Virus record (IMG/VR): IMGVR_UViG_3300025168_000038
Location: 1 to 64,000 of that record
Reading direction: 5' to 3' (one strand)
DNA length: 64,000 nucleotides
Origin: a virus
The translations under genes and the position numbers were made by a program. Positions 1-64,000 of this stretch are shown here, one piece after another; within the stretch, counting starts at the first letter, position 1, and each line of letters begins with the position of its first letter. The notes under the pieces were generated by a model. It ran no database searches. It saw only the letters and a list, made by a program, of their open reading frames with translations, and was not told where the DNA came from.

Positions 1-1328
1 GGATTCTCAATGTCATTAGTATTTAAGTTATCAAATGCTGGATTTAATACAAACTTAACGTTAGCTAAGAAAGGAATAGTAAAGCTTGTGTAAGCAAAAC
101 CATAATCTAAATCCATACCAGAACCTTGTACAGCTCCAATATCTGTTGCATTTTGAACTAAACCAGAACCGTATACTTCATCAGCAATTGCTTTGTTGAT
201 AAGTTGCATACCTCCAATACCTGTTTGTACAACAAGTGATCTTTGTGGGTCTGGCCCTTTAAATTCAACTTTACCTTGATAGAAGTTATAAAGTTCAGAC
301 TTAAACATGTCAAGAGTAAATGATGACTTGTTATATACTCTCTTGAAAGAGTTATCTAACTGTGACCATAAACCTACAGATAATCTAATATCATCCGGTC
401 CATCTTGTTTAATTCTACCACCTTTACCCCACATTAGGTAAGTTTCAATATCCGTTGCAATTTTAGATAAGTGAGCTGCTTCCATATTTGTAATGAAAGT
501 TCTTGTAAGAGTTCCATTCTCAAATGCTTCTCTAGCACCAGCTTTACCCATATTTGCAACAAGTCCTTCAATACTAGGTACTGATGGATTGTTTGGATCT
601 GTGTTAAAGTTTCTCCAAATCTCAGTTACAGGTACTGTACCATCAGCGTTTAATCCGCCTTTGATCATTAAGTCTGCTCTTGAAGAAATTGAATAGTGTA
701 CATGTGCTTCTGCTCCTCCTACAAAATTGTAGAATTCACGGAAACCTGAACCTGTTTCAATGTCAGAGAATCTTTCACCGTACTCACCTCTTGCAGAACC
801 TTTTCTAAAGTACTTTGTACCTTTAGCTAAGTATTTTGCATCTAAAGTAGCGGCATTGTTATTATTTACTAATTGAACAGTGTATACAAAACCATCACCT
901 GCAGGTACAATATCGTCTGCTGTAATGTAAAGTTCTAGTCCATTATACTTGTCATAAGTAATAATGTCACCATGTCCAAAAGTTCTTTTGTTGATCTTAA
1001 TCTGGAAAGTTGTTCCATCTATACCCTTAGCAGTATTAGCAGAGTCTATATCTGCTACTATGTAAGGAAGATCTTGTGCAATAGGAGTTTGCCACTTGTA
1101 CTCACCTCTAGCGTTATCCACCATGATTGTATTCTTTCCACCGAATGATGCCATTTGATATAAAGGCATTTCTACCTTCTGAGTCATTGCCCATAAATCA
1201 ATTGGTCCCATATCCATAGGCTCAGCGTTGCCAAGCATCTGTGTTAGGTGATAAGAATCAACATGTGAACTAGCCTTGTAGCTTGTATCACGTAGGAAAA
1301 TCCCATTATTTAAAACTGGAGTTGCCAT
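1..1328 (-). CDS. Major capsid protein, 3' end cut by window edge
   Basis: The frame opens at the ATG at 1328 and stays open to base 1, giving about 442 residues with the C terminus missing. It begins MATPVLNNGIFLRD and contains no signal peptide or membrane segment. It is the last visible gene of the minus-strand series terminase, portal, scaffold-like protein, which is the classic slot for the HK97-fold major capsid protein that forms the icosahedral shell. Its soluble, mixed alpha/beta composition fits that role. The assignment rests mainly on gene order and size, not on a single catalytic motif; a second capsid or head protein is the alternative. The start lies after an A/T-rich leader without a clear Shine-Dalgarno site. 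Confidence 0.75.
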   Translation of the reverse strand, partial: MATPVLNNGIFLRDTSYKASSHVDSYHLTQMLGNAEPMDMGPIDLWAMTQKVEMPLYQMASFGGKNTIMVDNARGEYKWQTPIAQDLPYIVADIDSANTAKGIDGTTFQIKINKRTFGHGDIITYDKYNGLELYITADDIVPAGDGFVYTVQLVNNNNAATLDAKYLAKGTKYFRKGSARGEYGERFSDIETGSGFREFYNFVGGAEAHVHYSISSRADLMIKGGLNADGTVPVTEIWRNFNTDPNNPSVPSIEGLVANMGKAGAREAFENGTLTRTFITNMEAAHLSKIATDIETYLMWGKGGRIKQDGPDDIRLSVGLWSQLDNSFKRVYNKSSFTLDMFKSELYNFYQGKVEFKGPDPQRSLVVQTGIGGMQLINKAIADEVYGSGLVQNATDIGAVQGSGMDLDYGFAYTSFTIPFLANVKFVLNPAFDNLNTNDIEN

Positions 1329-1383
1329 AAATTTGATTGTTTTTGATTAATAATTAATTTTCATTTATATTTAATTTATCTAA

Positions 1384-2694
1384 TTAAATGCGTTTAAAAA
1401 TGTTGTTAGCCCTTTGTAGTTTTTTTCTACCTGTTGTTCTAGCATTTGAAGGTTCTTTGTCTTTAACCCCTAATGAAGAAGATCCACCAGTATTAGCTTG
1501 TTCTGTTTTTAATTTTCTAACAGTTGCCTCTACACTTTTTTGTGCACCTTTATCCATTATCTTTGCTTTGTATCCGTCTGGATCTTGTAGCAACCATAAT
1601 GCTTCAGATATTAAACCATAGTTTGGCTCAACAAATTGATATTTTTCTAGTAAGTGTCCTAATAAATTAGTATTTCTACCACTCACTGATGGATAAGAAG
1701 GAGATACCAAACCATTATATAACATAGCTTGTGTTTTTTTATCTACCTTTATTTCATTAATCTTACCATCTTTTAATGTATTATATACATTTTTCATATA
1801 TTCTTGAGATGCTTGCTCTTGTTGTTTTTTCTTCAACTCTTGTTCTTGCAATTTTCTTGCAACAACTTTTTCTTGCATCTTATCTAATTTTGGTTTAAAC
1901 TTTGAAGCTTGTTTTTCTAACTTACCTAAGTCTTTCCAAATTTCTATTTCTTCTTGGATCTCTTCTGAAGTACCATAACCTGTTGCACCTAAATACTCAG
2001 TTATAATTCTTTCTTGATCCTTTTCTTCTTTTATATTTAAAGATTTACTTTCTTCAACTTGTGATAATGTAGAAAATAAACCTTTTAAATCTTGTCCACC
2101 ATCAGCTACATATCTTGCAGCTATTTGTAATTCTTGTGGTAAACTATCAAAAAATTGTTTAGGAGTCTCACGTCTAACTTGATTAGCTTTCTCATCTAAG
2201 TTAGCTTGTATAAGCTCCTCCCAGTCTTTAGCAGTATAATCCTCTAACTCTTTATCATCATCAAAAGGAACAATTTTATCATCCTTAATTAATTTTGAAA
2301 AGACATCAGATATACCATTAATTGGTTTTCTACCTTTTTTTACTTTAGCAACATCTTCTTCAGTTTCATTATCTAATGTATCTAAAATTTCAGTTGCTTC
2401 TTCTTTATTAGTTTCAGGTTCTTTAACTTCATCATTTACTTCTTCTACTTTTGCATCTACTTTTGATTCTTCAGTTTTAGCTGTTAAATCATCAGCATCA
2501 TCTTTATCTGGGTCAGCAAAAGAGAAATCTGATTTATTGTCATTCCCTGAAAAAATATTTTTTTGTTGAGGAGTTTCTTTTTTCTCCTCAGGTAAAGTCA
2601 TGGTATCACCTCCTGGTGCACCATTAAAGATCTCATCTAAATTAATATCAAGTGTCTCTACTTTACTATTCATAGTTGTTTCTTCTGAACTCAT
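1384..2694 (-). CDS. Putative scaffolding / capsid assembly protein
   Basis: 436 residues. The N-terminal third (about residues 1-125) is very acidic and low in complexity. The middle and C-terminal parts are Lys/Glu/Gln-rich and predicted helical, with a coiled-coil-like segment near residues 260-300 (a run of KLQEQELKKKQQEQ type). It lies between portal and major capsid protein, 55 bases upstream of the capsid start, where tailed phages usually encode the internal scaffold that guides procapsid assembly. No protease triad was recognised, so a scaffold without an obvious maturation protease is the best reading. The function is inferred from composition and position. Confidence 0.55.
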   Translation of the reverse strand: MSSEETTMNSKVETLDINLDEIFNGAPGGDTMTLPEEKKETPQQKNIFSGNDNKSDFSFADPDKDDADDLTAKTEESKVDAKVEEVNDEVKEPETNKEEATEILDTLDNETEEDVAKVKKGRKPINGISDVFSKLIKDDKIVPFDDDKELEDYTAKDWEELIQANLDEKANQVRRETPKQFFDSLPQELQIAARYVADGGQDLKGLFSTLSQVEESKSLNIKEEKDQERIITEYLGATGYGTSEEIQEEIEIWKDLGKLEKQASKFKPKLDKMQEKVVARKLQEQELKKKQQEQASQEYMKNVYNTLKDGKINEIKVDKKTQAMLYNGLVSPSYPSVSGRNTNLLGHLLEKYQFVEPNYGLISEALWLLQDPDGYKAKIMDKGAQKSVEATVRKLKTEQANTGGSSSLGVKDKEPSNARTTGRKKLQRANNIFKRI

Positions 2695-2812
2695 AATTAT
2701 GTTGGTTTTAATAATTAATACTTTCTATATATATAATATAAGAAATGTTTATTAAAACAAACTTATAATATTTAAAAAAATTTAAAAGTTTTTAGCAGTA
2801 TATAGCTAACGC
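2695..2812 (-). promoter_or_regulatory. AT-rich gap upstream of the scaffold gene, possible late promoter
   Basis: This 118-base spacer is the longest gap inside the head operon. Read on the minus strand it starts with the 18-base repeat described separately, then a weak TTAGC/GCTAA hairpin and a T-run, then TTTG and TATATA-like stretches before the ATG at 2694. This could be a terminator for the portal transcript followed by a promoter for scaffold and capsid genes, which need high expression. The promoter boxes are only suggestive. Confidence 0.35.
2795..2812 (-). repeat. 18-base element shared with 16370-16388
   Basis: On the minus strand GCGTTAGCTATATACTGC directly follows the TAG stop of the portal gene. 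A near-identical copy with one extra T directly follows the TAA stop of a plus-strand gene at 16369. Such a match is unlikely by chance in 64 kb. Confidence 0.6.
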
Positions 2813-5563
2813 CTATTTTTTATCATCAGATTTTCCAACATCATACTTATTTTTGTTTTCTCTTGCTATTTGAAGTTTAGTGTCAGCTATTTGTTTTTGT
2901 GCAGATATTTTCTCTCTTTCAACGTCTAACCTGCTACTCTCCATCATTTGTTTTGAATTAGATTCTTCACGTTTAAGATTCATTTGTTCTCTATACTGAG
3001 TAGTTTCTCTAATTTCTTTCATAGCATCTTGATAATCAGATTGTTGATTTTGATTAATATCTGCTGAAGCACCAAAACCTGCTGATCTAATTTCAGCTAA
3101 AGTAATATCATTCTGTCTGTCTTTATCATTTTCAGACATCTCTACTTGTAATTTTTGTTGTTCTTCTTGTGCTTTAGCTTCAAGTGCTTGTTGCTGCATT
3201 TGTTGTTGCTGCTGCATTTCTTGTTGACGTTGTTGTTGTTGTCTTACTTCTGAATCTTTTAATATGTCTGTTACTTCAGCAATTGAATCAGCTTTAACAA
3301 TATTTCCTAATTCATATATGCTTGCTCCAGTAGTATTATTAGTTAAAGCCATTTGCTTTAAGTTTTCTAGAATAGCTCTATGATTAGTTTTAGTTGTTGC
3401 AAAAATATTAAAATCTCTTAATAATAAATCTGTACCGTTTATGGTAAAATTAACCTTTTGTGCTTCTGTAGATATATAAGATAATCTAACACTTGGGTTA
3501 TTACTACAATAGTATTGTGCTAAGTCAGTTCTCATTTGATGCACTCTAGGCATTAATTGATCTGAATGCTGCACAAAATACATCTCTGTTTGAGCGTATG
3601 ATTGCTGCATAGCCTGGACTACCCCTGTTGCAGTTTGAGCTGATACAGCTCCTCCTAGACGTTGTGGGTTAATTCCTATGGCATCAAAGCATTGTTGTTT
3701 AAAGTAGTTTGCTAATTGGATTCTAGACATCAATCTACTAGTCTGCTCCATGTTCAAAGTTTGGTAATGATTGAAGTTGGTGGCATTCTCAGTATTAGTA
3801 ATTGAAGTATCTAAAGGTAACATTTGAAAATCTTTCATTGCTACCCATGCTTTTGCATAATTATTTTTACCCCAGTCTTCTCCCATTGAGTGACGTGGCA
3901 AAGCATTTTGATCAAACATGATTACTGTCCCTAATTCATCTATTAGAATGTCTGCAATTTGGTTGTTAACCATATTGTACCCAACTTGATATGCCTTCAT
4001 TAAATCTACTAATGAAGTTGATCTGGTATTTCTGTCTGAAAACACTCTCCCTTCTACAGGAAGTTTACATCCATAAAGTGTATTATTACCTTTAAACTGA
4101 AATGGTAATCTACCAGGTTTAGTTCTATTAATTCCTATATATATTGGGTTAATGTTATCCCCCATAGTTGATCTCCACATAGCTGGTAAATTTGGACCTA
4201 CCTTAACTCCACCCCATACTTCATTAATCCATATCCAATCTATATGCTCACCTTGTAAAAGATTTTCTTTTGTTTTGTTTTTAAAGATAGAAGTATCATA
4301 TACTGCTTTTTCAGTAATCTTAAATGTTTCATCAACTACTTCTTGTGTTACTTCACCATCATTTTCTATCTTAGTTAAATGACCTAACATACGTTGAGTC
4401 TTCCAATATATTGTTGAAACTCTCATTAAATTACCTTCATCTAAAGGAGTCATGTCTTCACTCTGATCTAGTATTTCACTTAGAATATCTCCTCCTGCTG
4501 ATGGATCATTCCAATAATTACTTGTGTATTGTCTATATGCTAAACCAGGCATTTGTGTATTCCACGCATGTGATCTAGTAGCATCATAGTATGAACCATC
4601 ATTTTGATAACCATTAACTTGATATTGTGCTGATCTTGCTGGATATATTTTTTGTAAAGATTCAAGTTGTTTCTTATCCATCAAATATCCATATCTATCA
4701 ACTACATCAGATACAGTCATAAGATCTACTTTACCTACATAGTTTGAATCTGCTATATATCTTTGATCTGGAGACTTTTGATAGAAGGTTAATACAGGAT
4801 TCCATAGCTCTACATCATAGTCATCTTCTAACATACGGAAATGCCAGAATTCTCTATCTGCTATAAGCATATCTCTAAATCCTCTTTCTTCTAGTTCTTG
4901 CATATGAAATCTTTCTTCATCTACTGCAAGTTGATGTGATGCCCATTCCTCTACCATACTTCTATAAGACTTACTAAAAAAGTCTTCTATTTCAGGTAAA
5001 GTTTTTAAATTTTCAGGTGATAGTTGTTTTAATCCTTCTTCTGATCCTGGGTTCATACCCATATCAAGCATCTTCATAGTAAGTTGTCTCTCAGCATCAG
5101 CTAATAAAGATTGCTCTACCTGCATTCTTTTTTGTTCAAGCATCTCATTATAGGATGCATCATCTACTGCTCTAAACTGAACCTTAGAATATCTTTTAGC
5201 AAACTCACCAGTTAATACATTTATAACATTTGGTACAATAGGGTAAAACTTTAATTCTAAAGCAGAGTCATTTTCTTTAGTAAGAACATCCATCATATCT
5301 TTATAATCATTGTCAGGTTCTACAATGTAATCTGTTTTATCTATTATACCTACAGCAAGTTTATAATTTTTTAAAAGTCTTCTTGCATTTAAACGTAAAA
5401 ATTCAATACCTTGTAATTCTAACCAATCAAGATTCCAAGCAGCCCAATCATCTGTTTTTTTAGAATATGGTAAAAATTGAGTTGGTTGTGTTAGACTTGA
5501 AAACGTAGGACCGCTTTCTGCCTTAGCACCATTCTTTAATTGCATTGCATTTAATACTCTCAT
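2813..5563 (-). CDS. Portal protein
   Basis: 916 residues, large for a portal but in the range of crAss-like and other podoviral portals. The portal is the dodecameric ring at the capsid vertex through which DNA enters and leaves and to which the tail joins. Evidence: it follows terminase by 5 bases on the same strand and precedes scaffold and capsid genes. The body is a mixed alpha/beta protein without membrane segments, followed by a Gln-rich stretch (about residues 770-815) and a long Lys/Glu-rich coiled coil to the C terminus, reminiscent of the barrel and C-terminal extensions of portals. It ends with TAG. No catalytic motif is expected; identity comes from context, size and architecture. 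Confidence 0.8.
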   Translation of the reverse strand: MRVLNAMQLKNGAKAESGPTFSSLTQPTQFLPYSKKTDDWAAWNLDWLELQGIEFLRLNARRLLKNYKLAVGIIDKTDYIVEPDNDYKDMMDVLTKENDSALELKFYPIVPNVINVLTGEFAKRYSKVQFRAVDDASYNEMLEQKRMQVEQSLLADAERQLTMKMLDMGMNPGSEEGLKQLSPENLKTLPEIEDFFSKSYRSMVEEWASHQLAVDEERFHMQELEERGFRDMLIADREFWHFRMLEDDYDVELWNPVLTFYQKSPDQRYIADSNYVGKVDLMTVSDVVDRYGYLMDKKQLESLQKIYPARSAQYQVNGYQNDGSYYDATRSHAWNTQMPGLAYRQYTSNYWNDPSAGGDILSEILDQSEDMTPLDEGNLMRVSTIYWKTQRMLGHLTKIENDGEVTQEVVDETFKITEKAVYDTSIFKNKTKENLLQGEHIDWIWINEVWGGVKVGPNLPAMWRSTMGDNINPIYIGINRTKPGRLPFQFKGNNTLYGCKLPVEGRVFSDRNTRSTSLVDLMKAYQVGYNMVNNQIADILIDELGTVIMFDQNALPRHSMGEDWGKNNYAKAWVAMKDFQMLPLDTSITNTENATNFNHYQTLNMEQTSRLMSRIQLANYFKQQCFDAIGINPQRLGGAVSAQTATGVVQAMQQSYAQTEMYFVQHSDQLMPRVHQMRTDLAQYYCSNNPSVRLSYISTEAQKVNFTINGTDLLLRDFNIFATTKTNHRAILENLKQMALTNNTTGASIYELGNIVKADSIAEVTDILKDSEVRQQQQRQQEMQQQQQMQQQALEAKAQEEQQKLQVEMSENDKDRQNDITLAEIRSAGFGASADINQNQQSDYQDAMKEIRETTQYREQMNLKREESNSKQMMESSRLDVEREKISAQKQIADTKLQIARENKNKYDVGKSDDKK

Positions 5564-5568
5564 ATTTA

Positions 5569-7761
5569 CTATTTATAATTTTTAAATCCAGATCTTTTGA
5601 TCTTACTACTTAAAGCACCTTTAGCTCTACCAATATTCTTAAAGGGGCTATACTTTAATTTATACAAATTTTCTGAGTTTACCAAGGAATTGTCCTCTGA
5701 TTCACGTCTTTTAGAATATCCTCTGTTAGATTGTTGTATTTTAACAAATGCAATTAATGCACCAAAAGCTACAAGTCTATCTACATTAAGACCAGGATAA
5801 TATGCTAACATTTCTTTTAATAACATTTGATCAGGTATTCTTTCTACCCCTAATGTCTGTGTAATTACATTACCACTGTCATCTAAATCTTCATCAATAA
5901 CCTCTCTTATAAATTCTATTGCATATGATATCAAATGACTTTTAAATAATGTACCTGTATTTTTCCAACCATATTCTTGATAAACTGATTTATTTGATCC
6001 TAGATCTTTTAAAAATAATATTTGTTGTTTAGGTACTAAATATCTTTGTTTTCTTCTAGCAATCATATGTTGAATAAATAAAGATATATTATTCTCTACA
6101 ATTGTCCATGCATTATACCATTCTATAAGTAACTCTAATCTTTCATGAGTTTTATTTATATCATCAAATCTTCCACACCATGCTGCTACTATTTTGTCTT
6201 TCTCAATAAACTGTTCAGTATCACCAGCTACTGTTTCTCTAATTACTTCTACTGCATTTTTATATACAAATATACTACATAATGAATCTGAGGTTGTAGT
6301 TTTACCTTCTGATACAGGGTCAATAGATGCATAATACTGACCAAAGTCAGGACGTTTTGATGTTGGTCTTTCCCATACTACTATTACACCAGTCTTATCA
6401 TGTTGTTTTCTATCTACTGGAAATCTTGATATAGGTAATTTATTAGATCTCTTAGCTACTATACCTTCTTGCTCTCTTGTTAAATCAATTAATTCATAAG
6501 GATATTCTTTTTCTTCAATCTTTTTAAGTTGTTTAGATAATACACCTTGAGGAAATATAGAAGCTTTTCTATATGCAAATGCTTCAGCAATGTTTAATGG
6601 TTTTTGTGATATTCTTAATTGAAATTGTTCACCATTTAATTCATTCTTCCATCTGTTTCTTTCTAACTCTATTGCTTCTATTGCTTCTTCTATTTGTGAA
6701 TTACCATAATCATCAATGTATGGTGGCATAGACCATTGCTCTGGAATAAACAAACCAGCCATACCTATTGTTCCGTCAGCATCTATTAGGTTTGTTTCTA
6801 CTGCAAATATATCATTAGCATCAGGATTCATAATCATTTCTTTCAAAGGATTACATTGATCTAAATCACCTACAGATCCTGCTGCTATAAACATACCTGT
6901 TGTCATCATTCCAGAAGACATAGCAGGACGTAAATACTCATATGTCTCAGACATCTTAGGAGCAATACCAGCCTCTTCATGAAAGAAGTATGTACATGGA
7001 CCCCCTACCCCTGTAGTTGCATTCTTTTCAAAAGAACCACCCTGTATCTTTGATTTAAGACCTCTTGCTGTTTTTCTGTTACCAATTTTTACTTCTATCT
7101 GTTGTTGCCATAACAAAACCTTTTCAGGATTACTTGGTCTATACCAAGCAGTATGCTCATTTAAAAATATTTTATATTCTTCTAAAAACTTCCAGGAACC
7201 TTTATCATTAATAAAGTCTTTTAGTGAAGCACCAATCTTACACGTACTTCCTTCTTCAAACCAATAGGTATTTATTATCTTACCCATGTGAAAGTATGAT
7301 GAAGCTATCTGACGTTTTTTTAGTATAGCAGAATGTTGATTATTTAACTCTGCTAACCATTCATATAATGCCATATGATACTGTGCATCCCTTACTTTAG
7401 CAAATCCGTAATGTTTTTCTTCTTTATCAAATATTGGTAAGAAGTTTAACCACATATAATAATCTCTAGTTATATACCAAGTCTTATCTTTCTCTTTGTA
7501 TATAACACCATTCCTGCATTTATTCTTTTGGTCATCCCAATATGCTGTAAAATCTTTAGATCTAAATGGACTAGAACAATAAACACCTTCTGCTGTAAAT
7601 TTTTTAGCTTCCTCATTAAATTTATAAGCCATCTCAGTAAAACCATATTCACCTGGTTCACTAAAAATTGACTCAATAAATTCTCTAAACTCTAGATCAT
7701 TTTTAAATTCAGTAGTTGTCCATTTATTATTATCATATGTAGGTATGATTCTACTCATCAT
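5569..7761 (-). CDS. terL: Terminase large subunit (packaging ATPase-nuclease)
   Basis: 730 residues. The packaging motor hydrolyses ATP to drive DNA into the procapsid and cuts the concatemer. An atypical Walker A-like segment KKRQIASSYFHMGK lies at about residues 148-161 and a Walker B plus catalytic Glu, TYFFHEEAG, at about 257-265. The C-terminal RNase H-like nuclease begins with YYASIDPVSEG near residue 480, with further acidic positions in IVENN and DRLVAFGALIAF. The start ATG overlaps the end of the GroES-like gene by 11 bases, and portal follows at once. No separate small terminase was recognised, though one of the small upstream genes (8045-8805) could fill that role. Confidence 0.93.
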   Translation of the reverse strand: MMSRIIPTYDNNKWTTTEFKNDLEFREFIESIFSEPGEYGFTEMAYKFNEEAKKFTAEGVYCSSPFRSKDFTAYWDDQKNKCRNGVIYKEKDKTWYITRDYYMWLNFLPIFDKEEKHYGFAKVRDAQYHMALYEWLAELNNQHSAILKKRQIASSYFHMGKIINTYWFEEGSTCKIGASLKDFINDKGSWKFLEEYKIFLNEHTAWYRPSNPEKVLLWQQQIEVKIGNRKTARGLKSKIQGGSFEKNATTGVGGPCTYFFHEEAGIAPKMSETYEYLRPAMSSGMMTTGMFIAAGSVGDLDQCNPLKEMIMNPDANDIFAVETNLIDADGTIGMAGLFIPEQWSMPPYIDDYGNSQIEEAIEAIELERNRWKNELNGEQFQLRISQKPLNIAEAFAYRKASIFPQGVLSKQLKKIEEKEYPYELIDLTREQEGIVAKRSNKLPISRFPVDRKQHDKTGVIVVWERPTSKRPDFGQYYASIDPVSEGKTTTSDSLCSIFVYKNAVEVIRETVAGDTEQFIEKDKIVAAWCGRFDDINKTHERLELLIEWYNAWTIVENNISLFIQHMIARRKQRYLVPKQQILFLKDLGSNKSVYQEYGWKNTGTLFKSHLISYAIEFIREVIDEDLDDSGNVITQTLGVERIPDQMLLKEMLAYYPGLNVDRLVAFGALIAFVKIQQSNRGYSKRRESEDNSLVNSENLYKLKYSPFKNIGRAKGALSSKIKRSGFKNYK

Positions 7762-8029
7762 ATCTTACTATGGCAAACACATCACCTTCTTGGACAAGAA
7801 GATGTTCTACATTTTGGTGCATCATTGGTGTTGGCATAGCGTGTTCTGCATATTGTACTATATCTCCTACTTCTATTTCATGTACATCTTTTCCTTTTCC
7901 TACCACAGTACCTTTGTATTCTATCTTCTGTGCTATTTCAGGAATATATAATCCAGACTTAGTTTTAGTTTCTACACTCCATTTTTTTAATAGTAATTTT
8001 TTACCTACCGGTATAACTGTCATACTCAT
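7751..8029 (-). CDS. GroES-like co-chaperonin
   Basis: 92 residues, the usual length of Cpn10. The sequence follows the GroES pattern: VIPVGKKLLLKKW as first strand, a mobile-loop region with ETKTKSGLYIPE in which the hydrophobic LYI would contact GroEL, a GTVVGKGKDV turn, VGDIVQYAEHA, and a C-terminal GDVFAIVRYDE strand. In T4 and relatives a phage co-chaperonin (gp31) replaces host GroES to fold the capsid protein; the location directly upstream of terminase, portal and capsid genes fits that role. It overlaps terL by 11 bases. Family assignment is strong; the capsid-folding role is inference. Confidence 0.85.
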   Translation of the reverse strand: MSMTVIPVGKKLLLKKWSVETKTKSGLYIPEIAQKIEYKGTVVGKGKDVHEIEVGDIVQYAEHAMPTPMMHQNVEHLLVQEGDVFAIVRYDE

Positions 8030-8044
8030 ATTTAATAATTTTAT

Positions 8045-8563
8045 TTATAGTTGGTCATAAGCTAATCCTGCACCACCACGCACAGAGCTTTCTTGTTCTT
8101 GTTTCATATCTAAAAATGCACCCTTATATGATTGTCTTATTTGTTCAAACTTAGCAGCTGCATTTATCATAGAATTCATATTACCGTCTCTACCATGTTC
8201 TATAGGGGTTACCTCCATATACTTACCTAATCTATCTAACATAGCTTTAATACCCACATAAGCTCTATAAGTAGGTGTTTCATATAGTTTCTTACACATA
8301 TCATAACCATATCTAATTGTTCCATCTTCTGGTGATTCTTCTAATTTTATTTCTTCAATGATAATATCTTCTTTTTGATGCTCAGGCAAATTAAAAAAAG
8401 GATTAAGATCAGGATCAGGACAACTCATATAAAATATATATTGATATACTTGCATATGTGTATCTGGATATTCATCCATTATCTTTTTTAAAAACGGAAG
8501 AGCATAACAATGTTCTGTTACAACTAAAGTTTGATTTTGTATATCAAATAGTTTTACTATCAT
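8045..8563 (-). CDS. Hypothetical protein in packaging operon
   Basis: 172 residues, soluble, acidic, with no motif I recognise. A cluster of acidic residues (DIIIEEIKLEESPEDG) lies mid-protein and the C-terminal third looks helical. It overlaps the preceding gene by 4 bases (ATGA type) and lies 15 bases before the GroES-like gene, so it is co-transcribed with terminase. A small terminase subunit or head-assembly factor is possible from position alone. Confidence 0.7.
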   Translation of the reverse strand: MIVKLFDIQNQTLVVTEHCYALPFLKKIMDEYPDTHMQVYQYIFYMSCPDPDLNPFFNLPEHQKEDIIIEEIKLEESPEDGTIRYGYDMCKKLYETPTYRAYVGIKAMLDRLGKYMEVTPIEHGRDGNMNSMINAAAKFEQIRQSYKGAFLDMKQEQESSVRGGAGLAYDQL

Positions 8564-8805
8564 AATATATTATTTTTAAACTCTTCATAACCTATTCTTA
8601 ATACAATAGGTTTTTCTGCACCTTTCATTAATACTTCAGTATAATCATTCTGAAAAGCTTCTCTTCCTAAATGGAAGTATTGCTTAAAGTATGCTATATC
8701 TTCTAAATCAATAGTTATCATTGTCTCAAAAAAAGCAAAGTCAGTTGGTATTCTTGATGTAGATGATTGTATTGGTACTGCTGCTGTAAATTCTTTTAAT
8801 TTCAT
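8560..8805 (-). CDS. Small hypothetical protein
   Basis: 81 residues, no signal peptide, membrane segment or known motif. It overlaps both neighbours by 4 bases, which implies translational coupling with the PD-(D/E)XK nuclease gene upstream and the 172-residue gene downstream. The pattern FAFFETMITIDLEDIAYFKQYF suggests a small alpha/beta fold. Function unknown. Confidence 0.65.
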   Translation of the reverse strand: MKLKEFTAAVPIQSSTSRIPTDFAFFETMITIDLEDIAYFKQYFHLGREAFQNDYTEVLMKGAEKPIVLRIGYEEFKNNIL

Positions 8806-9614
8806 TGGTTATCTTTTATCCACATCATTAGTGAGTTTACTTCATCTCTTAGATATGGTAGTTCATATATTTTTATATTCTCTAAAACTGGCTCACCATC
8901 AACATGTTCATTAATTGGATAACCGTTTGAATCTTCTCCTACTTGTTTAAACTTTACATGTTGTATAACTAACTTACCTATCTTTAGTTTAGGATTGTGC
9001 TTTTTAATAATATACGCATAAATACTGAGTTGAAGATTATAATGATTAAGATTACAATCATCTAAATGATTGACAGGTCTGAACATTTTATTAGTAATAC
9101 CCTCCCAATTTGTAAATCCTTTATCCTTTATTTCTTTATTTGTTTTATAATCTGTAATATTTATATGTCCATTTACTACTTCAACTAAATCTGCTTGACC
9201 ACATATACCAACTGACTTTAAAAATACTAAATGTTCTGGGTATACACCCTCCTCAAGTTTTTGATTGGGTGATATTTTTATACCCTCATCATTAACTAAA
9301 GGTTTTATAATTGGTACTTCTGTACCTTCTCTTTGAATAGTTTTAAAATCTAACATATCATTCTCTCTTTGATTATGATAGAAATTGCCTAATTTTATAG
9401 CTCTTTCTGTTTCACCATCCCATGCAGCAATAATTTCTTTAGGTGTCATCCCATGCCATTTAGATCTTTTATTTTTAGATGACTTAATTGCTTGACCATC
9501 TCTGTCAAATTTAGGTTTAAATTTACCTACAAGTCCAGTAACACTAACCCATGATATATTATCATTATCTGTGCTTTGATATACATGTCCTTCCTCTTTA
9601 AATAGTATTGCCAT
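8802..9614 (-). CDS. PD-(D/E)XK nuclease, RecB/Cas4-like
   Basis: 270 residues. The core has CGQADLVEVV (metal-binding Asp, near residue 135), then ITDYKTNK (the D-x-K catalytic half, near residue 155), and YNLQLSIYAYI (the conserved QxxxY helix, near residue 191). This is the layout of RecB-family and Cas4-like nucleases. It is expected to cut DNA ends or single strands in recombination or to process concatemers before packaging; the location in the packaging operon favours the latter. It is distinct from the second PD-(D/E)XK protein at 31687-32679. Start ATG chosen at 9614, overlapping the small gene before it. Confidence 0.75.
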   Translation of the reverse strand: MAILFKEEGHVYQSTDNDNISWVSVTGLVGKFKPKFDRDGQAIKSSKNKRSKWHGMTPKEIIAAWDGETERAIKLGNFYHNQRENDMLDFKTIQREGTEVPIIKPLVNDEGIKISPNQKLEEGVYPEHLVFLKSVGICGQADLVEVVNGHINITDYKTNKEIKDKGFTNWEGITNKMFRPVNHLDDCNLNHYNLQLSIYAYIIKKHNPKLKIGKLVIQHVKFKQVGEDSNGYPINEHVDGEPVLENIKIYELPYLRDEVNSLMMWIKDNQ

Positions 9615-9720
9615 TATATTGTGTTTTTAAATTATATGTATCTGTAGAACACCATACAACTTCTATATCTCCCGCTATACTAGTATTACTATTAATTAAT
9701 ATTGTATTTTTATTTTTCAT
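9598..9720 (-). CDS. Small 40-residue protein in packaging operon
   Basis: The frame from the ATG at 9720 to the TAA at 9598 fills the only gap between two operon genes, overlapping the upstream gene by 11 bases and the nuclease gene by 17. The product is polar (starts MKNKNTILINSN), with no membrane segment or motif. Overlap style matches the rest of the operon, which is the main support. Confidence 0.45.
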   Translation of the reverse strand: MKNKNTILINSNTSIAGDIEVVWCSTDTYNLKTQYNGNTI

Positions 9721-10051
9721 GTTCTTGATTTTTAATTACTTGTTCCATAACCTTTTCTTCTTGTTCTTCCGTTGCCATTGCTTTCCAATATGTCTTAGGA
9801 CATTCAGATGATAATGATCTTATTTTAAATGCTAAACTACAACCACAATCTGAACAACATGGTTGTGTGCCTGGAGCAACACAGCTATCTCCAAATGCAT
9901 CAAACATAGAACACTCAATACATATTTGATATCTCTCTGTAGCTACAGCTTCTACATGCTCTTTCCTAAATATATTATTCTTTATACCTTCTGTGATTTT
10001 ATCTACATTCTTAAATATACCTAAAAGATTTTTAATATTATATGCTGCCAT
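9710..10051 (-). CDS. Cysteine-rich, probably zinc-binding protein
   Basis: 113 residues with eight cysteines between residues 44 and 84 (CIEC at 44-47, C57, then CCSDCGC at 65-71, C84), spaced like one or two treble-clef or zinc-ribbon sites. The N terminus is helical and the C terminus is a charged helix. It overlaps the IHF-like gene by 14 bases. Such Cys-rich proteins recur in Bacteroidota phages, but I know of no assigned role. Metal binding is inferred from cysteine spacing. Confidence 0.7.
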   Translation of the reverse strand: MAAYNIKNLLGIFKNVDKITEGIKNNIFRKEHVEAVATERYQICIECSMFDAFGDSCVAPGTQPCCSDCGCSLAFKIRSLSSECPKTYWKAMATEEQEEKVMEQVIKNQEHEK

Positions 10052-10412
10052 TTTTATTATTCTTAAAGTTTTTTTTATCTATTATACTTTTTTCAATTTG
10101 TTCTCTTGCTTTTTCCATATTATCAATATTTAATTGTATGTCTTCACTTTTAGCAAAACCATTATAAGTTCTTTTAGCTATGTTACCCAACATACTTTTA
10201 TTCCTCTTTATAGCTTTATCAAGTTTACTCTTTCTTAAAATAAAAGTACCTAATCCATCCACTTGGATTCTAGGATACTGTAAATTAGATAAATGTTTTC
10301 TTAGCTTAGCATAATAAAAAGCAATAAAATCATCTACCACTGATTGATGAACACCAACTTCTTCTGCTATTTTTTCTTTAAACTCTTTATGCTTCTTGGG
10401 ATTCATTACCAA
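10038..10412 (-). CDS. IHF/HU-like DNA-binding protein
   Basis: 124 residues. Residues 1-75 follow the HU/IHF fold: a helix pair (EFKEKIAEEVGVHQSVVDDFIAFYYAKLRKHL), then PRIQVDGLGTFILRKSK, which matches the G-x-G-T-F-x-x-R-K strand signature. HU/IHF proteins bend DNA; an IHF-like subunit is a recurrent gene of crAss-like phages and may serve packaging, replication or transcription. The C-terminal tail is basic. It overlaps genes on both sides. Family call is good; the job in this phage is unknown. Confidence 0.75.
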   Translation of the reverse strand: MVMNPKKHKEFKEKIAEEVGVHQSVVDDFIAFYYAKLRKHLSNLQYPRIQVDGLGTFILRKSKLDKAIKRNKSMLGNIAKRTYNGFAKSEDIQLNIDNMEKAREQIEKSIIDKKNFKNNKNGSI

Positions 10413-10758
10413 GTATTTTATAATCCAACAATACTAAACCATCCTTTTGAATATTCATATCTTTATTAATAGAAATAGTCTTTTTATTTATGCCACTTTT
10501 TTTAAGTAATCCTTTTTTTTCTGCTTTAGTAATTGCATTTCTTGCAGACTGTGGACTTTTAAATATATTGTCATTAACAAGTTTAATACAAAACTTAGTT
10601 AATTCTATATTATCATCCTTAGAAAGACGCATAAGAAATTTTAAATCAGAATTACTTATAATTATTTGTTTAAAAAAACAATAAGTCATTATTTGATACA
10701 TTACACATGTATCTAAATTAACTTTTAATTTTAAATCTATTTTATTTACTAATGCCAT
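10387..10758 (-). CDS. Hypothetical, possible winged-helix protein
   Basis: 123 residues, basic. The segment SPQSARNAITKAEKKGLLKKSG followed by beta-like TISINKDMNI looks like the recognition helix and wing of a winged helix. The gene overlaps the IHF-like gene by 26 bases and is 1 base from the endolysin gene. Pairing with an IHF-like gene suggests a DNA-related role. This is a fold guess from pattern only. Confidence 0.55.
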   Translation of the reverse strand: MALVNKIDLKLKVNLDTCVMYQIMTYCFFKQIIISNSDLKFLMRLSKDDNIELTKFCIKLVNDNIFKSPQSARNAITKAEKKGLLKKSGINKKTISINKDMNIQKDGLVLLDYKILGNESQEA

Positions 10759-10759
10759 A

Positions 10760-11683
10760 TTATAAACTCATTATCATATCAACAAAGTCTGGATGTGGAT
10801 AACAATCCATTTTATCTTTCCTTACGTTGGTATGTGTTAACAAACCTTCTATTTTACCATAGTATGCTTCTTCTTGAAAATCAAATCCTTTTGTAACACC
10901 ATATTTTTTTATAAACTGTTTAAGTCCTAATCTAATATCTATATTATCTCTTTCACCTACAAACTTAATCCACTTTTCAGTTTCATTAATTTGTTTATCA
11001 GAATAAGAATGCCAATGCATCTTACCTCTAAACATTTCTTTTAACTCTGTTACCTGATCATCTTGACATATACTATTAACATAGGTAGCTTTAGTGATAC
11101 TATCTAAATATCCCATACTACATATTTCCAGTCCTACAGAATGTTTGTTCATAAAACCAGAACCTGTCTTTCCTAAATGATAAGCTTGATTCCCTGTATC
11201 AAATGCCTGAACCATTACACCATCATGTTCATCATTGCCATTTCTGTGATTAATGCCACCTAAAACAAATTCAGTAGCAATTCTACCTCTTTTATCTCTA
11301 CCCCACATGTCTACACAAGCATAAGGATTAGAGTTACCAGCAGTATGATGTAAAAATATATAATGATTTTTTATAGGTCCTTTTACATATTCACCTTTTG
11401 GTAAAAAATATTTATGTATAGTTTGATTAAAGTTTGTAACGTAATGTTGTTTAGATAAATCATTATCTTCATCAATCTCTTCAGATAACTTAAATGGTGT
11501 ACTAATGAGTAATGTCCATGTCTGTGATCCAACTATACCATCAGCTACTAAACCATTGCTTAGTTGAAATCTTATAACATGTTTTTCTGTTTGAGGACCA
11601 AAATGACCATCTTGAGGTATATTAAGTTTAAGTTGTAACTTCTTTACCTCTATATTTTTATCACCTAACTTAAGAAGTCTCAT
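10760..11683 (-). CDS. Endolysin: N-acetylmuramoyl-L-alanine amidase with peptidoglycan-binding domain
   Basis: 307 residues. Residues 1-60 form a PG_binding_1 domain (LGDKNIEVKKLQLKL, DGHFGPQTEKHVIRFQ, DGIVGSQTW). From about residue 105 an Amidase_2/PGRP-type catalytic domain follows: YIFLHHTAGN supplies the first zinc His, and later His/Cys positions lie in QAYHLGKTG and the MDCYPHPDF end. It would cleave the bond between muramic acid and L-Ala to lyse the cell. There is no signal peptide, so it needs a holin or similar route; the holin-like gene lies far away at 47449-47850. A small lipoprotein gene follows the same operon upstream. Confidence 0.88.
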   Translation of the reverse strand: MRLLKLGDKNIEVKKLQLKLNIPQDGHFGPQTEKHVIRFQLSNGLVADGIVGSQTWTLLISTPFKLSEEIDEDNDLSKQHYVTNFNQTIHKYFLPKGEYVKGPIKNHYIFLHHTAGNSNPYACVDMWGRDKRGRIATEFVLGGINHRNGNDEHDGVMVQAFDTGNQAYHLGKTGSGFMNKHSVGLEICSMGYLDSITKATYVNSICQDDQVTELKEMFRGKMHWHSYSDKQINETEKWIKFVGERDNIDIRLGLKQFIKKYGVTKGFDFQEEAYYGKIEGLLTHTNVRKDKMDCYPHPDFVDMIMSL

Positions 11684-11684
11684 A

Positions 11685-11984
11685 CTATCCTATATTAGAT
11701 GCTGCTTTTTCCATTGCTTCTTTAAATGCTTTTGCATCTTCAGAGTCTGGGGCTGCGTTATCACCTTCTTTAGAAGCAGCATATGCTTGAGCTAAATACA
11801 TTTGTGCTTGCATTCTTTCTGCTCTTGCCTTTTCTATTGTAGCTAATAGATCTTCATATTCAGCTTGTACAGTTAAATGAGGTATATTATCTTTATAAAA
11901 AGATGTGATTTCTTCTCTACGTGCTGCTAATTCTTCTTTGCTTAATTGTGGATCCTTATTTGGATCAAGATTTAATTCTGCCAT
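11685..11984 (-). CDS. Hypothetical helical protein
   Basis: 99 residues, Ala/Glu-rich and almost wholly helical, with a central coiled-coil-like stretch (YEDLLATIEKARAERMQAQMYL). No membrane segment. It lies 1 base from the endolysin start. A structural or lysis-accessory role is possible but unsupported. Confidence 0.65.
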   Translation of the reverse strand: MAELNLDPNKDPQLSKEELAARREEITSFYKDNIPHLTVQAEYEDLLATIEKARAERMQAQMYLAQAYAASKEGDNAAPDSEDAKAFKEAMEKAASNIG

Positions 11985-12057
11985 TTTAATTTTTTTAGGT
12001 TAAACTAATACAAACATACATAATTAGTTTAAATAAAAAAAGTTTAAGACATTAATT

Positions 12058-12348
12058 TTACCACTTTACTTTATCTGCCCAGTATGCAGCACTCATTTTA
12101 CCTTTGGCAATATTTCTTCCGTGTCTTGCTTTAAAACTTTTACGTCTTGCTTTTTGTTTAGCAGATTCACCTGCTTTAGGTTTACCTGCAGTTTTTACAC
12201 CTTGTTGACCAAAACGTATAGTTTTAACTTTGTCTCCTTGTTTAGCAACAACTACATGTGACTTTTTTGGATGTGAAGGAGTTCTTTTAGGTTTGTTATA
12301 ACCTGACACTCCTGCTTTTGTTAACCTACTATCTTTTTTTGAAGCCAT
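12058..12348 (-). CDS. Basic conserved phage protein, DUF6321-like
   Basis: 96 residues, strongly basic. The pattern VSGYNKPKRTPSHPKKSH, VKTIRFGQQGV, then KARRKSFKARHGRNIAKG and KMSAAYWADKVKW matches a small protein common in marine phages that I recall as DUF6321. Function is not established; charge suggests nucleic-acid contact, and a virion DNA-condensing role has been an attractive guess. It lies 2 bases before a second basic protein gene. Confidence 0.75.
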   Translation of the reverse strand: MASKKDSRLTKAGVSGYNKPKRTPSHPKKSHVVVAKQGDKVKTIRFGQQGVKTAGKPKAGESAKQKARRKSFKARHGRNIAKGKMSAAYWADKVKW

Positions 12349-12350
12349 AA

Positions 12351-12593
12351 TTATCTATTTTTACCTTTGTGTAAACCATGACTAGCATGTTGTTTACCTT
12401 TTTTTGTAGCAGCTCTTTTCTTAGCGTTTGCTGCAGCTAATTTCTTTTTACCTTTCTTAGTACTCTTCAACTTAGAAATAGTCTTAGACGGAGCATATAC
12501 TTCACCAGTGTCAGAAGATTTCTTTCCGCTTGCAGTTCTCCATTTCTGTTTGGTCCATCTAGTAAGACTTTTTTGTTGTTTAGTCTTTGCCAT
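12351..12593 (-). CDS. Small Lys-rich basic protein
   Basis: 80 residues with long Lys/Ala/Thr-rich runs (KKGKKKLAAANAKKRAATKKGK) resembling a histone tail or ribosomal-protein-like extension. Its start overlaps the end of a tiny lipoprotein gene by 14 bases. Likely DNA-binding by charge; no known family recognised. Part of a run of four small basic proteins at the promoter-proximal end of the head operon. Confidence 0.7.
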   Translation of the reverse strand: MAKTKQQKSLTRWTKQKWRTASGKKSSDTGEVYAPSKTISKLKSTKKGKKKLAAANAKKRAATKKGKQHASHGLHKGKNR

Positions 12594-12690
12594 TATTGCA
12601 TATTATATCTTTATTTTGTGAGCAACACTCTTTTGGTGCTGCACATGCTGCTAATGTAAATAACAGAAATATTATTATTTTTTTACTCAT
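12580..12690 (-). CDS. Tiny lipoprotein, possible outer spanin
   Basis: 36 residues. It begins MSKKIIIFLLFTLAACAAPK: two Lys, a hydrophobic core and a lipobox TLAAC with the acylated Cys at 16, then a short Cys-containing polar tail. Lipid attachment and export are therefore likely. The ATG overlaps the upstream stop as ATGA, implying translational coupling, and the end overlaps the next gene by 14 bases. Small lipoproteins near an endolysin often act as outer spanins (Rz1 type) that help fuse membranes at lysis; the endolysin lies about 900 bases downstream. No inner-spanin partner is adjacent, so a different envelope role remains open. Confidence 0.65.
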   Translation of the reverse strand: MSKKIIIFLLFTLAACAAPKECCSQNKDIICNNGKD

Positions 12691-12857
12691 TTTTTCTTAG
12701 CTTTAAGTTTTGCTGTTTTAGATAAGTCTTTAAAATGAACTAAAGGCTTACTAGTCTTGGAATGTGTCTTACCAGTATGTAGCTTACCATTTGCCATTTT
12801 GTGACTACCACCTTTCCATTCAGTTCCGTTTTTTAAATAATGTTTTACACCTTTCAT
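12687..12857 (-). CDS. Small basic protein
   Basis: 56 residues from the ATG at 12857 (MKGVKHYLKNGTEWKGGSH). A longer upstream reading would overlap the next gene's coding region heavily, so the internal ATG is preferred. The product is Lys/His-rich and ends KAKKK. The pattern NGTEWKGGSHKMANGKLHTGKTHS is seen in many marine phage genomes as a small conserved protein of unknown role. Its TGA stop is shared with the start of the lipoprotein gene. Confidence 0.65.
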   Translation of the reverse strand: MKGVKHYLKNGTEWKGGSHKMANGKLHTGKTHSKTSKPLVHFKDLSKTAKLKAKKK

Positions 12858-12861
12858 AATT

Positions 12862-13056
12862 TTATTTTTTTGATTTATATCCGCCTCCGTTTGATTTATA
12901 TCTTTTTGCAAGCATTTGAGCTTTACGTGCAGACCATTGACCAGGAGCACCACCTTTACCACCAGCCTTAATTGAATTAAATAATCTCTTACGCATTGTG
13001 GGTTTAGTATAGTTTCCTGAACTATTTACCGTACTTTTCTTTTTTTTAACTGCCAT
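12862..13056 (-). CDS. Small basic protein, DUF5872-like
   Basis: 64 residues. The segment RKRLFNSIKAGGKGGAPGQW followed by SARKAQMLAKRYKSNGGGY matches a conserved phage motif that I recall as DUF5872. Strongly basic ends suggest nucleic-acid binding. The start ATG abuts the stop of the gene before it. Role unknown. Confidence 0.7.
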   Translation of the reverse strand: MAVKKKKSTVNSSGNYTKPTMRKRLFNSIKAGGKGGAPGQWSARKAQMLAKRYKSNGGGYKSKK

Positions 13057-13373
13057 TATTCTGATATTTGCGGATAAGACTTTTCCATTATTTTTTGTAG
13101 TTTAGCACATTTTTCATACTCCTCCGAGTCTATGTAGTGAAAGATCATATTCTCTAGTTGTTCCTGTGTAGGTCCAGCTATTGGGTCGTAAGCCATTACT
13201 GCCTCATGCCCTTTGTCAAACTTCTTTTCAAGTAAGTCATCAAAAGTTATTTGATTAGTTAAAACAAAATAAGAATTATTATATGCTGTATCTAAGATTA
13301 CTTGATCTAGTTGCATTTGTTCAAATTCTGTTAAACCTTCTTCATGCTCAGGTTCATTATCCCATTGTGACAT
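13056..13373 (-). CDS. Acidic hypothetical protein, first gene of the head operon
   Basis: 105 residues, acidic and helical, no membrane segment. It is the promoter-proximal gene of the minus-strand head operon and sits next to the divergent control region. The C-terminal half (SEEYEKCAKLQKIMEKSYP) resembles the UVR-like helix pair found in small phage proteins. Its acidity contrasts with the four basic proteins that follow. Function unknown. Confidence 0.65.
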   Translation of the reverse strand: MSQWDNEPEHEEGLTEFEQMQLDQVILDTAYNNSYFVLTNQITFDDLLEKKFDKGHEAVMAYDPIAGPTQEQLENMIFHYIDSEEYEKCAKLQKIMEKSYPQISE

Positions 13374-13603
13374 AAGTTTTGTTTTTAGTTATACTACATC
13401 TATAAGAATAATATACTAAAATTTCTAGTCCCATAAAAATTATTTAGCACTAACATGCCCCCCACCTGATTAAAAAAATTTCATCCCCCACCAAAGTTAT
13501 GTATTTTGCGTGCTATGTACCTCCTCCCCTTTTGCTCCCCACCTTATAATTGTGGTTGGGTTACCCCCCGTAATATTTCCACGTTAATTAAAATTTATTA
13601 ATT
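13374..13603. promoter_or_regulatory. Divergent control region with C-runs (G-runs on minus strand)
   Basis: This 230-base spacer separates the minus-strand head operon from the plus-strand early block. In an AT-rich genome it carries six C-rich clusters: C6 at 13458-13463, C5 at 13485-13489, CTCCTCCCC at 13521-13529, C4 at 13537-13540 and C6 at 13564-13569. Three of them share the form C4-6-ACC (13458-13466, 13485-13492, 13537-13543), read as GGTGGGG on the other strand. Promoters for both directions must lie here or nearby. The repeats could be binding sites, origin iterons or G-quadruplex formers. Confidence 0.6.
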
Positions 13604-13999
13604 ATGTTATATTTTTATTCCTTAAATCAAGGACAACGTACAGACGGTACTCAATTCCGTTCTATTATTGCAACTGACAAACCAGTTGCACAAACTAAGA
13701 CAGTATCAATAGGTACGCAATCTGCAGGTGCAGGTGCTAATCTAAGAGCTGTCAAATATGGTGCATTTAACCCACAAGATGACAATGGTCAACAGTTATC
13801 AGCTGACAATCCTTGGTGGGATAGTTTCATAGAAGATTTCTCCATTGATATGGAAAATCCTACTAGGTCTACTGAAAGATTTAAAACGTACCAAGGTAGC
13901 TTTGGTATATTGTCAGAAGATTTAGAACTGTCAGATACCAATGTAGTTAAATCAGATGGTACTACTGCAGATAATCTTTACTATGTGAAAACTAAGTAG
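13604..13999 (+). CDS. Hypothetical protein isolated in the control region
   Basis: 131 residues, soluble, Thr/Ser/Asp-rich (SIGTQSAGAGANLRAVKYGA), with no motif I recognise. It stands alone between two non-coding regions and is followed at once by a strong hairpin terminator, so it is a single-gene transcript, probably strongly expressed early. The A/T-rich start TTAATTATG lacks a Shine-Dalgarno site. A phage regulator or host-takeover protein would fit the position, but nothing in the sequence shows it. Confidence 0.7.
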   Translation: MLYFYSLNQGQRTDGTQFRSIIATDKPVAQTKTVSIGTQSAGAGANLRAVKYGAFNPQDDNGQQLSADNPWWDSFIEDFSIDMENPTRSTERFKTYQGSFGILSEDLELSDTNVVKSDGTTADNLYYVKTK

Positions 14000-14005
14000 A
14001 GTAAT

Positions 14006-14031
14006 AAGAGAGAGTGTAATAGCTCTCTCTT
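14006..14031 (+). terminator. Hairpin terminator
   Basis: AAGAGAGAG (14006-14014) pairs perfectly with CTCTCTCTT (14023-14031) around an 8-base loop, followed by TGTTTTTCT. It lies 7 bases after the stop at 13999. Confidence 0.8.
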
Positions 14032-14389
14032 TGTTTTTCTTATGCAATCTGTCACATGTTTGTGGTTTTCCACTACATACTGACACATGTTTCCCGTTTT
14101 GCTCTCCTTTCCTCTTGTTTGCTCCCTTTCTTTTGATTGTATGCATAACATGTACATTAAAGTGAGTGTTAAACTGTATGTACCTGGTCTCATATCCACA
14201 TATTACCACTATTTACCACATAATAATAATCATAGCTACTTATAATATATATATAGCTAGCAACAATACAAGTGTAACTATTACACACAACAATACAACA
14301 AGGGTAGTCTATGTCTCTCTCTCTATAGGATAATAGACATAGTACCCGGAATCTTATCAAATAATCTCTAACCAATAACAAAAACAATT
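14032..14389. other. Long non-coding region: direct repeats, pyrimidine tract, leader
   Basis: Bases 14032-14389 hold no supportable gene. They contain a direct repeat CTGWCACATGTTT (14049-14061 and 14080-14092, 31 bases apart, one mismatch), a pyrimidine-rich tract with two TTTGCTCYC copies (14097-14135) that echo one in the 13374-13603 region, an AT-rich stretch with TATATATATA, and a leader hairpin before the LRR gene. The asymmetry and repeats suggest a replication origin or a strong promoter region; neither is proven. Confidence 0.5.
14302..14347 (+). promoter_or_regulatory. Structured leader hairpin before the LRR gene
   Basis: GGGTA and CTATGTCT (14302-14316, two-base GU bulge) pair with AGACATAG and TACCC (14335-14347), a 13-pair stem with an 18-base loop. 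No T-run follows, so it is a leader structure and not a terminator. It ends 42 bases before the ATG at 14390. Confidence 0.55.
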
Positions 14390-15010
14390 ATGAAAAAACT
14401 ATTAATAATCTTATTCATGCCATTAATATCTATGGCACAACAACAAACATATGTACCAGATGATAACTTTGAGGCTGCCTTAGAGTATCTTGGTATAGGT
14501 AACGGAATACCAAATGATGACTTTGTCACTACATCTAACATAAGTGACATAACAAATCTATTAATATATAGTCAAGGTATAGCTGACCTAACAGGCATAG
14601 AAGACTTCCTTAGTTTAAGAGGCCTGAGTGTTCAGGATAACCAATTAACAAGTATAGATCTCAGTAATAATATTGCTTTAAAGATTTTAGATATTAATGA
14701 TAACCAGCTTACACAACTTGATCTAAGCAATAATCCTTTGATAGAAGTACTTCATGCATTCAACAATCCAGGCTTGGAATGTATAAATGTGTATGATATA
14801 ACACAAGCAAATACTTGGTATCCTGCTGTTCTTGATAACAATCAATACTTCAGTGAATCATGCATGTTAACAGACGTAGCTGAAACATACCAGTATAGAA
14901 GACTCGTAAAGATAATAGATCTATGGGGTAATGATGTAGTCAAATATAATCAGGCTGTCTTCTTTATCTATGATGATGGAAGCGTAGAAAGAAAAGTAAT
15001 AATCCAATAA
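14390..15010 (+). CDS. Secreted leucine-rich-repeat protein with flavobacterial-type C terminus
   Basis: 206 residues. A signal peptide spans residues 1-16 (MKKLLIILFMPLISMA), followed by QTYVPDDNFEAALEYLGIG, a start typical of exported flavobacterial LRR proteins. LRR units run from about residue 55 to 125 (LRGLSVQDNQLTSIDLSNN; LDINDNQLTQLDLSNNP). A LECINVYD...YFSESC cap follows, and residues 170-206 (VKIIDLWGNDVV, FFIYDDGSVERKVII) resemble the type-A C-terminal sorting signal of the type IX secretion system. It is the first gene of the early operon, just after a structured leader. Acquisition from a host is likely. It may alter the cell surface or block rival phages; that is inference. Confidence 0.85.
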   Translation: MKKLLIILFMPLISMAQQQTYVPDDNFEAALEYLGIGNGIPNDDFVTTSNISDITNLLIYSQGIADLTGIEDFLSLRGLSVQDNQLTSIDLSNNIALKILDINDNQLTQLDLSNNPLIEVLHAFNNPGLECINVYDITQANTWYPAVLDNNQYFSESCMLTDVAETYQYRRLVKIIDLWGNDVVKYNQAVFFIYDDGSVERKVIIQ

Positions 15011-15020
15011 ATCCGTTATC

Positions 15021-15254
15021 ATGAATCAAAAACAATATGAATCTTTATTAAGATATCTTAGTGAAGAAAGAGCACACCTCAAATTTAAGGAGGATGCAGT
15101 AGAATTAAACACGTATACGGGTGACATTGAGTTTACCCATCATGCAAATAAATATATCAGAGCTGAAGAAGGAGTGTTAGAAATGACCTTTGAACAGTTC
15201 GGATTCAAACCCAAGCAAAGCTTATTAGATAGACTTAAGTGTCTGTTTAATTAA
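15021..15254 (+). CDS. Hypothetical protein
   Basis: 77 residues, acidic, mostly helical (YESLLRYLSEERAHLKFKED), no membrane segment. It lies 10 bases after the LRR gene. No family recognised. Confidence 0.6.
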   Translation: MNQKQYESLLRYLSEERAHLKFKEDAVELNTYTGDIEFTHHANKYIRAEEGVLEMTFEQFGFKPKQSLLDRLKCLFN

Positions 15255-15360
15255 AAACCTATTAGTGATAATAGACTAACAACACCAGCTATTTATGTTA
15301 GATAATAACATGAGTAGTTAGGTCTTGTTTTTGTTTTTGTTAATTGTGGTTAGTTGATAT

Positions 15361-15403
15361 GGCACCTGATACCTTTTCTTAACTTGTTTTGGTGTTAGGT
15401 GCC
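15361..15403 (+). terminator. Long hairpin, probable terminator or regulator
   Basis: GGCACCTGATACC (15361-15373) pairs with GGTGTTAGGTGCC (15391-15403), 13 pairs including two G-U, with a 17-base T-rich loop. It ends 40 bases before the preferred start at 15444. Only a short CTCT tract follows, so terminator function is uncertain. The rest of 15255-15443 holds no clear gene. Confidence 0.6.
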
Positions 15404-15443
15404 CTCTATCATAAATCAAAATACTAATACTAAATTTAAATAT

Positions 15444-15950
15444 ATGCCAAATACTTATAACATATCAAAACAAGCACTAATGAAGTTGCTTAATAAAATA
15501 CTAAATGTACAGGGTCACATGAACACTGATCACATATTCTCTATACTAATGACAGATCTAACTGATCATGCTAAAGAATCTATATTACATCTTGCATACA
15601 TGGATGATGAGTATGCACCATTACAAGTAGGAGACTATTGTATTGTTAAACCTAGATCATATCATCCAGGAAGTGAATTTGAATGGGACATACTAGATGA
15701 TCTCAAACTTAATCCAGGTAATGGCTATGTATATGCCAAAGTTATAGGAGATGGAGGTTGGAGTAGTACTGAGCCATACAATCCATTTCGTTCAACACTA
15801 GAATTAGAACTATTATATCATGATGCTGATGGTGTGCTCAGACCATTCAAAGATTCAATCAACCCAATGGAGTTAACATACGTTGACGTGGATGAGATTA
15901 AATACTTTGATATACTTGATACAGATAAACCAATATCAAATTATGCCTAG
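15444..15950 (+). CDS. Hypothetical protein
   Basis: 168 residues from the ATG at 15444 (MPNTYNISKQALMKLLNK). A GTG at 15399 would extend it by 15 residues but starts inside the hairpin, so the ATG is preferred. The middle, LQVGDYCIVKPRSYHPGSEF, looks like a small beta-barrel (SH3- or DUF-like) segment. Acidic C terminus. No family recognised. Confidence 0.65.
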   Translation: MPNTYNISKQALMKLLNKILNVQGHMNTDHIFSILMTDLTDHAKESILHLAYMDDEYAPLQVGDYCIVKPRSYHPGSEFEWDILDDLKLNPGNGYVYAKVIGDGGWSSTEPYNPFRSTLELELLYHDADGVLRPFKDSINPMELTYVDVDEIKYFDILDTDKPISNYA

Positions 15951-16137
15951 ACTATCATCAGAACTCATAAGAGATGAGTATAACAAATGGAGAAAGACTG
16001 GTGAAGAAACCGGTTTTGGTCCTTATATGAATCAGAAGTACTTCCTTAAAGATATAGAATTAATTAAAGAATTAGATACCAATATGGCTTTACTTAGACT
16101 ATTAAAAGATCATGTACAAGAACAAGACACACTATAA
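15943..16137 (+). CDS. Small hypothetical protein
   Basis: 64 residues from the ATG at 15943 (MPRLSSELIRDEYNKWRKTG), overlapping the preceding stop by 8 bases. Charged and helical; no motif. A start 60 bases upstream would lie inside the previous gene and is less likely. Confidence 0.6.
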   Translation: MPRLSSELIRDEYNKWRKTGEETGFGPYMNQKYFLKDIELIKELDTNMALLRLLKDHVQEQDTL

Positions 16138-16369
16138 GTTTGGAATAGTAACCCAAAAGGTTATATCTGATCCAAGCTTAAGTATACAAGCAAAAGGATT
16201 GTATTCATTACTATCCTGTTATGCAGACAAAGAGAGAAGTTGCTTTCCTTCTTTGTCAACACTAGCTGATACTCTAAATGTAACGCCTGACACAGTCAGC
16301 AGGTACATTAGAGAGTTAAAAGCACATAAATACATAAAGAGAGTTGGTAGAAAGCTATACATAATTTAA
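16112..16369 (+). CDS. Helix-turn-helix DNA-binding protein
   Basis: 85 residues. FGIVTQKVISDPSLSIQAKG then LYSLLSCYADKERSCFPSLS, LADTLNVTPDTVSRYIRELK and HKYIKRVGRKLYI form a MarR/replication-O-like winged helix: helix-turn-helix at about residues 50-70 followed by a wing. Such proteins act in phages as replication initiators or transcription regulators. The end carries the 19-base repeat element directly after the stop. It overlaps the previous gene by 26 bases. Confidence 0.75.
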   Translation: MYKNKTHYKFGIVTQKVISDPSLSIQAKGLYSLLSCYADKERSCFPSLSTLADTLNVTPDTVSRYIRELKAHKYIKRVGRKLYII

Positions 16370-16388
16370 GCGTTAGCTATTATACTGC
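16370..16388 (+). repeat. 19-base element shared with 2795-2812
   Basis: GCGTTAGCTATTATACTGC begins at the base after the TAA stop of the HTH gene. It matches, with one extra T, the element that follows the portal stop on the other strand. A spacer of about 90 AT-rich bases with TTTG and TATT-type promoter-like words follows before the next gene at 16479. Confidence 0.6.
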
Positions 16389-16478
16389 ACTTTATTTTTG
16401 AATTTGAACCAAGATATTTAATTATTATTGTCTCAGAGCAATTTATTATTTTACTTTTGTTAGTATTAAATTAGTAAA

Positions 16479-16751
16479 ATGATAGTACAATTGCCCAATG
16501 GTAGAATAATTGAATGTTCATTAGAACAGTATCTCTCTCTTACAGATCAAGAGGTGCAGGATCTAAATGGATTAAGTTCAGCCTATACCAAAGAAGTGGG
16601 TAATCCTTTTTATAACAGCTTCTCCAGTACAACAACACCTAAGGAAATCAAAGATTCTATAGAGTTTATAGAAGAGTTTGAGCCAGCCTTAGATGAGATG
16701 GAGGCGTTTGAAAAGTTGGAAGACCCGTATTTCCATTCAGATGATGTCTAA
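16479..16751 (+). CDS. Hypothetical acidic protein
   Basis: 90 residues. It begins MIVQLPNGRIIECSLEQYLS, a pattern seen in small phage proteins. The rest is acidic (IEFIEEFEPALDEMEAFEKL). It starts a new transcription segment after a 109-base AT-rich gap. Function unknown. Confidence 0.65.
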   Translation: MIVQLPNGRIIECSLEQYLSLTDQEVQDLNGLSSAYTKEVGNPFYNSFSSTTTPKEIKDSIEFIEEFEPALDEMEAFEKLEDPYFHSDDV

Positions 16752-16796
16752 TAGTTAGACACATTAATCATTTATTAATTTAATAATCAAGAAAAA

Positions 16797-17363
16797 ATGC
16801 AAAATTTAAATCAAGAAGTTTCAATCGTAGCTGATGACATGGGTAATGTTATCAGACAATCACAAAACAATGCAGAGTATGGTCACATTAGACTAGTACA
16901 AGACAGAATCACAATCAATAATGGTTTTGTAAACAAGAAAGCTGTATCTACACTGCTACAGGGCCAAATGGAAGTGTTACAATCATTAGGTTGGGATGCT
17001 GATACTAAGCCAGGAGGTAGAATAGTAGTTCTAGAGTCTTTTACAGGTGATGACCGTAATCTAAAGATGGCTGGTCAGACAGGTGTAATCTGCAAGAGTG
17101 TAGATCAGGAGACTGGTGAAGAAAGAAACATCTATAGAACAACTAAGTTCAAGTCAGACCCAAATGCACAAGACACATTCATTGATCATACTAATGCTGA
17201 TGAAATCAGAACAGCAAATGGTGTCACTGTTAATAATGAAACAATGACACAGACTCCAGACCAAGCGTTTGAAGAAAGTGTAGAAGATGAAGTAGTAGAA
17301 GATGTAGTTGATGATAACAAAGAAGTTGAAGTAGAAGACCTAGAAAAGGAATTCTCACTATAA
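16797..17363 (+). CDS. Hypothetical protein with acidic tail, possible single-strand binder
   Basis: 188 residues. The first 130 residues are beta-rich (HIRLVQDRITINNGFVNKKA, GGRIVVLESF, IYRTTKFKSDP). The last 40 are extremely acidic (EESVEDEVVEDVVDDNKEVE) and end in EFSL, like the partner-docking tail of single-stranded DNA-binding proteins. The gene is followed by a strong terminator and is probably highly expressed. An OB-fold is a guess; no signature residue proves it. Confidence 0.65.
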   Translation: MQNLNQEVSIVADDMGNVIRQSQNNAEYGHIRLVQDRITINNGFVNKKAVSTLLQGQMEVLQSLGWDADTKPGGRIVVLESFTGDDRNLKMAGQTGVICKSVDQETGEERNIYRTTKFKSDPNAQDTFIDHTNADEIRTANGVTVNNETMTQTPDQAFEESVEDEVVEDVVDDNKEVEVEDLEKEFSL

Positions 17364-17385
17364 TTTAATTTGTTGGAGATACAGT

Positions 17386-17415
17386 AGGGCTGGGGTAGGG
17401 TAATACCTCAGCTCT
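17386..17415 (+). terminator. Hairpin terminator
   Basis: AGGGCTGGGGTA (17386-17397) pairs with TACCTCAGCTCT (17404-17415), 12 pairs with two G-U, a 6-base loop, followed by TTTGTATTATT. It is GC-rich against the AT-rich background. Confidence 0.8.
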
Positions 17416-17457
17416 TTTGTATTATTAAAAAATCATTAACTAAAAACCACTACTAAA

Positions 17458-17979
17458 ATGCTATCACAAAAACAATTACAAAAACTAGATCAACAGAAAC
17501 AACTAAATCTCTTAAAGTTGAGAGAAGAACGTTACCAATACTATGGTTTACTCAGTGAGTATCAATTACATCCTGAATCTATAGTAAATTCACTAAATTA
17601 TTCAAAACTAAACAAGTATCAAGTGTTCTTATTTAAAAGAGTACTACATGGTCTCAATGTCTACAAGCCTGATGAAGTTCAAAAGCTTCACTGGGATAAG
17701 AAACGTAGAATAAGCAGAGTATGGAGAAGAGCACAAAAAGAAATAAATGCTTGGAAACAAACCATTTGTAATAAGAAAGTAAATGCTTATCTTCGTAAGA
17801 CTTTTACAGGTAAAACAGTAGAATATATACTGTCTGTACCTGCAGAAGAAACATTAGAGGATTACAATAACACTATGACTTTCAAGGAGTTAGGTATTAA
17901 CTATGAAGATGTTATACTTAAGTTCTTATCATTAGGGTTATTGCCTAGAAACTTTTTTACAATAACAAATGGGAATTAA
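17458..17979 (+). CDS. Hypothetical basic protein
   Basis: 173 residues, basic, helical N terminus (QKQLQKLDQQKQLNLLKLRE), with Arg/Lys-rich middle (WDKKRRISRVWRRAQKE) that could bind nucleic acid. It overlaps the HNH-like gene by 11 bases. No family recognised. Confidence 0.65.
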   Translation: MLSQKQLQKLDQQKQLNLLKLREERYQYYGLLSEYQLHPESIVNSLNYSKLNKYQVFLFKRVLHGLNVYKPDEVQKLHWDKKRRISRVWRRAQKEINAWKQTICNKKVNAYLRKTFTGKTVEYILSVPAEETLEDYNNTMTFKELGINYEDVILKFLSLGLLPRNFFTITNGN

Positions 17980-18250
17980 TAATTATTCTAAAAAGATGTC
18001 TAAGTTAAATGCGGCATACACCAAGATGCGTGTGCCGTATTTAACAGACAATCCAGTATGTCATGCTAATATACACAACTGTAGTATTAAGGCCACAGAC
18101 ATACATCATAAACAAGGCAGAGGTTTAAACCATTTAAATGTAAACACATGGTTAGCTGTCTGTAGAAATTGTCACATGTGGATAGAAGAAAACACAGTTG
18201 AAGCAATTGAGCTGGGATTTTCTCTTCCAAGAATACAAGAAAATAAATGA
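17969..18250 (+). CDS. HNH-like zinc protein
   Basis: 93 residues. The core ATDIHHKQGRGLNHLNVNTW followed by LAVCRNCHMWIEE matches the beta-beta-alpha HNH pattern: His-His at the catalytic position, Asn in the loop, and a C-x-x-C-H that can hold a structural zinc with C in PVCHANIHNC upstream. Related small phage proteins are annotated as HNH endonucleases, though not all have been shown to cut DNA. It overlaps the helicase gene by 4 bases. Confidence 0.7.
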   Translation: MGINNYSKKMSKLNAAYTKMRVPYLTDNPVCHANIHNCSIKATDIHHKQGRGLNHLNVNTWLAVCRNCHMWIEENTVEAIELGFSLPRIQENK

Positions 18251-19350
18251 CCAACAGAGAAATAGTACAAGAAGATGCATTAGATATTGCATTAAAAAAT
18301 AAAAGATGTGGGTTAGGTATATCTATGGGTGTAGGCAAGACAAGAATTGCAATACAACACCTTATGGTTAACTATAATCCTTTAATAGAAGCCTTGGTAG
18401 TGATACCAAAACACTCAGTATCTCAATCATGGGTAGATGAGTTAGGCAAAATGAATTTAGAAAAGCTAGTAAAGCATATAACATTTACTACATACCTATC
18501 ATTAAAAAAACATAATCCTAATAACTATGATATAGTATATCTGGATGAATGTCATTCATTATTACCATCACATGAGCAGTTCTTAAGTTTGTTTAAGGGT
18601 AGAGTATTGGGTTTAACTGGTACACCACCAAGAGATAAACAATCAGATAAAGGTAGACTAGTAAATAAGTATTGCCCAATCAAATATGAATTCAGTGTTG
18701 ATGATGCAACAGACTCTAACATATTAAATGATTATCAGATCATTATACATGAATTAGAACTGTCTAAGTTACCAACATTAAAGAAGACTAATAAAACAAC
18801 AGGCGGTACATGGTGGACTAATGAACTAAAAGACTATGGTTATGTAACTAATAGAGTTGCTGAAGCACAGACTCAAAAACAAAAACAATTTGCAGCTATA
18901 ATGAGGATGAGGGCGCTCATGGAATATACAACTAAAGAAGACTATACTAAATCATTACTAAAGAACTTAGGTTCCAAGTGTATTATATTTGCTAATACTC
19001 AGAAGCAAGCGGATAGAATATGTAAGTATAGTTATCACTCTACCAATAAGAAGTCAGAAGATAATCTGGAAATGTTTATTGATGGAAGAATAAACCAACT
19101 TTCTTGTGTGTTACAGTTATCAGAGGGTGTTACAATAAAAAACCTGAAGCAAGGTATTATTATGCATGCATATGGTAATGAAAAGAAAACTGCACAGAGA
19201 ATAGGAAGACTGCTCAGGTTAAATCCAACTGAGACTGCAACATGTCACATACTATGTTACAAAGGAACTCAGGATGCATCATGGGTCAAGTCTTCATTAA
19301 AAGGATTTGATCAAAACAAAATTAAATACTATAACCCACTAAAAAGATAA
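18247..19350 (+). CDS. SF2 DNA/RNA helicase (DEAD/DEAH-type)
   Basis: 367 residues, a compact superfamily 2 helicase. Walker A SMGVGKT is at about residues 26-32, DECH (motif II) at about 100, LTGTPP (motif III), and QRIGRLLR (motif VI) at about 316, with FANTQKQADRI for motif IV. Phage members such as T4 UvsW remodel branched DNA and help replication start. The gene is embedded in the replication block between an HNH-like gene and small zinc/membrane proteins. There is no N-terminal extension; homologues are often longer. Confidence 0.85.
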   Translation: MTNREIVQEDALDIALKNKRCGLGISMGVGKTRIAIQHLMVNYNPLIEALVVIPKHSVSQSWVDELGKMNLEKLVKHITFTTYLSLKKHNPNNYDIVYLDECHSLLPSHEQFLSLFKGRVLGLTGTPPRDKQSDKGRLVNKYCPIKYEFSVDDATDSNILNDYQIIIHELELSKLPTLKKTNKTTGGTWWTNELKDYGYVTNRVAEAQTQKQKQFAAIMRMRALMEYTTKEDYTKSLLKNLGSKCIIFANTQKQADRICKYSYHSTNKKSEDNLEMFIDGRINQLSCVLQLSEGVTIKNLKQGIIMHAYGNEKKTAQRIGRLLRLNPTETATCHILCYKGTQDASWVKSSLKGFDQNKIKYYNPLKR

Positions 19351-19353
19351 CTA

Positions 19354-19518
19354 ATGGAAATAATATATATCATAATATCAATATCAAGCTTATTACTATG
19401 TAGACTAGCCTATGACCTAGGTAAAAGAACAGGCAAAATAAGATTTATAAATAAAATTAATAGACTAACAGTAAGCAAGATGCTTGAGCACAAGAGAACT
19501 TGTTTTAAAAAATTATAA
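19354..19518 (+). CDS. Small membrane protein
   Basis: 54 residues. The N-terminal MEIIYIIISISSLLLCRLAY is a single transmembrane helix or signal anchor, followed by a basic cytoplasmic tail (GKRTGKIRFINKINR). It fills the gap between helicase (3 bases before) and zinc-ribbon gene (2 bases after). Coupling and hydrophobicity support it. Confidence 0.6.
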   Translation: MEIIYIIISISSLLLCRLAYDLGKRTGKIRFINKINRLTVSKMLEHKRTCFKKL

Positions 19519-19520
19519 CT

Positions 19521-19769
19521 ATGGGAAGAATGAAAGAAATATTTATGGCCCAAATGGAAGAGAAATACCAGGGTGATCATGATGCAATGATACAAGACAT
19601 GGCACGTGTAACATGTGAAGAATTAGTTCCAGACATGGATCACGTTTGTCCTAACTGTTTTGGAAAAAATAAAATACATAGCATGGTACGTAATGAAACA
19701 GAAGCTGGTTGCTTAGATTGTGGACAGGAGTTTGTTATAATAGATGATAACGTATTAAGATTTAAGTAA
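19521..19769 (+). CDS. Zinc-ribbon protein
   Basis: 82 residues. CPNC (residues 43-46) and CLDC (64-67) form a four-cysteine zinc ribbon; the N-terminal half is acidic and helical. Small zinc ribbons often act in nucleic-acid binding or protein docking. Its stop overlaps the next start (TAATG). Confidence 0.65.
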   Translation: MGRMKEIFMAQMEEKYQGDHDAMIQDMARVTCEELVPDMDHVCPNCFGKNKIHSMVRNETEAGCLDCGQEFVIIDDNVLRFK

Positions 19770-20035
19770 TGGCTAGATATACATATCATATAGATAAAAC
19801 CTTATATTGTGAGGTTGACTATACATATCATAAAAAAGAAGAAGAGGTATGGACAGAAAGCAATGGTGATCCTGGTACGCCAGGTCATCCTGCTTATGTA
19901 GAAGTACATGCAGTGTACATGCCTTTAAAAGATGAGATAGGTAATGTAGTAGGTGTTGATGTAATGCCTTTACTACATGAAATGGATATAGATTTAGAAA
20001 ACATAGAAGAAATAATAGAAAATAATTATGAGTGA
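19769..20035 (+). CDS. Hypothetical protein
   Basis: 88 residues, acidic, beta-rich N terminus (ARYTYHIDKTLYCEVDYTYH), with the low-complexity insert GDPGTPGHPAYVEV. No motif recognised. It overlaps the next small membrane gene by 8 bases. Confidence 0.65.
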   Translation: MARYTYHIDKTLYCEVDYTYHKKEEEVWTESNGDPGTPGHPAYVEVHAVYMPLKDEIGNVVGVDVMPLLHEMDIDLENIEEIIENNYE

Positions 20036-20207
20036 AGAAATAGAAAAAGACATGCAAGACATGCAAGGTAGTAATATAGAAGAAGATATAAAGTATAGAC
20101 AAGGCAGGCCTAGATGGAAGGTTGAACAAACTGAAGTTGCAGCATGCATATGTCTATTGATGTGTCTATTAGGATTAACAATAATTTGGTATATTACACA
20201 CATATGA
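20028..20207 (+). CDS. Small membrane protein
   Basis: 59 residues. The first 36 are hydrophilic (MSEEIEKDMQDMQGS), then one transmembrane helix (residues 37-56, AAC-ICLLMCLLGLTIIW). It is likely a C-tail-anchored protein. The ATGA overlap with the next gene supports both starts. Confidence 0.6.
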   Translation: MSEEIEKDMQDMQGSNIEEDIKYRQGRPRWKVEQTEVAACICLLMCLLGLTIIWYITHI

Positions 20208-20587
20208 AAGATCAACTATTTATAAAAGCAACAATCAAGGAAGGTAAATTACACTTCCCTATAAAAGCCTTTGAAAATAAATATAATAATTTCTTTAAGA
20301 AGCAGCCAGATGGCGCTAAGATAGAAATCTTTATTGGAGTTCAAGATGGTAAAGGAAGTAATCCTCAATTAGCTAGACTACATGTTATGATAAGAGAGAT
20401 TGCAAATGAAATAGGATACACATTTGAAGAAATAAAACTACAAGTTAAGCGTAAAGCTGGCCTATGTTTTAATAAGAATAATGTTGAGTACTGTAAGTCA
20501 TTTGGTGACTGTGATAAAGAAGAACTAAATTTAGCTATACAAGCTTGTGTTGAAATAGGAGACTTTAATAATATGCAGCTAAGATAG
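20204..20587 (+). CDS. Hypothetical protein, possibly recombination-related
   Basis: 127 residues from the ATG at 20204 (MKDQLFIKATIKEGKLHFPI); this start forms an ATGA overlap with the preceding gene and is preferred over an ATG 60 bases upstream. The order FKKQPDGAKIEIFIGVQ, LHVMIREIANEIGYTFEEI and a Cys-rich end (CKSFGDCDKEELNLAIQA) recalls NinB-like or related recombination proteins, but the match is loose. It overlaps the end of the antisense gene at 20579 by 9 bases. Confidence 0.55.
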   Translation: MKDQLFIKATIKEGKLHFPIKAFENKYNNFFKKQPDGAKIEIFIGVQDGKGSNPQLARLHVMIREIANEIGYTFEEIKLQVKRKAGLCFNKNNVEYCKSFGDCDKEELNLAIQACVEIGDFNNMQLR

Positions 20588-21001
20588 TTTAGCTATCTCT
20601 TGTGCTAAGAAGGCTAGTCCTTCACCAGCAGATTCTTTAGTCTTAGCTATTTCAGCTAACTCAGCTAGCTTCTCCTCATCAACTGGTAGTTCTTGTTCAA
20701 TCTCTAGACCTTGTTGTTTAGCAAAAGATTTGAGTAAGTGTGTTAAGGAATATATAGTATATAGCTCATGCTCTATAGGTGTCAAAGTTTTATCATTACC
20801 TTTAAGTTTACCACTAATAATATTATGGAACTTTTCAGTTAACTCACCTATCTTACTATAATCATTATAGAATTCAGAAATGTATCTATAGTATACATTT
20901 TGTAAACCAGGAATAAAAGCAGGAGATACTTCAATATCTTTAATGACTTTGCTGAAGTTATAAGTAACTACTTTACGTACAGGCTGTTTCTTTTCTTCCA
21001 T
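20579..21001 (-). CDS. Hypothetical protein, only minus-strand gene in the early block
   Basis: 140 residues from the ATG at 21001 (MEEKKQPVRKVVTYNFSKVI); an upstream ATG is less likely because its first 10 codons are hydrophobic and overlap the neighbour's start region. The protein is helical and acidic at the end. It faces against all surrounding genes and could be a regulator expressed separately, for example a late or constitutive product. No family recognised. Confidence 0.65.
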   Translation of the reverse strand: MEEKKQPVRKVVTYNFSKVIKDIEVSPAFIPGLQNVYYRYISEFYNDYSKIGELTEKFHNIISGKLKGNDKTLTPIEHELYTIYSLTHLLKSFAKQQGLEIEQELPVDEEKLAELAEIAKTKESAGEGLAFLAQEIAKLS

Positions 21002-21037
21002 AATAATAAGATTTAATAAACAAATATACAATAATAT

Positions 21038-21727
21038 ATGAAAAAATTAGAAATAGACATCAATAATTTAAGAGAAAGAATAAATGATACACTAGAAGAA
21101 TCAGGGTGGACACCTGCATTAGCTCCTTTTATAAATGGATTAAGCTTTGACATAATATTAAATAATTTAATTAGTATGTATGAGTCTGGTAAAAGATTTA
21201 CACCAAGGTTTAAAGATATATTTAATGCATTTAAAGAATGTCCATACAAAGAAATTAAAGTTATTGTAATAGGCCAAGATCCATATCCACAACTAGGATC
21301 AGCTGACGGAATAGCTTTTAGTTGTTCAAAGAAAGGTAAGGCTGAAAAATCCTTACAATATATACTTAAAGCACTAAATGATGAAGATGGTGATGTTGAC
21401 TTAAGACGTTGGTCAAACCAAGGCGTGCTGCTTCTTAACACAGCATTTACATGTGAAATAAATTCAATAGGTTCACATATAAACTTATGGAAACCATTTG
21501 CTATATATCTGTTTGAGTTATTAAACAGACATCACAGAAATATACCTGTTATAATGATGGGAAAGAAAGCAGAAGACTGGCAAGTATATTTATCAAACCA
21601 AAAATTATATAAAGTAGCACACCCGGCCTCAGCTGCATATAGAGGAGGACAATGGGATTGCAAAGATGTGTTTAATCAAGTAAATATAGAGCTTGAAAAG
21701 CAACAAAAGACTTGTATAAAATGGTAA
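21038..21727 (+). CDS. ung: Uracil-DNA glycosylase
   Basis: 229 residues, the normal length of family-1 UNG. GQDPYP (about residues 79-84) is the water-activating loop with the catalytic Asp, AFSC follows as the uracil-stacking segment, and HPASAAYRGG (about 194-203) is the leucine-loop/His motif in a variant form. It would remove uracil from DNA, protecting the phage genome from misincorporation or cytosine deamination. UDG is a recurrent gene in crAss-like phages. It sits between the lone antisense gene and the helicase-loading region. Confidence 0.9.
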   Translation: MKKLEIDINNLRERINDTLEESGWTPALAPFINGLSFDIILNNLISMYESGKRFTPRFKDIFNAFKECPYKEIKVIVIGQDPYPQLGSADGIAFSCSKKGKAEKSLQYILKALNDEDGDVDLRRWSNQGVLLLNTAFTCEINSIGSHINLWKPFAIYLFELLNRHHRNIPVIMMGKKAEDWQVYLSNQKLYKVAHPASAAYRGGQWDCKDVFNQVNIELEKQQKTCIKW

Positions 21728-21765
21728 AATTACTTATATTTATAACCTTAAAAAACCAATAAAAT

Positions 21766-22362
21766 ATGTGGGATTTATTCCAAGTGATGTTAAAAAAAAA
21801 CGTCACACCTAATCAAGTACTTCTTATGTTTGGTATTAAAAATGGTGTAACTACACCACCAAAAGATACTAGACTATTAGATAAAAATCATTTAGTTTCA
21901 ATAGGTTTTTTAGAACATAAAAATGGAGTATACCTTATGACTGCAGAAGCTAAAGCATTCTGTGTTAGACTTGATAATTACTTTATTAAAGCAAAAAAGA
22001 AAACAGATATACAACTTATGGGTAAGAACTTTGTAGATAAAATAAATAAATACAGAGAGATATTCCCAGCTAAGAAATTACCAAGCGGTAAACCAGCAAG
22101 AAATAATGTAAAAGCTCTAGGAGAAGCATTCAGGTGGTTATTTCAGACTTATGAGTATACATGGGATGAAGTACTTAAAGCTACCAGAATGTACGTAAAT
22201 GAGTATAGAGATGCTGAATACTTATATATGCAAACAAGTCAGTACTTTATCTGTAAACAAGATAAACACAGAGTAAAGCACTCTACACTGGCTGATTATT
22301 GTGATATGATTAAAGAAGGTGTTAGTAATGAAGATGATCATTTTAAAGAAAACGTAGTATGA
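21766..22362 (+). CDS. Hypothetical, possible helicase loader
   Basis: 198 residues. The N-terminal third (DLFQVMLKKNVTPNQVLLMF; LVSIGFLEHKNGVYLMTAEA) looks like a winged helix, and the C-terminal half is helical. The stop overlaps the start of the DnaB-like helicase gene by 4 bases, which is the usual place for a replication initiator or helicase loader. The sequence itself does not prove this. Confidence 0.65.
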   Translation: MWDLFQVMLKKNVTPNQVLLMFGIKNGVTTPPKDTRLLDKNHLVSIGFLEHKNGVYLMTAEAKAFCVRLDNYFIKAKKKTDIQLMGKNFVDKINKYREIFPAKKLPSGKPARNNVKALGEAFRWLFQTYEYTWDEVLKATRMYVNEYRDAEYLYMQTSQYFICKQDKHRVKHSTLADYCDMIKEGVSNEDDHFKENVV

Positions 22363-23312
22363 AAGCAAAAGAATCATGGGTTGGACAATATGCTGCCTTT
22401 AATGAGGCGCTTAAATATATGTATGCCAGATCAACTGGTGAAGAGAAATCAATATATACTCCTTGGCCTAAGTTTAATGACGCAGCTACTGATGGTATAG
22501 AGTGGAACACATTGACTGTAATTGGTGGTAGACCTGGTTCAGGTAAAACATTAATTAAAGATCAAATTATTAGAGAATCATTTGCACTTAATCCTCATGA
22601 TAAATTTAGGGTATTAGAATTTCAATTTGAGATGGTTGGTAGAACATCAGCCATTAGAGAATTTAGTTCTATAACTGGTAAAACATATAAAGAATTATGT
22701 AGTGCTGGATCAACACTAAATACTGACACACTTAATCAATGTCATCAATATGCAAAGGAAAGAGTTAAACATCCGGTAGACATCATTAGTACACCAATGA
22801 CTGTTAATCAGATGCGTGAGCAGATAGATGCATATATGAATTTGCATAAAGGAGTAAATACAATGATAACTCTTGATCATACAATGTTAGTAAAGAGAGC
22901 ACCATATCAGAATAGTACATTAGATATGCTATTTGAGTTAGGTGAGTTCTTTACTCAGTGTAAAAGAGATTATCCTTGTTTGTTTCTGGCCTTATCACAA
23001 CTTAATAGAAACATAGACAACCCGGATAGGGCTATAGATGGCAAGTATGGTAACTATATATTAGAGTCAGATATATTTGGTTCAGATGCAATGCTACAGC
23101 ATGCAGATATGTTAATAGGTATCAACAGGCCAGCTAAACAGAAGATTAGGTTTTATGGACCTGATAGATATATAATAGAAAATGATAGAACATTAGTACT
23201 ACACTTTCTTAAGGCAAGAAATGGTGATGCAAGAATGAGTTTCTTCAGAGCAAAGTTTGAGCAAATGCAAATTGAAGAGATGGCTACACCTGGACAACAA
23301 GAACGTAGATGA
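22359..23312 (+). CDS. DnaB-like replicative helicase ATPase
   Basis: 317 residues, covering only the RecA-like C-terminal motor; the N-terminal primase-binding domain of bacterial DnaB is absent. GGRPGSGKT (Walker A) lies at about residues 55-63, NTMITLDHTML (Walker B) near 170, and LSQLNRN (motif H4) near 212. It unwinds DNA at the fork. It is translationally coupled to genes on both sides by 4-base overlaps. The separate primase gene downstream supplies the missing activity. Confidence 0.88.
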   Translation: MKAKESWVGQYAAFNEALKYMYARSTGEEKSIYTPWPKFNDAATDGIEWNTLTVIGGRPGSGKTLIKDQIIRESFALNPHDKFRVLEFQFEMVGRTSAIREFSSITGKTYKELCSAGSTLNTDTLNQCHQYAKERVKHPVDIISTPMTVNQMREQIDAYMNLHKGVNTMITLDHTMLVKRAPYQNSTLDMLFELGEFFTQCKRDYPCLFLALSQLNRNIDNPDRAIDGKYGNYILESDIFGSDAMLQHADMLIGINRPAKQKIRFYGPDRYIIENDRTLVLHFLKARNGDARMSFFRAKFEQMQIEEMATPGQQERR

Positions 23313-23887
23313 TAAATACTAAAAATATAAACAATAAAGATATGGGACTAACACCCGCACAACGTAAAGAAAAAGTTGCAAAACTTAAAGAAGAGCATCA
23401 GGAATACTTTGATATAAATAATATTCCTAGTGCACTATATATTCCTAAGATGGCTTATAGACCATCTGGTAAGGATGAGCTACATGTTAGCTTTTTTCCT
23501 AGTGAATTTGATAAAGACTTAGATATATATACAGAATTTGTAAGTATAGATTATGACTCTGAAGATCCTAAAAGAACATTATACTTGTTAAAGCATAACC
23601 CTCATTGGAAAGAGGAGTATGAGCTAATTACAAGTAACTCAGGATTTCAAAGACATATGGTACCTGCTAGTGAGCTTAAGGTGATCAATGACGTAGTAAC
23701 TAGGTCCAATGACAAAACAACTGCTATGGAAGAAGGTTATGATCACAAAGGAGAAATTGATTTTGCAAATCCAAGTATACCAAATCCGGATGATAAGGTA
23801 ATCAATGATCCTTTAATAGATAAGCTAGAAGAGATTAATCAAACATTAATAACATTAACTAAAGTAATCAATAAAATAGTAAAATAA
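23309..23887 (+). CDS. Hypothetical protein in replication operon
   Basis: 192 residues, charged, no membrane segment. The middle (LHVSFFPSEFDKDLDIYTEF) is beta-rich and the end (LIDKLEEINQTLITLTKVIN) is a coiled coil. It lies between helicase and Sak4-like ATPase with a 4-base overlap upstream. Possibly a recombination or replication accessory factor. Confidence 0.65.
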   Translation: MINTKNINNKDMGLTPAQRKEKVAKLKEEHQEYFDINNIPSALYIPKMAYRPSGKDELHVSFFPSEFDKDLDIYTEFVSIDYDSEDPKRTLYLLKHNPHWKEEYELITSNSGFQRHMVPASELKVINDVVTRSNDKTTAMEEGYDHKGEIDFANPSIPNPDDKVINDPLIDKLEEINQTLITLTKVINKIVK

Positions 23888-24571
23888 ATGGCACAAAGCG
23901 TATTAGTAATTGCAGATTCAGGTACAGGAAAGTCTACCTCAATCAGGACATTAAATCCAAAAGAGACTTTCATAATAAACATAGCAAATAAACCTCTACC
24001 TTTTAAAGGTTATAAGAGTAAGTATACTCAGATAACTAAAGATAATCCTAAAGGTAATATAACATCAGCAGCCTCAGCAGCTGGTATTATTAAGGCTATA
24101 AAACATGTTGATGAAAAAATGCCACACATTAAAACTCTAGTGGTAGATGACTGGCAATATATGAGCTCCTTTGAATACTTTGATAGAGCTAATGAGAAAG
24201 GTTATGATAAGTTTACACAAATAGCAGCAAATTTAGCAATGGTTGCTAAGATGCCTAAAGACTTAAGAGATGACCTTACTGTTATATTTCTGACACACTC
24301 AGAAGATTCAACAGATATAAATGGAAATAGAAAAATCAAAGCAAAAACTATTGGTAAAATGATAGATAATACTTTAACTTTGGAAGGTCTATTTTCAATT
24401 GTTTTATTTGGAAAAGTAAATAAAAATGATGATGGTGTACTTGAATATGGTTTTGAAACTCAAAACAATGGAGAGAACACATGTAAATCACCTATGGGTA
24501 TGTTTGAGGATATGTTTATCCCTAATGACCTTAAGTATGTAAAAGAATGCATACAAAAATATGAAGAGTAA
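23888..24571 (+). CDS. Sak4-like RecA-fold ATPase (single-strand annealing)
   Basis: 227 residues. GTGKST (residues 12-17) is Walker A; LVVDDWQYM (about 86-94) is Walker B, with TVIFLTHSED as sensor strand. The order and the NKPLPFKGYKSKYTQI segment match the Sak4 family of phage recombinases, which work with an SSB-like partner. The next gene is SSB-like, supporting a recombination pair; the PD-(D/E)XK nuclease at 31687 could provide resection. Confidence 0.8.
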   Translation: MAQSVLVIADSGTGKSTSIRTLNPKETFIINIANKPLPFKGYKSKYTQITKDNPKGNITSAASAAGIIKAIKHVDEKMPHIKTLVVDDWQYMSSFEYFDRANEKGYDKFTQIAANLAMVAKMPKDLRDDLTVIFLTHSEDSTDINGNRKIKAKTIGKMIDNTLTLEGLFSIVLFGKVNKNDDGVLEYGFETQNNGENTCKSPMGMFEDMFIPNDLKYVKECIQKYEE

Positions 24572-24597
24572 TAATCAATTAATTAAAAAGAAAAATT

Positions 24598-25272
24598 ATG
24601 TTAAGTACTAAAGACATGTCTGTTGGATCAGGCACTATCAAACCAGTAATTGGAACAGGTAATCACAAATTAAAAATCAATTCAATTACTTTTGACCAAA
24701 CGCCTTATGATGCAGACGCATTTAATATTATGTTACATGTAGAAGGTGAACCAGTATCTGGAGATTTCAATGGATTCTTAAAAGATATGAATAACCCTAA
24801 TGGTGACCGTTATGTTGGTCAGGTGGGTAGAGTTAGATTCTCACCGTATCCATATAAAGATGCCACATTAAATAATGGTAATGAAATCAAGAGAGATACT
24901 GAAGTATTAAAAGCTATGGTATTTTTATCTGAAGTTGTTGGTAAAAGAAATGAGCTAGATGCTATTGAAGCAAATACAATTGAAGAGTTTATGTCTGCAG
25001 CTGGAGCTGTATGTTCAGAAACTGGATTCATTAATGCATGCTTAGGTGCACGTGAATGGGAAAACAAAGAAGGTTATGTAAATAATGATTTGTTTTTACC
25101 TAAGATGAATAAAGAAGGTGTACCATTAGAAGCTCTAGAAACAGAGAATTCTAAAATGTTAACGTTTGACAAAACAAACACACAACATTTTAGACCATTA
25201 ATGAAAAAAGAGTCAACTGCAGCTGCTAGCTTTGAACCAGCTAAAGCAAAAGGAGATGACTTTGATTTATAA
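24598..25272 (+). CDS. Single-stranded DNA-binding-like protein
   Basis: 224 residues. The N-terminal 90 residues are beta-rich (KPVIGTGNHKLKINSITFDQ; VGQVGRVRFSPYPYKD), consistent with an OB-fold, and the C terminus is acidic and ends DDFDL, like the docking tail of SSB proteins. It follows the Sak4-like ATPase by 26 bases, the usual partner of such a gene. It is the last gene before a structured RNA-like element. Function inferred. Confidence 0.7.
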   Translation: MLSTKDMSVGSGTIKPVIGTGNHKLKINSITFDQTPYDADAFNIMLHVEGEPVSGDFNGFLKDMNNPNGDRYVGQVGRVRFSPYPYKDATLNNGNEIKRDTEVLKAMVFLSEVVGKRNELDAIEANTIEEFMSAAGAVCSETGFINACLGAREWENKEGYVNNDLFLPKMNKEGVPLEALETENSKMLTFDKTNTQHFRPLMKKESTAAASFEPAKAKGDDFDL

Positions 25273-25286
25273 ATAAAAAATATGAG

Positions 25287-25379
25287 GAGAGAGTGTGGAT
25301 GAACGGCATTTTGCCAACCAACTTTAACCGGGAGTATAAGAGCTTCCTGTTTTTAATTAGATTTTATACCCACTCTCTC
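25287..25379 (+). ncRNA. Three-stem structured element, candidate RNA or attenuator
   Basis: The outer stem GAGAGAGTG (25287-25295) pairs with CACTCTCTC (25371-25379), extended by GG/CC across a bulge. Inside lie GGCA-TTT-TGCC (about 25305-25315) and GGGAG/CTTCC (25330-25346). It fills most of the 130-base gap between the SSB-like gene and primase. T-rich sequence follows. It may terminate, attenuate or protect the transcript, or be a free small RNA. Confidence 0.5.
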
Positions 25380-25402
25380 TCTTTATATAATAATAAGAAT
25401 AT

Positions 25403-26377
25403 ATGATAAGCACAAAGAACTTAGTATTACAACCTGCTGATGTTCCAAGTTATTGGGTGTTTCAATATTATTTAAATCTACCAGAAACCTTAACAGGACA
25501 GGATATAAAGATTAAGTCTATCTTTAATCCTAATGAGAATACACCTAGTTTTTGTATTTATGTTGATAAATTAGTAATGCAATATAAATTTAAAGATTTC
25601 TCAACCGGTAAGAGTGGTGATAAAGTTGATCTAGTTAAACAAATGTTTGATATAGATTTTCCTAAAGCTTCAATGAAAATAATAAATGACTACAATCAAT
25701 ATGTAAAGACTTCAGATTATAAAACACAAACCTTAAAGCCTGTAGCTAAGTGGGAAGTTGACTTTATTAAAAATAGAGAGTGGACAACTGATGATAGCGC
25801 CTTTTGGTTAGACTTTAATATAGGTAAAACTATGTTAGATAACTATAACGTTAGACCAATTGAGTATTATAACTTAGTTAAAGAAGAGAACTTTAAAGTT
25901 AAGTCACTTAAAATAGAAGGTAAGTATATGTACGGATACTATGATAAAAATGGTAAGGCCTATAAGTTATATCAACCTCATAGTAAACATAAGTTTCATA
26001 AGATTAATAAACATCTACAAGGATTTGATCAGCTTAAATATAATAAACCATATTTGGTAATATGTTCATCTCTTAAGGATGCAATGTGTCTTGCCAGTAT
26101 TGGCTATAATATAGAGGTAATAGCTCCTGACTCAGAGAATACTATGATTAAACCACATGTAATAGAATATCTTAAGAAGAAGTACAAAAAAGTAATAACA
26201 CTTTTTGACAATGATGATGCAGGTAAAGCTGCTATCATGAAGTATGGTTCTATGTACAAACTAGATGGTCTAATATTTCCTACCGCCAAAGATATTTCTG
26301 ATGGTATGAAAGAAAATGGTCTTGATTATGTGCATCTTATAATACAACCAATACTAAAAAAAGTAATAAATAAATAA
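25403..26377 (+). CDS. DnaG-type primase, TOPRIM domain
   Basis: 324 residues. Residues about 35-90 (IFNPNENTPSFCIYV, FKDFSTGKSGDKVDLVKQMF) have the fold pattern of the DnaG CHC2 zinc finger but lack the zinc-binding cysteines and histidine. The TOPRIM domain follows: VICSSLKDAM (about 218-227), where the usual Glu-Gly of the first motif is Ser-Ser, and ITLFDNDDAGKA (about 264-275) with the metal-binding D-x-D intact. It would make RNA primers for the DnaB-like helicase fork. The SSLKD form also occurs in other phage primases, so it is a subfamily trait and not necessarily inactive. Confidence 0.85.
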   Translation: MISTKNLVLQPADVPSYWVFQYYLNLPETLTGQDIKIKSIFNPNENTPSFCIYVDKLVMQYKFKDFSTGKSGDKVDLVKQMFDIDFPKASMKIINDYNQYVKTSDYKTQTLKPVAKWEVDFIKNREWTTDDSAFWLDFNIGKTMLDNYNVRPIEYYNLVKEENFKVKSLKIEGKYMYGYYDKNGKAYKLYQPHSKHKFHKINKHLQGFDQLKYNKPYLVICSSLKDAMCLASIGYNIEVIAPDSENTMIKPHVIEYLKKKYKKVITLFDNDDAGKAAIMKYGSMYKLDGLIFPTAKDISDGMKENGLDYVHLIIQPILKKVINK

Positions 26378-26378
26378 T

Positions 26379-26774
26379 ATGAGAAAAATAAGATGGTGGA
26401 TACCAGGTAACGTACCCTCTAGTAAAAATGGAAGACGTTGGACAGGTAAATACTTTATTGCTAGCAAAGCTGTAATGAATTATAGAAAAGCTACTAAAGA
26501 TATATATTTAAAATATACTGAGGATTTTAAGCAAGAACTAGAGAAGTTAGAATTACCAGTAAAAATATCTTTTGAATTTATCAGAGGCAGCCGTCATAAG
26601 TTTGACTATATAAATCCTGCACAGACAGTGCAAGATGATATGGTTAAGTATGGGTGGATTGAAGATGATAATGCTGAATATATAATTCCTGCATTTGAAC
26701 AATATACATATGATAAAGAAAACCCTGGTGTATGGATAGAACTAATTTTAGATGAAGAAAATAATATCACTTGA
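26379..26774 (+). CDS. RusA-like Holliday junction resolvase
   Basis: 131 residues, the RusA length. IPGNVPSSKNGRRW begins the fold, and the metal-binding acids lie in FDYINPAQTVQDDM (residues 75-88) and WIEDDNAEYI (93-102). RusA dimers cut four-way junctions, needed when recombination and replication create branched concatemers before packaging. The gene is 1 base after the primase. Confidence 0.85.
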   Translation: MRKIRWWIPGNVPSSKNGRRWTGKYFIASKAVMNYRKATKDIYLKYTEDFKQELEKLELPVKISFEFIRGSRHKFDYINPAQTVQDDMVKYGWIEDDNAEYIIPAFEQYTYDKENPGVWIELILDEENNIT

Positions 26775-27066
26775 TGAGTTTTTTATGCTAAAGAAAATGA
26801 TCTCAGCTTCCAAAGAAGACTTAGAAGTTGCTTTGGCTATATGGACTACCCAGTTTAAAGATAGAGAAATTTTAGATAGATTAATGTGTAAGGCATTAGC
26901 TTTTGATAAAAGAGTAAACTTCTCTATTGCTGTAGAGTATACTTTTACATACAAGGGATACAATTCTATGTCTGATATGAGTACACATAAAATACATGCA
27001 TATATAAATGGAAAGAAACTAAATGATGTATATAATAAAATATTAAAAAAGATAACAGATGATTAA
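26752..27066 (+). CDS. Hypothetical protein
   Basis: 104 residues, mostly helical (LDEFFMLKKMISASKEDLEV) with a beta hairpin near the end. It overlaps RusA by 23 bases and the metallopeptidase gene by 8. No family recognised. Confidence 0.6.
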   Translation: MKKIISLDEFFMLKKMISASKEDLEVALAIWTTQFKDREILDRLMCKALAFDKRVNFSIAVEYTFTYKGYNSMSDMSTHKIHAYINGKKLNDVYNKILKKITDD

Positions 27067-28222
27067 TATACAAGATCAGGTTGCTAGAACAACTAAAACT
27101 CTAATATTTGATGAGCCCTTTTATGGGCTCTTTTTGATTGGTATCAATAAGAAGTACAGTTTACATATACCTACTGCTGGTGTAAGCAAACATGGTATTG
27201 GTATGCAATTGACTATAAACCCAGAGTTCTTTACAGAGCTCAAGCCGGAAGAAAGATATGGCTTAATAAAACATGAGTTATTACATATAGCTTTTGGACA
27301 CTTAATTTTAAGAGACAAGTATTCTAATCATAAACTATTTAATATAGCTGCTGATTTAGAAATTAACCAATACATATTGGAAAGCAATCTACCAGAAGGA
27401 GGATTGTTATTGTCAAGTTTCCCAGAGCTTAATTTACCTAAAAAAGCAGGTACAAGTAAATATTATGAACTTTTACAACAAGCACAGCAAGATGGTACAA
27501 GCCCTACGTTAGATTCTTTAATGAGTCAAATGGATGGTACTACACCACATTGTCATAGCACATGGAATGAGTTTAATGATTTATCTGAAGCTGAGAAGAA
27601 GCTAGTAGAAAAACAAATTGAACATCAACTAAAAGAATCTGCTGAACAAACCATTAAAAGATCTGGTACGGTACCTGGTGAGTTAGCTGATCTTATAAGG
27701 AAGCTTACACATGTTGAGCCTGCTAAATTTGATTGGAAAGGATACTTAAGAAGATTTGTTGGTAATTCTAGTGTGGTGTATACTAAAAAGTTAAGACGTA
27801 AGTATAACAAACGGTATGCAGCTAATCCTGGCCTTAAAATTAAGTTTAAGAATCATATACTCGTTGGTGTTGATACTAGTGGTTCAGTCAACAATGAAGA
27901 GTTAACAGAATTCTTTAGTGAATTAACACACATGCACAAGACAGGCCACAAAATTACCGTAGCACAATGTGATACACGCTTAGGAAGCGTGAAGGAATTT
28001 AAACCTAATCAAGATTGGGAAATACATGGTCGTGGTGGAACTAGCTTTCAACCAGTTATTGATCACTACAATGAAAAGAAAGGGCAATATACAGCTCTAA
28101 TATATTTAACAGATGGTGAAGCATATGCACCTGAAGATTGTCCAAAGAATACCTTATGGTGTTTGAGTAGTATATCTCAGATGAATGATGAGTTACCAGG
28201 AAAAGTAATAAAATTTAATTAA
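27059..28222 (+). CDS. Putative metallopeptidase with VWA domain (DUF2201-like)
   Basis: 387 residues with two parts. Residues 60-100 hold LIKHELLHIAFGH, a zinc-peptidase HExxH helix (HELLH at 72-76). The C-terminal 130 residues form a von Willebrand A domain with the MIDAS start VGVDTSGSVN and later THMHKTGHKITVAQCD and GGTSFQPV strands. This pairing is known as DUF2201. It is followed 7 bases later by a MoxR-like ATPase; VWA-MoxR pairs act as chaperone-like or activating modules in many bacteria. Its phage role is unknown. Confidence 0.8.
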   Translation: MINIQDQVARTTKTLIFDEPFYGLFLIGINKKYSLHIPTAGVSKHGIGMQLTINPEFFTELKPEERYGLIKHELLHIAFGHLILRDKYSNHKLFNIAADLEINQYILESNLPEGGLLLSSFPELNLPKKAGTSKYYELLQQAQQDGTSPTLDSLMSQMDGTTPHCHSTWNEFNDLSEAEKKLVEKQIEHQLKESAEQTIKRSGTVPGELADLIRKLTHVEPAKFDWKGYLRRFVGNSSVVYTKKLRRKYNKRYAANPGLKIKFKNHILVGVDTSGSVNNEELTEFFSELTHMHKTGHKITVAQCDTRLGSVKEFKPNQDWEIHGRGGTSFQPVIDHYNEKKGQYTALIYLTDGEAYAPEDCPKNTLWCLSSISQMNDELPGKVIKFN

Positions 28223-28229
28223 TAAAAAA

Positions 28230-29498
28230 ATGGCACAAGTAAATTTAAACGTAACAGAATTAAAAGGTTTTGTAAATCATATAATAACTAATAATAGATT
28301 TCTACAACAAGGAGGAAAACATCCTGTATCAGTAGAAGTAGTAGGTGAATCAGGTATTGGTAAAACCTCAAGTATTGTTGAACTAGCATCAGAAAATAAT
28401 CTGAAATTTGTTAAGTTAAACTTGGCTCAGATAGAAGAGCTAGGTGATCTTGTTGGCTTTCCAGTACGTCAGTTTCAAATGTATAAAGAAAAGATAGTAC
28501 AACCAAAAAACAATAATGTAAACATGGTAACTGCAACACAAAGAGCAGCAGGTACTAGTCTAGCTAATCTAAACTCTTCAGTAACTAAAAAAGTAGGAAT
28601 GTGGGTTGATGAGTTGGCTGTACAAGAGTACTTAAAGCAGGGTTATAAAATGACAGGTAAGAATAGAATGTCTTATTGTGCTCCAGAGTGGATTGCTGAT
28701 GCAAAGGCCGGTGGTATCTTATTACTAGATGACTGGAACCGTGCAGATACAAGGTTTATTCAAGCAGTTATGGAATTAATAGACAGACAAACATATATCT
28801 CATGGACTTTACCAAAGGATTGGCATATTATACTTACAGCTAACCCGGATAATGGTGACTACATGGTTAATACTGTAGACAGTGCACAGAAGACTAGATA
28901 TATTACTGCAAACTTAAAGTTTGATGTAAATGTATGGGCACAGTGGGCAGAGGGTGCAGGTATTGACACAAGATGTATTAACTTCTTACTGTTGAATCCA
29001 GAACTAGTAACTCAAGAAACAAATGCAAGGTCTATTACAACATTCTTTAATGCTATATCAAGTTTTGATAACTTTGAAGATAATCTAAGTATTATACAAA
29101 TGATTGGTGAAGGTAGTGTTGGTGATGAGTTTGCATCAATGTTTACAACGTTTATAAATAATAAACTAGATAAGCTGGTTACTCCTAAAGATTTATTGAC
29201 ACATGATAATGAGTCATATATTCTTGGTGAGTTAAGAGGTTGTATAGGAGAGGATGATAGTTACCGTGCAGACATTGCATCAACGTTATCAACTAGGCTA
29301 GCTAACTTTGCAGTTGTATATTCAAAAGAAAATACAATAAACCAAAAGATTACTGACAGACTTATATCATTATGTACAAAAGATTATTTTACTAATGACC
29401 TTAAGTACTTGATAGTTAGAACAATCTTCAGTGGTAATAAACAGAAGTTTAATAAAATGATGATGAATCCAGAAATAATTAAAATGACAATTAAATAA
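28230..29498 (+). CDS. MoxR-like AAA ATPase
   Basis: 422 residues. GESGIGKT (39-46) is Walker A, GILLLDDWNRAD (about 161-172) is Walker B, and HIILTANPDN is the sensor-1 strand, the pattern of MoxR/dynein-related AAA ATPases. These usually remodel or activate a VWA partner, here the gene directly upstream. The C-terminal part is helical and family-specific. Together they may load or disassemble a protein complex during replication or takeover. Confidence 0.82.
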   Translation: MAQVNLNVTELKGFVNHIITNNRFLQQGGKHPVSVEVVGESGIGKTSSIVELASENNLKFVKLNLAQIEELGDLVGFPVRQFQMYKEKIVQPKNNNVNMVTATQRAAGTSLANLNSSVTKKVGMWVDELAVQEYLKQGYKMTGKNRMSYCAPEWIADAKAGGILLLDDWNRADTRFIQAVMELIDRQTYISWTLPKDWHIILTANPDNGDYMVNTVDSAQKTRYITANLKFDVNVWAQWAEGAGIDTRCINFLLLNPELVTQETNARSITTFFNAISSFDNFEDNLSIIQMIGEGSVGDEFASMFTTFINNKLDKLVTPKDLLTHDNESYILGELRGCIGEDDSYRADIASTLSTRLANFAVVYSKENTINQKITDRLISLCTKDYFTNDLKYLIVRTIFSGNKQKFNKMMMNPEIIKMTIK

Positions 29499-29499
29499 A

Positions 29500-30537
29500 A
29501 TGGCAAATAAATCAGTATACCAGGTTTATAGTACTGATGCTTTGACACACTTTGACCTAACTAGTGATCCCAAATACGGGATCCTAGTTGGTAATGAGTT
29601 TGAAGAAGTATTATGTACTCAAGACCAAACAACATATGAGAAAATACACAGCATATTAACTGTCCCTACAGAAGATGGACAAACTTTTAGAAATAAAAAG
29701 AAAGCTTTTATATTACCTAAGTGTAAGGTATCACAAGATAGATTAAAAGCAGCTTTAAAAGAGCATAGTATAACTGTAACTAATGATTATGAAAAAGCAG
29801 ATTTAATTGTAGGTCATGATTCTATAGCTGATAGTTTGCAAAATGGTAATAGCATTGCCTCTACACTTATGTTAACTAAGTTATGGAACTATGAACTTAC
29901 TGGCGGATCAAGTCAGATCACTAGTGTATTAAATACACAAATACAAAATTTAAACTGTCTAGCAATAATTACAGATAAAATTCTTGATAAAATTAGCTAT
30001 TACAAATTAGATGTAGAACAGGATAGTTTATATGATAGTTGGATGATAACAGGTATGGCTATGAACATAGCTCATCTTATTGAAACTACTGATTTAAGTG
30101 TAATAGATACTGAAACCATCTTGCGTAGTTCATCAAATATGATTACTTTAGATGAGCAATTATTAAAGGATCTTAAGTCTCAATTAAATACTAATCATTG
30201 GACAGATGATAAAGGTTTAGCAGCTAAAATTATACCTAGTATAGATTATAAAACTAACTATCATCTACTGTGGGAGCTGGCTACACAATGTGGAAATTTA
30301 TTCCATGACTTCAATAGAGATAAAGACTTATGGTTTTGGATTGAAGAGTCTAACCTGCGTACATTCAGCCGCAAGAGTGCACAGGACATGATCCTTTGGT
30401 TAGAAAAAAAAGAGTTACTTAATAAAAGAAACTTTAAACATTTAGAGCCAATAGTTAGACAAGAGATTAGTATACATAACAGAGACCTTTATACATTTAA
30501 AGTGGCTGTAAAAAAAGAATATTTAAAATACTTATAA
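29500..30537 (+). CDS. Hypothetical protein, paralogue of the next gene
   Basis: 345 residues, soluble. The segment ILPKCKVSQDRLKAALKEHS followed by ITVTNDYEKADLIV aligns with a segment of the next gene, implying duplication. The central region has alternating helices. It begins 1 base after the MoxR-like gene and so is probably part of that module. No known family recognised. Confidence 0.65.
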   Translation: MANKSVYQVYSTDALTHFDLTSDPKYGILVGNEFEEVLCTQDQTTYEKIHSILTVPTEDGQTFRNKKKAFILPKCKVSQDRLKAALKEHSITVTNDYEKADLIVGHDSIADSLQNGNSIASTLMLTKLWNYELTGGSSQITSVLNTQIQNLNCLAIITDKILDKISYYKLDVEQDSLYDSWMITGMAMNIAHLIETTDLSVIDTETILRSSSNMITLDEQLLKDLKSQLNTNHWTDDKGLAAKIIPSIDYKTNYHLLWELATQCGNLFHDFNRDKDLWFWIEESNLRTFSRKSAQDMILWLEKKELLNKRNFKHLEPIVRQEISIHNRDLYTFKVAVKKEYLKYL

Positions 30538-30538
30538 A

Positions 30539-31696
30539 ATGACTGAAAATCAAAATTATATAATAAACTTTAGAACTGACCAGCAATTTTGGTCCAATGA
30601 TCAATTGAATGAGAACGGTGTGTCTTCAGAAGAAGCTGGCATATTCTTATTGCATGGTGCCAGTTGGCAAATAACAGGTGATGACTTAGAATTCTTGGGG
30701 ATTAATAAATTACCAAATGACTTTGACATTACTGATAAAAAACTATATAGATATCCTAAGTTAGATTTACCTAGACAAAAGGTAGATCTTTTAAAAGAAA
30801 AGTATAATGTTAAAGTAATCAGAGATCCAAATAAATCTGATATACAAATTACATCTCTTAAGTTTTTTAATAGTATAGCACATAGTAGTTGGAATAAATC
30901 ATTTAGTAAAAATGATTTTTATGAAATATGTAAAGAGTTAGTTAAAAGAAATCTTTTGTCTGATAATGCAAAGAAATCTATTGGTAATATTTTACAAAAT
31001 TCACATTCAACTGCTGTATTTGATATACGTTGTCATAAAAAAAATTGGGAATCTGCACAAGCAAACAAATCTAAAACTTTAGAGGAGGTTGTACATGCAA
31101 TGAAAAAAGAATTGGAAGGTAAATATTGCAAGAGCTATATAATCAAAGAACCTAAACACATTGATACATATAATGAGCTTATAAAAGCAAAGATGCTTGT
31201 TCTTGATAGAGATATAAGTAAAATATGTTCAGAAGGTTTGGCAATACTTACTAAAGATGATTATACTCAGATGTATAAAATGATAACAAGTAATGATATA
31301 GAAAATAGAACTTTGGCTTTAGAAACTTTAGCTAATTGTAATGTAGAAGCTTCTTTTGATGTTGTAGCTTTACTAATGTATTATGAATTTGAGTGGGTTA
31401 AATCAACAAGCAACTGGAATACTGTTAATGTTAAAGCTTTAAGAAATAGATTCTCTGCTATGTCAACTTACGGAAACAGTAGTAATGGAAACTATCATAC
31501 TCAGATTGTCATGTATTTATACAATGAAGGATACTTAACTAAGTTTGCAGCTGATACTATTAAAGAAAAAGTTTTTAGTAAAGTTTTAGCATCTGCAGGA
31601 ATAGGTTCACCTACTTCAGCTTGGGAAATAAATCTTGATGATATAAAATTTAAAACTCCATTTAAAGAATCAATAATAGATAACATATGTTTATAA
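30539..31696 (+). CDS. Hypothetical protein, paralogue of previous gene, HEAT-like end
   Basis: 385 residues. The segment YPKLDLPRQKVDLLKEKYNV followed by KVIRDPNKSDIQI matches the previous gene in spacing and key residues. From about residue 255 the sequence (NRTLALETLANCNVEASFDV) resembles HEAT-type helical repeats. It is 1 base after its paralogue and overlaps the nuclease gene by 10 bases. Possibly a substrate or adaptor of the MoxR/VWA pair. Confidence 0.65.
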   Translation: MTENQNYIINFRTDQQFWSNDQLNENGVSSEEAGIFLLHGASWQITGDDLEFLGINKLPNDFDITDKKLYRYPKLDLPRQKVDLLKEKYNVKVIRDPNKSDIQITSLKFFNSIAHSSWNKSFSKNDFYEICKELVKRNLLSDNAKKSIGNILQNSHSTAVFDIRCHKKNWESAQANKSKTLEEVVHAMKKELEGKYCKSYIIKEPKHIDTYNELIKAKMLVLDRDISKICSEGLAILTKDDYTQMYKMITSNDIENRTLALETLANCNVEASFDVVALLMYYEFEWVKSTSNWNTVNVKALRNRFSAMSTYGNSSNGNYHTQIVMYLYNEGYLTKFAADTIKEKVFSKVLASAGIGSPTSAWEINLDDIKFKTPFKESIIDNICL

Positions 31697-32679
31697 CAAA
31701 TAAAGAAAAGGAAGAGGTTTTCTATGCAAATAAAGATTTTTGCTTTAGTTACTCTTCCTTAAATAAATTATTATTTTCACCATCCTTATTCTATAAGGAC
31801 TATATATTATTTGACCGTGAGGTTAGAACAGATAAACATCTGATTGAAGGAAAGCTTATACACTGCCTGCTATTTGAAGCAGAGAACGTTGATAAAAAAT
31901 TCAGCGTTGTTCCAGGTAAAAGCCCAAGTGATAACATTAGAAAGGTATTAAAAGACATGTCTCTTCATACTGATGCAAAAACTCTAGCTAGCTGTGAGGA
32001 TTTTATAATTTTAGATTCACTTAAATCTTTAAATCTGTATCAGTCTCTAAAAGCGGATGAGTCAAGAATAGCTAAGATAAGAACTGAAGACAATGAACCA
32101 TATTGGAAGTTCCTGGGTAATAATAACATTGATGTTGTTGACCAGGATACTTTATCAAGATGTGAAGAAAGAGTTGAAGTACTTAAACAAAATAAAGATG
32201 TAATGTCTTTGTTTAATGAAGTACAAACAGACTTTGATTTAGATCCTATTGAAACATTTAGTGAGAAGTATCTAAAATCTGAACTAATTGATTGTGATTT
32301 TGGCCTGCACGGATATGTAGATTACTATTCAGTAGATACAGATAAAAAGGAAGTTGTTATATGTGATCTTAAAACAACAGGGAAGACCGTCTCTGAGTTT
32401 AAAGACACTGTAGATTTTTATAATTACTGGCTCCAAGCTGCTATTTATATGAAACTTGTTTATGATACTTTAGGTGATGATAAAGAAGAATATAATATAG
32501 ATTTTAAATTCATTGTAATAGACAAATATGATCAGGTTTATGTTTTTGATGTATCAAATAATACAGTAAATGATTGGGCGGATGGTCTTGGAGGTGCAAT
32601 AAATACTGCAAAATTTCATTATAATAGTAGAAATTACTCATTACCTATTGAATTCTTAACAAATAAGATTAAATTATAG
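31687..32679 (+). CDS. PD-(D/E)XK exonuclease, RecE-like
   Basis: 330 residues. FGLHGYVDYYSV (about 203-214) gives the metal Asp, VVICDLKTTG (about 221-230) the D-x-K core, and YWLQAAIYMKLV (about 247-258) the conserved QxxxY helix; an N-terminal INxx region (LIEGKLIHCLLFE) also fits the exonuclease VIII family. It would resect double-strand ends to feed the Sak4-like annealing protein. It differs from the nuclease at 8802-9614 in context and sequence. Confidence 0.8.
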   Translation: MFITNKEKEEVFYANKDFCFSYSSLNKLLFSPSLFYKDYILFDREVRTDKHLIEGKLIHCLLFEAENVDKKFSVVPGKSPSDNIRKVLKDMSLHTDAKTLASCEDFIILDSLKSLNLYQSLKADESRIAKIRTEDNEPYWKFLGNNNIDVVDQDTLSRCEERVEVLKQNKDVMSLFNEVQTDFDLDPIETFSEKYLKSELIDCDFGLHGYVDYYSVDTDKKEVVICDLKTTGKTVSEFKDTVDFYNYWLQAAIYMKLVYDTLGDDKEEYNIDFKFIVIDKYDQVYVFDVSNNTVNDWADGLGGAINTAKFHYNSRNYSLPIEFLTNKIKL

Positions 32680-32680
32680 T

Positions 32681-33265
32681 ATGAGTAATGTATATACAGA
32701 ATATTTTCAGAAGAGTAAAGTTTTTCTATACCCCTTGCTAGATTTAGGTAGGGGTATAAAGTATGTACCTAAGGAAACTTATTGTGCATGGGAAGATGTA
32801 TACTCTACTGATGATATGATGTTCTTATGTGTATATAAATGTAAGCTTACCCTTGATTTTAAAAAGTTTGCAAATAGACATCTAATAGCACACCCTTTGT
32901 TTAGGGATCATATCTCTTTAGGTACAAACAGACAGTTGTTTGTATTTAATTTTGATAAATATTCTCATGATTATAAGAACTTTCTTAAAGGGAAGTATTC
33001 TCAATACTCAATAAATGGAAAGATTTCAATACTAGAATTCTTTGAGACAGCTGAAGAAGAGCAAGTACAATATATACAAGGTTTTTTGCAGCCAGATGAA
33101 GTACATGAAGCATATGCTATAGACTTAAATGTAGACATAGAGTTATTAGAAGATGTTTATGAAGTCTGTTCTGCACCAAACATGGAAAAGGAAATATTAA
33201 TTGATAATAATCATATTTTGACTCAATTATTAAAAGAAAGTTCCATATATTTGACAAATAAATAA
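32681..33265 (+). CDS. Hypothetical protein
   Basis: 194 residues, soluble, with aromatic-rich beta segments (YCAWEDVYSTDDMMFLCVY) and an acidic C terminus. It lies 1 base after the nuclease gene. No motif recognised; possible accessory of the recombination block. Confidence 0.6.
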   Translation: MSNVYTEYFQKSKVFLYPLLDLGRGIKYVPKETYCAWEDVYSTDDMMFLCVYKCKLTLDFKKFANRHLIAHPLFRDHISLGTNRQLFVFNFDKYSHDYKNFLKGKYSQYSINGKISILEFFETAEEEQVQYIQGFLQPDEVHEAYAIDLNVDIELLEDVYEVCSAPNMEKEILIDNNHILTQLLKESSIYLTNK

Positions 33266-33273
33266 TATATAAA

Positions 33274-33690
33274 ATGGCACAAATAGGACAAAATATGATG
33301 TTAGTAAATTCTACATTTAGAAATGCTAAATCATTTACATTAATTCCAGTGAGTATGGACTCACCTTATACAGAAGCTATGTTTGACCCTGCGTCAGGCA
33401 TCTTAGCTGTCATCAGCAAAGTGATGAAACAATCTTATCATATGGTACCTAAGTTAGATGATGATGGTCAGCCACAAAGACTTAAAACACCTAACCAGCA
33501 AACAGGTAAGACACATAAAGAAGAGAGAAGATTGGTTGACACATTCTCTGAGTTCTATCTTAGTGATAGAGCTGATATTGAAACTTTTATTCATATGTTT
33601 GCTGTAAATGCAGAAAACTTTTCAGTTGAAGAATTCTTTGTAGACTTAAAGAAAACTGAACCATCAAAAATTATATTACCTGGTCAATAG
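33274..33690 (+). CDS. Hypothetical protein
   Basis: 138 residues. The start AQIGQNMMLVNSTFRNAKSF and the pattern TLIPVSMDSPYTEAMFDPAS are beta-rich. It is the last gene before a strong terminator, so its transcript ends here. No family recognised. Confidence 0.65.
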   Translation: MAQIGQNMMLVNSTFRNAKSFTLIPVSMDSPYTEAMFDPASGILAVISKVMKQSYHMVPKLDDDGQPQRLKTPNQQTGKTHKEERRLVDTFSEFYLSDRADIETFIHMFAVNAENFSVEEFFVDLKKTEPSKIILPGQ

Positions 33691-33728
33691 TGTTGAGTTG
33701 AGTAATATCCTTATTGACTAAAAAAAAG

Positions 33729-33750
33729 AAAGCTCATTGATTTGGGCTTT
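33729..33750 (+). terminator. Intrinsic terminator
   Basis: AAAGCTC (33729-33735) pairs with GGGCTTT (33744-33750), with an 8-base loop, preceded by an A-run and followed by TTTTGG. It marks a transcript end between the recombination genes and the polymerase segment. Confidence 0.85.
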
Positions 33751-33773
33751 TTTTGGCTCTAATAAAAAAAATC

Positions 33774-34058
33774 ATGGCAGAAATAACTAATGAACAAATA
33801 ATGGATGTAAATATTCTATTAGCAATGAATAGATGTATGTCTGAAATAGCACATAATTTACAATATATACACACTCAACAGGTCAAACAAAGAATTAAGC
33901 ACGTTATAAAAACTGTAGACCTATATGATAGAGAAGTTAAAAGAAAGTTAAACACAGATCAGTCACAAGCAATAGAAGATATATATGACTGTATAATGGA
34001 CTTAGTTCTAGAAGCTAGAGAAGTTACTCTTAAAAATGCCAAGAATGAAAGAGTATAA
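33774..34058 (+). CDS. Hypothetical helical protein
   Basis: 94 residues from the ATG at 33774 (MAEITNEQIMDVNILLAMNR). A TTG start 21 bases upstream would lie in the terminator tail and is less likely. All-helical, charged. It overlaps the next gene by 23 bases. Confidence 0.6.
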   Translation: MAEITNEQIMDVNILLAMNRCMSEIAHNLQYIHTQQVKQRIKHVIKTVDLYDREVKRKLNTDQSQAIEDIYDCIMDLVLEAREVTLKNAKNERV

Positions 34059-34218
34059 TACATATATCATGCAAATAGGAGAAGGTATGGCCGGTGCTCT
34101 TAAAGCTCCTGAAAAGAAGAAGTATACACGTATAGATAAGAGGACTAAGAAATATGGTAATCCTAGAAAACGTAAAGATGATTGGCAAGGTACAATATAT
34201 AAAACAAAAAAAGTATGA
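34036..34218 (+). CDS. Small basic protein
   Basis: 60 residues, basic (EKKKYTRIDKRTKKYGNPRK), likely nucleic-acid binding by charge. The start is overlapped by the preceding gene and the stop overlaps the polymerase start by 4 bases, implying coupling. Could be a polymerase accessory peptide. Confidence 0.6.
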   Translation: MPRMKEYNTYIMQIGEGMAGALKAPEKKKYTRIDKRTKKYGNPRKRKDDWQGTIYKTKKV

Positions 34219-36209
34219 AAAATCATTGGGTAATGGATTATGAAACTCTATTTGATTGTTTCACTGCCGTATTTGAAGATTACAAAACTAACAAAACAGA
34301 AGTCTTTGTAATATGCAGGCTAAGAAATGATCTGACAGAGTTTATACAATTTTTACAACAAAATATAGAAAAGAAAGAATGGCATATATCATATAATGGT
34401 TTAGGATTTGATGCTCAGGTTACACACTATATCTTAGACAACCATAAAAGTTGGTGGAATATAGATGGTAATGACGTAGCTTACACTATATATAAATATG
34501 CACAGAGAACAATTGAGAAAAGTAATAATAGAGAGTTCAGTGATTATCCACAATGGAAAATGCAGATAGGTCAGATAGACTTATTTAAGTTACATCATTG
34601 GGATAACCCGGCTAAACGTTCAAGTCTTAAGTGGATACAATATAGTATGGACTGGGAGAATATCCTAGACATGCCTATACATCATACATCTAAGATAGAT
34701 AACCAAGAAGATCTAGACACTATTCTAGAGTATTGCGTTAATGATGTAAGATCTACTAAAGAAATATTTAATAGGTCTACTGATTTAATAAGACTAAGGA
34801 AAGAACTAACTAATACATATGGTATTAATATGTTTAGTGCATCAGAGCCAAGGATTAGTAAAGAAGTATTTGGTTATTTCTTAACACGTATGTTAAATAT
34901 ACCTAAGAGAGATCTTAGAAACATGAAGACTTATCGTGATACTGTAAAAGTAAAAGATATAATATTACCATACATCTCTTTCACATCACCAGAGTTTAAT
35001 ATGTTACTTGATAGGTTTAAATCTATTGAAGTAAAAGGAGATAAACTTAAAGGTAGTTTTAAATATAGTGTAAACTATAAAAATGTTAAGACACACTTTG
35101 GTTTAGGTGGTGTTCATGGTGCTGCTAGCAAAGGAGTATATGAGTCTTCAGATGATATGGTTATAATGTCTTCTGACGTAACAAGTTTTTACCCTAATCT
35201 AGCAATTAAGAATCAATTTGCTCCTGCACATTTTCCAAAGAAAGCATTTTGTGATCAGTATGAGTGGTTCTTTACTGAAAGAAAGAAAATACCTAAAAGC
35301 AACCCTATGAATTATGTATATAAAATTATACTTAACTCAACGTTTGGTCTTAGTAATGATGAAAAGAGTTTCTTTTATGACCCTGAGCTGTGTTTACGTA
35401 TTACAATTAATGGCCAGCTTACTCTAATGATGTTATATGAACAGATTATGGAAAGAATACCTGGTGCTGTTCCTTTGTTACAGAATACAGACGGTGTAGA
35501 GACTTTAATACCAAGAGAATACGTGGATGATTATATGGGTATTTGTAAAGAATGGGAAGAAAAGACAAATCTTAACCTAGAACATGATGAATATCAAAAA
35601 CTAGTATTAGCTGATGTCAACAATTATATAGGTGTGAATAACTTTATAGATGTTGATATTACTAAATGGAGAGAAGTTAAACAAAGTCAACCTCATTACC
35701 TATTTAAGGTAGAGAATGACAAGTTTAGCTTTGCTCCTGTTAAGTTAAAGGGACGTTTTGATTTTCATAATTTACAATTGCATAAGAATAAGTCCAAACT
35801 AGTTATACCAAAAGCTATATATCAATACTTTGTTAATAATATATTGCCTGAAGACTATCTAGATGAAAATAAAAATATTCTAGATTACTGTATAGGAGGT
35901 AAATCAAAAGGTGATTGGGAACAAGTAGCTAGATACATTAAAGATGGTGCATTTGCTGAAGATAAATTACAAAAGATAAATAGATATTTCATCTCTAATG
36001 ATGGAGTAAAGATTATCAAAGTAAATAAAAAAGACAATAGAGAAATACAACTAGAGTCTGGCAGATGGGTTCAAACTATTTTTAACGTATTAAAGGTAGA
36101 GCCTAAGTGGGAAAACTATAATATTAATAAAGCATATTACATGCAAGCAATAGAGACTGAGATCAATAGTATCTTGACAGTCTCAACTAATCAATTAAAA
36201 CTATTTTAA
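34215..36209 (+). CDS. Family-B DNA polymerase
   Basis: 664 residues. The N-terminal 3'-5' exonuclease has DYET (Exo I, residues 6-9), SYNGLGFDAQ (Exo II) and YCVNDVRST (Exo III). The polymerase motifs follow: SSDVTSFYPNL (motif A, near 317), KIILNSTFGLSN (motif B, near 369), and QNTDGVETL (motif C, near 425), where the usual first Asp of DTD is Asn, as in other phage PolB. The short distance between A and B indicates a compact palm and fingers. This is the main replicative polymerase; the SET-domain gene follows after 1 base. Confidence 0.9.
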   Translation: MKNHWVMDYETLFDCFTAVFEDYKTNKTEVFVICRLRNDLTEFIQFLQQNIEKKEWHISYNGLGFDAQVTHYILDNHKSWWNIDGNDVAYTIYKYAQRTIEKSNNREFSDYPQWKMQIGQIDLFKLHHWDNPAKRSSLKWIQYSMDWENILDMPIHHTSKIDNQEDLDTILEYCVNDVRSTKEIFNRSTDLIRLRKELTNTYGINMFSASEPRISKEVFGYFLTRMLNIPKRDLRNMKTYRDTVKVKDIILPYISFTSPEFNMLLDRFKSIEVKGDKLKGSFKYSVNYKNVKTHFGLGGVHGAASKGVYESSDDMVIMSSDVTSFYPNLAIKNQFAPAHFPKKAFCDQYEWFFTERKKIPKSNPMNYVYKIILNSTFGLSNDEKSFFYDPELCLRITINGQLTLMMLYEQIMERIPGAVPLLQNTDGVETLIPREYVDDYMGICKEWEEKTNLNLEHDEYQKLVLADVNNYIGVNNFIDVDITKWREVKQSQPHYLFKVENDKFSFAPVKLKGRFDFHNLQLHKNKSKLVIPKAIYQYFVNNILPEDYLDENKNILDYCIGGKSKGDWEQVARYIKDGAFAEDKLQKINRYFISNDGVKIIKVNKKDNREIQLESGRWVQTIFNVLKVEPKWENYNINKAYYMQAIETEINSILTVSTNQLKLF

Positions 36210-36210
36210 A

Positions 36211-36528
36211 ATGACGTATAGACCATTGCCTGAAGGGACTACTATTAAAGAGTCCCTTCTCCATGGCCTTGGATTATATTCTACTAAATCTATTAGTAAG
36301 GATACAGTCCTAGGCATATCACATATTAGAAATACAAAATATCAAAACAATTATATTAGAACCCCGCTAGGAGGTTTTATAAATCATAGTGACACACCTA
36401 ATCTAAGAAAGATTGGTAGTGCTGAATCAAGAGATATAGAAGCAGGGGTTATGATGATCCAAACAACTAAAGACATCCTCCCCGGGGAAGAGCTAACACT
36501 TAAATATAATCTATATGCAATTGAATGA
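36211..36528 (+). CDS. SET-domain protein, putative lysine methyltransferase
   Basis: 105 residues forming a minimal SET core. HGLGLYST (18-25) matches the G-x-G-L start, GGFINHSDTPNL (54-65) is the NHSxxPN motif that builds the pseudoknot and SAM site, and PGEELTLKYNLY (91-102) is the GEELTxxY end with the catalytic Tyr. Members transfer methyl groups from SAM to protein lysines. The usual pre- and post-SET zinc parts are absent. Target could be a host or phage DNA-binding protein; unknown. Confidence 0.82.
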   Translation: MTYRPLPEGTTIKESLLHGLGLYSTKSISKDTVLGISHIRNTKYQNNYIRTPLGGFINHSDTPNLRKIGSAESRDIEAGVMMIQTTKDILPGEELTLKYNLYAIE

Positions 36529-36742
36529 AGTCAAGAAAGGAACAAAACTAAAATTAATTAAAAGAATGCATTACTTAGGTAAAAAACCTGAGGCAATGAA
36601 TATATTAGATGGAGAGCTTCTAGTATTTGAAGCTAATGATGGCTTATATTCTATTTGTACAGATAGAGAAGGCAACCAATACAACATTCCAGGATGGTCT
36701 AAGGTAGAAATAATTGAAGAACCTTTGGCTGACTCAGAATAA
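36515..36742 (+). CDS. Hypothetical protein
   Basis: 75 residues. VKKGTKLKLIKRMHYLGKKP and YSICTDREGNQYNIPGWSKV look like a small SH3-type beta barrel. It overlaps the SET gene by 14 bases. Function unknown. Confidence 0.6.
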   Translation: MQLNEVKKGTKLKLIKRMHYLGKKPEAMNILDGELLVFEANDGLYSICTDREGNQYNIPGWSKVEIIEEPLADSE

Positions 36743-36775
36743 TTTATTATATTTACACTTTAAAAGTTTATAATT

Positions 36776-37630
36776 ATGGGGTATACAAAACCTAAAGAAA
36801 CAACAAGATGGCATTTAGAAAATGCACCCTTACCTAACCATGGTGAGTCATATACAGTAATATCACATGGAGAAGTGATAGAAAACACATATAAATTATT
36901 ATCAGATAGTGGATTTATGGTCTCTAGAGAGATGTATAGATCCAGTAAGAATGCTAACATAGCTCAAGGAGTATATCATATATACCCAACTAATCCAACA
37001 GATGGAGACATTATAATGGAAAAGGAACTTGGAATGATGTTTGCTTGGACTAATTCATATGATAAAACAAAAAGCTTTGCTTCAGCAATTGGGGCCTACG
37101 TTGCAGTTTGTAACAACGGTATGATAGCCGGAGACATGATGAACTATAAAAGAAAACATAGATGGTCTGCCTCACATGATATACATGTTCACATGAGTGA
37201 TCAGATGAAGTCAGCAGAGAAGTACTATAAAAGACTGATAAAAGATAAAGAGGCACTAAAGAATGTTATAGTTACACATAAAGAAGCAGCTGAACTAGCT
37301 GGCCGTTTATTTATTGAAGAGGAGTTGCTTGATTCACAACAGTTATCTTGTGTTAAACAAGAACTAATCAAGCCTTCTTATAACTATTCAGTAGGTGCAG
37401 AGTCAGGATGGGCCTTTTATAATCATATAACACATGCATTAAAGAAAGCACATCCACGGGACTGGGTCAATGATCAGCAGAACTTTCATGACTTTATAAC
37501 TGTTGAGTTATTAGGATCACCTGCATCTAAACCTATGTTTGAAAAGCCTGCAGAGTATGTAGACATGGGTCAACTTAGTATTGATGTGGATTTAGTAGAG
37601 CAAGATAAATTTACATTTGATATATTATAG
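36776..37630 (+). CDS. DUF932-like protein
   Basis: 284 residues. The pattern WTNSYDKTKSFASAIGAYVA followed by VCNNGMIAGD and a RKHRWSASHD-type element matches DUF932, a family common in phages and plasmids and thought to be linked to DNA metabolism, with no proven reaction. It starts after a 33-base gap and stands before the end of the operon. Family call good; role unknown. Confidence 0.78.
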   Translation: MGYTKPKETTRWHLENAPLPNHGESYTVISHGEVIENTYKLLSDSGFMVSREMYRSSKNANIAQGVYHIYPTNPTDGDIIMEKELGMMFAWTNSYDKTKSFASAIGAYVAVCNNGMIAGDMMNYKRKHRWSASHDIHVHMSDQMKSAEKYYKRLIKDKEALKNVIVTHKEAAELAGRLFIEEELLDSQQLSCVKQELIKPSYNYSVGAESGWAFYNHITHALKKAHPRDWVNDQQNFHDFITVELLGSPASKPMFEKPAEYVDMGQLSIDVDLVEQDKFTFDIL

Positions 37631-37633
37631 AGT

Positions 37634-37711
37634 ATGCTAGAGGATATGCTATTATTTTTTTTATTTCTATTCCTCTTATGGTTTGCTTTAACAGATCAAA
37701 TGGACAAATAG
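37634..37711 (+). CDS. Tiny membrane peptide
   Basis: 25 residues, almost all hydrophobic (MLEDMLLFFLFLFLLWFALT), then DQMDK. It lies 3 bases after the DUF932 stop. A single transmembrane helix of this type could be a small envelope regulator, but the frame is short and may be chance. Confidence 0.35.
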   Translation: MLEDMLLFFLFLFLLWFALTDQMDK

Positions 37712-37762
37712 GGAGAAACCAACTGGGGTCTGAGTTTTTGCATTCTTAGGCCCCGCCCTCCC
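37711..37762 (+). terminator. GC-rich two-stem structure
   Basis: GGGAG (37711-37715) pairs with CTCCC (37758-37762); inside, GGGGTCTGAG (37725-37734) pairs with CTTAGGCCCC (37745-37754) with two G-U pairs around a T-rich loop. No T-run follows, so terminator or processing-site function is uncertain. The base composition is unusually rich in G and C for this genome. Confidence 0.5.
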
Positions 37763-37792
37763 AATATAATACCTGTAAAGATTTAGTAACAC

Positions 37793-37984
37793 ATGAAAAA
37801 ATTTATTGAGTTTGCACTAATTTGGTACAGTCAACAGATGGCCATACCATTTTGGATCGTTGGTCATATACATTTAAGCGTAAACATATATCAAGACATA
37901 CATGAAATACTAGCTAGCATGGGGTTAAATCTAATCGTACTAGTTGGGTTTATAATAGACTATAAAAAAAATAAAGACAAATGA
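37793..37984 (+). CDS. Small membrane protein
   Basis: 63 residues with two hydrophobic segments (about 5-27 and 38-56, MGLNLIVLVGFIIDY) and a basic end. It overlaps the next gene by 4 bases. Possibly an envelope-modifying or lysis-related protein; no family recognised. Confidence 0.6.
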   Translation: MKKFIEFALIWYSQQMAIPFWIVGHIHLSVNIYQDIHEILASMGLNLIVLVGFIIDYKKNKDK

Positions 37985-38283
37985 ATTCAAAAGAAAGAAA
38001 AGAGAGACCAGTCTATACTGGAGTATTAAAATATTTTCCTGATGCTATCCTGGAAGTAGCAAGGGTATCGTTAGCTGGGAACAAACAACATCATCCTGAT
38101 CAACCATTACACTGGGATCGTACAAAGTCTAATGATGACCTAGATGCTTTATCTAGACATCTTATAGATGCTGGTAAAATAGATAATGATGGTATACGTC
38201 ACTCTGCTAAAGTAGCGTGGAGGGCCTTGGCTAACTTACAGAAAGAAATAGAAAAAGCTTATATAATTAAAAATGACTTATGA
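37981..38283 (+). CDS. dATP/dGTP diphosphohydrolase family protein (DUF5664-like)
   Basis: 100 residues. RPVYTGVLKYFPDAILEVAR, GNKQHHPDQPLHWDRTKS, RHLIDAGKIDNDGIRHSAKV, and AWRALANLQKEIEKA match a helical MazG-like family known as DUF5664, associated with dATP/dGTP hydrolysis. The conserved His, Asp and Arg positions fit metal and nucleotide binding. It would adjust deoxynucleotide pools, complementing RNR. It overlaps neighbours by 4 bases on both sides. Confidence 0.75.
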   Translation: MNSKERKERPVYTGVLKYFPDAILEVARVSLAGNKQHHPDQPLHWDRTKSNDDLDALSRHLIDAGKIDNDGIRHSAKVAWRALANLQKEIEKAYIIKNDL

Positions 38284-38462
38284 TATACTGGGATATATAC
38301 TATATACCGTGGGATAAACTTTTATTAAAAGATCCTGCTCGTTATACTGAATGGATGATAATAATGGCAGATGATAAAGGAAGTGCTAAAGAGGCAGGAA
38401 GACAAGAAGGTATGGTAACTAAGGTAACTCATCTTAATAAAAATAGAGATACAAGATTTTAA
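38280..38462 (+). CDS. Small hypothetical protein, last gene of early operon
   Basis: 60 residues. The first 20 are aromatic and hydrophobic (MIYWDIYYIPWDKLLLKDPA), the rest polar. It ends 15 bases before a three-stem terminator shared with the convergent minus-strand operon. No family recognised. Confidence 0.55.
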   Translation: MIYWDIYYIPWDKLLLKDPARYTEWMIIMADDKGSAKEAGRQEGMVTKVTHLNKNRDTRF

Positions 38463-38476
38463 ATATGATAAGGGAT

Positions 38477-38549
38477 AAGAAGGAGTGGGAATAATCCCAT
38501 AATTTTACAGGCGTAAGATGCCTTAATATTAAATGTTTTACTCCTTTTT
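38477..38549. terminator. Three-stem bidirectional terminator between convergent operons
   Basis: AAGAAGGAGT (38477-38486) pairs with ACTCCTTTTT (38540-38549), 10 pairs with one G-U, enclosing GGGA/TCCC (38487-38490, 38495-38498) and AGGC/GCCT (38509-38512, 38520-38523). It lies exactly between the plus operon stop at 38462 and the minus operon stop at 38548, so it likely terminates both transcripts. Confidence 0.7.
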
Positions 38550-38724
38550 ATTTCTTATTATATCCTTCTTTAATAATTGTATTCATAGTACCTAGTACTG
38601 TAGAATCAGGATTAGGTCTAAAACCACCTTTACCTCCACCTTCTGAATACTTTACAACAGAACCAGATTCTCTTTTTATACCTGGTTCTACATTACCTAA
38701 TACTTTATTTGTTTTATTGCTCAT
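38548..38724 (-). CDS. Small Gly-rich protein
   Basis: 58 residues from the ATG at 38724 to TAA at 38548. Basic, Gly-rich middle (VKYSEGGGKGGFRPNPDSTV). It lies 7 bases after the structural gene at 38732 in the same direction and ends at the convergent terminator. Likely the last gene of the fibre operon; unknown role. Confidence 0.6.
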   Translation of the reverse strand: MSNKTNKVLGNVEPGIKRESGSVVKYSEGGGKGGFRPNPDSTVLGTMNTIIKEGYNKK

Positions 38725-38731
38725 AATTTAT

Positions 38732-39151
38732 TTATTTCCAGAATATACCACCTACAACATCACCTGCTCCTACTGCATTAGTATTACCATTGGCAGATCC
38801 TGATGTTAAATTCATACCTATTCCTAATTTAAATGCAATACCAATTGGTAAGGATACATCTAAATAACTATCTGCTGCTACACAAAAGATTGCTGCAGGT
38901 ATATCTGCATTGACTGGTGCACTAGCTTTATCAAATAATCTTACAAATACATCAGAGCTGGTATTGTTATGTAAGCTTATAGAATACACACTACCTCCCC
39001 CTTTTTTTATAAAATCTAAATTAGTTGATGCTGTTGAAATTATTTTATGAACTTCTAGTCCTCCAAATCCATATTGGTTTGGAACTGACATGCTTTTTGG
39101 ATAGTCTGAGTTTAGACTAGATGATTCTGATGTGTTAAATTGTACTCCCAT
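38732..39151 (-). CDS. Virion-associated beta-sandwich protein
   Basis: 139 residues. YSISLHNNTSSDVFVRLFDK and a C-terminal GIAFKLGIGMNLTSGSANG stretch match a beta-sandwich seen in phage head-decoration or fibre-tip proteins. No signal peptide. It directly follows the large adhesin gene (20-base gap), so it may be a fibre partner. The call rests on pattern and context. Confidence 0.6.
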   Translation of the reverse strand: MGVQFNTSESSSLNSDYPKSMSVPNQYGFGGLEVHKIISTASTNLDFIKKGGGSVYSISLHNNTSSDVFVRLFDKASAPVNADIPAAIFCVAADSYLDVSLPIGIAFKLGIGMNLTSGSANGNTNAVGAGDVVGGIFWK

Positions 39152-39170
39152 TTTATTTTATTTTTAATTG

Positions 39171-42100
39171 TTATATGCTAAATCCTATGGCTATTAGCTC
39201 TTGTCTTACAAGATTGTAGTAATATACACTACCATTAGATGGCTGATTTGATACACTACCAACATAAGTTATTCTTTTTGGTGCTGTACTTGAAAAACTT
39301 TGTAAACTTTGTGTATTTACAGTATATGCTAATGCTTCTGGGTTGTAACTAGTATTATAACCTAAAGCATTACGTCCTCCTGTTTCAGCAAAACCACCTG
39401 GACCCATTATTTCTTCCAAGTCATTGTTGGCATTAGTTAGTACCCTAAAGGCTATACCTCTATATATTGAATTGTTACCAGCTACTCCTTCTAGTGCATT
39501 AATAAATCCTCTTGTTGCGGATACATCTGCTACTAATACTGTATTTACTGAACCTCCAGGCATTCCTCTATCATTCCAAGTATCAGCACCAACTTCAGTA
39601 GGACCAGCCTTGTAAGTATTGGTTTGTGGGGGAGGTCCAGTGTTAGTGCCTGATTCATCAGCCCATGCCATTACAACAATGCTTTCTGCATCTGGAAAAT
39701 ATCCTGTTGAACCTATTGTTGCTACTTGGAAACCACCTTGTGCTTGGAAACCTAAATAACCAATCGGTCTTTCTTGAGGATTGTGGTACCAATATAAATG
39801 ACTATCATACATATCTTGTCCATTAGTTGCTGAATTTGTATTACCACTAGCAAATGTACCACCTGTTGCATAGTAATCTTGAAGTAAGTTTCTAAAGTTA
39901 TTAGAACCATTGTAGGCTGTTTCCTTTTGATCTTGAGTTAAAGTAAATGTTAGAACATCATTAGCAGTTGCAAAATGATTTGCACTTAACTCTAAGTCAA
40001 GCGTTGCATTACTAGGGGTGCCTCCACCACCTGAAACTACTGTAGTACCTGCAGTAATTCCATTACCTGAAACTTCCATACCATCTATAATACATAAAAA
40101 AGAATCATCTACTAATCCTAATGGATCATTAACTCTTCCTGCTTGATTTCCACTAGCCAGTCTTAGAGTTTTAGAACCAGTAAAACCCCCATTAGATTTA
40201 CTTGTTACTACAGGTACACTACTCATTTGTGCTGTCTCTTGAATTGTGGTAATCATAGATCCTGAAGTATCACTACAGAATACAAAGTATGAATCTTTTG
40301 TTACTGTTAATCCACCAATAGTAAATGATTGTGAACCTAAATTAGGATCTGGATCTCTAACTTCCATTATAACTTCAAAGTTACCACCAGCAATTGGATA
40401 AGTTCCTGCTAAAGTTCCTGTACAGTTATTAGTTGGATCAGGAGTAAAAGTTAACCAACTAGGACTTGGTTGTCCAGAAGGTAAAGGCCATATTTGTACA
40501 GCCCCAGTACTATTTGCATTTACTGTAATTACATAAGTTAAGAGATTACATGGATGATCTGCATCAGATGTAGTCCAGGTATATGTCCAAGCATCTCCGC
40601 CTGTTAAGTTAGGATATGTGTTTGCATCTACTGGATCTTGGGAAGTCCATATTGGAGGTTCAGCTACTGGTGTAATATTTAAGACAATTGTACCTGGAGC
40701 ACTATCACAGTAACCATCATTATAAGTATATGTAAATGTTGTACTTCCATTAAAGTTTGTAGTAGGTGTAAATACAAATGCACCCGTACTTGAATTAAAA
40801 ACTAATGTTCCTGCTGCAGGATTAGCTAATGCACTTGCTGTATATACCCCTGTATACCCTCCATAACCATCATCTACTGCAGTAACAGTTTGAGATATAG
40901 GATTGTCTTCAAGCGCAGTATAGGTTGCATTACTAACAGTTGGACATGTGTTTAAAGAAAATAATTTACAACAAGACTCCCAGTATAACACATATTTATA
41001 TGCAAAACCTCCTCCAGGGATCTCGTAGTTATGATATTTGAATTTAAGTGACTCACCATATTTAAGTGTTGATGTAGGATAACCGTTATCAAATCCTGCT
41101 GCCCAGCTTATTTTACTATTATATAGATTACCAACAGTACCCCACCCAATAGGAAATCTTAGTACATCATCTGCTAGAAATGTTCCTTGCTTTACATTTT
41201 CTGCTATAACAACTCCTGTCTGACCATCAGTTAATGTAGTCATACCTTTAATTGATCTATACGGTACTGTAGTATCATCTAGTGATATGTATGCATTTAA
41301 AAATGTCTGATTCCAATCTGCTGTAGTACTCATTGTAAGAGTATCAAATCCTACAGGAGGAACAATTGTAGCAACATTTCTAAATTTAACTTCATTAGCA
41401 GAACTCGCATCTCTTACTAATACTTCTGTAAGTGTGTCATCTTGTGTTACAGTATCTAGATATAGTTCTTTTGTTTGTTGTAGACTACCATCATTAGTAA
41501 GTTTTTGATTAGTAAAATTAGGATCAGCCACTGGATAATTTGCAGGAGGTTGAACCATACCACTTTGTATTAATAGTGAACTCTGTAAATTTAATCCATC
41601 AGGAGACCATAAAGGTACTCTTCTAAGTGTGCTAGTTCCTGTAAGACCAATACTATTTGCAAATCTAAATTTAACTTGACCTGTACTTGTATCTAGTACA
41701 AGAACCTTTTCTTGTGTAGCATCTTGAGGTACATCTAGTAATTTCATTGTACCTGTATTTATCCACTTACCAGAATTTGTAATTGTTTGAGTAGCAAAAC
41801 TTGGATCTACAATTGGAAGATTATTATCTTGAACTAATAGAGAATCTATTAACGTATTAGTAGTATTAAATGCAGATAATCTGAATGGAGTTCCACTACC
41901 ATTAATTCCTGGATTGGGAGCCCAGCTAGGGAAACCATTTGGTCCTCCAGATGTTAAAACATCATTATTATTACCTGTCCCAAGTGCTCCAGAAGTGAAA
42001 GATCCAACTGCTGGAACAATAGTACCAGAAGGTGGCTGAGGGTTTTTATATCCTATAATTAATTCACCAAATTGTAAATCTGGTATTGCCTGATCTCCCC

Positions 42101-42842
42101 ATAAAACTCTTCCGTCTGATACACCTGCGTTGTTTGGATCTTCTCTTGCTATAAGTACTTGACCTATATTTGGTAATCCCGTACCACCACCTGATGAAGC
42201 AGCATCAAACACAGGACCACTTAAAATAAGTTTGTTATTAACTCTAGTACTAGTAGGTGGTGAGCTAGCACCAGTAGTAATACTTCCAAAACTAGTATTT
42301 ACAAATCCATTAACTAAAAAGTTGTTGCCGTTAGTAAAAGTAAAACTATCATTTGTTTTTAATTCACCATCTTTATCTGCAAAAACCACTTGACCACGGA
42401 AATTTGGGAAAGGATTGTTTGGTTGTAACTTAGGAATAAAAACTCTATCATAAACAGTGAGTGAAGCAGGTTTAAATGATGTGCCAACATATATCATTGG
42501 ATCTCCAACACCTATTTCCTGACTCATTATAGAATTCTTTATTGTATCCCAATTACATTGTCCTGATGGGACAGTATATACAGGAATTATACCAGGTTCT
42601 CCAGAATATTTTTCAGTGCTTGTAAATCTACCAAGACCCATGGGTCCTGTTTGACTACATAACCAACTACCAGCACTAATTGATAAAGCCTGACCTTGAG
42701 GAGCAAAACCTCCTGCTGAAGTTTTTGCTCTAGACAAAGCACCTTTTCTTACAAACTGAAAATAATCATCAGTTGGATTTAAAGATGTCTTAACAAAATT
42801 TCTTTTTAATAGTCCTAGTACTTCCTGTACAAATATGCTCAT
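39171..42842 (-). CDS. Large fibre/adhesin with cadherin-like and VWA domains
   Basis: 1223 residues. The N terminus MSIFVQEVLGLLKRNFVKTS resembles those of the two other fibre genes, suggesting a shared virion-attachment domain. A Gly/Ser/Thr-rich stalk follows. At about 630-730 a cadherin/Ig-like domain is visible (ALEDNPISQTV, VFTPTTNFNGSTTFTYTYND). At about 857 a VWA-like domain begins with VFCSDTSGSM, a MIDAS-type metal site. The C-terminal 250 residues have mixed strands. Such proteins bind host surface sugars or proteins at adsorption; the MIDAS would give metal-dependent adhesion. Confidence 0.8.
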   Translation of the reverse strand: MSIFVQEVLGLLKRNFVKTSLNPTDDYFQFVRKGALSRAKTSAGGFAPQGQALSISAGSWLCSQTGPMGLGRFTSTEKYSGEPGIIPVYTVPSGQCNWDTIKNSIMSQEIGVGDPMIYVGTSFKPASLTVYDRVFIPKLQPNNPFPNFRGQVVFADKDGELKTNDSFTFTNGNNFLVNGFVNTSFGSITTGASSPPTSTRVNNKLILSGPVFDAASSGGGTGLPNIGQVLIAREDPNNAGVSDGRVLWGDQAIPDLQFGELIIGYKNPQPPSGTIVPAVGSFTSGALGTGNNNDVLTSGGPNGFPSWAPNPGINGSGTPFRLSAFNTTNTLIDSLLVQDNNLPIVDPSFATQTITNSGKWINTGTMKLLDVPQDATQEKVLVLDTSTGQVKFRFANSIGLTGTSTLRRVPLWSPDGLNLQSSLLIQSGMVQPPANYPVADPNFTNQKLTNDGSLQQTKELYLDTVTQDDTLTEVLVRDASSANEVKFRNVATIVPPVGFDTLTMSTTADWNQTFLNAYISLDDTTVPYRSIKGMTTLTDGQTGVVIAENVKQGTFLADDVLRFPIGWGTVGNLYNSKISWAAGFDNGYPTSTLKYGESLKFKYHNYEIPGGGFAYKYVLYWESCCKLFSLNTCPTVSNATYTALEDNPISQTVTAVDDGYGGYTGVYTASALANPAAGTLVFNSSTGAFVFTPTTNFNGSTTFTYTYNDGYCDSAPGTIVLNITPVAEPPIWTSQDPVDANTYPNLTGGDAWTYTWTTSDADHPCNLLTYVITVNANSTGAVQIWPLPSGQPSPSWLTFTPDPTNNCTGTLAGTYPIAGGNFEVIMEVRDPDPNLGSQSFTIGGLTVTKDSYFVFCSDTSGSMITTIQETAQMSSVPVVTSKSNGGFTGSKTLRLASGNQAGRVNDPLGLVDDSFLCIIDGMEVSGNGITAGTTVVSGGGGTPSNATLDLELSANHFATANDVLTFTLTQDQKETAYNGSNNFRNLLQDYYATGGTFASGNTNSATNGQDMYDSHLYWYHNPQERPIGYLGFQAQGGFQVATIGSTGYFPDAESIVVMAWADESGTNTGPPPQTNTYKAGPTEVGADTWNDRGMPGGSVNTVLVADVSATRGFINALEGVAGNNSIYRGIAFRVLTNANNDLEEIMGPGGFAETGGRNALGYNTSYNPEALAYTVNTQSLQSFSSTAPKRITYVGSVSNQPSNGSVYYYNLVRQELIAIGFSI

Positions 42843-42872
42843 AATATGTGTTTTTTACAAATATATTAAATT

Positions 42873-45800
42873 TTATGCATATACTGTAATGTTAATATTT
42901 GGGTTAATACCACTTGGTGTACCATTAGCACATGTTTTTAATACTACAATAAAGCCTGATGTTGTTTTAGTTCTTATTTCACAATATACACAACCACCAG
43001 CATTTTCTATTTCTGGATTAGCATTAACTAAATATGTAGCATTAGATCTTGTTTGGTTAAAAGTTACTTCATATACATAACCTGTTACAGATACAGTGTT
43101 ATTTCCAGAAAATAAAGATTTTCCTTGATTTTCAATTCCTCCTGTACTCATAGCAAAGTAATCAGTTGGTTGTCTATCTACTGCTACTGCAGCTCCACTT
43201 GATGCAGCAGTAAGTCTTCCTTGTTGGTCTACTGTAATAGTAGAACTAGTATACGTACCTGGAGTTACAGATGTATCAGAAATTTTAATTTCTATAGTGT
43301 CATTACCTGCTGATGTTGTTGCTACACCAGTTCCTCCAGATAAAATTAATGTATTTCCATCTGTAATTGAATTTGTAGTTCCAGTATCTCCTTTAGCACT
43401 AAATGAATACTGAGCAGTATCTGTCCACGGAACATTAACTACTAATTGTTCAGCAGCGTTAATTTGTAATCCATATGTTCTACTAGCTATAGCACTTACT
43501 GCATTTGCAGCAACTGTCTGAGTTATATCTGAACTTAATTCAGCACCACCACGTGCAGTAGCTGTCATTAAAGGTAATGCGTAATCATTCCATGGTACAT
43601 TAACTACCATCTGACCTGCAGCATTTAATTGGATACCATATGTTCTAAGTGCAGTAGTACTTATTGAAGCAGAAGCAACTGTTTGAACTGTATTTGAAAA
43701 CAATTCAACTCCACCAAGTACAGTTGCTGTTGCAACTGGTAAAGTGTAAGCTCCAGCATACTGGGGTATGTTAAGAACACCACTACTTAATGTAGCTGCA
43801 CCTGAAGTTCCTGTCGTAGTTAAACTAACAAATGTTGGTGCTGAACCTGCTACAACACTAGTTACATGTCCTTGTGCATCTGTAACTACTGAACTTGGAT
43901 AAGCAAATGTACCTGCTGTACCAAACGCATCATGATTAACTGTAATTGTGTCTGGAGCTGAAGTAACTGAAGTTAATGCAGTTCCTCCTAATACCTTAAC
44001 GGCATTTCCACTTGCAACAGTTTGTGCAAGTCCTGAATCTCCTTGTATAGTAAAGCCTTCATAGTAACCAGGCATAGTATTAATTGCAACCTTATAAACA
44101 TTAGTATCAGTTAGATCACTAAATGCTATAAAGTCTTCTGGTGCTGCTACTACTGTAGATCTTAAGTTAATATAGTTATCAGCACCTAAATAATCCAAGT
44201 TAAAAGTAATTCCGGATGCTGTATTTAGTGTTGTTATACCTAGTCCTCCTGCAAAATCTACTATGTTACCACTATTTATAGTAACATTTGATCCTGCATC
44301 TGCTTGAGTTACCCAAGTATAACCACCTGCAGGACCATTTGCTGCTGCTGTTAGTCTACCTTGTGCGTCAACTGTTATATTAGCATTTGTATATGAACCA
44401 GCTGTTACTGCTGTGTTATCTAAATCAAGTGTAAGCTTTCTTGTACCTGCTAAAGTTGATGTTAAACCAACGCCTCCTAAAACTTCTAATATTTCACCAT
44501 TAGCTACTGTTTGATTTGCTCCTACATCAGAACCAACAGTCCATGATGTCATTCCAGCACCACCACTGCTTGCTGTAGTTATTCTTCCATATGTATCAAC
44601 AGTTACATTTGCATTTGTATAAGATCCTGCTACTACACCACTTGCTGTGCTGTTTATATTAATTGTATCTCCTCCTGAGTTTACAGTAGTTAGAGTACCT
44701 GTAGTATTTCTAAATTTAATTACTTCATCCTTTAAAACCTCTATATTAGTACCTGTTACTGAATCTGCAAGCCATCTATAGTTAGTTGGAAAACTTGATA
44801 GTAATGATTTTTTAATAGTGCTGTCTGTTGCATCACTAAACCAAAAGAAATCATCTGGATCTGGTGCAGCTGTGTTTGCAAATAATATTGCATTAGTTGC
44901 ACTAGCATATGTTATATTTACTGTAGGCGTTAGCGTTGCTGTTCCTGTTACAGTTATCCCATTTCCACCTGATACTGAAGTCACTGTACCACCAGATGCA
45001 TAATTAGGAATATTTAATACTCCTGAATTTAATGTTGCAGCTCCTGATGTTCCAGTAGTTGTTAAACTTGTGAAAGGAATTGTTAACGTAGCTAAATTAC
45101 CTTGACCTGTTATATATTGAGCTGCGCTTCCTGCCCATGTAAATCCTAAAGCTGGTGCAGTTGTAGGGTTTGCAACAGTTACATCAAAAGCATCTCCTGC
45201 AATTGTTGCACTTACTGTAGTTACACTACCAGATCCTGCCGGTATTGCCCATGTATTATCTCCTCTAAGGAATGTAGTATTACCTGGAGTTCCTGTTGCT
45301 GATAAATCTCCTGTAATTGTACCTGCAGCTGTTATTGTTCCACCAGTTACATTTACAAATGTTCCATTAGATGTTGCTACAGAAGTTACTGTACCTGCAG
45401 GAATAGCCGGAAAAGTAACTAAGTCTCCCTCTCCATTTATATATTGAGAAGCTGTACCTGCCATTGTAAAAGATACATTTCCTGCAGTTGTTACAGCAGA
45501 TCCGTCAATAAATGCATTACCATCAGTTTGTAAACCAACAGAAGTTACTGTCCCAGTTCCTACTGTAGGAAAGGTTACTAAATCACCTGCACCATTCACA
45601 TATTGAGATGATGAACCTGCCCAAGTAAAAGCTAATGTACCAGAAGAAGTAATAGGAGTTCCTGCCACATCTAATGCATTACCAGCTGTTGATGCTGCAA
45701 CACTTGTAACTGTTCCAGTTCCACCAGAAGCAGTAATTGTAACTTGGTTTGATCCGTTATCTGATAGTGTTATATTATTACCAGCTACTAATTTTACTGT

Positions 45801-46088
45801 ATCTACACTTGCATCTGACCCTGTAAGTTTTAAATCTACACTCCCTCCAGGTGCTTGTATACTACTATAATCATAAGTAGTATTTGCAGCTACTACAATA
45901 GCATCTGCAAATTGTTTAGCTGAAATTAAATTTTGATCTACTTTAGGTAAGTAAGCCATTACATTTAATGAACTATCTCCTTTATTAGATAGTACAAAAT
46001 AATCATCCTCGCTTGGTACATAAGGTAGAGGTTTTACAAATTTTTTCTTTGAAAATAGTGTTAAAACATCTTGAAGTAGTGAGCCCAT
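42873..46088 (-). CDS. Tail fibre with long beta-repeat shaft
   Basis: 1071 residues. MGSLLQDVLTLFSKKKFVKP aligns with the start of the adhesin and of the 540-residue fibre gene. The shaft repeats the unit GTVTSV...GNAxDxxGTxIT...GxxSQYxNGxGDLVTFP several times, and later YTNANITVDAQGRLTAA, both typical of trimeric beta-helical phage fibres. No signal peptide. The tip (PDTITVNHDAFGTAGTFAYP region to the end) would bind the receptor. Repeats make recombination between fibres likely. Confidence 0.82.
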   Translation of the reverse strand: MGSLLQDVLTLFSKKKFVKPLPYVPSEDDYFVLSNKGDSSLNVMAYLPKVDQNLISAKQFADAIVVAANTTYDYSSIQAPGGSVDLKLTGSDASVDTVKLVAGNNITLSDNGSNQVTITASGGTGTVTSVAASTAGNALDVAGTPITSSGTLAFTWAGSSSQYVNGAGDLVTFPTVGTGTVTSVGLQTDGNAFIDGSAVTTAGNVSFTMAGTASQYINGEGDLVTFPAIPAGTVTSVATSNGTFVNVTGGTITAAGTITGDLSATGTPGNTTFLRGDNTWAIPAGSGSVTTVSATIAGDAFDVTVANPTTAPALGFTWAGSAAQYITGQGNLATLTIPFTSLTTTGTSGAATLNSGVLNIPNYASGGTVTSVSGGNGITVTGTATLTPTVNITYASATNAILFANTAAPDPDDFFWFSDATDSTIKKSLLSSFPTNYRWLADSVTGTNIEVLKDEVIKFRNTTGTLTTVNSGGDTININSTASGVVAGSYTNANVTVDTYGRITTASSGGAGMTSWTVGSDVGANQTVANGEILEVLGGVGLTSTLAGTRKLTLDLDNTAVTAGSYTNANITVDAQGRLTAAANGPAGGYTWVTQADAGSNVTINSGNIVDFAGGLGITTLNTASGITFNLDYLGADNYINLRSTVVAAPEDFIAFSDLTDTNVYKVAINTMPGYYEGFTIQGDSGLAQTVASGNAVKVLGGTALTSVTSAPDTITVNHDAFGTAGTFAYPSSVVTDAQGHVTSVVAGSAPTFVSLTTTGTSGAATLSSGVLNIPQYAGAYTLPVATATVLGGVELFSNTVQTVASASISTTALRTYGIQLNAAGQMVVNVPWNDYALPLMTATARGGAELSSDITQTVAANAVSAIASRTYGLQINAAEQLVVNVPWTDTAQYSFSAKGDTGTTNSITDGNTLILSGGTGVATTSAGNDTIEIKISDTSVTPGTYTSSTITVDQQGRLTAASSGAAVAVDRQPTDYFAMSTGGIENQGKSLFSGNNTVSVTGYVYEVTFNQTRSNATYLVNANPEIENAGGCVYCEIRTKTTSGFIVVLKTCANGTPSGINPNINITVYA

Positions 46089-46098
46089 TGTTTATTGT

Positions 46099-46443
46099 TT
46101 ATAAGTACAGAGCAGATAGCTTTACGCTTGTCTGTGCTGAACATGTTATTGTTATATTACCAGTAGCATCATTAAAAGCATCAACTTCAAAAGGTCCTAA
46201 AAATCCTTCCTCACCAGCCGCTAAGCTAAGTACTGCATTTTCTTTTTTAAGTGTACCCAATAAAGGATCCACTACTGTTGTAACAACTGGAACTACTGTA
46301 GCTGTCATAGTTACACCTCCACCATTTTCAACATGAAAAAATTGTATTGCTGTATTTGCAAGTGTATCACCACTTACACCTGGAGTAACCGTTACAGGTT
46401 TTAATCCAGCTTGAGTTATTTGTTGTGCTGTTAATACTGCCAT
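46099..46443 (-). CDS. Small virion-associated beta protein
   Basis: 114 residues. AVLTAQQITQAGLKPVTVTP then GGGVTMTATVVPVVTTVVDP and GPFEVDAFNDATGNITITCS form strands of a beta-sandwich as in phage decoration proteins or fibre adaptors. It lies 10 bases before the long fibre gene and has no signal peptide. Pattern and context only. Confidence 0.6.
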   Translation of the reverse strand: MAVLTAQQITQAGLKPVTVTPGVSGDTLANTAIQFFHVENGGGVTMTATVVPVVTTVVDPLLGTLKKENAVLSLAAGEEGFLGPFEVDAFNDATGNITITCSAQTSVKLSALYL

Positions 46444-46453
46444 AATATTTTAT

Positions 46454-46699
46454 TTATTTACCGTTTACATATCCACTTCTAAAAGCAGCTGACTGAACTG
46501 GTTCTGCAGCTCTAGTAGACTTTTGTGGTGGATTTAAATTTGTTTTCTTTGCTAGCTTAATTCTAGCTGCAACTTTTTTCTTATTCTCAGCATTCTGTAA
46601 TGATTGTTGAATAGATGTAGGATTATAATATCCATTAGTTGTTTCTCTGTTATACACCTCTCCTTGCATAGGAAAGGATGCTTTATTTGCTTTACCCAT
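46454..46699 (-). CDS. Small basic virion-operon protein
   Basis: 81 residues, basic, with a helical Lys-rich middle (NAENKKKVAARIKLAKKTNL). Located between fibre-associated and small basic genes. Unknown function. Confidence 0.6.
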   Translation of the reverse strand: MGKANKASFPMQGEVYNRETTNGYYNPTSIQQSLQNAENKKKVAARIKLAKKTNLNPPQKSTRAAEPVQSAAFRSGYVNGK

Positions 46700-46704
46700 T
46701 TTTT

Positions 46705-46788
46705 TTATTTTTTAAGTAAGTGTGATCCATCACAAATTCCTTCAGAATTCTGCGTGCCACCACATGTACATTGATTTCTATTATTCAT
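46705..46788 (-). CDS. 27-residue CDGSH-like iron-sulfur peptide
   Basis: From ATG at 46788 to TAA at 46705. The core CTCGGTQNSEGICDGSHL matches the CDGSH motif C-x-C-x2-(S/T)-x3-P-x-C-D-G-S-H, with one extra residue in the spacing and Glu-Gly-Ile where Pro is usual. CDGSH proteins bind a [2Fe-2S] cluster by three Cys and one His; all four candidate ligands are present. This is a minimal form with almost nothing else. The start is 2 bases from the stop of the preceding gene. If real, it may be a redox or metal-handling peptide or a virion component. Confidence 0.6.
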   Translation of the reverse strand: MNNRNQCTCGGTQNSEGICDGSHLLKK

Positions 46789-46789
46789 T

Positions 46790-46987
46790 TTATTTTTTCA
46801 TTTTACCTAATGTTAAAGCAAGCCTAGCACGCTGTGCAGTCTTACCACTTCCTTTTGCTTTCTCTCTCAACCAGCTTTTTTTAATTGTACCATCTGCCTT
46901 CATGGCTCCTGCTCTTTTTGCAGTTGCTTTTAAAGCACCAGGCTTTTTAATTGCCCCTTTGATCCAATTTTTTTTCTTAGCTGCCAT
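46790..46987 (-). CDS. Small basic protein
   Basis: 65 residues (KKKNWIKGAIKKPGALKATA then KRAGAMKADG), rich in Lys and Ala. A very similar pattern is found in many phage contigs as a small conserved protein. It could bind DNA. It precedes the CDGSH-like gene by 2 bases. Confidence 0.68.
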   Translation of the reverse strand: MAAKKKNWIKGAIKKPGALKATAKRAGAMKADGTIKKSWLREKAKGSGKTAQRARLALTLGKMKK

Positions 46988-46992
46988 CCTTA

Positions 46993-47436
46993 TTATTTTT
47001 TACGTCCACTTGATCTGTTACCAGAATAAGCTCTTTTACCTGCAGCTTTTTTAGCTCCTTTACTTTCATCTCTTCTAGACTTCATAGATTGTTTCTTCTT
47101 TCCGTTTCTCATTCCTAAAGACTCATTTAATCTAGAATTGTAACCCTGCTTTTTCTTTTTCTTTTTAACAGCTCCACCTTTTTTCATCATTCCTTGTACA
47201 GGATCTAATACTGAACCACCATTATCTTTAAACATTTCTAAACCACCAGCTGCAGCCATTGTATCCATAGCCATAGCTTGTGGAGTAAGATCTCTCATTC
47301 CATCAATTGATGATGTAAAGCCTCCCATTCCGGTTCCTCCCATATCATATCTTTTCATGTTATTTACTTTTTTCTTTTTTTTCTTTGCTGAAGAGCTTCC
47401 ACCTATTTTGTAAGCATTTCTCATATTGTTTGGCAT
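46993..47436 (-). CDS. Basic hypothetical protein
   Basis: 147 residues. Its ends are Lys/Arg-rich (KKKKKKVNNMKRYDMGGTGM; KQSMKSRRDESKGAKKAAGK) and the middle is Gly/Met-rich. Probably nucleic-acid associated. No motif recognised. Confidence 0.62.
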   Translation of the reverse strand: MPNNMRNAYKIGGSSSAKKKKKKVNNMKRYDMGGTGMGGFTSSIDGMRDLTPQAMAMDTMAAAGGLEMFKDNGGSVLDPVQGMMKKGGAVKKKKKKQGYNSRLNESLGMRNGKKKQSMKSRRDESKGAKKAAGKRAYSGNRSSGRKK

Positions 47437-47448
47437 AATTTCTAAATT

Positions 47449-47850
47449 TTATTTGTTATTGTTTTTTACTTTTTCTAATGAACGTCCTCCAAAGTATGCA
47501 CCTATTACTGTAATTAAAACTAATTGTAATAAATCCACCCAAGAAGCTTTGACATCAAATGAAATAAAACCTGCATCAACAAATACTAATAGTACTGTTG
47601 ATACAACTAAAAATATTAATGTCATTGGTCTTACGTTCTTACTTAACCAACTATCTGAATTCATATCTGAACTCCATCTTGTTGAAATTTCTTTCTCCAT
47701 ATCTACTTCATGCTTGGAGATTAACTCTTTTATCTTTAACTCAGCAGCAAGCTTTTCATCAGCTGAAGTATGTAGCTCGTCTATAACTCCACCAATACCT
47801 TTAACTAATTCTTTAGCTCCTCCTGAAAATATTTTACTTAGTATACTCAT
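47449..47850 (-). CDS. Holin-like membrane protein (GTA holin family)
   Basis: 133 residues. An N-terminal helical region (AKELVKGIGGVIDELHTSAD) and RWSSDMNSDSWLSKNVRPMT lead into two hydrophobic segments (about 73-92 and 103-121). The pattern SDSWLSKNVRPMTLIFL is the hallmark of the three-TM holin family first seen in gene-transfer agents (PF11351). It may form lysis pores or a virion-linked membrane part. Far from the endolysin, so lysis is inferred from family. Confidence 0.72.
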   Translation of the reverse strand: MSILSKIFSGGAKELVKGIGGVIDELHTSADEKLAAELKIKELISKHEVDMEKEISTRWSSDMNSDSWLSKNVRPMTLIFLVVSTVLLVFVDAGFISFDVKASWVDLLQLVLITVIGAYFGGRSLEKVKNNNK

Positions 47851-47854
47851 AATT

Positions 47855-49477
47855 TTATGGATAAATTATAATTTCTATTCCTGTTCTTTCTAATACACTA
47901 TCAGCTTGAGTTAAAGATGAAGTCTCATAGGTAAATATATTAAAGCTATTAGTAGTTGCTGATGTTATATTTGTTAATGAAGGTCCGTTCTTATAATTTC
48001 CTGTTGCAGCTGTCATATATACTTTATTTACATCAGCTAATGCAGATGACCATGTAGCTCTATAATTTCCTACTCCTACACGTACATAAGTTAATGTTTT
48101 ACCTGTTGTGTTTTCTAAAACTGTTTCTACTGGATTTCCATTTGTTGTCTGAGTTAACAGAGCTCTATAAACTGTAGAACCAACAGAACCTGCTGTTATA
48201 GAAGTAACATGTCCTTGTGCATTTGTTGTAATTGATGAAGGAGATGCATATGTTCCCGCTGTACCATAATCATTATGATTTATAGTTACTCTTTTCTGTT
48301 GAGCTTGACCAGTTGGTGTGAGCTCAGCACCAACAGTACCTAAGGCTGTACCTCCTACAATATTTAAATCTTCTTCATTTGTTACAGCACTGCTTCCTAC
48401 AAGTATATTATTAGCTCTAACTAAAAAACCATTATAAAAACCAGGCATAAGATAAATCTGTTGCTTTATAAGTTGATCACCTGCACTACTATCACTATAC
48501 ATTATATAGTCTACAGTTGCTGGAGTAACTGTAGGTCTTGACATTATTAAGTTATCTGTACCTAAAGCATTCACACCTATTGTTACTGTGTCAGCTGCAC
48601 TTACTCCTATTTTAAGACCACCTTCTGTTGATGATAAATTTGATTGTGTAAAAGTTACTGTATCATTATTAGCTATAGCCTGTGTTGTAGATCCATCTGT
48701 TATATTAAATGTATAACTACCTCCTCCACCTGATCCATTACTTGCTGCAGTCAATCTACCCTGTTGATCTACAGTAATGTTTGCATTGGTGTAAGATCCC
48801 GGTGTAACAGCGGTGTCATCTAAGTCAATTTCTAATGTACCATTTAGACCTGATGCAGCCATACTAGTTGTAATTCCTGTATCTCCACTAATCAATAAAC
48901 TAAATCCTGACCCTACACTTATGCTAGGGTTTAAACCACCATCTGATCTTACTACCCAATTATATGTATTAGTAATTGTTAGCTCATCAGCAGTTTGTCC
49001 AATAGTAATATTAGTTCCCTCAACTAATGTTCTAAAGTTAAGTGTCTCACCAACTTTATTTTTCCATACTTCTTTACCAGTTCCTACATTAGCTGCAAGA
49101 TTAGGTTCACCTGTTGTTGTAATTTCTATATAATCATCATCTGCAGAAGTAGCAAGAGTAAGGTTGCTGCTCATTGATTTAAGGGATCTATAAAATACAG
49201 TACACTTTTGTGTAGTTGGATCAACTACAGTTTTTTGATATACTTGCCCTGTACCAGCAGCTGGTATAGCTGGAGAATTTGCATGGTCACAATGTTCAGC
49301 AGCAACCTTAAAATCTCTTACCTTTATTACTTTTATGCTTTTATAAGGAATAGGAGAGGCAACACCAGTCATATCTGGTTCTTCATTCACACCTAAAACT
49401 AATACATCATCAAGACCTGCTGTCTTTGCATATACAGATCTTTTTATTAAACTTAATACATCAGTTAAAATGTTCAT
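47855..49477 (-). CDS. Tail fibre protein
   Basis: 540 residues. MNILTDVLSLIKRSVYAKTA resembles the starts of the two larger fibre genes. The shaft carries DTAVTPGSYTNANITVDQQG and RLTAASNGS repeats, which also occur in the 1071-residue fibre. No signal peptide. It is a third member of a fibre family, likely for another receptor or a different position in the tail. Confidence 0.8.
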   Translation of the reverse strand: MNILTDVLSLIKRSVYAKTAGLDDVLVLGVNEEPDMTGVASPIPYKSIKVIKVRDFKVAAEHCDHANSPAIPAAGTGQVYQKTVVDPTTQKCTVFYRSLKSMSSNLTLATSADDDYIEITTTGEPNLAANVGTGKEVWKNKVGETLNFRTLVEGTNITIGQTADELTITNTYNWVVRSDGGLNPSISVGSGFSLLISGDTGITTSMAASGLNGTLEIDLDDTAVTPGSYTNANITVDQQGRLTAASNGSGGGGSYTFNITDGSTTQAIANNDTVTFTQSNLSSTEGGLKIGVSAADTVTIGVNALGTDNLIMSRPTVTPATVDYIMYSDSSAGDQLIKQQIYLMPGFYNGFLVRANNILVGSSAVTNEEDLNIVGGTALGTVGAELTPTGQAQQKRVTINHNDYGTAGTYASPSSITTNAQGHVTSITAGSVGSTVYRALLTQTTNGNPVETVLENTTGKTLTYVRVGVGNYRATWSSALADVNKVYMTAATGNYKNGPSLTNITSATTNSFNIFTYETSSLTQADSVLERTGIEIIIYP

Positions 49478-49481
49478 TGTT

Positions 49482-49583
49482 TTATTTTTTACTATCTTTG
49501 GTTTTACATAAGTGCTTTCTACAATAACCCATACAGATTTTTCCTCTTGAAAGCCATTGTATTAATAAACATAAGTTTCTCAT
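49482..49583 (-). CDS. Tiny Cys-rich peptide
   Basis: 33 residues from the ATG at 49583, which forms an ATGA overlap with the preceding stop, to the TAA at 49482, 5 bases before the fibre start. The core ICMGYCRKHLCKTKDS has three close cysteines plus one upstream, suggesting metal binding. Coupling at both ends supports translation; composition alone does not. Confidence 0.45.
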   Translation of the reverse strand: MRNLCLLIQWLSRGKICMGYCRKHLCKTKDSKK

Positions 49584-49714
49584 CTTCCTTGACCTCTATA
49601 TTTTTTTTTATAATTCTTACTACTTACTAAATTTGAGTTTTTAGACTTAGAGTGTACTCCTGGTCTTTTAGCTCTACTAGGTTTAGCATATGTATTGTGT
49701 AATATCCTAGACAT
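49580..49714 (-). CDS. Small basic protein
   Basis: 44 residues. YAKPSRAKRPGVHSKSKNSN followed by a KKKYRGQGR end is a pattern that recurs as a small conserved protein in many phage genomes. It overlaps the preceding stop by 1 base and the next start by 4 bases. Function unknown. Confidence 0.65.
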   Translation of the reverse strand: MSRILHNTYAKPSRAKRPGVHSKSKNSNLVSSKNYKKKYRGQGR

Positions 49715-49968
49715 TACTTTATTTCTTTTTTCTTTCTGCCTTTTCTAGCATTACCTTTTACTGCACCTGCAATATCACCCATTTGATTTCCTACTTCTTT
49801 AAGTGCTTTAGCAACATCTTGAATTTCAGATGCTGTCAAACCATATCTGTACTGTAAGTCAGAAGCTAACGCTCTTACTTTTTCATCTAAAGATGTTTTA
49901 GACCAAAGTTTTATCCAATAGTCTTGTGGGCTATATGTCCATAATATACTTACAAATTTTTTAAACAT
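49714..49968 (-). CDS. Hypothetical protein, first gene of fibre operon
   Basis: 84 residues. A hydrophobic, aromatic start (FKKFVSILWTYSPQDYWIKL), a helical middle (LASDLQYRYGLTASEIQDVA) and a basic tail (RKGRKKKEIK). It is the promoter-proximal gene of the minus-strand fibre block, divergent from RNR. No family recognised. Confidence 0.65.
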   Translation of the reverse strand: MFKKFVSILWTYSPQDYWIKLWSKTSLDEKVRALASDLQYRYGLTASEIQDVAKALKEVGNQMGDIAGAVKGNARKGRKKKEIK

Positions 49969-50251
49969 AATAATTAATTTTAAACACTATATTAATAATA
50001 TACAAAATTTGAAGCACTCAGTCAAATAATATATTATATTTGTTCTATAAGTGTAATTAGTGTATAATAATAATATACAAAATATATTACAATTATAAAA
50101 TCATTAAGTAAGTAAATGCAAAATATGAAAATATCATCTGTAAGGTTTTTTTGTCTTACCAATTTTTCTTAAATTATAATTACTCAATGGCTACATTTCT
50201 TACTCAGGAGGTGTGGCTTTTGTGTCCTTAACAATTAAATACATATAAAAT
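49969..50251 (+). promoter_or_regulatory. Divergent region before RNR with promoter-like boxes and leader
   Basis: A TATATTTG box (50035-50042) fits the Bacteroidota -7 form TAnnTTTG, and TTTG at 50008-50011 could be the -33 box, though at 23 bases the spacing is long. AATAATATACAAAAT occurs twice (49994-50008, 50069-50083). The roughly 200-base leader contains GTAAG/CTTAC and an AGGAGG at 50204-50209 not placed before a known gene. No gene is supported here; two short frames (50117, 50188) are too small. Confidence 0.5.
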
Positions 50252-51229
50252 ATGAAAGACATCTTTAAACCCAGACTAAATATACTACCCTATCAATATC
50301 CACAATTATTAGAATACAAAGATGCAATAAGACATTCATATTGGATAGATACAGAATTTAATTTCACAGAAGACATACAAGACTTTAAAATCACTATAAC
50401 ACCTAAAGAAAAAGATGTTATTAAAAAAACAATGTTGGCCATTGCTCAGATAGAAGTTAATGTAAAAACTTTTTGGGGAGACTTATATAAGCGTATGCCT
50501 ATTACAGAAATAGGAGATGTAGGTTTTACTTTTGCAGAATCTGAAGTAAGACATAAAGATGCCTATGCTAGACTGTTGAGGATCTTAGGTTTAGAAAAAG
50601 AATTTGAAACTGTTGTTGAGGTACCAGCTATTAAAGGTAGAATTAAATACTTAAAAAAATATTTAGATGGTACAAGAAGTAGTGATGATAAAATGTATAC
50701 TAAGTCTGTCCTTCTATTCTCTTTGTTTATAGAGCATGTTAGTTTGTTTAGTCAGTTCTTAATCATGATGTCTTTTAACAAAGAGAAAAACCTTTTTAAA
50801 GGAATCTCTAACGTTGTTGAAGCCACCAGTAAAGAAGAAGAAATACATGGAAACTTTGGTGCAGAATTAATAAACATAATAAAAAAAGAAAACCCACATT
50901 GGTTTAACTCACAGTTCAGGCAGTTAATTTATTCTGCTTGTCACAAGGCTTATGAAGCAGAATGTAAAATATTAGACTGGATATTTGAAAAAGGTGAACT
51001 ATCTTTTCTTCCAAAAGAAACAATTGAAAACTTTATAAAGAATAGATTCAACAACTCACTACAAAAAATAGGAATGAAAACTATATTTGAAGTAGATGAA
51101 AACAAATTAAAACAAGTAGAATGGTTTGATATAGAGATAACAGCTACTAAAGAAGGAGATTTCTTCTATAAAAAAAGTGTAGACTACAATAAAAAAAGTA
51201 AAAGCATAACTGAAGATGATCTCTTCTAA
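50252..51229 (+). CDS. nrdB: Class I ribonucleotide reductase, small (beta) subunit
   Basis: 325 residues, the R2 size. The diiron ligands are visible: ESEVRHKDAY (about 96-105), where E-x-x-H gives ligands and Y is at the radical-tyrosine position, and EEEIHGNF (about 195-202) for the second set; an earlier Glu lies in IEVNVKTFW. The protein holds the tyrosyl radical that starts catalysis in the alpha subunit. It overlaps nrdA by 14 bases (or lies 10 bases before an internal ATG). Confidence 0.92.
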   Translation: MKDIFKPRLNILPYQYPQLLEYKDAIRHSYWIDTEFNFTEDIQDFKITITPKEKDVIKKTMLAIAQIEVNVKTFWGDLYKRMPITEIGDVGFTFAESEVRHKDAYARLLRILGLEKEFETVVEVPAIKGRIKYLKKYLDGTRSSDDKMYTKSVLLFSLFIEHVSLFSQFLIMMSFNKEKNLFKGISNVVEATSKEEEIHGNFGAELINIIKKENPHWFNSQFRQLIYSACHKAYEAECKILDWIFEKGELSFLPKETIENFIKNRFNNSLQKIGMKTIFEVDENKLKQVEWFDIEITATKEGDFFYKKSVDYNKKSKSITEDDLF

Positions 51230-52865
51230 AAAAGCAAACATGGAATACAAAAAATATTACTGGCTTAATCAAGATAGCAGAACGTTTCTGTCTAGAGGTT
51301 ATATAACTGAAACACCAGAACAAAGAATAAAAGACATTGCTATTAAGGCAGAAAAATATTTAAACATCAAAGGCTTTGCTGAAAAGTTTGAAGACTATAT
51401 GGCACGTGGTTTTTACTCTTTATCTACTCCTGTATGGATTAACTTTGGTAAACAAAAAGGTTTGCCTATTAGTTGTTATGGTTCTAATATAGATGATAAC
51501 TTAGATAGTATACTAAACGCAGGCCGTGAAATAGGTATGATGTCTAAGTATGGCGGAGGGACAAGTGCTTTCTTAGGAAACATTAGACCAAGAGGTAGTG
51601 AGATATCTACAGGCGGTCATGCTGATGGTCCTATTCACTATGCTAGGATGTATGATACAGTAGTTGATGTATGTAAACAATCAGAAGCTAGACGTGGTGC
51701 ATGTGCAGTATATTTACCTGTAGAGCATCCAGATATTGCTGAGTTCCTAGACATAGGTACTGAAGGTAACCCTATACAAAACTTACAGTATGGTATTACT
51801 GTTACTGATGAATGGATGAAAGAAATGAAAGAAGGAGACAGAAAAAAACGTAAAGTTTGGGCTAAGATTATACAGCGTAGATCTGAGTTTGGATATCCTT
51901 ATATAATGTTTAAAGATAATAGTAATAATAATTCTCCATATAAAGAAATAGGACTTGAAATTACAGCATCAAATCTATGTTCAGAGATACAGCTGCCAAC
52001 AGATAGTTATAATTCTTTTGTGTGTTGTTTAGGATCTATAAATCTATTACACTGGGATGAGATCAAAGAGACTGATGCAGTACAAACTTATGTATACTTT
52101 TTAAATGCTGTTATGGATGAGTTCATTATCAAGTCAGAAACAATGCCCGGAATGAAAAGAGCATATAACTTTGCAGAAAAACACAGAGCAATTGGCTTAG
52201 GTGTATTAGGATACCATTCTTTATTTCAATCAAAGCTTATAGAGTTTGAATCACTAGAAGCTAAACAACTTAACTCAGAGATATTTAGAACAATAAAAGA
52301 TAGAAGTGAAATAGCCTCAAGAAAACTAAACTCTGAATATGGATATAGGTGTTTAAGAGAAGGTTATGCTAACACTACACTTATGGCTATTGCTCCTACT
52401 AAATCTAGCTCCTTTATACATGGTGCAGTCTCTATGGGTATAGAACCTATTAAGTCTAACTACTTTATTAAGGATCTTGCTAAGTCTAAAACAGTTTATA
52501 AAAATCCTTTTTTAGAGTGTGAGTTAGAAAAACATGGTATTAATAATGATAAGACATGGAAATCTATACTTAAAAAAGACGGAAGTGTACAACACTTAGA
52601 CTTTCCTACTAAGGCTGTGTTTAAATCATTTGTAGAGATAACACCAAAGGAACTTGTACTACAAGCAGCACAAAGACAAAAGTATATTGATCAATCACAA
52701 TCACTTAACTTAATGATAGACCCTTCTGTATCAGCTAAACAAATTAATCAGTTGTATTTGTATGCACATGAGGAAGGAGTAAAAACCTTATACTATCAGT
52801 TTAGTAAGAGTTCTGCACAGGACTTTGCAAGAAACATTTTAGAGTGTGGTAGCTGTGAGGGTTAG
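51216..52865 (+). CDS. nrdA: Class I ribonucleotide reductase, large (alpha) subunit
   Basis: 549 residues, shorter than the usual 700-800: the N-terminal ATP cone is absent, so overall allosteric shut-off by dATP is unlikely. Catalytic features are present: the first active-site Cys in ISCYGSNI, NLCSEI (about 252-257) with the N-x-C-x-E radical site, the second Cys in SFVCCLGS, the radical-path Tyr pair in TLYYQFS and the C-terminal CGSC that accepts electrons. It makes dNTPs for replication. An internal ATG at 51240 may be the true start, avoiding overlap with nrdB. Ends with TAG. Confidence 0.92.
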   Translation: MISSKKANMEYKKYYWLNQDSRTFLSRGYITETPEQRIKDIAIKAEKYLNIKGFAEKFEDYMARGFYSLSTPVWINFGKQKGLPISCYGSNIDDNLDSILNAGREIGMMSKYGGGTSAFLGNIRPRGSEISTGGHADGPIHYARMYDTVVDVCKQSEARRGACAVYLPVEHPDIAEFLDIGTEGNPIQNLQYGITVTDEWMKEMKEGDRKKRKVWAKIIQRRSEFGYPYIMFKDNSNNNSPYKEIGLEITASNLCSEIQLPTDSYNSFVCCLGSINLLHWDEIKETDAVQTYVYFLNAVMDEFIIKSETMPGMKRAYNFAEKHRAIGLGVLGYHSLFQSKLIEFESLEAKQLNSEIFRTIKDRSEIASRKLNSEYGYRCLREGYANTTLMAIAPTKSSSFIHGAVSMGIEPIKSNYFIKDLAKSKTVYKNPFLECELEKHGINNDKTWKSILKKDGSVQHLDFPTKAVFKSFVEITPKELVLQAAQRQKYIDQSQSLNLMIDPSVSAKQINQLYLYAHEEGVKTLYYQFSKSSAQDFARNILECGSCEG

Positions 52866-52969
52866 TCTTTAATAAAAACTACAATATCACAACCATGACA
52901 AAAGTAATATTTGTCATCACCTGCACCAGAATAATAAGTCATTGCTGAATTGCATTTTTTACATCTCAT
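52862..52969 (-). CDS. Small zinc-ribbon peptide
   Basis: 35 residues from the ATG at 52969 to the TAA at 52862. Two C-x-x-C pairs (CKKC, CHGC) separated by about 20 residues form a likely zinc ribbon. Its end overlaps the nrdA stop by 4 bases in convergent orientation. A 89-base gap with no gene follows to 53058. Confidence 0.6.
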   Translation of the reverse strand: MRCKKCNSAMTYYSGAGDDKYYFCHGCDIVVFIKD

Positions 52970-53058
52970 GTTTATTTTTGTTTTAAGTCATCTATTAATA
53001 GTTGACAAACTGTAAAAATAATAAATATATAAAATACTAAAAGTGTATACTTTTCCAC

Positions 53059-53478
53059 TTAGTAACTTGCTTCACGCCTAACTACTTCTATAGCTCTGAC
53101 CATTTTGTTATAGTCTACAGGGCATAATAGATCAAGCTTAGCTCTTGCTGTAAATTTAATGTATGCATCACCCTTTAAATATAATAGTAGGGTTGGTGCC
53201 ATTCTAATTCTAAGTTCTTTTTTTAATTTTGGTGATGTTGCAATATCACATCTATAATATGTGACTCCTTCAAGTTTGTTAATTTTTTCCCAGTCTTGAA
53301 ACGCATTATCTTTATTAAACTCTGCCCAGAATTCTACTACAATTACATCATCTTCTTCATTTTCATCAAAAGCTGATCCTGCTGTAACTTTTTCTTCAAA
53401 GTTTTTATCTGTTATCCATTCCTGAGACAGTACAGTTGTTGTTGTTAAAAGCAATAATACTGTAAGGAGATACTTCAT
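53059..53478 (-). CDS. Exported thioredoxin-fold protein without active-site cysteines
   Basis: 139 residues. A signal peptide spans about residues 1-18 (MKYLLTVLLLLTTTTVLS). VIVVEFWAEFNKDNAF (46-60) matches the thioredoxin active-site region, but CxxC is replaced by EFNK; the cis-Pro segment RMAPTLLLYLKGDA (92-105) is intact. It keeps the fold without the redox pair, so it is likely a binding or structural protein in the periplasm. It lies 1 base from the 96-residue membrane protein and probably shares its transcript. Confidence 0.75.
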   Translation of the reverse strand: MKYLLTVLLLLTTTTVLSQEWITDKNFEEKVTAGSAFDENEEDDVIVVEFWAEFNKDNAFQDWEKINKLEGVTYYRCDIATSPKLKKELRIRMAPTLLLYLKGDAYIKFTARAKLDLLCPVDYNKMVRAIEVVRREASY

Positions 53479-53479
53479 T

Positions 53480-53770
53480 TTAATTCTTTTTAGTTAACTC
53501 GTAGATTCTCTCTTCCATTTTGTCAAACTTTTCTAATAAAGCTTCTACATCTTCTTGAGTATCCATAATGGTTTGTCTAATAAGCTCATCTTTTAAATCA
53601 TACTCTACTCTTTCTATTGGAGGTTTTGGATTCTCCATTGCCGTAGCTATGTCTGCTTTTAATGTAAACCACATTGTAGAAAGTGAGATTGTAAAGCCCA
53701 CAACCATACCAATTGTTTTTAAATCTAAAGTTATTTTTGTTTTTTCTCCTATTTCTGGTACTCCTGCCAT
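53480..53770 (-). CDS. Membrane-anchored coiled-coil protein
   Basis: 96 residues. One transmembrane segment (about 18-38, TIGMVVGFTISLSTMWFTLK) is followed by a charged coiled coil (LIRQTIMDTQEDVEALLEKF). The layout of a single helix plus coiled coil is seen in inner spanins and in virion or membrane scaffolds; no adjacent lipoprotein partner is present. It lies 12 bases after the barrel gene. Confidence 0.62.
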   Translation of the reverse strand: MAGVPEIGEKTKITLDLKTIGMVVGFTISLSTMWFTLKADIATAMENPKPPIERVEYDLKDELIRQTIMDTQEDVEALLEKFDKMEERIYELTKKN

Positions 53771-53782
53771 TGTTTTATTTTT

Positions 53783-54985
53783 TTACTTGAATGTATAATT
53801 TAATCCTAATGTTGTTTGAAACAGCTCACTGTCCCACATCTTAGAGTATTCTCCTTCCATAAATAACCCTATATTTTTATTTATCTTCCAGCCTAAGTTA
53901 GCACCAAAAGAATAGTCTGCCCATTGTTCTGGGTCATTATCCTCTATCAATCCTCCCTTACCCCAATTATTTCTGTTTAAATAAGAAACAACCTCATCAC
54001 CTTTTAAGTAGTTATGGTAAGGTAATATATAGTTAGCATATGCATGCAACCAAAAGTTTCTTTTATAATGATAAAAGTCCATCCCTACTATTGGTGCTAT
54101 CTCACCAAATGCAGGCACCTCTTCTAACATTTCTCTATTATAACGGTTCATTAAATCTGTAAATACAGTTTCTCTAAAATCAATATCAGAATAAGCTACA
54201 ATAGTTCCATCTTGATCTCTCCATATCCAGTCTTGCATTTGTTGACCTGTTTCAGCATCTGTGTATGTAGTAAGATGATCAGTATAACCATATTCAAACC
54301 CTAATGTATACCAATAGTTAACTGGATATTCTTGACCGTTAATTATTTGTGTTTCATTTAACCAGATTTCAATAGGGTTATAACCATATGCACGGCTATG
54401 AGTTCTATAAATTGCACCTGCAGAGATACTAAACTTTTCTCCTAAAGGCAACCTTAATCTTGCTTCTGCTGATTCATAGGCTAGATTTATCTTTCCTACC
54501 TCTCTTGACTCAACTTTAAAGATGTGATGGTCTCCTGTATGCTTTATGAAGAATCTGTGATTTCTAAACATCTCACCTCTCCAACGTTCTTTCTCCCAAT
54601 GTAATTGATATTCTAAGCCTTTTAATGCAGAACTTGGAGCACTAAACGCTAACTGTTCTTCTGTACCATCATAAAAGTTTCTTGGTTTTCTCTCGTAACT
54701 AAACCTTGCTAGCTTTCTAATACCAAAACCAATTCTATAATCATATGGATAGTCAGGTGTATTGTCTACTACAACAGGTATATCATACAGACCATTGCCA
54801 TCTCCTGTTCTTACAAAATAGGTTGACACATCTTCTTCTATAGAGTTGTTTATATCAACAGCTCCGTATACAGTACCATATTTAATAAAATCTTTATATA
54901 GGGATTTAAAAAATGGTGAACCATCTTGAGCAGAAGCACCATTCATAACCAATATACACACTAATAAACTTACATATCTTTTCAT
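53783..54985 (-). CDS. Outer-membrane beta-barrel protein with signal peptide
   Basis: 400 residues. MKRYVSLLVCILVMNGASAQ is a signal peptide with an AxA-type cleavage site. Alternating aromatic strands follow (RIGFGIRKLARFSYERKP, LEYQLHWEKERWRGEMF, RNFWLHAYANYILPYHNYL, YSFGANLGWKINKNIGLFME) and the protein ends TTLGLNYTFK, matching the C-terminal beta-signal of outer-membrane barrels. A phage-encoded porin-like protein could mask the receptor, let nutrients in, or help release. It is preceded by a 93-base AT-rich gap that may hold a promoter. Confidence 0.8.
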   Translation of the reverse strand: MKRYVSLLVCILVMNGASAQDGSPFFKSLYKDFIKYGTVYGAVDINNSIEEDVSTYFVRTGDGNGLYDIPVVVDNTPDYPYDYRIGFGIRKLARFSYERKPRNFYDGTEEQLAFSAPSSALKGLEYQLHWEKERWRGEMFRNHRFFIKHTGDHHIFKVESREVGKINLAYESAEARLRLPLGEKFSISAGAIYRTHSRAYGYNPIEIWLNETQIINGQEYPVNYWYTLGFEYGYTDHLTTYTDAETGQQMQDWIWRDQDGTIVAYSDIDFRETVFTDLMNRYNREMLEEVPAFGEIAPIVGMDFYHYKRNFWLHAYANYILPYHNYLKGDEVVSYLNRNNWGKGGLIEDNDPEQWADYSFGANLGWKINKNIGLFMEGEYSKMWDSELFQTTLGLNYTFK

Positions 54986-55078
54986 ATTGTAGTTTTGTTA
55001 TGTTAATACTATTGGTTTATATAATAATATAAGAACTTTTTATGAATCTAAGAAGAACTTAACCTGAAAATTTGGCAT

Positions 55079-58000
55079 TTAATTACCAATATACCAACTG
55101 TCAAGTTTCTCAAAAGATTCCCACTTTTGTATGCTTGATAGAATTGGTGCTGCGTCAGCCAAGTTTTTCCAGAACTTTAAGTCTCCTTTTCTTGGTTTAT
55201 TTTGATACACAAGATCACTATCCTCTCTAAACTCTGGGCTATCAAAACCATAATATGATCCATATGCTAAAGTACCTAGACCTACAGAAAAGGCTTCTGC
55301 TAACTCACCAAGAGTTCTTGTAGAAGCAATTGGACTACCAATCATAGCAAAGAGTTCTTGTACACCATCAGGTGATATTGGAACAAACATTACCATTTCT
55401 TTATATGTTCTTTGTGTTTGATATTTTGCAAAGTTCTTTATTTTCTTAACCCATAGCGGCTCATCACCTTCATCATCATCCCATGCATTTTCTAATAGTG
55501 ACATCATCATCATGCTTAATATAATCATAGATGCTTCACCAACAGTTCTATTTATATTACCAACTTTGTTTTGTACTAAAGCTTCCATATCTGAAGCACT
55601 TATTTCCCCACCACTATCTGTTTGATTGTTTTCTCTGACAGAGTTTTTATATTCTGATACTACCTCACTCATTTTTACTTTTCCTGTTGCCACTTGTTTA
55701 AGTGAATATCTAAGAAACTGTAAAGATGATCTATATCTTCCTTCCATCCAACCTAAATTCTGATCATAGTACTGTTGTTGAAATCTAGCTCTCATTGCTG
55801 GTGGAAACCACTTATGAAACTGAAATAGTACTACACCCAACCAATGATTCTGTGCAACCGTTCTATCTATTCTAGCATAGTTACCATGTGTCTGTTTGTT
55901 TACTTCTCTTATTTCATTTCTTATATCAGCAAAGGCTTTAGTAGATTGAGTCAGAGGCCCTCCTATTTCAACTTCTATTCCTGTTACTTTATTAGGAACA
56001 TACTTAATCCACTTTTTATCATATGTAATCTCTTTCTTAACAGGATCCCATTGTGCAGCATCATACATACTAGCACTTGTGCCATCCTTTGCTATAAGCT
56101 GAGTATCAAATAATACAGCAGATCCAATTTTAGTTTGTACAGCATATTCAAATCCATCCTGTAATGTATAACCTATAGCTTTAAATCTTTCCCAAATAGT
56201 TTTTTGTCCAGATGATTCTCTACCAGATTCTCTTATATCTTGACTGTCATCCATCATTCTCCAGAACTCATTTACACCTTCATATTTATTTGTAGGTTTA
56301 TTTGGATCATATGAACGTCCTGCAAAGTTTGTTGCACCTATAGTAGATACATCCACAACCTCTGGAATACCATACATTGCTGTTCTTTTAATAATTCCAG
56401 CCATTCCTTCTGTATTAAACTCTTTTTCTGCCCGCAAGTATGCTTTTCTTGAAAAGAATCTACCACCTATACCTTCTATTGTATTATTGACTTGACCTAA
56501 TACAAAGTTATTTATGTTACCAAAAGGGTTAAAGGCTACATAAGCTAAGGATGAAACTGAAACTAACACCTCAACAAATCTGTCAACAAAACCTTTACTA
56601 TCTTTAGCATTATTATATAATACCATCTTTTGCCACATTCGTGCTCTACGTACTACATTCTTTTGAAGTCCTTCATTACCAGCTTCACCTTTAATATTCC
56701 ATTTTTCTGGTGTAACTTTATCTAACATTCCTGTAACTAAATTTCCTCCTGATTCAATGTATGATCTTTTTTCTAATACTTTTATTAATGCATTAATTGT
56801 ATCTTCTACAGCACCCATAGTCTCAAAATGTTCAGCCATTCTATTAAACTGTAATAAACTATCTGTTAAATCAGTGCTTACCTCACCTATAGTAGGCTGG
56901 CTTCTTTGTTTTTGTACTAAGCCTTCTAATATATTTCTTTGTTTATTATATTCTTTTAGTTTTATCTTTTTGTTTTTATAATCCTCTTTGAGCTGTGTAA
57001 TTTTATTTTCTAACTGAGTAAGTCTTTCTTCTACTCTAGGGTTACCAGTAAAAAATATAGGCATGCTATCCACTCTTTCTCCTAATTCATTAACAACAAC
57101 AGTTTTCTGTTCTGTAGTAGATGTAAATAAATTTTTCATACTTCTACTTGACTTAGCCCACATTCTGGTAAAGAATCCTCCATAAGCGTTTTTCTTTAAG
57201 TCATCTGCAATATTACTTTTTACCAACGGTATACTACCTAACATCTTTTGTCTTGTCTGTGGGGGTAATTTACTAAGCATCTCTCCTTCATACAACTCTA
57301 TAAACATATCATAGTATTCTCTACGTGCTACAGCTAATGCATCATTAACCTTAGGATCCATTATATCTATGTACTTTTGACTTCGCATATCTTCTGGCTT
57401 ACCTGTTTTTGGATCTATAGGTCTAGCTATTAGTCTAGGTTCAATGTAATCTTGCTTTACAGATGGATAAGTTTCATCACGTTTAATTTGACCTGTAGGC
57501 TCACCTGCCTTTTTAAAAGCTTTTACATAATCTGTAGTTCTATAATACTTAGCTCTATATTTAGTGTAGTCATTTTTTGATACACCACTACGCTTTTCCC
57601 AACTAAAAGACCTAGAGTTCCACTCTTCATAAACATTACGCACATCTTTAAACTCTTGTGTATATCTATGATAGTCACCATCTATTGGTTGTTTCTGATC
57701 ATTGATTATTTCAGCTCTCATAAACTGATTCACATTAGTCTTTAATCTAGATAGTTTTTTATTCCATTCTATATCTTTTCTACCTTGAGCTGTCTTTTTT
57801 GCTTCTTCAAGATTTGTAACATCTGCATATTGAAAAGGTACACCCGCTTCATCTTGTGTTGCAGCAAACAAATCTCTACGTCTTTCACGGAATTTTAAAC
57901 TTAATGGTTGTACATATGCATCAGGTTTTAGCTGACCGTTCTCATCAAAATTTAACATGAAATCATAGAGCCTATTTTTAGATACACCAGGTTGAAGTAA

Positions 58001-60868
58001 TCTAAGCTTTTCAGCTGCAGCTATAACTTTGCTATCACGCATAGAAATATTAGTTAATAACTTTTGCATTTGAGCTTTATAGATTTTATCCATTGTTGCT
58101 AATATAGCATCTTTACTTGTTGATAAATCTTTTGAATATAAGGCTGAATTAGATATATCAGGAACTGTTGTTAAAAGGGCTTGAAAGTCTGCCAAAGTAA
58201 ATGTCATACCTGAATGATCTTGAATAATAACTTTATCAGTTGGATCAAAACCATCTCTCATGTTTACTCTAACAACTTCTTCAGCAAAATCAAACAGTGC
58301 TCTATTTACTAATCCTTGTCTATCAATCTTTCTATTAACTACTGAGGCAGGACCATTTAGTTCAATTAATACTGCATTAATATTATTTATTAAATATCTT
58401 TGTGTAGCATTTAATTGTTCTATTAAACCTTTGTTTTGTTTAAAGCTATACAAACCCTCAAAGGTTGTCATAAATCTATTAAAACCTAATACTTTATTAA
58501 TAAAACCATCTTCTTTGACATTATCTGGATTACTAATATAATCTTTGTATTCTTTCATTTGTCTTAATGAATCCTGCAACAATGTTGTATATGTAGTAGA
58601 TATATCTTTATTATTTTCTGGATCAATCAATGCTAGATCTATAATAGCTAAAGTATTATCTATTTGTTCTTTAGCTTCTGCACTACTTCTTTCCATGTAG
58701 ATATTACTTTTTACTTTGTCTAACATTTCTTGTTTAGTAACAATAGCTAATCTATAATCTTTGATTGCACCAAATACAGAACTTAAAGCTACATTTTCAT
58801 ATGGATCTACAACTTCTATGTCTTCCATTAATGCATCTTCTATTTCTTCTTTTCTTGAATCATATGCAATTCCATCAGTACCACCTTCGTCTAATTTTTG
58901 ATCTAGCATTTCTCCTTCAACATTATAAACTGTCTCAGGAATTAAATAGTCTACATTAATACCATTATCCATTTCATTATGCGGAACTGTACTTGTATAT
59001 TCTAGTTTAGGGAGTGTAGATATATCATCATTTATTTGAATATTTATAGTTGATCTAGCAAATTTATCCATATCCACCTTATATCCCATGTTGGTAGCCA
59101 TTCTAGCTATAAGATTTATCTGAATAGCATCTTGTACTCTAAGAGGTAGCTCAGAAACATTATTATTTTTTAATCTGTTACCAGATGCTAATGGAACTAA
59201 GACATCTTCATATCCAGATGCTTGATCAGAATTAATTATATTAATTTTTATAATTTTTAAATTACCAAACTTATCAACTAATACTATATCTGCTTTTGCA
59301 GCAACATTAGTTTTAGGGTCAGAAAAAATAACATTAGTTAATATAACATCACTATCATTTTTGATTGTTACAATATCAGCTTTAATGTTTTCAAATGCTG
59401 CTTGTGCTAATTCTTTGTCCAATGATAAACCTTCAGATATTTCTTCAAAAGTTTTATATGATGCCACTGCATCAACTATAGTACTAATATCATTTTTAAT
59501 TGCTGTAGAAAACTTATCAGTTTTACCTATAACCTCACCAGCTGATTGATATGCTTCTCTTGTATTTATATCATAAAAAGTATTATTGTCTTTGTTAAGA
59601 ACCACTAGGTTGTTAATAAAGTTATTAGGTGTGTTAGCAGATAATGAATCTGATAAAGCAGCTGTTTCTTTTATATTATGAAACATTTCATTAATAACTG
59701 TTTTTTGTTGGTCTGTCCTAGAAGACTTCAAAGCTTGATTTACTAAACTTTGTTTTTCTGGTGTAAGATTATATCTTACTCTACCATTGATAGATTGACC
59801 TGTTTCAAAAGATATACCTGAAGTATTTAATAACTTAGCTACGTCAGACAAAGTTAGATCAGATCTTATTGCTTGTACTGGTAATTTTCTACCAGTTATA
59901 TATTGATTAAGGTTTTCAATTATATTTTTAAACCACTTAAGCAATTCTTCTATACTATTTAAAAAAGACTGTGTAGGACTTTCTTCATACTCTTTATTAA
60001 AATGTCTTGACAAAGCTTGAGTAACTACTTCCATTTCCCTTTCCTCTGCAGTTATATTTCTTTTCTTATTATATGCATCTTCTATTTGTTGAGTCATCTC
60101 AGGAAACATACGTCTAGATTCATCTAATAAAGTTTCATACAATGGAATGTTATCTACCTTTACTGCCTCTATAAAAGGATGTAGCATTTCTTCAATTAGT
60201 ATTTCATCAGTGACTCTACCTTTAATTAAAATAGCATTATTAGCAACATAAAAAGAATTAACCTGTGAAAAAGGTACTTTAGCTTTTCTCCACTGTGGTA
60301 ATAAATCATACTTCTTTTTTGCTTCTGTAGGTGTAAGTAATTGTACACTTACATCAGGAAACATCCTCATTAAATGTTTTACTACTTGCCTTGCTCTAGG
60401 GGTGTCCCAAGATCTTGATTGAGGAAGCATGTCTTTTGCTGTAAATAAATTACTATTAACTGACACTGCATATGTTTTAGGAGTCTTATCTATATTTAAT
60501 GAGTCTGCTGGTAAATTATTAGCCTCTAAATATCTTTTTGCTCTTCTAACATTTGAATCTATTAATGAATCACTTATCTGTAATGTATCTTGATCAGTAT
60601 TATTTATATAGTAAGAACCTTGATGACTATGAATAATCTTTTCTCTACTTAGATTATTTAATAAGGCTTGTCCAAATTCTTTTTGCTTTAAATTGTTTAA
60701 AGCTCTTTTATCTTTAACATATGAAGCAGCCTCTACTACAGTAGGAATTGCATCACTATCAGTTGATTCTTGCCAACTATTAATAACATTAGTAGTTATA
60801 AGATCTGTTTTATAAACTTCTAATAATGCTATATACTCTGCCGTGTTTTTATTTGGACATTTTGCCAT
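55079..60868 (-). CDS. Giant virion protein (1929 residues), crAss-like cargo
   Basis: Next to the RNA polymerase gene, 2 bases apart. Near residue 226 IEEMLHPFIEAV has an E-E-x-x-H arrangement like a HExxH zincin with the first His replaced. The middle is long and helical with charged coiled coils (about 1300-1360). Near residues 1460-1480 a hydrophobic stretch (VSSLAYVAFNPFGNINNF) and near 1770 ASMIILSMMMMSLL suggest membrane contact. Such giants are packed in crAss-like virions and ejected with the DNA. No enzymatic role is proven. Confidence 0.75.
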   Translation of the reverse strand: MAKCPNKNTAEYIALLEVYKTDLITTNVINSWQESTDSDAIPTVVEAASYVKDKRALNNLKQKEFGQALLNNLSREKIIHSHQGSYYINNTDQDTLQISDSLIDSNVRRAKRYLEANNLPADSLNIDKTPKTYAVSVNSNLFTAKDMLPQSRSWDTPRARQVVKHLMRMFPDVSVQLLTPTEAKKKYDLLPQWRKAKVPFSQVNSFYVANNAILIKGRVTDEILIEEMLHPFIEAVKVDNIPLYETLLDESRRMFPEMTQQIEDAYNKKRNITAEEREMEVVTQALSRHFNKEYEESPTQSFLNSIEELLKWFKNIIENLNQYITGRKLPVQAIRSDLTLSDVAKLLNTSGISFETGQSINGRVRYNLTPEKQSLVNQALKSSRTDQQKTVINEMFHNIKETAALSDSLSANTPNNFINNLVVLNKDNNTFYDINTREAYQSAGEVIGKTDKFSTAIKNDISTIVDAVASYKTFEEISEGLSLDKELAQAAFENIKADIVTIKNDSDVILTNVIFSDPKTNVAAKADIVLVDKFGNLKIIKINIINSDQASGYEDVLVPLASGNRLKNNNVSELPLRVQDAIQINLIARMATNMGYKVDMDKFARSTINIQINDDISTLPKLEYTSTVPHNEMDNGINVDYLIPETVYNVEGEMLDQKLDEGGTDGIAYDSRKEEIEDALMEDIEVVDPYENVALSSVFGAIKDYRLAIVTKQEMLDKVKSNIYMERSSAEAKEQIDNTLAIIDLALIDPENNKDISTTYTTLLQDSLRQMKEYKDYISNPDNVKEDGFINKVLGFNRFMTTFEGLYSFKQNKGLIEQLNATQRYLINNINAVLIELNGPASVVNRKIDRQGLVNRALFDFAEEVVRVNMRDGFDPTDKVIIQDHSGMTFTLADFQALLTTVPDISNSALYSKDLSTSKDAILATMDKIYKAQMQKLLTNISMRDSKVIAAAEKLRLLQPGVSKNRLYDFMLNFDENGQLKPDAYVQPLSLKFRERRRDLFAATQDEAGVPFQYADVTNLEEAKKTAQGRKDIEWNKKLSRLKTNVNQFMRAEIINDQKQPIDGDYHRYTQEFKDVRNVYEEWNSRSFSWEKRSGVSKNDYTKYRAKYYRTTDYVKAFKKAGEPTGQIKRDETYPSVKQDYIEPRLIARPIDPKTGKPEDMRSQKYIDIMDPKVNDALAVARREYYDMFIELYEGEMLSKLPPQTRQKMLGSIPLVKSNIADDLKKNAYGGFFTRMWAKSSRSMKNLFTSTTEQKTVVVNELGERVDSMPIFFTGNPRVEERLTQLENKITQLKEDYKNKKIKLKEYNKQRNILEGLVQKQRSQPTIGEVSTDLTDSLLQFNRMAEHFETMGAVEDTINALIKVLEKRSYIESGGNLVTGMLDKVTPEKWNIKGEAGNEGLQKNVVRRARMWQKMVLYNNAKDSKGFVDRFVEVLVSVSSLAYVAFNPFGNINNFVLGQVNNTIEGIGGRFFSRKAYLRAEKEFNTEGMAGIIKRTAMYGIPEVVDVSTIGATNFAGRSYDPNKPTNKYEGVNEFWRMMDDSQDIRESGRESSGQKTIWERFKAIGYTLQDGFEYAVQTKIGSAVLFDTQLIAKDGTSASMYDAAQWDPVKKEITYDKKWIKYVPNKVTGIEVEIGGPLTQSTKAFADIRNEIREVNKQTHGNYARIDRTVAQNHWLGVVLFQFHKWFPPAMRARFQQQYYDQNLGWMEGRYRSSLQFLRYSLKQVATGKVKMSEVVSEYKNSVRENNQTDSGGEISASDMEALVQNKVGNINRTVGEASMIILSMMMMSLLENAWDDDEGDEPLWVKKIKNFAKYQTQRTYKEMVMFVPISPDGVQELFAMIGSPIASTRTLGELAEAFSVGLGTLAYGSYYGFDSPEFREDSDLVYQNKPRKGDLKFWKNLADAAPILSSIQKWESFEKLDSWYIGN

Positions 60869-60870
60869 AA

Positions 60871-63800
60871 CTATAAATTACATTTTTTAATTTGATCAAT
60901 TAATTCTTGTGGGCTACCCCACATAGAGTTAGGATTCCTATCATACAAATCTAATAAATCTTCTAAACTATTAATATTATTTTCTCTTTTAAAGTTTTTA
61001 ACCTCTGTACTAAATGAACCATCTTCTATATTGCTATCCCAAAACTCTGTTATTTCAGGATGACTAATAAAAGGATCAAACATATCTAACTGACCTATCA
61101 ACTCCTGTCTATTCTCACTAATAGGAAGCTCTTCTACTTCTAATATACCTAGTTCTTCAGAAGTAATATTGTCTGTTGCCTCTGCAATTGATGCCGCAAT
61201 AGCATCTAATTCTGCAGTGTCTACTATATTTACACTATCTATAATTACTGATTCGTCTGTTACATCCAGATTAATAGATTGATTACGGAATATTTGTGGT
61301 ACAGTTTTACTTGTATCTTCTGTTTCTTTAACAACCTCTGGTGTGCTTTTTGATACTTCAGGTTTCTCCATCATTTGTTTTAGAGTAGGTCTATTACCAA
61401 ACATAAATCCTGCACCAAACTGTAAAGGAGAACCTATCAAATCAACTGATGTTTTTTCTTGATCATTTCTTTGATATATAGTTGATTCTATACCGGTCTG
61501 ACGGTCTATAGTATCCATCCTTTTTATTGCAATTGAATCAGTTTCAGAATTAAACTTTCTTGGTAATAACTTAGCATTAGATGCAGATAGCAAATAGTTT
61601 TCTACAAAAGATGTCGTACCTCCAGCATCTGTAAATTCTTTAGATCTTAAATATTTTTCTGTAGAATTAATTTCAGATAAATAGTCTTCTAGAACATACG
61701 GGCTAATTGATTCTAATAAACCACCCGGTGCTAATTGTAAACCATCTTTAACCATAATATAATTTATAACAGTTTTTGCAAATTGTCTTGTATCAGGGTT
61801 ATTGTATAATTTATTAAATGAGGTTTGTAGATCATATTTTTGTAATCTATTTAGCTTTCTCCATGTGTTTGCTTGAGCTAGATACAAACCTGATCTATTA
61901 CCCTTATCAGTTGGTTTGTATGTTGTAACAAAATCAAATAAAAAGAAATTGCCAGGATCACTTATTCTAAGTTGTTCTACTGCATGCCATACATTACCTT
62001 GTTCATTATCTTGTCCTGGATATAGTATACCGTTACTTAAAGGATTATTTTTATCTATATTTTGATATGCACTTAATGTGACAAATGCTAATACATCTTT
62101 TTTAACTTTTGTTCTAACGGCCTCACTATTCTTATATAAGTTTGTATCTAATCTTCCAACTAATTCTGATGTAATTCTTTTTACACCTGGTGTCTGTGAT
62201 AAAAACATCTTTGGTAAAATATTTACATTTATGTCTGATAGTTGTTCAGATAATCCAGATAGATATGAACTACTCAACATATTTCTTACCTTTATAAAAT
62301 AAGGATTTTTTATAAAATCATTTATGCTTTCTACCCTTTGAGAAATACTATCAATGTTTTTTCCTAATCCATTGTTAAGACTTACTAGACTATTTAATTT
62401 AACCGTAAAATTAGATATAGTAATTACTTTTGCAAAAACCTGTAAGGCCCCTTGTAATTCAAGTACTTCTAAATTATCAGCTACTCCTCTTTCTAAAGCA
62501 TCTTTATCAGGAACTATACCCTTTACTATTTTTCCTTTATCATCTCTTTCTATTAGATCATTTATTCTATCTCCAATAGAAGGAGATATACCATCACTAT
62601 TATCAATTTGTCTATATATATCTTGTATAATTTTTTGATTTAAAAGTAGTATAGAAGTTTCTAACGGAACACCAAGTTGAATCATATTTGATAACATACG
62701 TGTAGCATGAGCGTTCAAACCTAACTTACTTACCAAAAACTCTTTAGCATTGTCTGTCATAGCAACTATTAGAGAAGACATTAAATCTTGTTTTCTCATT
62801 CCGTTTTCATTTAAAGTTCCACCAAAAGACTTATACTCTTTACCATCAAGCTCAAACTTTAAAGTACCTAAACCTATTTTATATTCTTTAAATAAAGACA
62901 AATATAAATTTGGTGAAACTACTGAACCAATTGAAGCACCCTTATTGTTTGTAAAAGCAACAGTTTGTCCAGTAAGGGTATCTATATCTTTACCTGCTTG
63001 GTTAGTTCTTTCTGAAAAACCAGGTAATTTTCTAACACTCTCCCAAACATTCTTTAATAAATCTAAGTTAGACGGTCTATAAGCTATTGGATATGTACCT
63101 GATGTTAAATAATCATTACTTACTAATTGACGTTTATAATCTACTAGTTTATTGCTTACAGGTGCTTCATAAGGAGCCTGCTTATTATCTTTTACAAATT
63201 GATTAAACTCACTTTGAGTAATAGGCATACCTAATACTTTTAAAGCACCAACAGCATTCTTACTAAAGCCAGCATTTTCAGCAGGTGTTTGATCTATATC
63301 AACTAATGAATCAGATATTATAACACCTTGTAGTTTATATAATTTTATAGCTTCAGAATATTGGTTTCCTGTTTCATTAACCTTTTTGTTTACATAATTA
63401 ATATAACTAGAATAATTATTTTCATATGCTTTAAACTCACCTTTCTCTACATAAAACTCCTTCATGTGTATGTATGCTTGATCTATATCAAAATCTGCAC
63501 CAGACACTTCTATAAGTTCATTTGAAAACATTGCTGAACCTCCCATGAAGTTGGGTAAAAAATCTACAACCTTTACATTAAAGGCAGAATGATAGTCTTC
63601 ACTAGGTATACGTACAGCATACATCTCACTAACTACATCAGGTATAGTATTTTTATATCTTCTATATTTACTCTTATAAGCCAATAAGTCATTTACTTCT
63701 TTTGATTGAGGAGGCATAATTGCTTCAGAATATCTTTGACCTTGATATTCACCACCTTTATATTCTTTTAAGTTATATCTTAAACGGTCTACTATAATAA

Positions 63801-64000
63801 CACCTTCAGCTGGTAAAGGATCACCAGTGTTTAATTCTTCAAGGCTTCTATTATCTAATGTAAAGTTTCCATTAAGAAATTCATTTTCTCTTATTACTTC
63901 TTGTCTATCAGGAGTAACTTTACCATTAAAGGTTTCTATACTAAATACTCTTCTGTATACATTCTTTCCTAATGATGATACTAATGCAACACTAGTTCCA
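60871..64000 (-). CDS. Virion RNA polymerase, crAss-like (5' end cut by window edge)
   Basis: The frame is open to the right edge (about 1042 residues visible); the ATG at 63717 is internal, since coding continues upstream (VIIVDRLRYNLKEY). The key segment YAVRIPSEDYHSAFNVKVVD followed by ELIEVSGADFDIDQAYIHM contains the D-F-D-x-D metal motif (bases 63481-63495) that crAss-like virion RNA polymerases share with double-psi beta-barrel RNA polymerases. The enzyme is packed in the capsid and injected to transcribe early genes. The C-terminal 250 residues are acidic and probably separate. Family assignment rests on this motif and its neighbourhood. Confidence 0.8.
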   Translation of the reverse strand, partial: GTSVALVSSLGKNVYRRVFSIETFNGKVTPDRQEVIRENEFLNGNFTLDNRSLEELNTGDPLPAEGVIIVDRLRYNLKEYKGGEYQGQRYSEAIMPPQSKEVNDLLAYKSKYRRYKNTIPDVVSEMYAVRIPSEDYHSAFNVKVVDFLPNFMGGSAMFSNELIEVSGADFDIDQAYIHMKEFYVEKGEFKAYENNYSSYINYVNKKVNETGNQYSEAIKLYKLQGVIISDSLVDIDQTPAENAGFSKNAVGALKVLGMPITQSEFNQFVKDNKQAPYEAPVSNKLVDYKRQLVSNDYLTSGTYPIAYRPSNLDLLKNVWESVRKLPGFSERTNQAGKDIDTLTGQTVAFTNNKGASIGSVVSPNLYLSLFKEYKIGLGTLKFELDGKEYKSFGGTLNENGMRKQDLMSSLIVAMTDNAKEFLVSKLGLNAHATRMLSNMIQLGVPLETSILLLNQKIIQDIYRQIDNSDGISPSIGDRINDLIERDDKGKIVKGIVPDKDALERGVADNLEVLELQGALQVFAKVITISNFTVKLNSLVSLNNGLGKNIDSISQRVESINDFIKNPYFIKVRNMLSSSYLSGLSEQLSDINVNILPKMFLSQTPGVKRITSELVGRLDTNLYKNSEAVRTKVKKDVLAFVTLSAYQNIDKNNPLSNGILYPGQDNEQGNVWHAVEQLRISDPGNFFLFDFVTTYKPTDKGNRSGLYLAQANTWRKLNRLQKYDLQTSFNKLYNNPDTRQFAKTVINYIMVKDGLQLAPGGLLESISPYVLEDYLSEINSTEKYLRSKEFTDAGGTTSFVENYLLSASNAKLLPRKFNSETDSIAIKRMDTIDRQTGIESTIYQRNDQEKTSVDLIGSPLQFGAGFMFGNRPTLKQMMEKPEVSKSTPEVVKETEDTSKTVPQIFRNQSINLDVTDESVIIDSVNIVDTAELDAIAASIAEATDNITSEELGILEVEELPISENRQELIGQLDMFDPFISHPEITEFWDSNIEDGSFSTEVKNFKRENNINSLEDLLDLYDRNPNSMWGSPQELIDQIKKCNL

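Follow-up and report, generated by a model that had tools for sequence, protein, structure and literature searches.

At the junction analysed here, the late (head) block and the early block of a phage genome are transcribed away from each other across a short intergenic gap (Table 1). The window, i.e. the whole stretch of 64,000 bases that was analysed, is bases 1–64000 of a 108,143-base IMG/VR virus record (GC 32%). Within 112 bases of the gap (13458–13569) lie five runs of four or more C residues (C4+): C6 at 13458, C5 at 13485, C4 at 13526, C4 at 13537 and C6 at 13564. The original prediction had noticed six C-rich clusters in 112 bases of an AT-rich genome, and these were recovered, with CCTCC at 13520–13524 as the sixth, as were its three runs of the form C4–6-ACC (13458, 13485 and 13537). 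The gap holds 5 of the 30 C4+ runs on the plus strand of the whole window; the next densest 115-base stretch elsewhere in the record has two, and the density never exceeded three in 100 first-order Markov simulations of the record. CCCCACC occurs five times in the window, against 0.99 expected, and three of the five are in the gap. Four of these runs fall into two pairs, each with a start-to-start distance of exactly 27 bases (13458/13485 and 13537/13564), a regularity that the original prediction had missed; these are the only C4/C4 pairs with a spacing of 22–33 in the 108,143-base record.

Table 1. Features of the divergent control region and the polymerase genes (record coordinates)
Feature	Position	Strand	Details
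Gap between divergent genes	13374–13603		230 bases, between minus-strand gene 13056–13373 and plus-strand gene 13604–13999
First gene of late/head block, 105 aa	13056–13373	−	Divergent from the element; kept in relatives
Upstream C-run pair	13458–13492	+	CCCCCCACC (13458–13466) and CCCCCACC (13485–13492), start-to-start 27; AT-rich CTGATTAAAAAAATTT between
Conserved spacer	13493–13525	+	Consensus AAAATTGTGTATTTGGCGTGCT
Core early motif TTTTGCTCCCCACCT	13530–13544	+	TGCTCCCC at 13533–13540
Downstream C-run pair	13537–13569	+	CCCC (13537) and CCCCCC (13564), start-to-start 27; GTGG (13552–13555) and GGG-TTA-CCC between
CCAC	13579–13582	+	Could pair with GTGG at 13552–13555; TTATCCACA here in several relatives
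First early gene, 131 aa	13604–13999	+	Directly downstream of the element
Secondary copy TGCTCTCC	14100–14107	+	Leader before gene 14390
Secondary copy TGCTCCCT	14120–14127	+	Leader before gene 14390
1,929-aa ORF	55079–60868	−	Similar to phi14:2 RNA-polymerase-associated gp65
4,387-aa ORF	60871–74034 (window part 60871–64000)	−	Similar to phi14:2 virion RNA polymerase catalytic subunit gp66

The phage is a marine crAss-like phage. Its terminase and portal match crAss-like PHROGs (phrog_6681, E 6e-63, and phrog_6547, E 8e-92), and the terminase matches, at 21–28% identity, come mostly from crAss-like phages and related phages of Bacteroidota. Besides the crAss-like terminase large subunit, the portal and the opposed gene blocks, it has the giant virion RNA polymerase with the DFDID active-site motif that is found in Crassvirales. 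No viruses are more abundant in the human gut than crAss-like phages. Their virion RNA polymerase is an unusual one, a relative of the eukaryotic RNA-interference polymerases; we take it to be of the QDE-1/YonO-like rather than the T7-like type. The 4,387-aa ORF aligns with phi14:2 gp66 around the catalytic DFDID at residue 3514 (E 1e-7), and the adjoining 1,929-aa ORF matches gp65 (E 1e-7; phmmer 6e-12). Thus, the window phage has a virion polymerase of the crAss type. The larger ORF is about twice the length of gp66, with the polymerase-like part near its C-terminal end.

The same junction was then compared in related phages, as the original prediction had suggested. The region is kept in ~25 distinct close relatives, and the minus-strand G-runs proved to be conserved rather than lost. 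The core of the region in close relatives is TGCTCCCC plus ACCCCCCGTAA, and an exact 23-mer from it, GTGGTTGGGTTACCCCCCGTAAT, was found in 12 viral contigs. The upstream pair is kept in most close relatives and is degenerate in one (L117); the C-run at 13526 occurs only in the closest relatives of the window. Searches with the neighbouring proteins gave more distant relatives, with early-gene proteins down to ~27–37% identical, and TGCTCCCC plus the second C-run was kept at all complete junctions found via the left-hand protein. In an alignment of 25 distinct regions, TGCTCCCC, GTGG and CCCC are nearly fixed amid variable bases. Some of the aligned regions had been picked with a pattern that itself includes GCTCCCC and GTGG; for those letters, fixation is to be judged on the protein-found loci only. 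The matches listed for a loose DNA pattern in viral contigs were mostly unrelated GC-rich phages and, of these matches, only AT-rich ones that also had a second C-run were retained, so selection accounts in part for the invariance of GCTCCCC in the pattern-found subset. Searches of the region by blastn against phages gave weak chance matches only, tblastn of the left-hand protein against annotated phages gave no relative, and an Rfam search of the region gave no family. The spacer at 13493–13525 may be an upstream part of the promoter region.

The core word reappears singly upstream of other early genes. Across the whole record, TGCTCCC or TGCTCTCC occurs at 13533, 14100 and 14120, all on the plus strand and in two early leaders, the sole other occurrence being at 66196 in a coding stretch; for a slightly wider word, TGCTC(C/T)C(C/T), 0.03 occurrences are expected in the two early intergenic gaps. 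In a relative, G001, CTGCTCCCCAACT stands at 22596, 22835, 25538 and 34100, each time before an early gene and on that gene's strand, and a fifth word, TGCTCCCCCAC at 99489 in an apparent coding stretch, is probably due to chance. The motif also recurs before other early genes on the sense strand in relative G009. An equivalent in Flavobacterium phage FPSV-S29 is CCC(T/C)CACT(T/C)ATT: in 29 kb there are five occurrences, all of them on the early strand, and the 19 kb of late genes contain none. In some relatives (L019:2907-3936 and L049), the first early gene is joined by a second paralogue, itself preceded by a separate TGCTCCC(C/T)nCC motif.

Two further features lie in the same part of the window. 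Right after the 131-aa gene is a terminator-like hairpin with a T-run, AGAGAGAGTGTAATAGCTCTCTCTTTGTTTTT (14006–14038), so that this gene would be a single-gene transcription unit. A second conserved noncoding block (14302–14354, consensus TGTCTCTTCCTCTATAGGATAATAGACATAGTACCCGnAATATT), in the leader before gene 14390, is present in ~25 relatives regardless of the gene that follows. Individual sequences form a stem around CTATAGG when folded, but consensus folding of the alignment yielded no structure.

A shared layout was seen across crAss-like phages: at the late/early junction, the strand of the early genes carries CCCC and, 24–30 bases further downstream, CCCC again, often with GGGG between. 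It is present in phi14:2, cr116_1, crAss001, cr112_1, DAC15, cr126_1, cr108_1 and cr85_1 (Steigviridae), in cr50_1, cr55_1, cr1_1, cr10_1, cr113_1 and cr118_1 (Suoliviridae), in cr11_1 and cr8_1 (Intestiviridae), and in FPSV-S29. The junction sequences are CATCCCCCACTCTTTTTTGGAATTGGGGAGTATCCCCAAGGG in phi14:2, CTCCCCCATCACTTAGCCAGTGGGGTCCTACCCCC in crAss001, GTCCCCCCTTGGTTTTGAGTTTGGGGTTATACCCCC in DAC15 and GTCCCCTCTCCTAACAAGTAGGGGAAATCCCCC in cr50_1. A rule (C4+ to C4+, ~26–30 apart, early strand, junction) was fixed beforehand from eight genomes, with junctions taken as annotated in the deposited records. Among genomes fetched afterwards, the strict pair was found at 9 of the 11 testable junctions (cr10_1, cr112_1, cr126_1, cr11_1, cr108_1, cr85_1, cr113_1, cr118_1 and cr8_1), cr10_1 having two overlapping pairs with spacings of 24 and 30; ProJPt-Bp1, cr272_1 and cr111_1 stand outside this count, as the stretches examined held no junction. 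The Markov expectation for a pair is at most ~0.005 per junction, and no strict pair was present on the opposite strand at any junction tested. The late/early gap of p-crAssphage (BK010471; L232:2133-2638) is without the C-pair; upstream of a RepL-type gene it has, instead, a long inverted repeat, CTCCCCGTGGAGGATG ... CATCCTCCACGGGGAG.

The position, orientation, spacing, conservation and recurrence of the element are observed, as is the presence of the polymerase genes. It lies just upstream of early genes, in sense orientation, and it recurs. Among the three readings that had been offered for the C-runs (polymerase promoter sites, origin iterons or minus-strand G-quadruplexes), we favour the first because the element is conserved at the junction in distant relatives, lies on the early sense strand and recurs as single copies before other early genes. 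In most of the crAss-like phages examined, the paired element before the first early gene is probably a start signal for early transcription, judging from sequence comparison. Transcription of phi14:2 by its virion RNA polymerase was reportedly described by Drobysheva et al. in 2021. The early genes of phi14:2 are transcribed by the injected virion RNA polymerase in a rifampicin-resistant manner (review, PMC10136315), and this polymerase is therefore, we infer, the most likely reader of the element. Phi14:2 shares with the window phage both the homologous polymerase genes and the late/early junction with a C-run pair. With moderate confidence, then, we read the C-runs as the early promoter region of a crAss-like phage, most likely used by the virion RNA polymerase. 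The word ‘promoter’ is absent from the 2023 Crassvirales review (PMC10136315), and no published promoter for crAss-like phages or their virion polymerase was found in the literature searched; the element is perhaps the long-missing promoter of this polymerase.

In the mechanism proposed, the virion RNA polymerase (the giant DFDID protein with its gp65-like partner) would enter the cell with the DNA and read the element. The bipartite recognition element would consist of two C-runs on the sense strand, spaced ~27 bases and lying just upstream of the first early gene; transcription is presumed to start at it, and the shorter single copy TGCTCCC would drive further early genes. Several observations count against a promoter. 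There is no C4/C4 pair in p-crAssphage, either in the annotated junction or in the 8.5 kb read, and cr125_1 has only a weakened form, C5...C3 at 28. No secondary copies were seen in phi14:2 or in the early region of crAss001. In cr108_1 a small annotated ORF next to the junction contains the pair, and in crAss001 the pair is located between gp2 and gp1. One site per genome would also suit an origin or a packaging site.

The nearest known system is that of the N4 virion RNA polymerase early promoters (Schitoviridae), in which a giant polymerase is likewise injected with the DNA and the site likewise precedes the early block. In N4 the promoter is a hairpin, in which certain bases are required and the loop has a defined length of 3 bases (PMC4496689); a short G/C hairpin, with a loop of 3–6 bases, could also form at many of the crAss-like copies. 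Unlike in N4, the constant crAss-like feature is the two C-runs ~27 apart, and a hairpin is absent from FPSV-S29, from the upstream pair of the window and from the single copies; the polymerase, too, differs in type, being QDE-1/YonO-like and not T7-like. Since folding is not above shuffles and some genera lack the hairpin, we do not claim membership of the N4 hairpin class. Bacteroidota host RNA polymerase promoters have the form −33 TTTG/−7 TAnnTTTG. They too lie upstream of genes, and the phage is one of this host phylum, but the C-run element bears no resemblance to them; a loosely similar TGTnTTTG was seen in the 13493–13525 spacer.

An unlikely alternative, though more probable than the rest, is a replication origin, in which the C-runs would be binding sites for a phage initiator, the AT-rich flank would melt and the divergent promoters would merely adjoin. 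Each genome has a single cluster, located where gene orientation switches, and cumulative GC skew has its minimum at 14–15 kb. Left of the junction, third-position skew lies between −0.34 and −0.47; on the right it is mostly +0.2 to +0.4 and fades to ~0 at 39–46 kb, so it does not simply track the coding strand. The skew, for which the original prediction had proposed to look, does change sign near 13–18 kb, but the genes also switch direction there, and overall skew also shifts with gene orientation at 50–53 kb. The sequence TTATCCACA, which follows the second C-run in several relatives, is the DnaA-box consensus, but no such sequence is present in the window. In p-crAssphage, the first early gene encodes a RepL-type initiator, yet the C-pair is missing from the late/early gap. 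Copies of the motif are spread over separate early genes, each upstream of its gene and in sense orientation, rather than being regularly spaced direct repeats confined to one origin, and iterons are disfavoured for this reason.

It is improbable that the element is a packaging or genome-terminus signal marking the terminase cut, since its secondary copies before early genes would then have no place. The element of DAC15 is 13 bases from the end of an annotated 1,842-base exact terminal repeat (L227:1-1842, L226:654-2495), and the cr85_1 record begins inside the element. In five contigs of the window's clade (L002, L015, L028, L038 and L040), the contig end falls in the control region or no more than a few hundred bases from it, and these may be physical ends or assembly breaks. 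However, neither the window record nor G001 or G002 has an end here, and an early promoter near the first-entering end would give the same pattern. With the terminal repeat next to the element, the early genes of DAC15 would start at the physical genome end.

We give an equally low probability to an element acting at the RNA level, where C- and G-runs would form alternative hairpins in the early leader and control translation or termination. A run of G3–5 does precede the second C-run by 3–6 bases in most genera, and GTGG and CCAC flank that run in close relatives, but FPSV-S29, cr10_1, cr11_1, cr8_1 and the upstream pair of the window have no such G partner, and no hairpin is seen in the single copies. 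Folded as single strands, the whole region showed no excess stability on either strand, and the folding energies of 21 separate elements, as RNA or DNA, were mostly within those of dinucleotide shuffles. A minus-strand G-quadruplex is very improbable: GGTGGGGAGCAAAAGGGGAGGAGG fits a two-tier G2 pattern, but this lone stretch relies on the non-conserved run at 13526, the runs elsewhere are 27 apart, and neither strand has four G3+ tracts with loops of 1–7, or of 1–12.

To return to the promoter reading, it is quite possible, if still tentative, that the element represents a promoter class found throughout Crassvirales, in which a virion polymerase of the RNA-interference lineage recognizes two C-runs ~27 apart, located towards the first-entering genome end and in some genera accompanied by a G/C hairpin. 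A short sequence defined by its spacing that predicts the start of early transcription in several families would make the promoter question directly testable, and the C-pair would serve as a marker to orient metagenomic crAss-like genomes and to find their early end.

Follow-up and report, generated by a model that had tools for sequence, protein, structure and literature searches.

Phage-encoded cargo of the T9SS has precedents among Bacteroidetes phages. The passages of two papers that treat the subject report three Cryophage genes with T9SS type A sorting domains, for which superinfection exclusion was already suggested (PMC7468147), and T9SS sorting domains in contigs of crAss-BACON phages (PMC6949934). 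Compared by description with these passages, the locus analyzed here resembles the Cryophage case in having T9SS-like tails on phage genes, cargo that varies between phage variants, and exclusion as the proposed use, and it resembles crAss-BACON cluster 2 in linking Bacteroidetes phages with tails of this type. It differs from the former, whose cargo consists of endoglucanase, GH39, and PA14 proteins with type A domains, whereas here a probable crAss-like phage encodes an LRR protein with a short tail that is not among the listed types, and from the latter, which are gut phages with BACON proteins at another locus. The preliminary description of this DNA presented a cell-surface-type protein made through the T9SS as what would be a novel form of surface remodeling, superinfection exclusion, or decoy, a priority that these accounts already take away. 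As far as literature searches go, three elements are new, namely the family of short tails, the occurrence of such tails on two kinds of protein from marine phages, and the envelope-cargo locus: the tail motif was absent from open-licence PMC text, the searches returned no paper joining LRR, phage, superinfection exclusion, and Bacteroidetes, and the T9SS passages of two further phage papers (PMC10013915 and PMC13269007) hold nothing on phage cargo.

Two further comparisons concern fold and mode of action. Internalin J has the same LRR domain by sequence and by fold, a likeness that shows no function, and the phage LRR protein differs from it in having fewer repeats and a flavobacterial tail. 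The Llp protein of phage T5 and the Imm protein of phage T4 are small envelope exclusion proteins of infected cells. They are comparable solely in how they work, given that relatives of the phage studied here carry small lipoproteins and two-TM proteins nearby; the LRR protein exceeds them in size and would work outside, and we claim no sequence relation.

The analyzed stretch of 64,000 bases, hereafter the window, corresponds to bases 1-64000 of a 108,143-base IMG/VR virus record. Kin of its terminase were found in 134 records, with cr55_1 the closest gut phage (26.9%) and Flavobacterium phage FPSV at 28.1%, and kin of its portal in 128 (Cellulophaga phage phi17:2, 27.0%), and because both proteins resemble those of gut crAss-like, Flavobacterium, and Cellulophaga phages at 27% to 28% identity, we assign the virus to the crAss-like phages by this kinship. 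The kin of the LRR protein and of its tail point to marine Flavobacteriales as the probable hosts. Among named phages, kin of the LRR protein were confined to 13 records (10 Listeria, 2 "Bacteriophage sp.", and 1 Clostridioides), which cover at most 51% of the protein and all lack the tail, and the tail itself gave a single match (E = 4).

Table 1. Features of the LRR gene and its surroundings, in window coordinates.
Feature	Position	Strand	Basis or remark
131-aa ORF ahead of control region	13604..13999	+	conserved neighbor in close relatives
Control region, non-coding, conserved, 390 bases	14000..14389	+	70-86% identical in four other phages
Terminator-like hairpin, then T run, after 131-aa gene	14006..14031	+	hairpin scan
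Conserved element ATTACCACTATTTACCAC in control region	14202-14219	+	several phages
Conserved element CTATAGGATAATAG in control region	14323-14336	+	several phages
Secreted LRR protein gene, 206 aa, short C-terminal tail	14390..15010	+	ATG start; exact ORF coordinates
Predicted signal peptide, residues 1-16, MKKLLIILFMPLISMA, cut before Q	14390..14437	+	sequence, hydrophobicity test
Internalin-like LRR domain, N-cap (PDDNFE) and C-cap, residues 18-158	14441..14863	+	sequence, AlphaFold2 model
Short sorting-type tail, residues 165-206	14882..15007	+	host-only profile; predicted strands 172-176, 189-194, 199-203
77-aa ORF directly after LRR gene	15021..15254	+	no Pfam match at E up to 0.1

The predicted signal peptide of the LRR protein (Table 1), which the preliminary description had proposed, passes a simple hydrophobicity test (an earlier, cruder test forbade proline, and the protein failed there) and is near-invariant in the phage relatives where it is whole. 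The description of the gene as a phage-borne LRR protein of exported type was likewise borne out: Pfam LRR_4 matched with E = 1.8e-5 and 25.3 bits, below the gathering score of 27; internalin J was matched by phmmer at 9.7e-18; and an AlphaFold2 model built from 47 sequences (pLDDT 84.7) has the internalin fold, aligning with internalin J (3bz5) in VIA with Z 15.1 and rmsd 3.2 over 134 residues. As modeled, the domain is an internalin-like LRR fold. The tail, which closes with IYDDGSVERKVIIQ at the C-terminus, was predicted to form a three-stranded meander when modeled alone. A PDB fold search with the tail alone returned no useful match and no T9SS CTD among the 50 Foldseek and 8 VIA matches listed, and a host-tail profile compared with solved chains gave nothing of note.

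The LRR gene heads the plus-strand replication region. It had been called the first early gene, a name that is upheld only in part: it is the first ORF past the hairpin and the control region, but the 131-aa ORF on the same strand precedes it. Identity of the control region to the window is 83-86% in L004, L006, and L009 and 70% in L008, and its two conserved elements may be candidates for a promoter, operator, or origin. The hairpin scan found one structure against 0.9 expected in shuffles, which is weak by itself; the stem is kept, by eye, in four of the five aligned phages and altered in L006. An Rfam scan of the window gave nothing at gathering scores. In L008, a 111-aa ORF with hydrophobic stretches takes the place of the 77-aa ORF.

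The C-terminal module, about 40 aa long, links the phage protein to a large set of host proteins. A profile of 51 host tails from which phage sequences were excluded (A7) gave one match across the 108 kb record, the tail of the LRR protein (E = 7.4e-15). It also picked out a single tail per contig in a set of 14 from phages, 6 with the LRR protein and 8 with the second protein kind described below, and hhalign joined phage tails with host-only tails at E = 1.7e-21. The phage tail thus groups with the tails of flavobacterial exported proteins, in agreement with the earlier remark that its IYDDGSVERKVII form is theirs; a second profile (A5) includes nine phage tails, so the grouping based on it is partly circular. 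A degenerate DNA pattern found 32 stretches in viral contigs, of which 8 belong to LRR contigs, 23 to a second protein kind, and 1 (L045) is a chance match, and 358 stretches in prokaryote genomes, 308 of them confirmed as tails. The best 80 of these 308 fall in 78 loci, every one of which has Flavobacteriales, Cryomorphaceae, Polaribacter, or Bacteroidetes in its title, and within these 78 loci the motif lies 7 residues from the stop in 75 of 81 complete motif-bearing ORFs (≥100 aa) and 6, 8, or 9 residues from it in the other 6. Signal-peptide-like starts are found in 74 of the 81, compared with 76 of the 196 other ORFs with a length of 200 aa or more (68/81 and 79/196 by the cruder test, whose figures we do not use). 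The domains ahead of the host tail are diverse, including LRR, SprB repeats, esterases, arylsulfotransferase, CotH, and GH16 (70 proteins scanned), and some genomes hold at least 37 copies. Taken as a sequence family, the tail is probably an unannotated outer-membrane export signal common to hundreds of host proteins.

Whether this signal is one of the T9SS was assessed against the known signal types. The preliminary description had termed the tail T9SS-like and suggested a search for TIGR04183-type sorting domains; the tail is not one of these, as neither TIGR04183 (E up to 10) nor PF18962 (E up to 1) matches the phage protein. Type B (TIGR04131) and type C (NF033708) models gave no match in it either at E up to 10, nor, with E limited to 1, do they appear among the matches listed for 25 LRR homologues that end in the short tail. 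With the same limit, TIGR04183 matched 3 of the 70 short-tail proteins from hosts, the lowest E being 0.0035, and it matched 1 of the 25 LRR homologues (E = 0.13). Type A domains begin at the YPNP motif and run for about 72 profile positions up to the C-terminus, whereas the phage tail, at about 40 residues, lacks the PNP start and the middle part, and the model is blind to it. The two are alike in being C-terminal, in having a signal peptide ahead, in occurring on diverse Bacteroidota proteins, and in an alignable "DxxGR" strand. Against a type A set chosen for its PNP motif (A6; 25 of 30 loci), which itself reaches solved type A CTDs, hhalign gave E values of 1e-4 to 1e-3 with probabilities of only 20-58%, beating 199 of 200 column shuffles with host tails and 200 of 200 with phage tails. 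The host-only comparison aligned 20 columns at the "DxxGR" strand, one of the 200 shuffles scoring equally high, and two other comparisons aligned the final strand too; at the sequence level, the similarity to type A is weak.

Each of the 12 tail genomes scanned has between 31 and 137 matches to type A domains, and SprA is found in 10 of the 12. Across 196 genomes of the order, SprA accompanies the tail in 67 of 70 cases and is present in 93 of the remaining 126 genomes (Fisher 8e-5; 2 × 2 table compiled by hand from match listings). Phylogeny confounds this association, as do reduced genomes that lack SprA; the three tail genomes that lack it (G001, G108, and G172) have 1.3-1.5 Mb of sequence each. 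Among 51 complete LRR homologues, a non-random sample from the 30 best loci and 20 chosen stretches with 4 stretch-cut ORFs left out, 25 end in the short tail (23 called by regular expression and 2, L172 and L181, by eye), and of the other 26, TIGR04183 matched 21 and TIGR04131 matched 4, the type C model matching 7 of the 26 also or instead. Because the homologues divide in this way (25/21/4), the same LRR family uses short, type A, and type B tails in one slot, the short and type A tails mostly splitting by lineage, the former in small marine genomes and the latter mostly in genomes of 3-5 Mb. The relevant passages of two papers state that the last 22 residues of a CTD hold enough information for secretion (PMC10202324 and PMC5445135). 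Judged as T9SS cargo in the wide sense, the phage protein has a Sec signal peptide, as scored by the hydrophobicity test alone, and a C-terminal module common to unrelated domains in T9SS genomes. We keep "T9SS-like" as the best reading of the tail and regard it as probably a reduced or parallel T9SS signal.

The phage gene is related, by sequence, to genes of the likely hosts. The phage protein has matches at E up to 1e-5 in 77 of the 196 genomes, and full-length homologues of about 205 residues, with 38-46% identity, occur in at least 20. In a tree of 34 proteins (7 from phages, 18 of 20 full-length host homologues, L164 and L172 being absent, and 9 longer host LRR proteins), those from phages group together in a single clade (100/99), whose long branch arises among host LRR-short-tail proteins. 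This clade joins the longer host proteins, not the 205-aa family, but with weak support (78/92). With the tree rooted at its midpoint, the direction of transfer is presumptive.

Relatives of the LRR protein were found in eight IMG/VR loci at 53-100% identity, those in L002 and L003 being 100% identical to the window protein; seven phage proteins, the window protein included, were aligned. The L008 gene is 86% identical to that of the window in nucleotides, while its coding neighbors are 45-77% identical; conversely, the L009 gene is 65% identical, with three neighbors and the control region at 80-87%. Because the identities of gene and neighbors disagree in this way, LRR alleles have moved between phage backbones. 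Relative to L009, dN is 0.60 in the LRRs and about 1.5 in the C-cap, as opposed to 0.03 in the signal peptide and 0.15 in the tail. When six close copies are compared, variation affects 17 of the 20 LRR positions on the concave face and 19 of the 61 elsewhere in the LRRs (p = 5e-5). This does not establish positive selection on that face, given a dN/dS of 0.59 at its codons with dS raised too, and allele exchange or relaxed constraint fits the variation equally well. In these close copies, the tail (pN 0.069, dN/dS 0.39) is kept no better than the non-concave LRR positions (0.072 and 0.22), its contrast with the LRRs appearing only against L009. Separately, L006 (1262-2041) carries about 54 codons inserted in frame within the signal peptide, after MKQL; a TTG codon past the insert might serve as start, and the insert could also be an assembly fault.

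The surroundings of the gene were surveyed in 30 loci with relatives of the 173-aa gene at 17458-17979, several of them near-identical contigs, so that counts are not independent; 25 have at least 3.2 kb upstream. Four of the 25 carry LRR and tail, all in contigs already found through the LRR protein, and each of the other 21 has some signal-peptide-like, lipoprotein-like, or membrane ORF by a heuristic whose signal-peptide flag also marks overlapping ORFs that are possibly not genes. A regular-expression search over 4.5 kb upstream, which misses some 111-aa ORFs (L221-L224 and L236), picked out a small lipoprotein in 18 of the 25 loci and, in 14, a two-TM protein with a length of 105-122 aa; 6 loci encode a secreted protein 274-277 aa long, and the two tested are DUF4846. 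In L213-L236, two-TM and DUF4846 secreted proteins stand at the place of the window's LRR gene, and L008 combines a lipoprotein, the LRR gene, and a two-TM gene. A perfect copy (14/14) of the element CTATAGGATAATAG precedes the LRR gene in the window and in L008, L209, L234, and L237, and in L211 the element matches at 13/14; among the 21 non-LRR loci it is intact in 7 (L213-L219) and at 13/14 in 2, and because its best match in the remaining 12 is only 10-11 of 14, correspondence of place in those loci is judged by distance alone. From its gene content, the LRR place looks like a variable envelope-cargo locus, and such loci may, by analogy, serve exclusion. The small lipoproteins of L213-L236 are 47-61 aa long, several of SCGSSR type, and lie about 2.5-4 kb upstream of the 173-aa gene.

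The same short tail occurs on a second kind of secreted phage protein, found at 23 loci within L017-L048, with GCTDPSMFNYNP-type repeats and a length of about 600-920 aa where complete. The N-terminus is present in 18 of the 23 and is signal-peptide-like by eye; the other 5 are cut. The protein in L041 has a MAM domain. A very large ORF (1305-3758 aa) was found in five of the eight loci of this kind whose ORFs were listed. A PHROGs scan of eight neighbor proteins from five of these loci identified two exonucleases in L017, ribonucleotide reductase and Holliday junction resolvase in L044, and one weak match in L046, with no match for the remaining three. The GCTD-type protein of L046 gave no match among named phages.

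The account that we favor, with somewhat better than even confidence, is that a crAss-like phage infecting marine Flavobacteriales uses its LRR gene, which has kin in the hosts, to remodel the surface of the infected cell through a T9SS-exported product. Sec would export the protein via its signal peptide, a step we propose with high confidence; the host T9SS would then, probably, recognize the short module as a reduced type-A-like signal and bring the LRR domain to the surface or outside, where the LRR face would bind a partner. Because relatives carry envelope-type ORFs nearby and LRR alleles are exchanged, surface remodeling seems the most likely use, either as receptor masking or other exclusion of competing phages, or as altered contact between cells or between cells and particles. 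The superinfection exclusion or surface remodeling put forward in the preliminary description is accordingly plausible by analogy, although masking of a receptor or another form of exclusion, taken by itself, falls somewhat short of an even chance. Still more tentative is the broader proposal that the tail constitutes a separate, fourth class of T9SS signal, found on hundreds of surface proteins of marine Flavobacteriales, and that marine crAss-like phages took it over to display exchanged LRR receptors on infected cells from a locus dedicated to envelope cargo, these receptors being one option among several exclusion proteins. Should the tail indeed direct export, current T9SS models miss many surface proteins of marine Flavobacteriales, and phages can be recognized as remodeling host surfaces via the host secretion system; the virus may redecorate the surface of the infected cell, and the locus offers testable candidate exclusion proteins in crAss-like marine phages (LRR, small lipoproteins, two-TM, and DUF4846).

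The most serious competitor concerns use: as host-derived cargo, the protein would give the infected cell a function that hosts normally have, for instance adhesion to particles or algae. Full-length host homologues in at least 20 of 196 genomes and the placement of the phage proteins among host proteins in the tree speak for this, but the small lipoproteins, two-TM, and DUF4846 proteins that relatives of the phage have close to this position instead are more like an envelope-defense set, and the LRR allele is exchanged between phages, so we rate such cargo as unlikely, if still a sizable possibility. Less probable again is that the tail is another C-terminal element, such as a tag that anchors proteins to the outer membrane or LPS or one that retains them in the periplasm, with the protein periplasmic or bound to the outer membrane. 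Curated T9SS models do miss the phage tail and nearly all host tails, the type A similarity is marginal, and the same genomes retain many ordinary type A domains, so another job is possible; what tells against it is that, among the LRR homologues, the short tail fills the slot otherwise taken by type A or type B domains, with the motif 6-9 residues from the stop in 81 of 81 complete ORFs and SprA in 67 of 70 tail genomes.

LRR and Ig-like folds occur on virions, and the second tail family lies near a very large ORF in five of the eight loci listed, as might be expected were the LRR protein a decoration or receptor-binding accessory of the virion; we consider this very improbable in view of its signal peptide and export-type tail and of its position in the plus-strand replication-side region, away from the minus-strand portal and terminase genes. 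An assembly chimera or host contamination is scarcely credible despite the metagenomic origin and the complete identity of the L002 and L003 proteins to that of the window, because the gene occupies the same place in other contigs at 82-86% protein identity and in a phage with a diverged backbone, a conserved position that largely rules such an artifact out.

Elsewhere in the window, the best named match of the portal (2813-5563) is Leptolyngbya phage Lbo-JY46, at 33.1% and above the flavobacterial phages. The protein encoded at 27059-28222 combines a DUF2201 metallopeptidase domain (Pfam 1.5e-19) with a VWA-like domain (7e-15) and adjoins, at 28230-29498, a protein with weak AAA matches.
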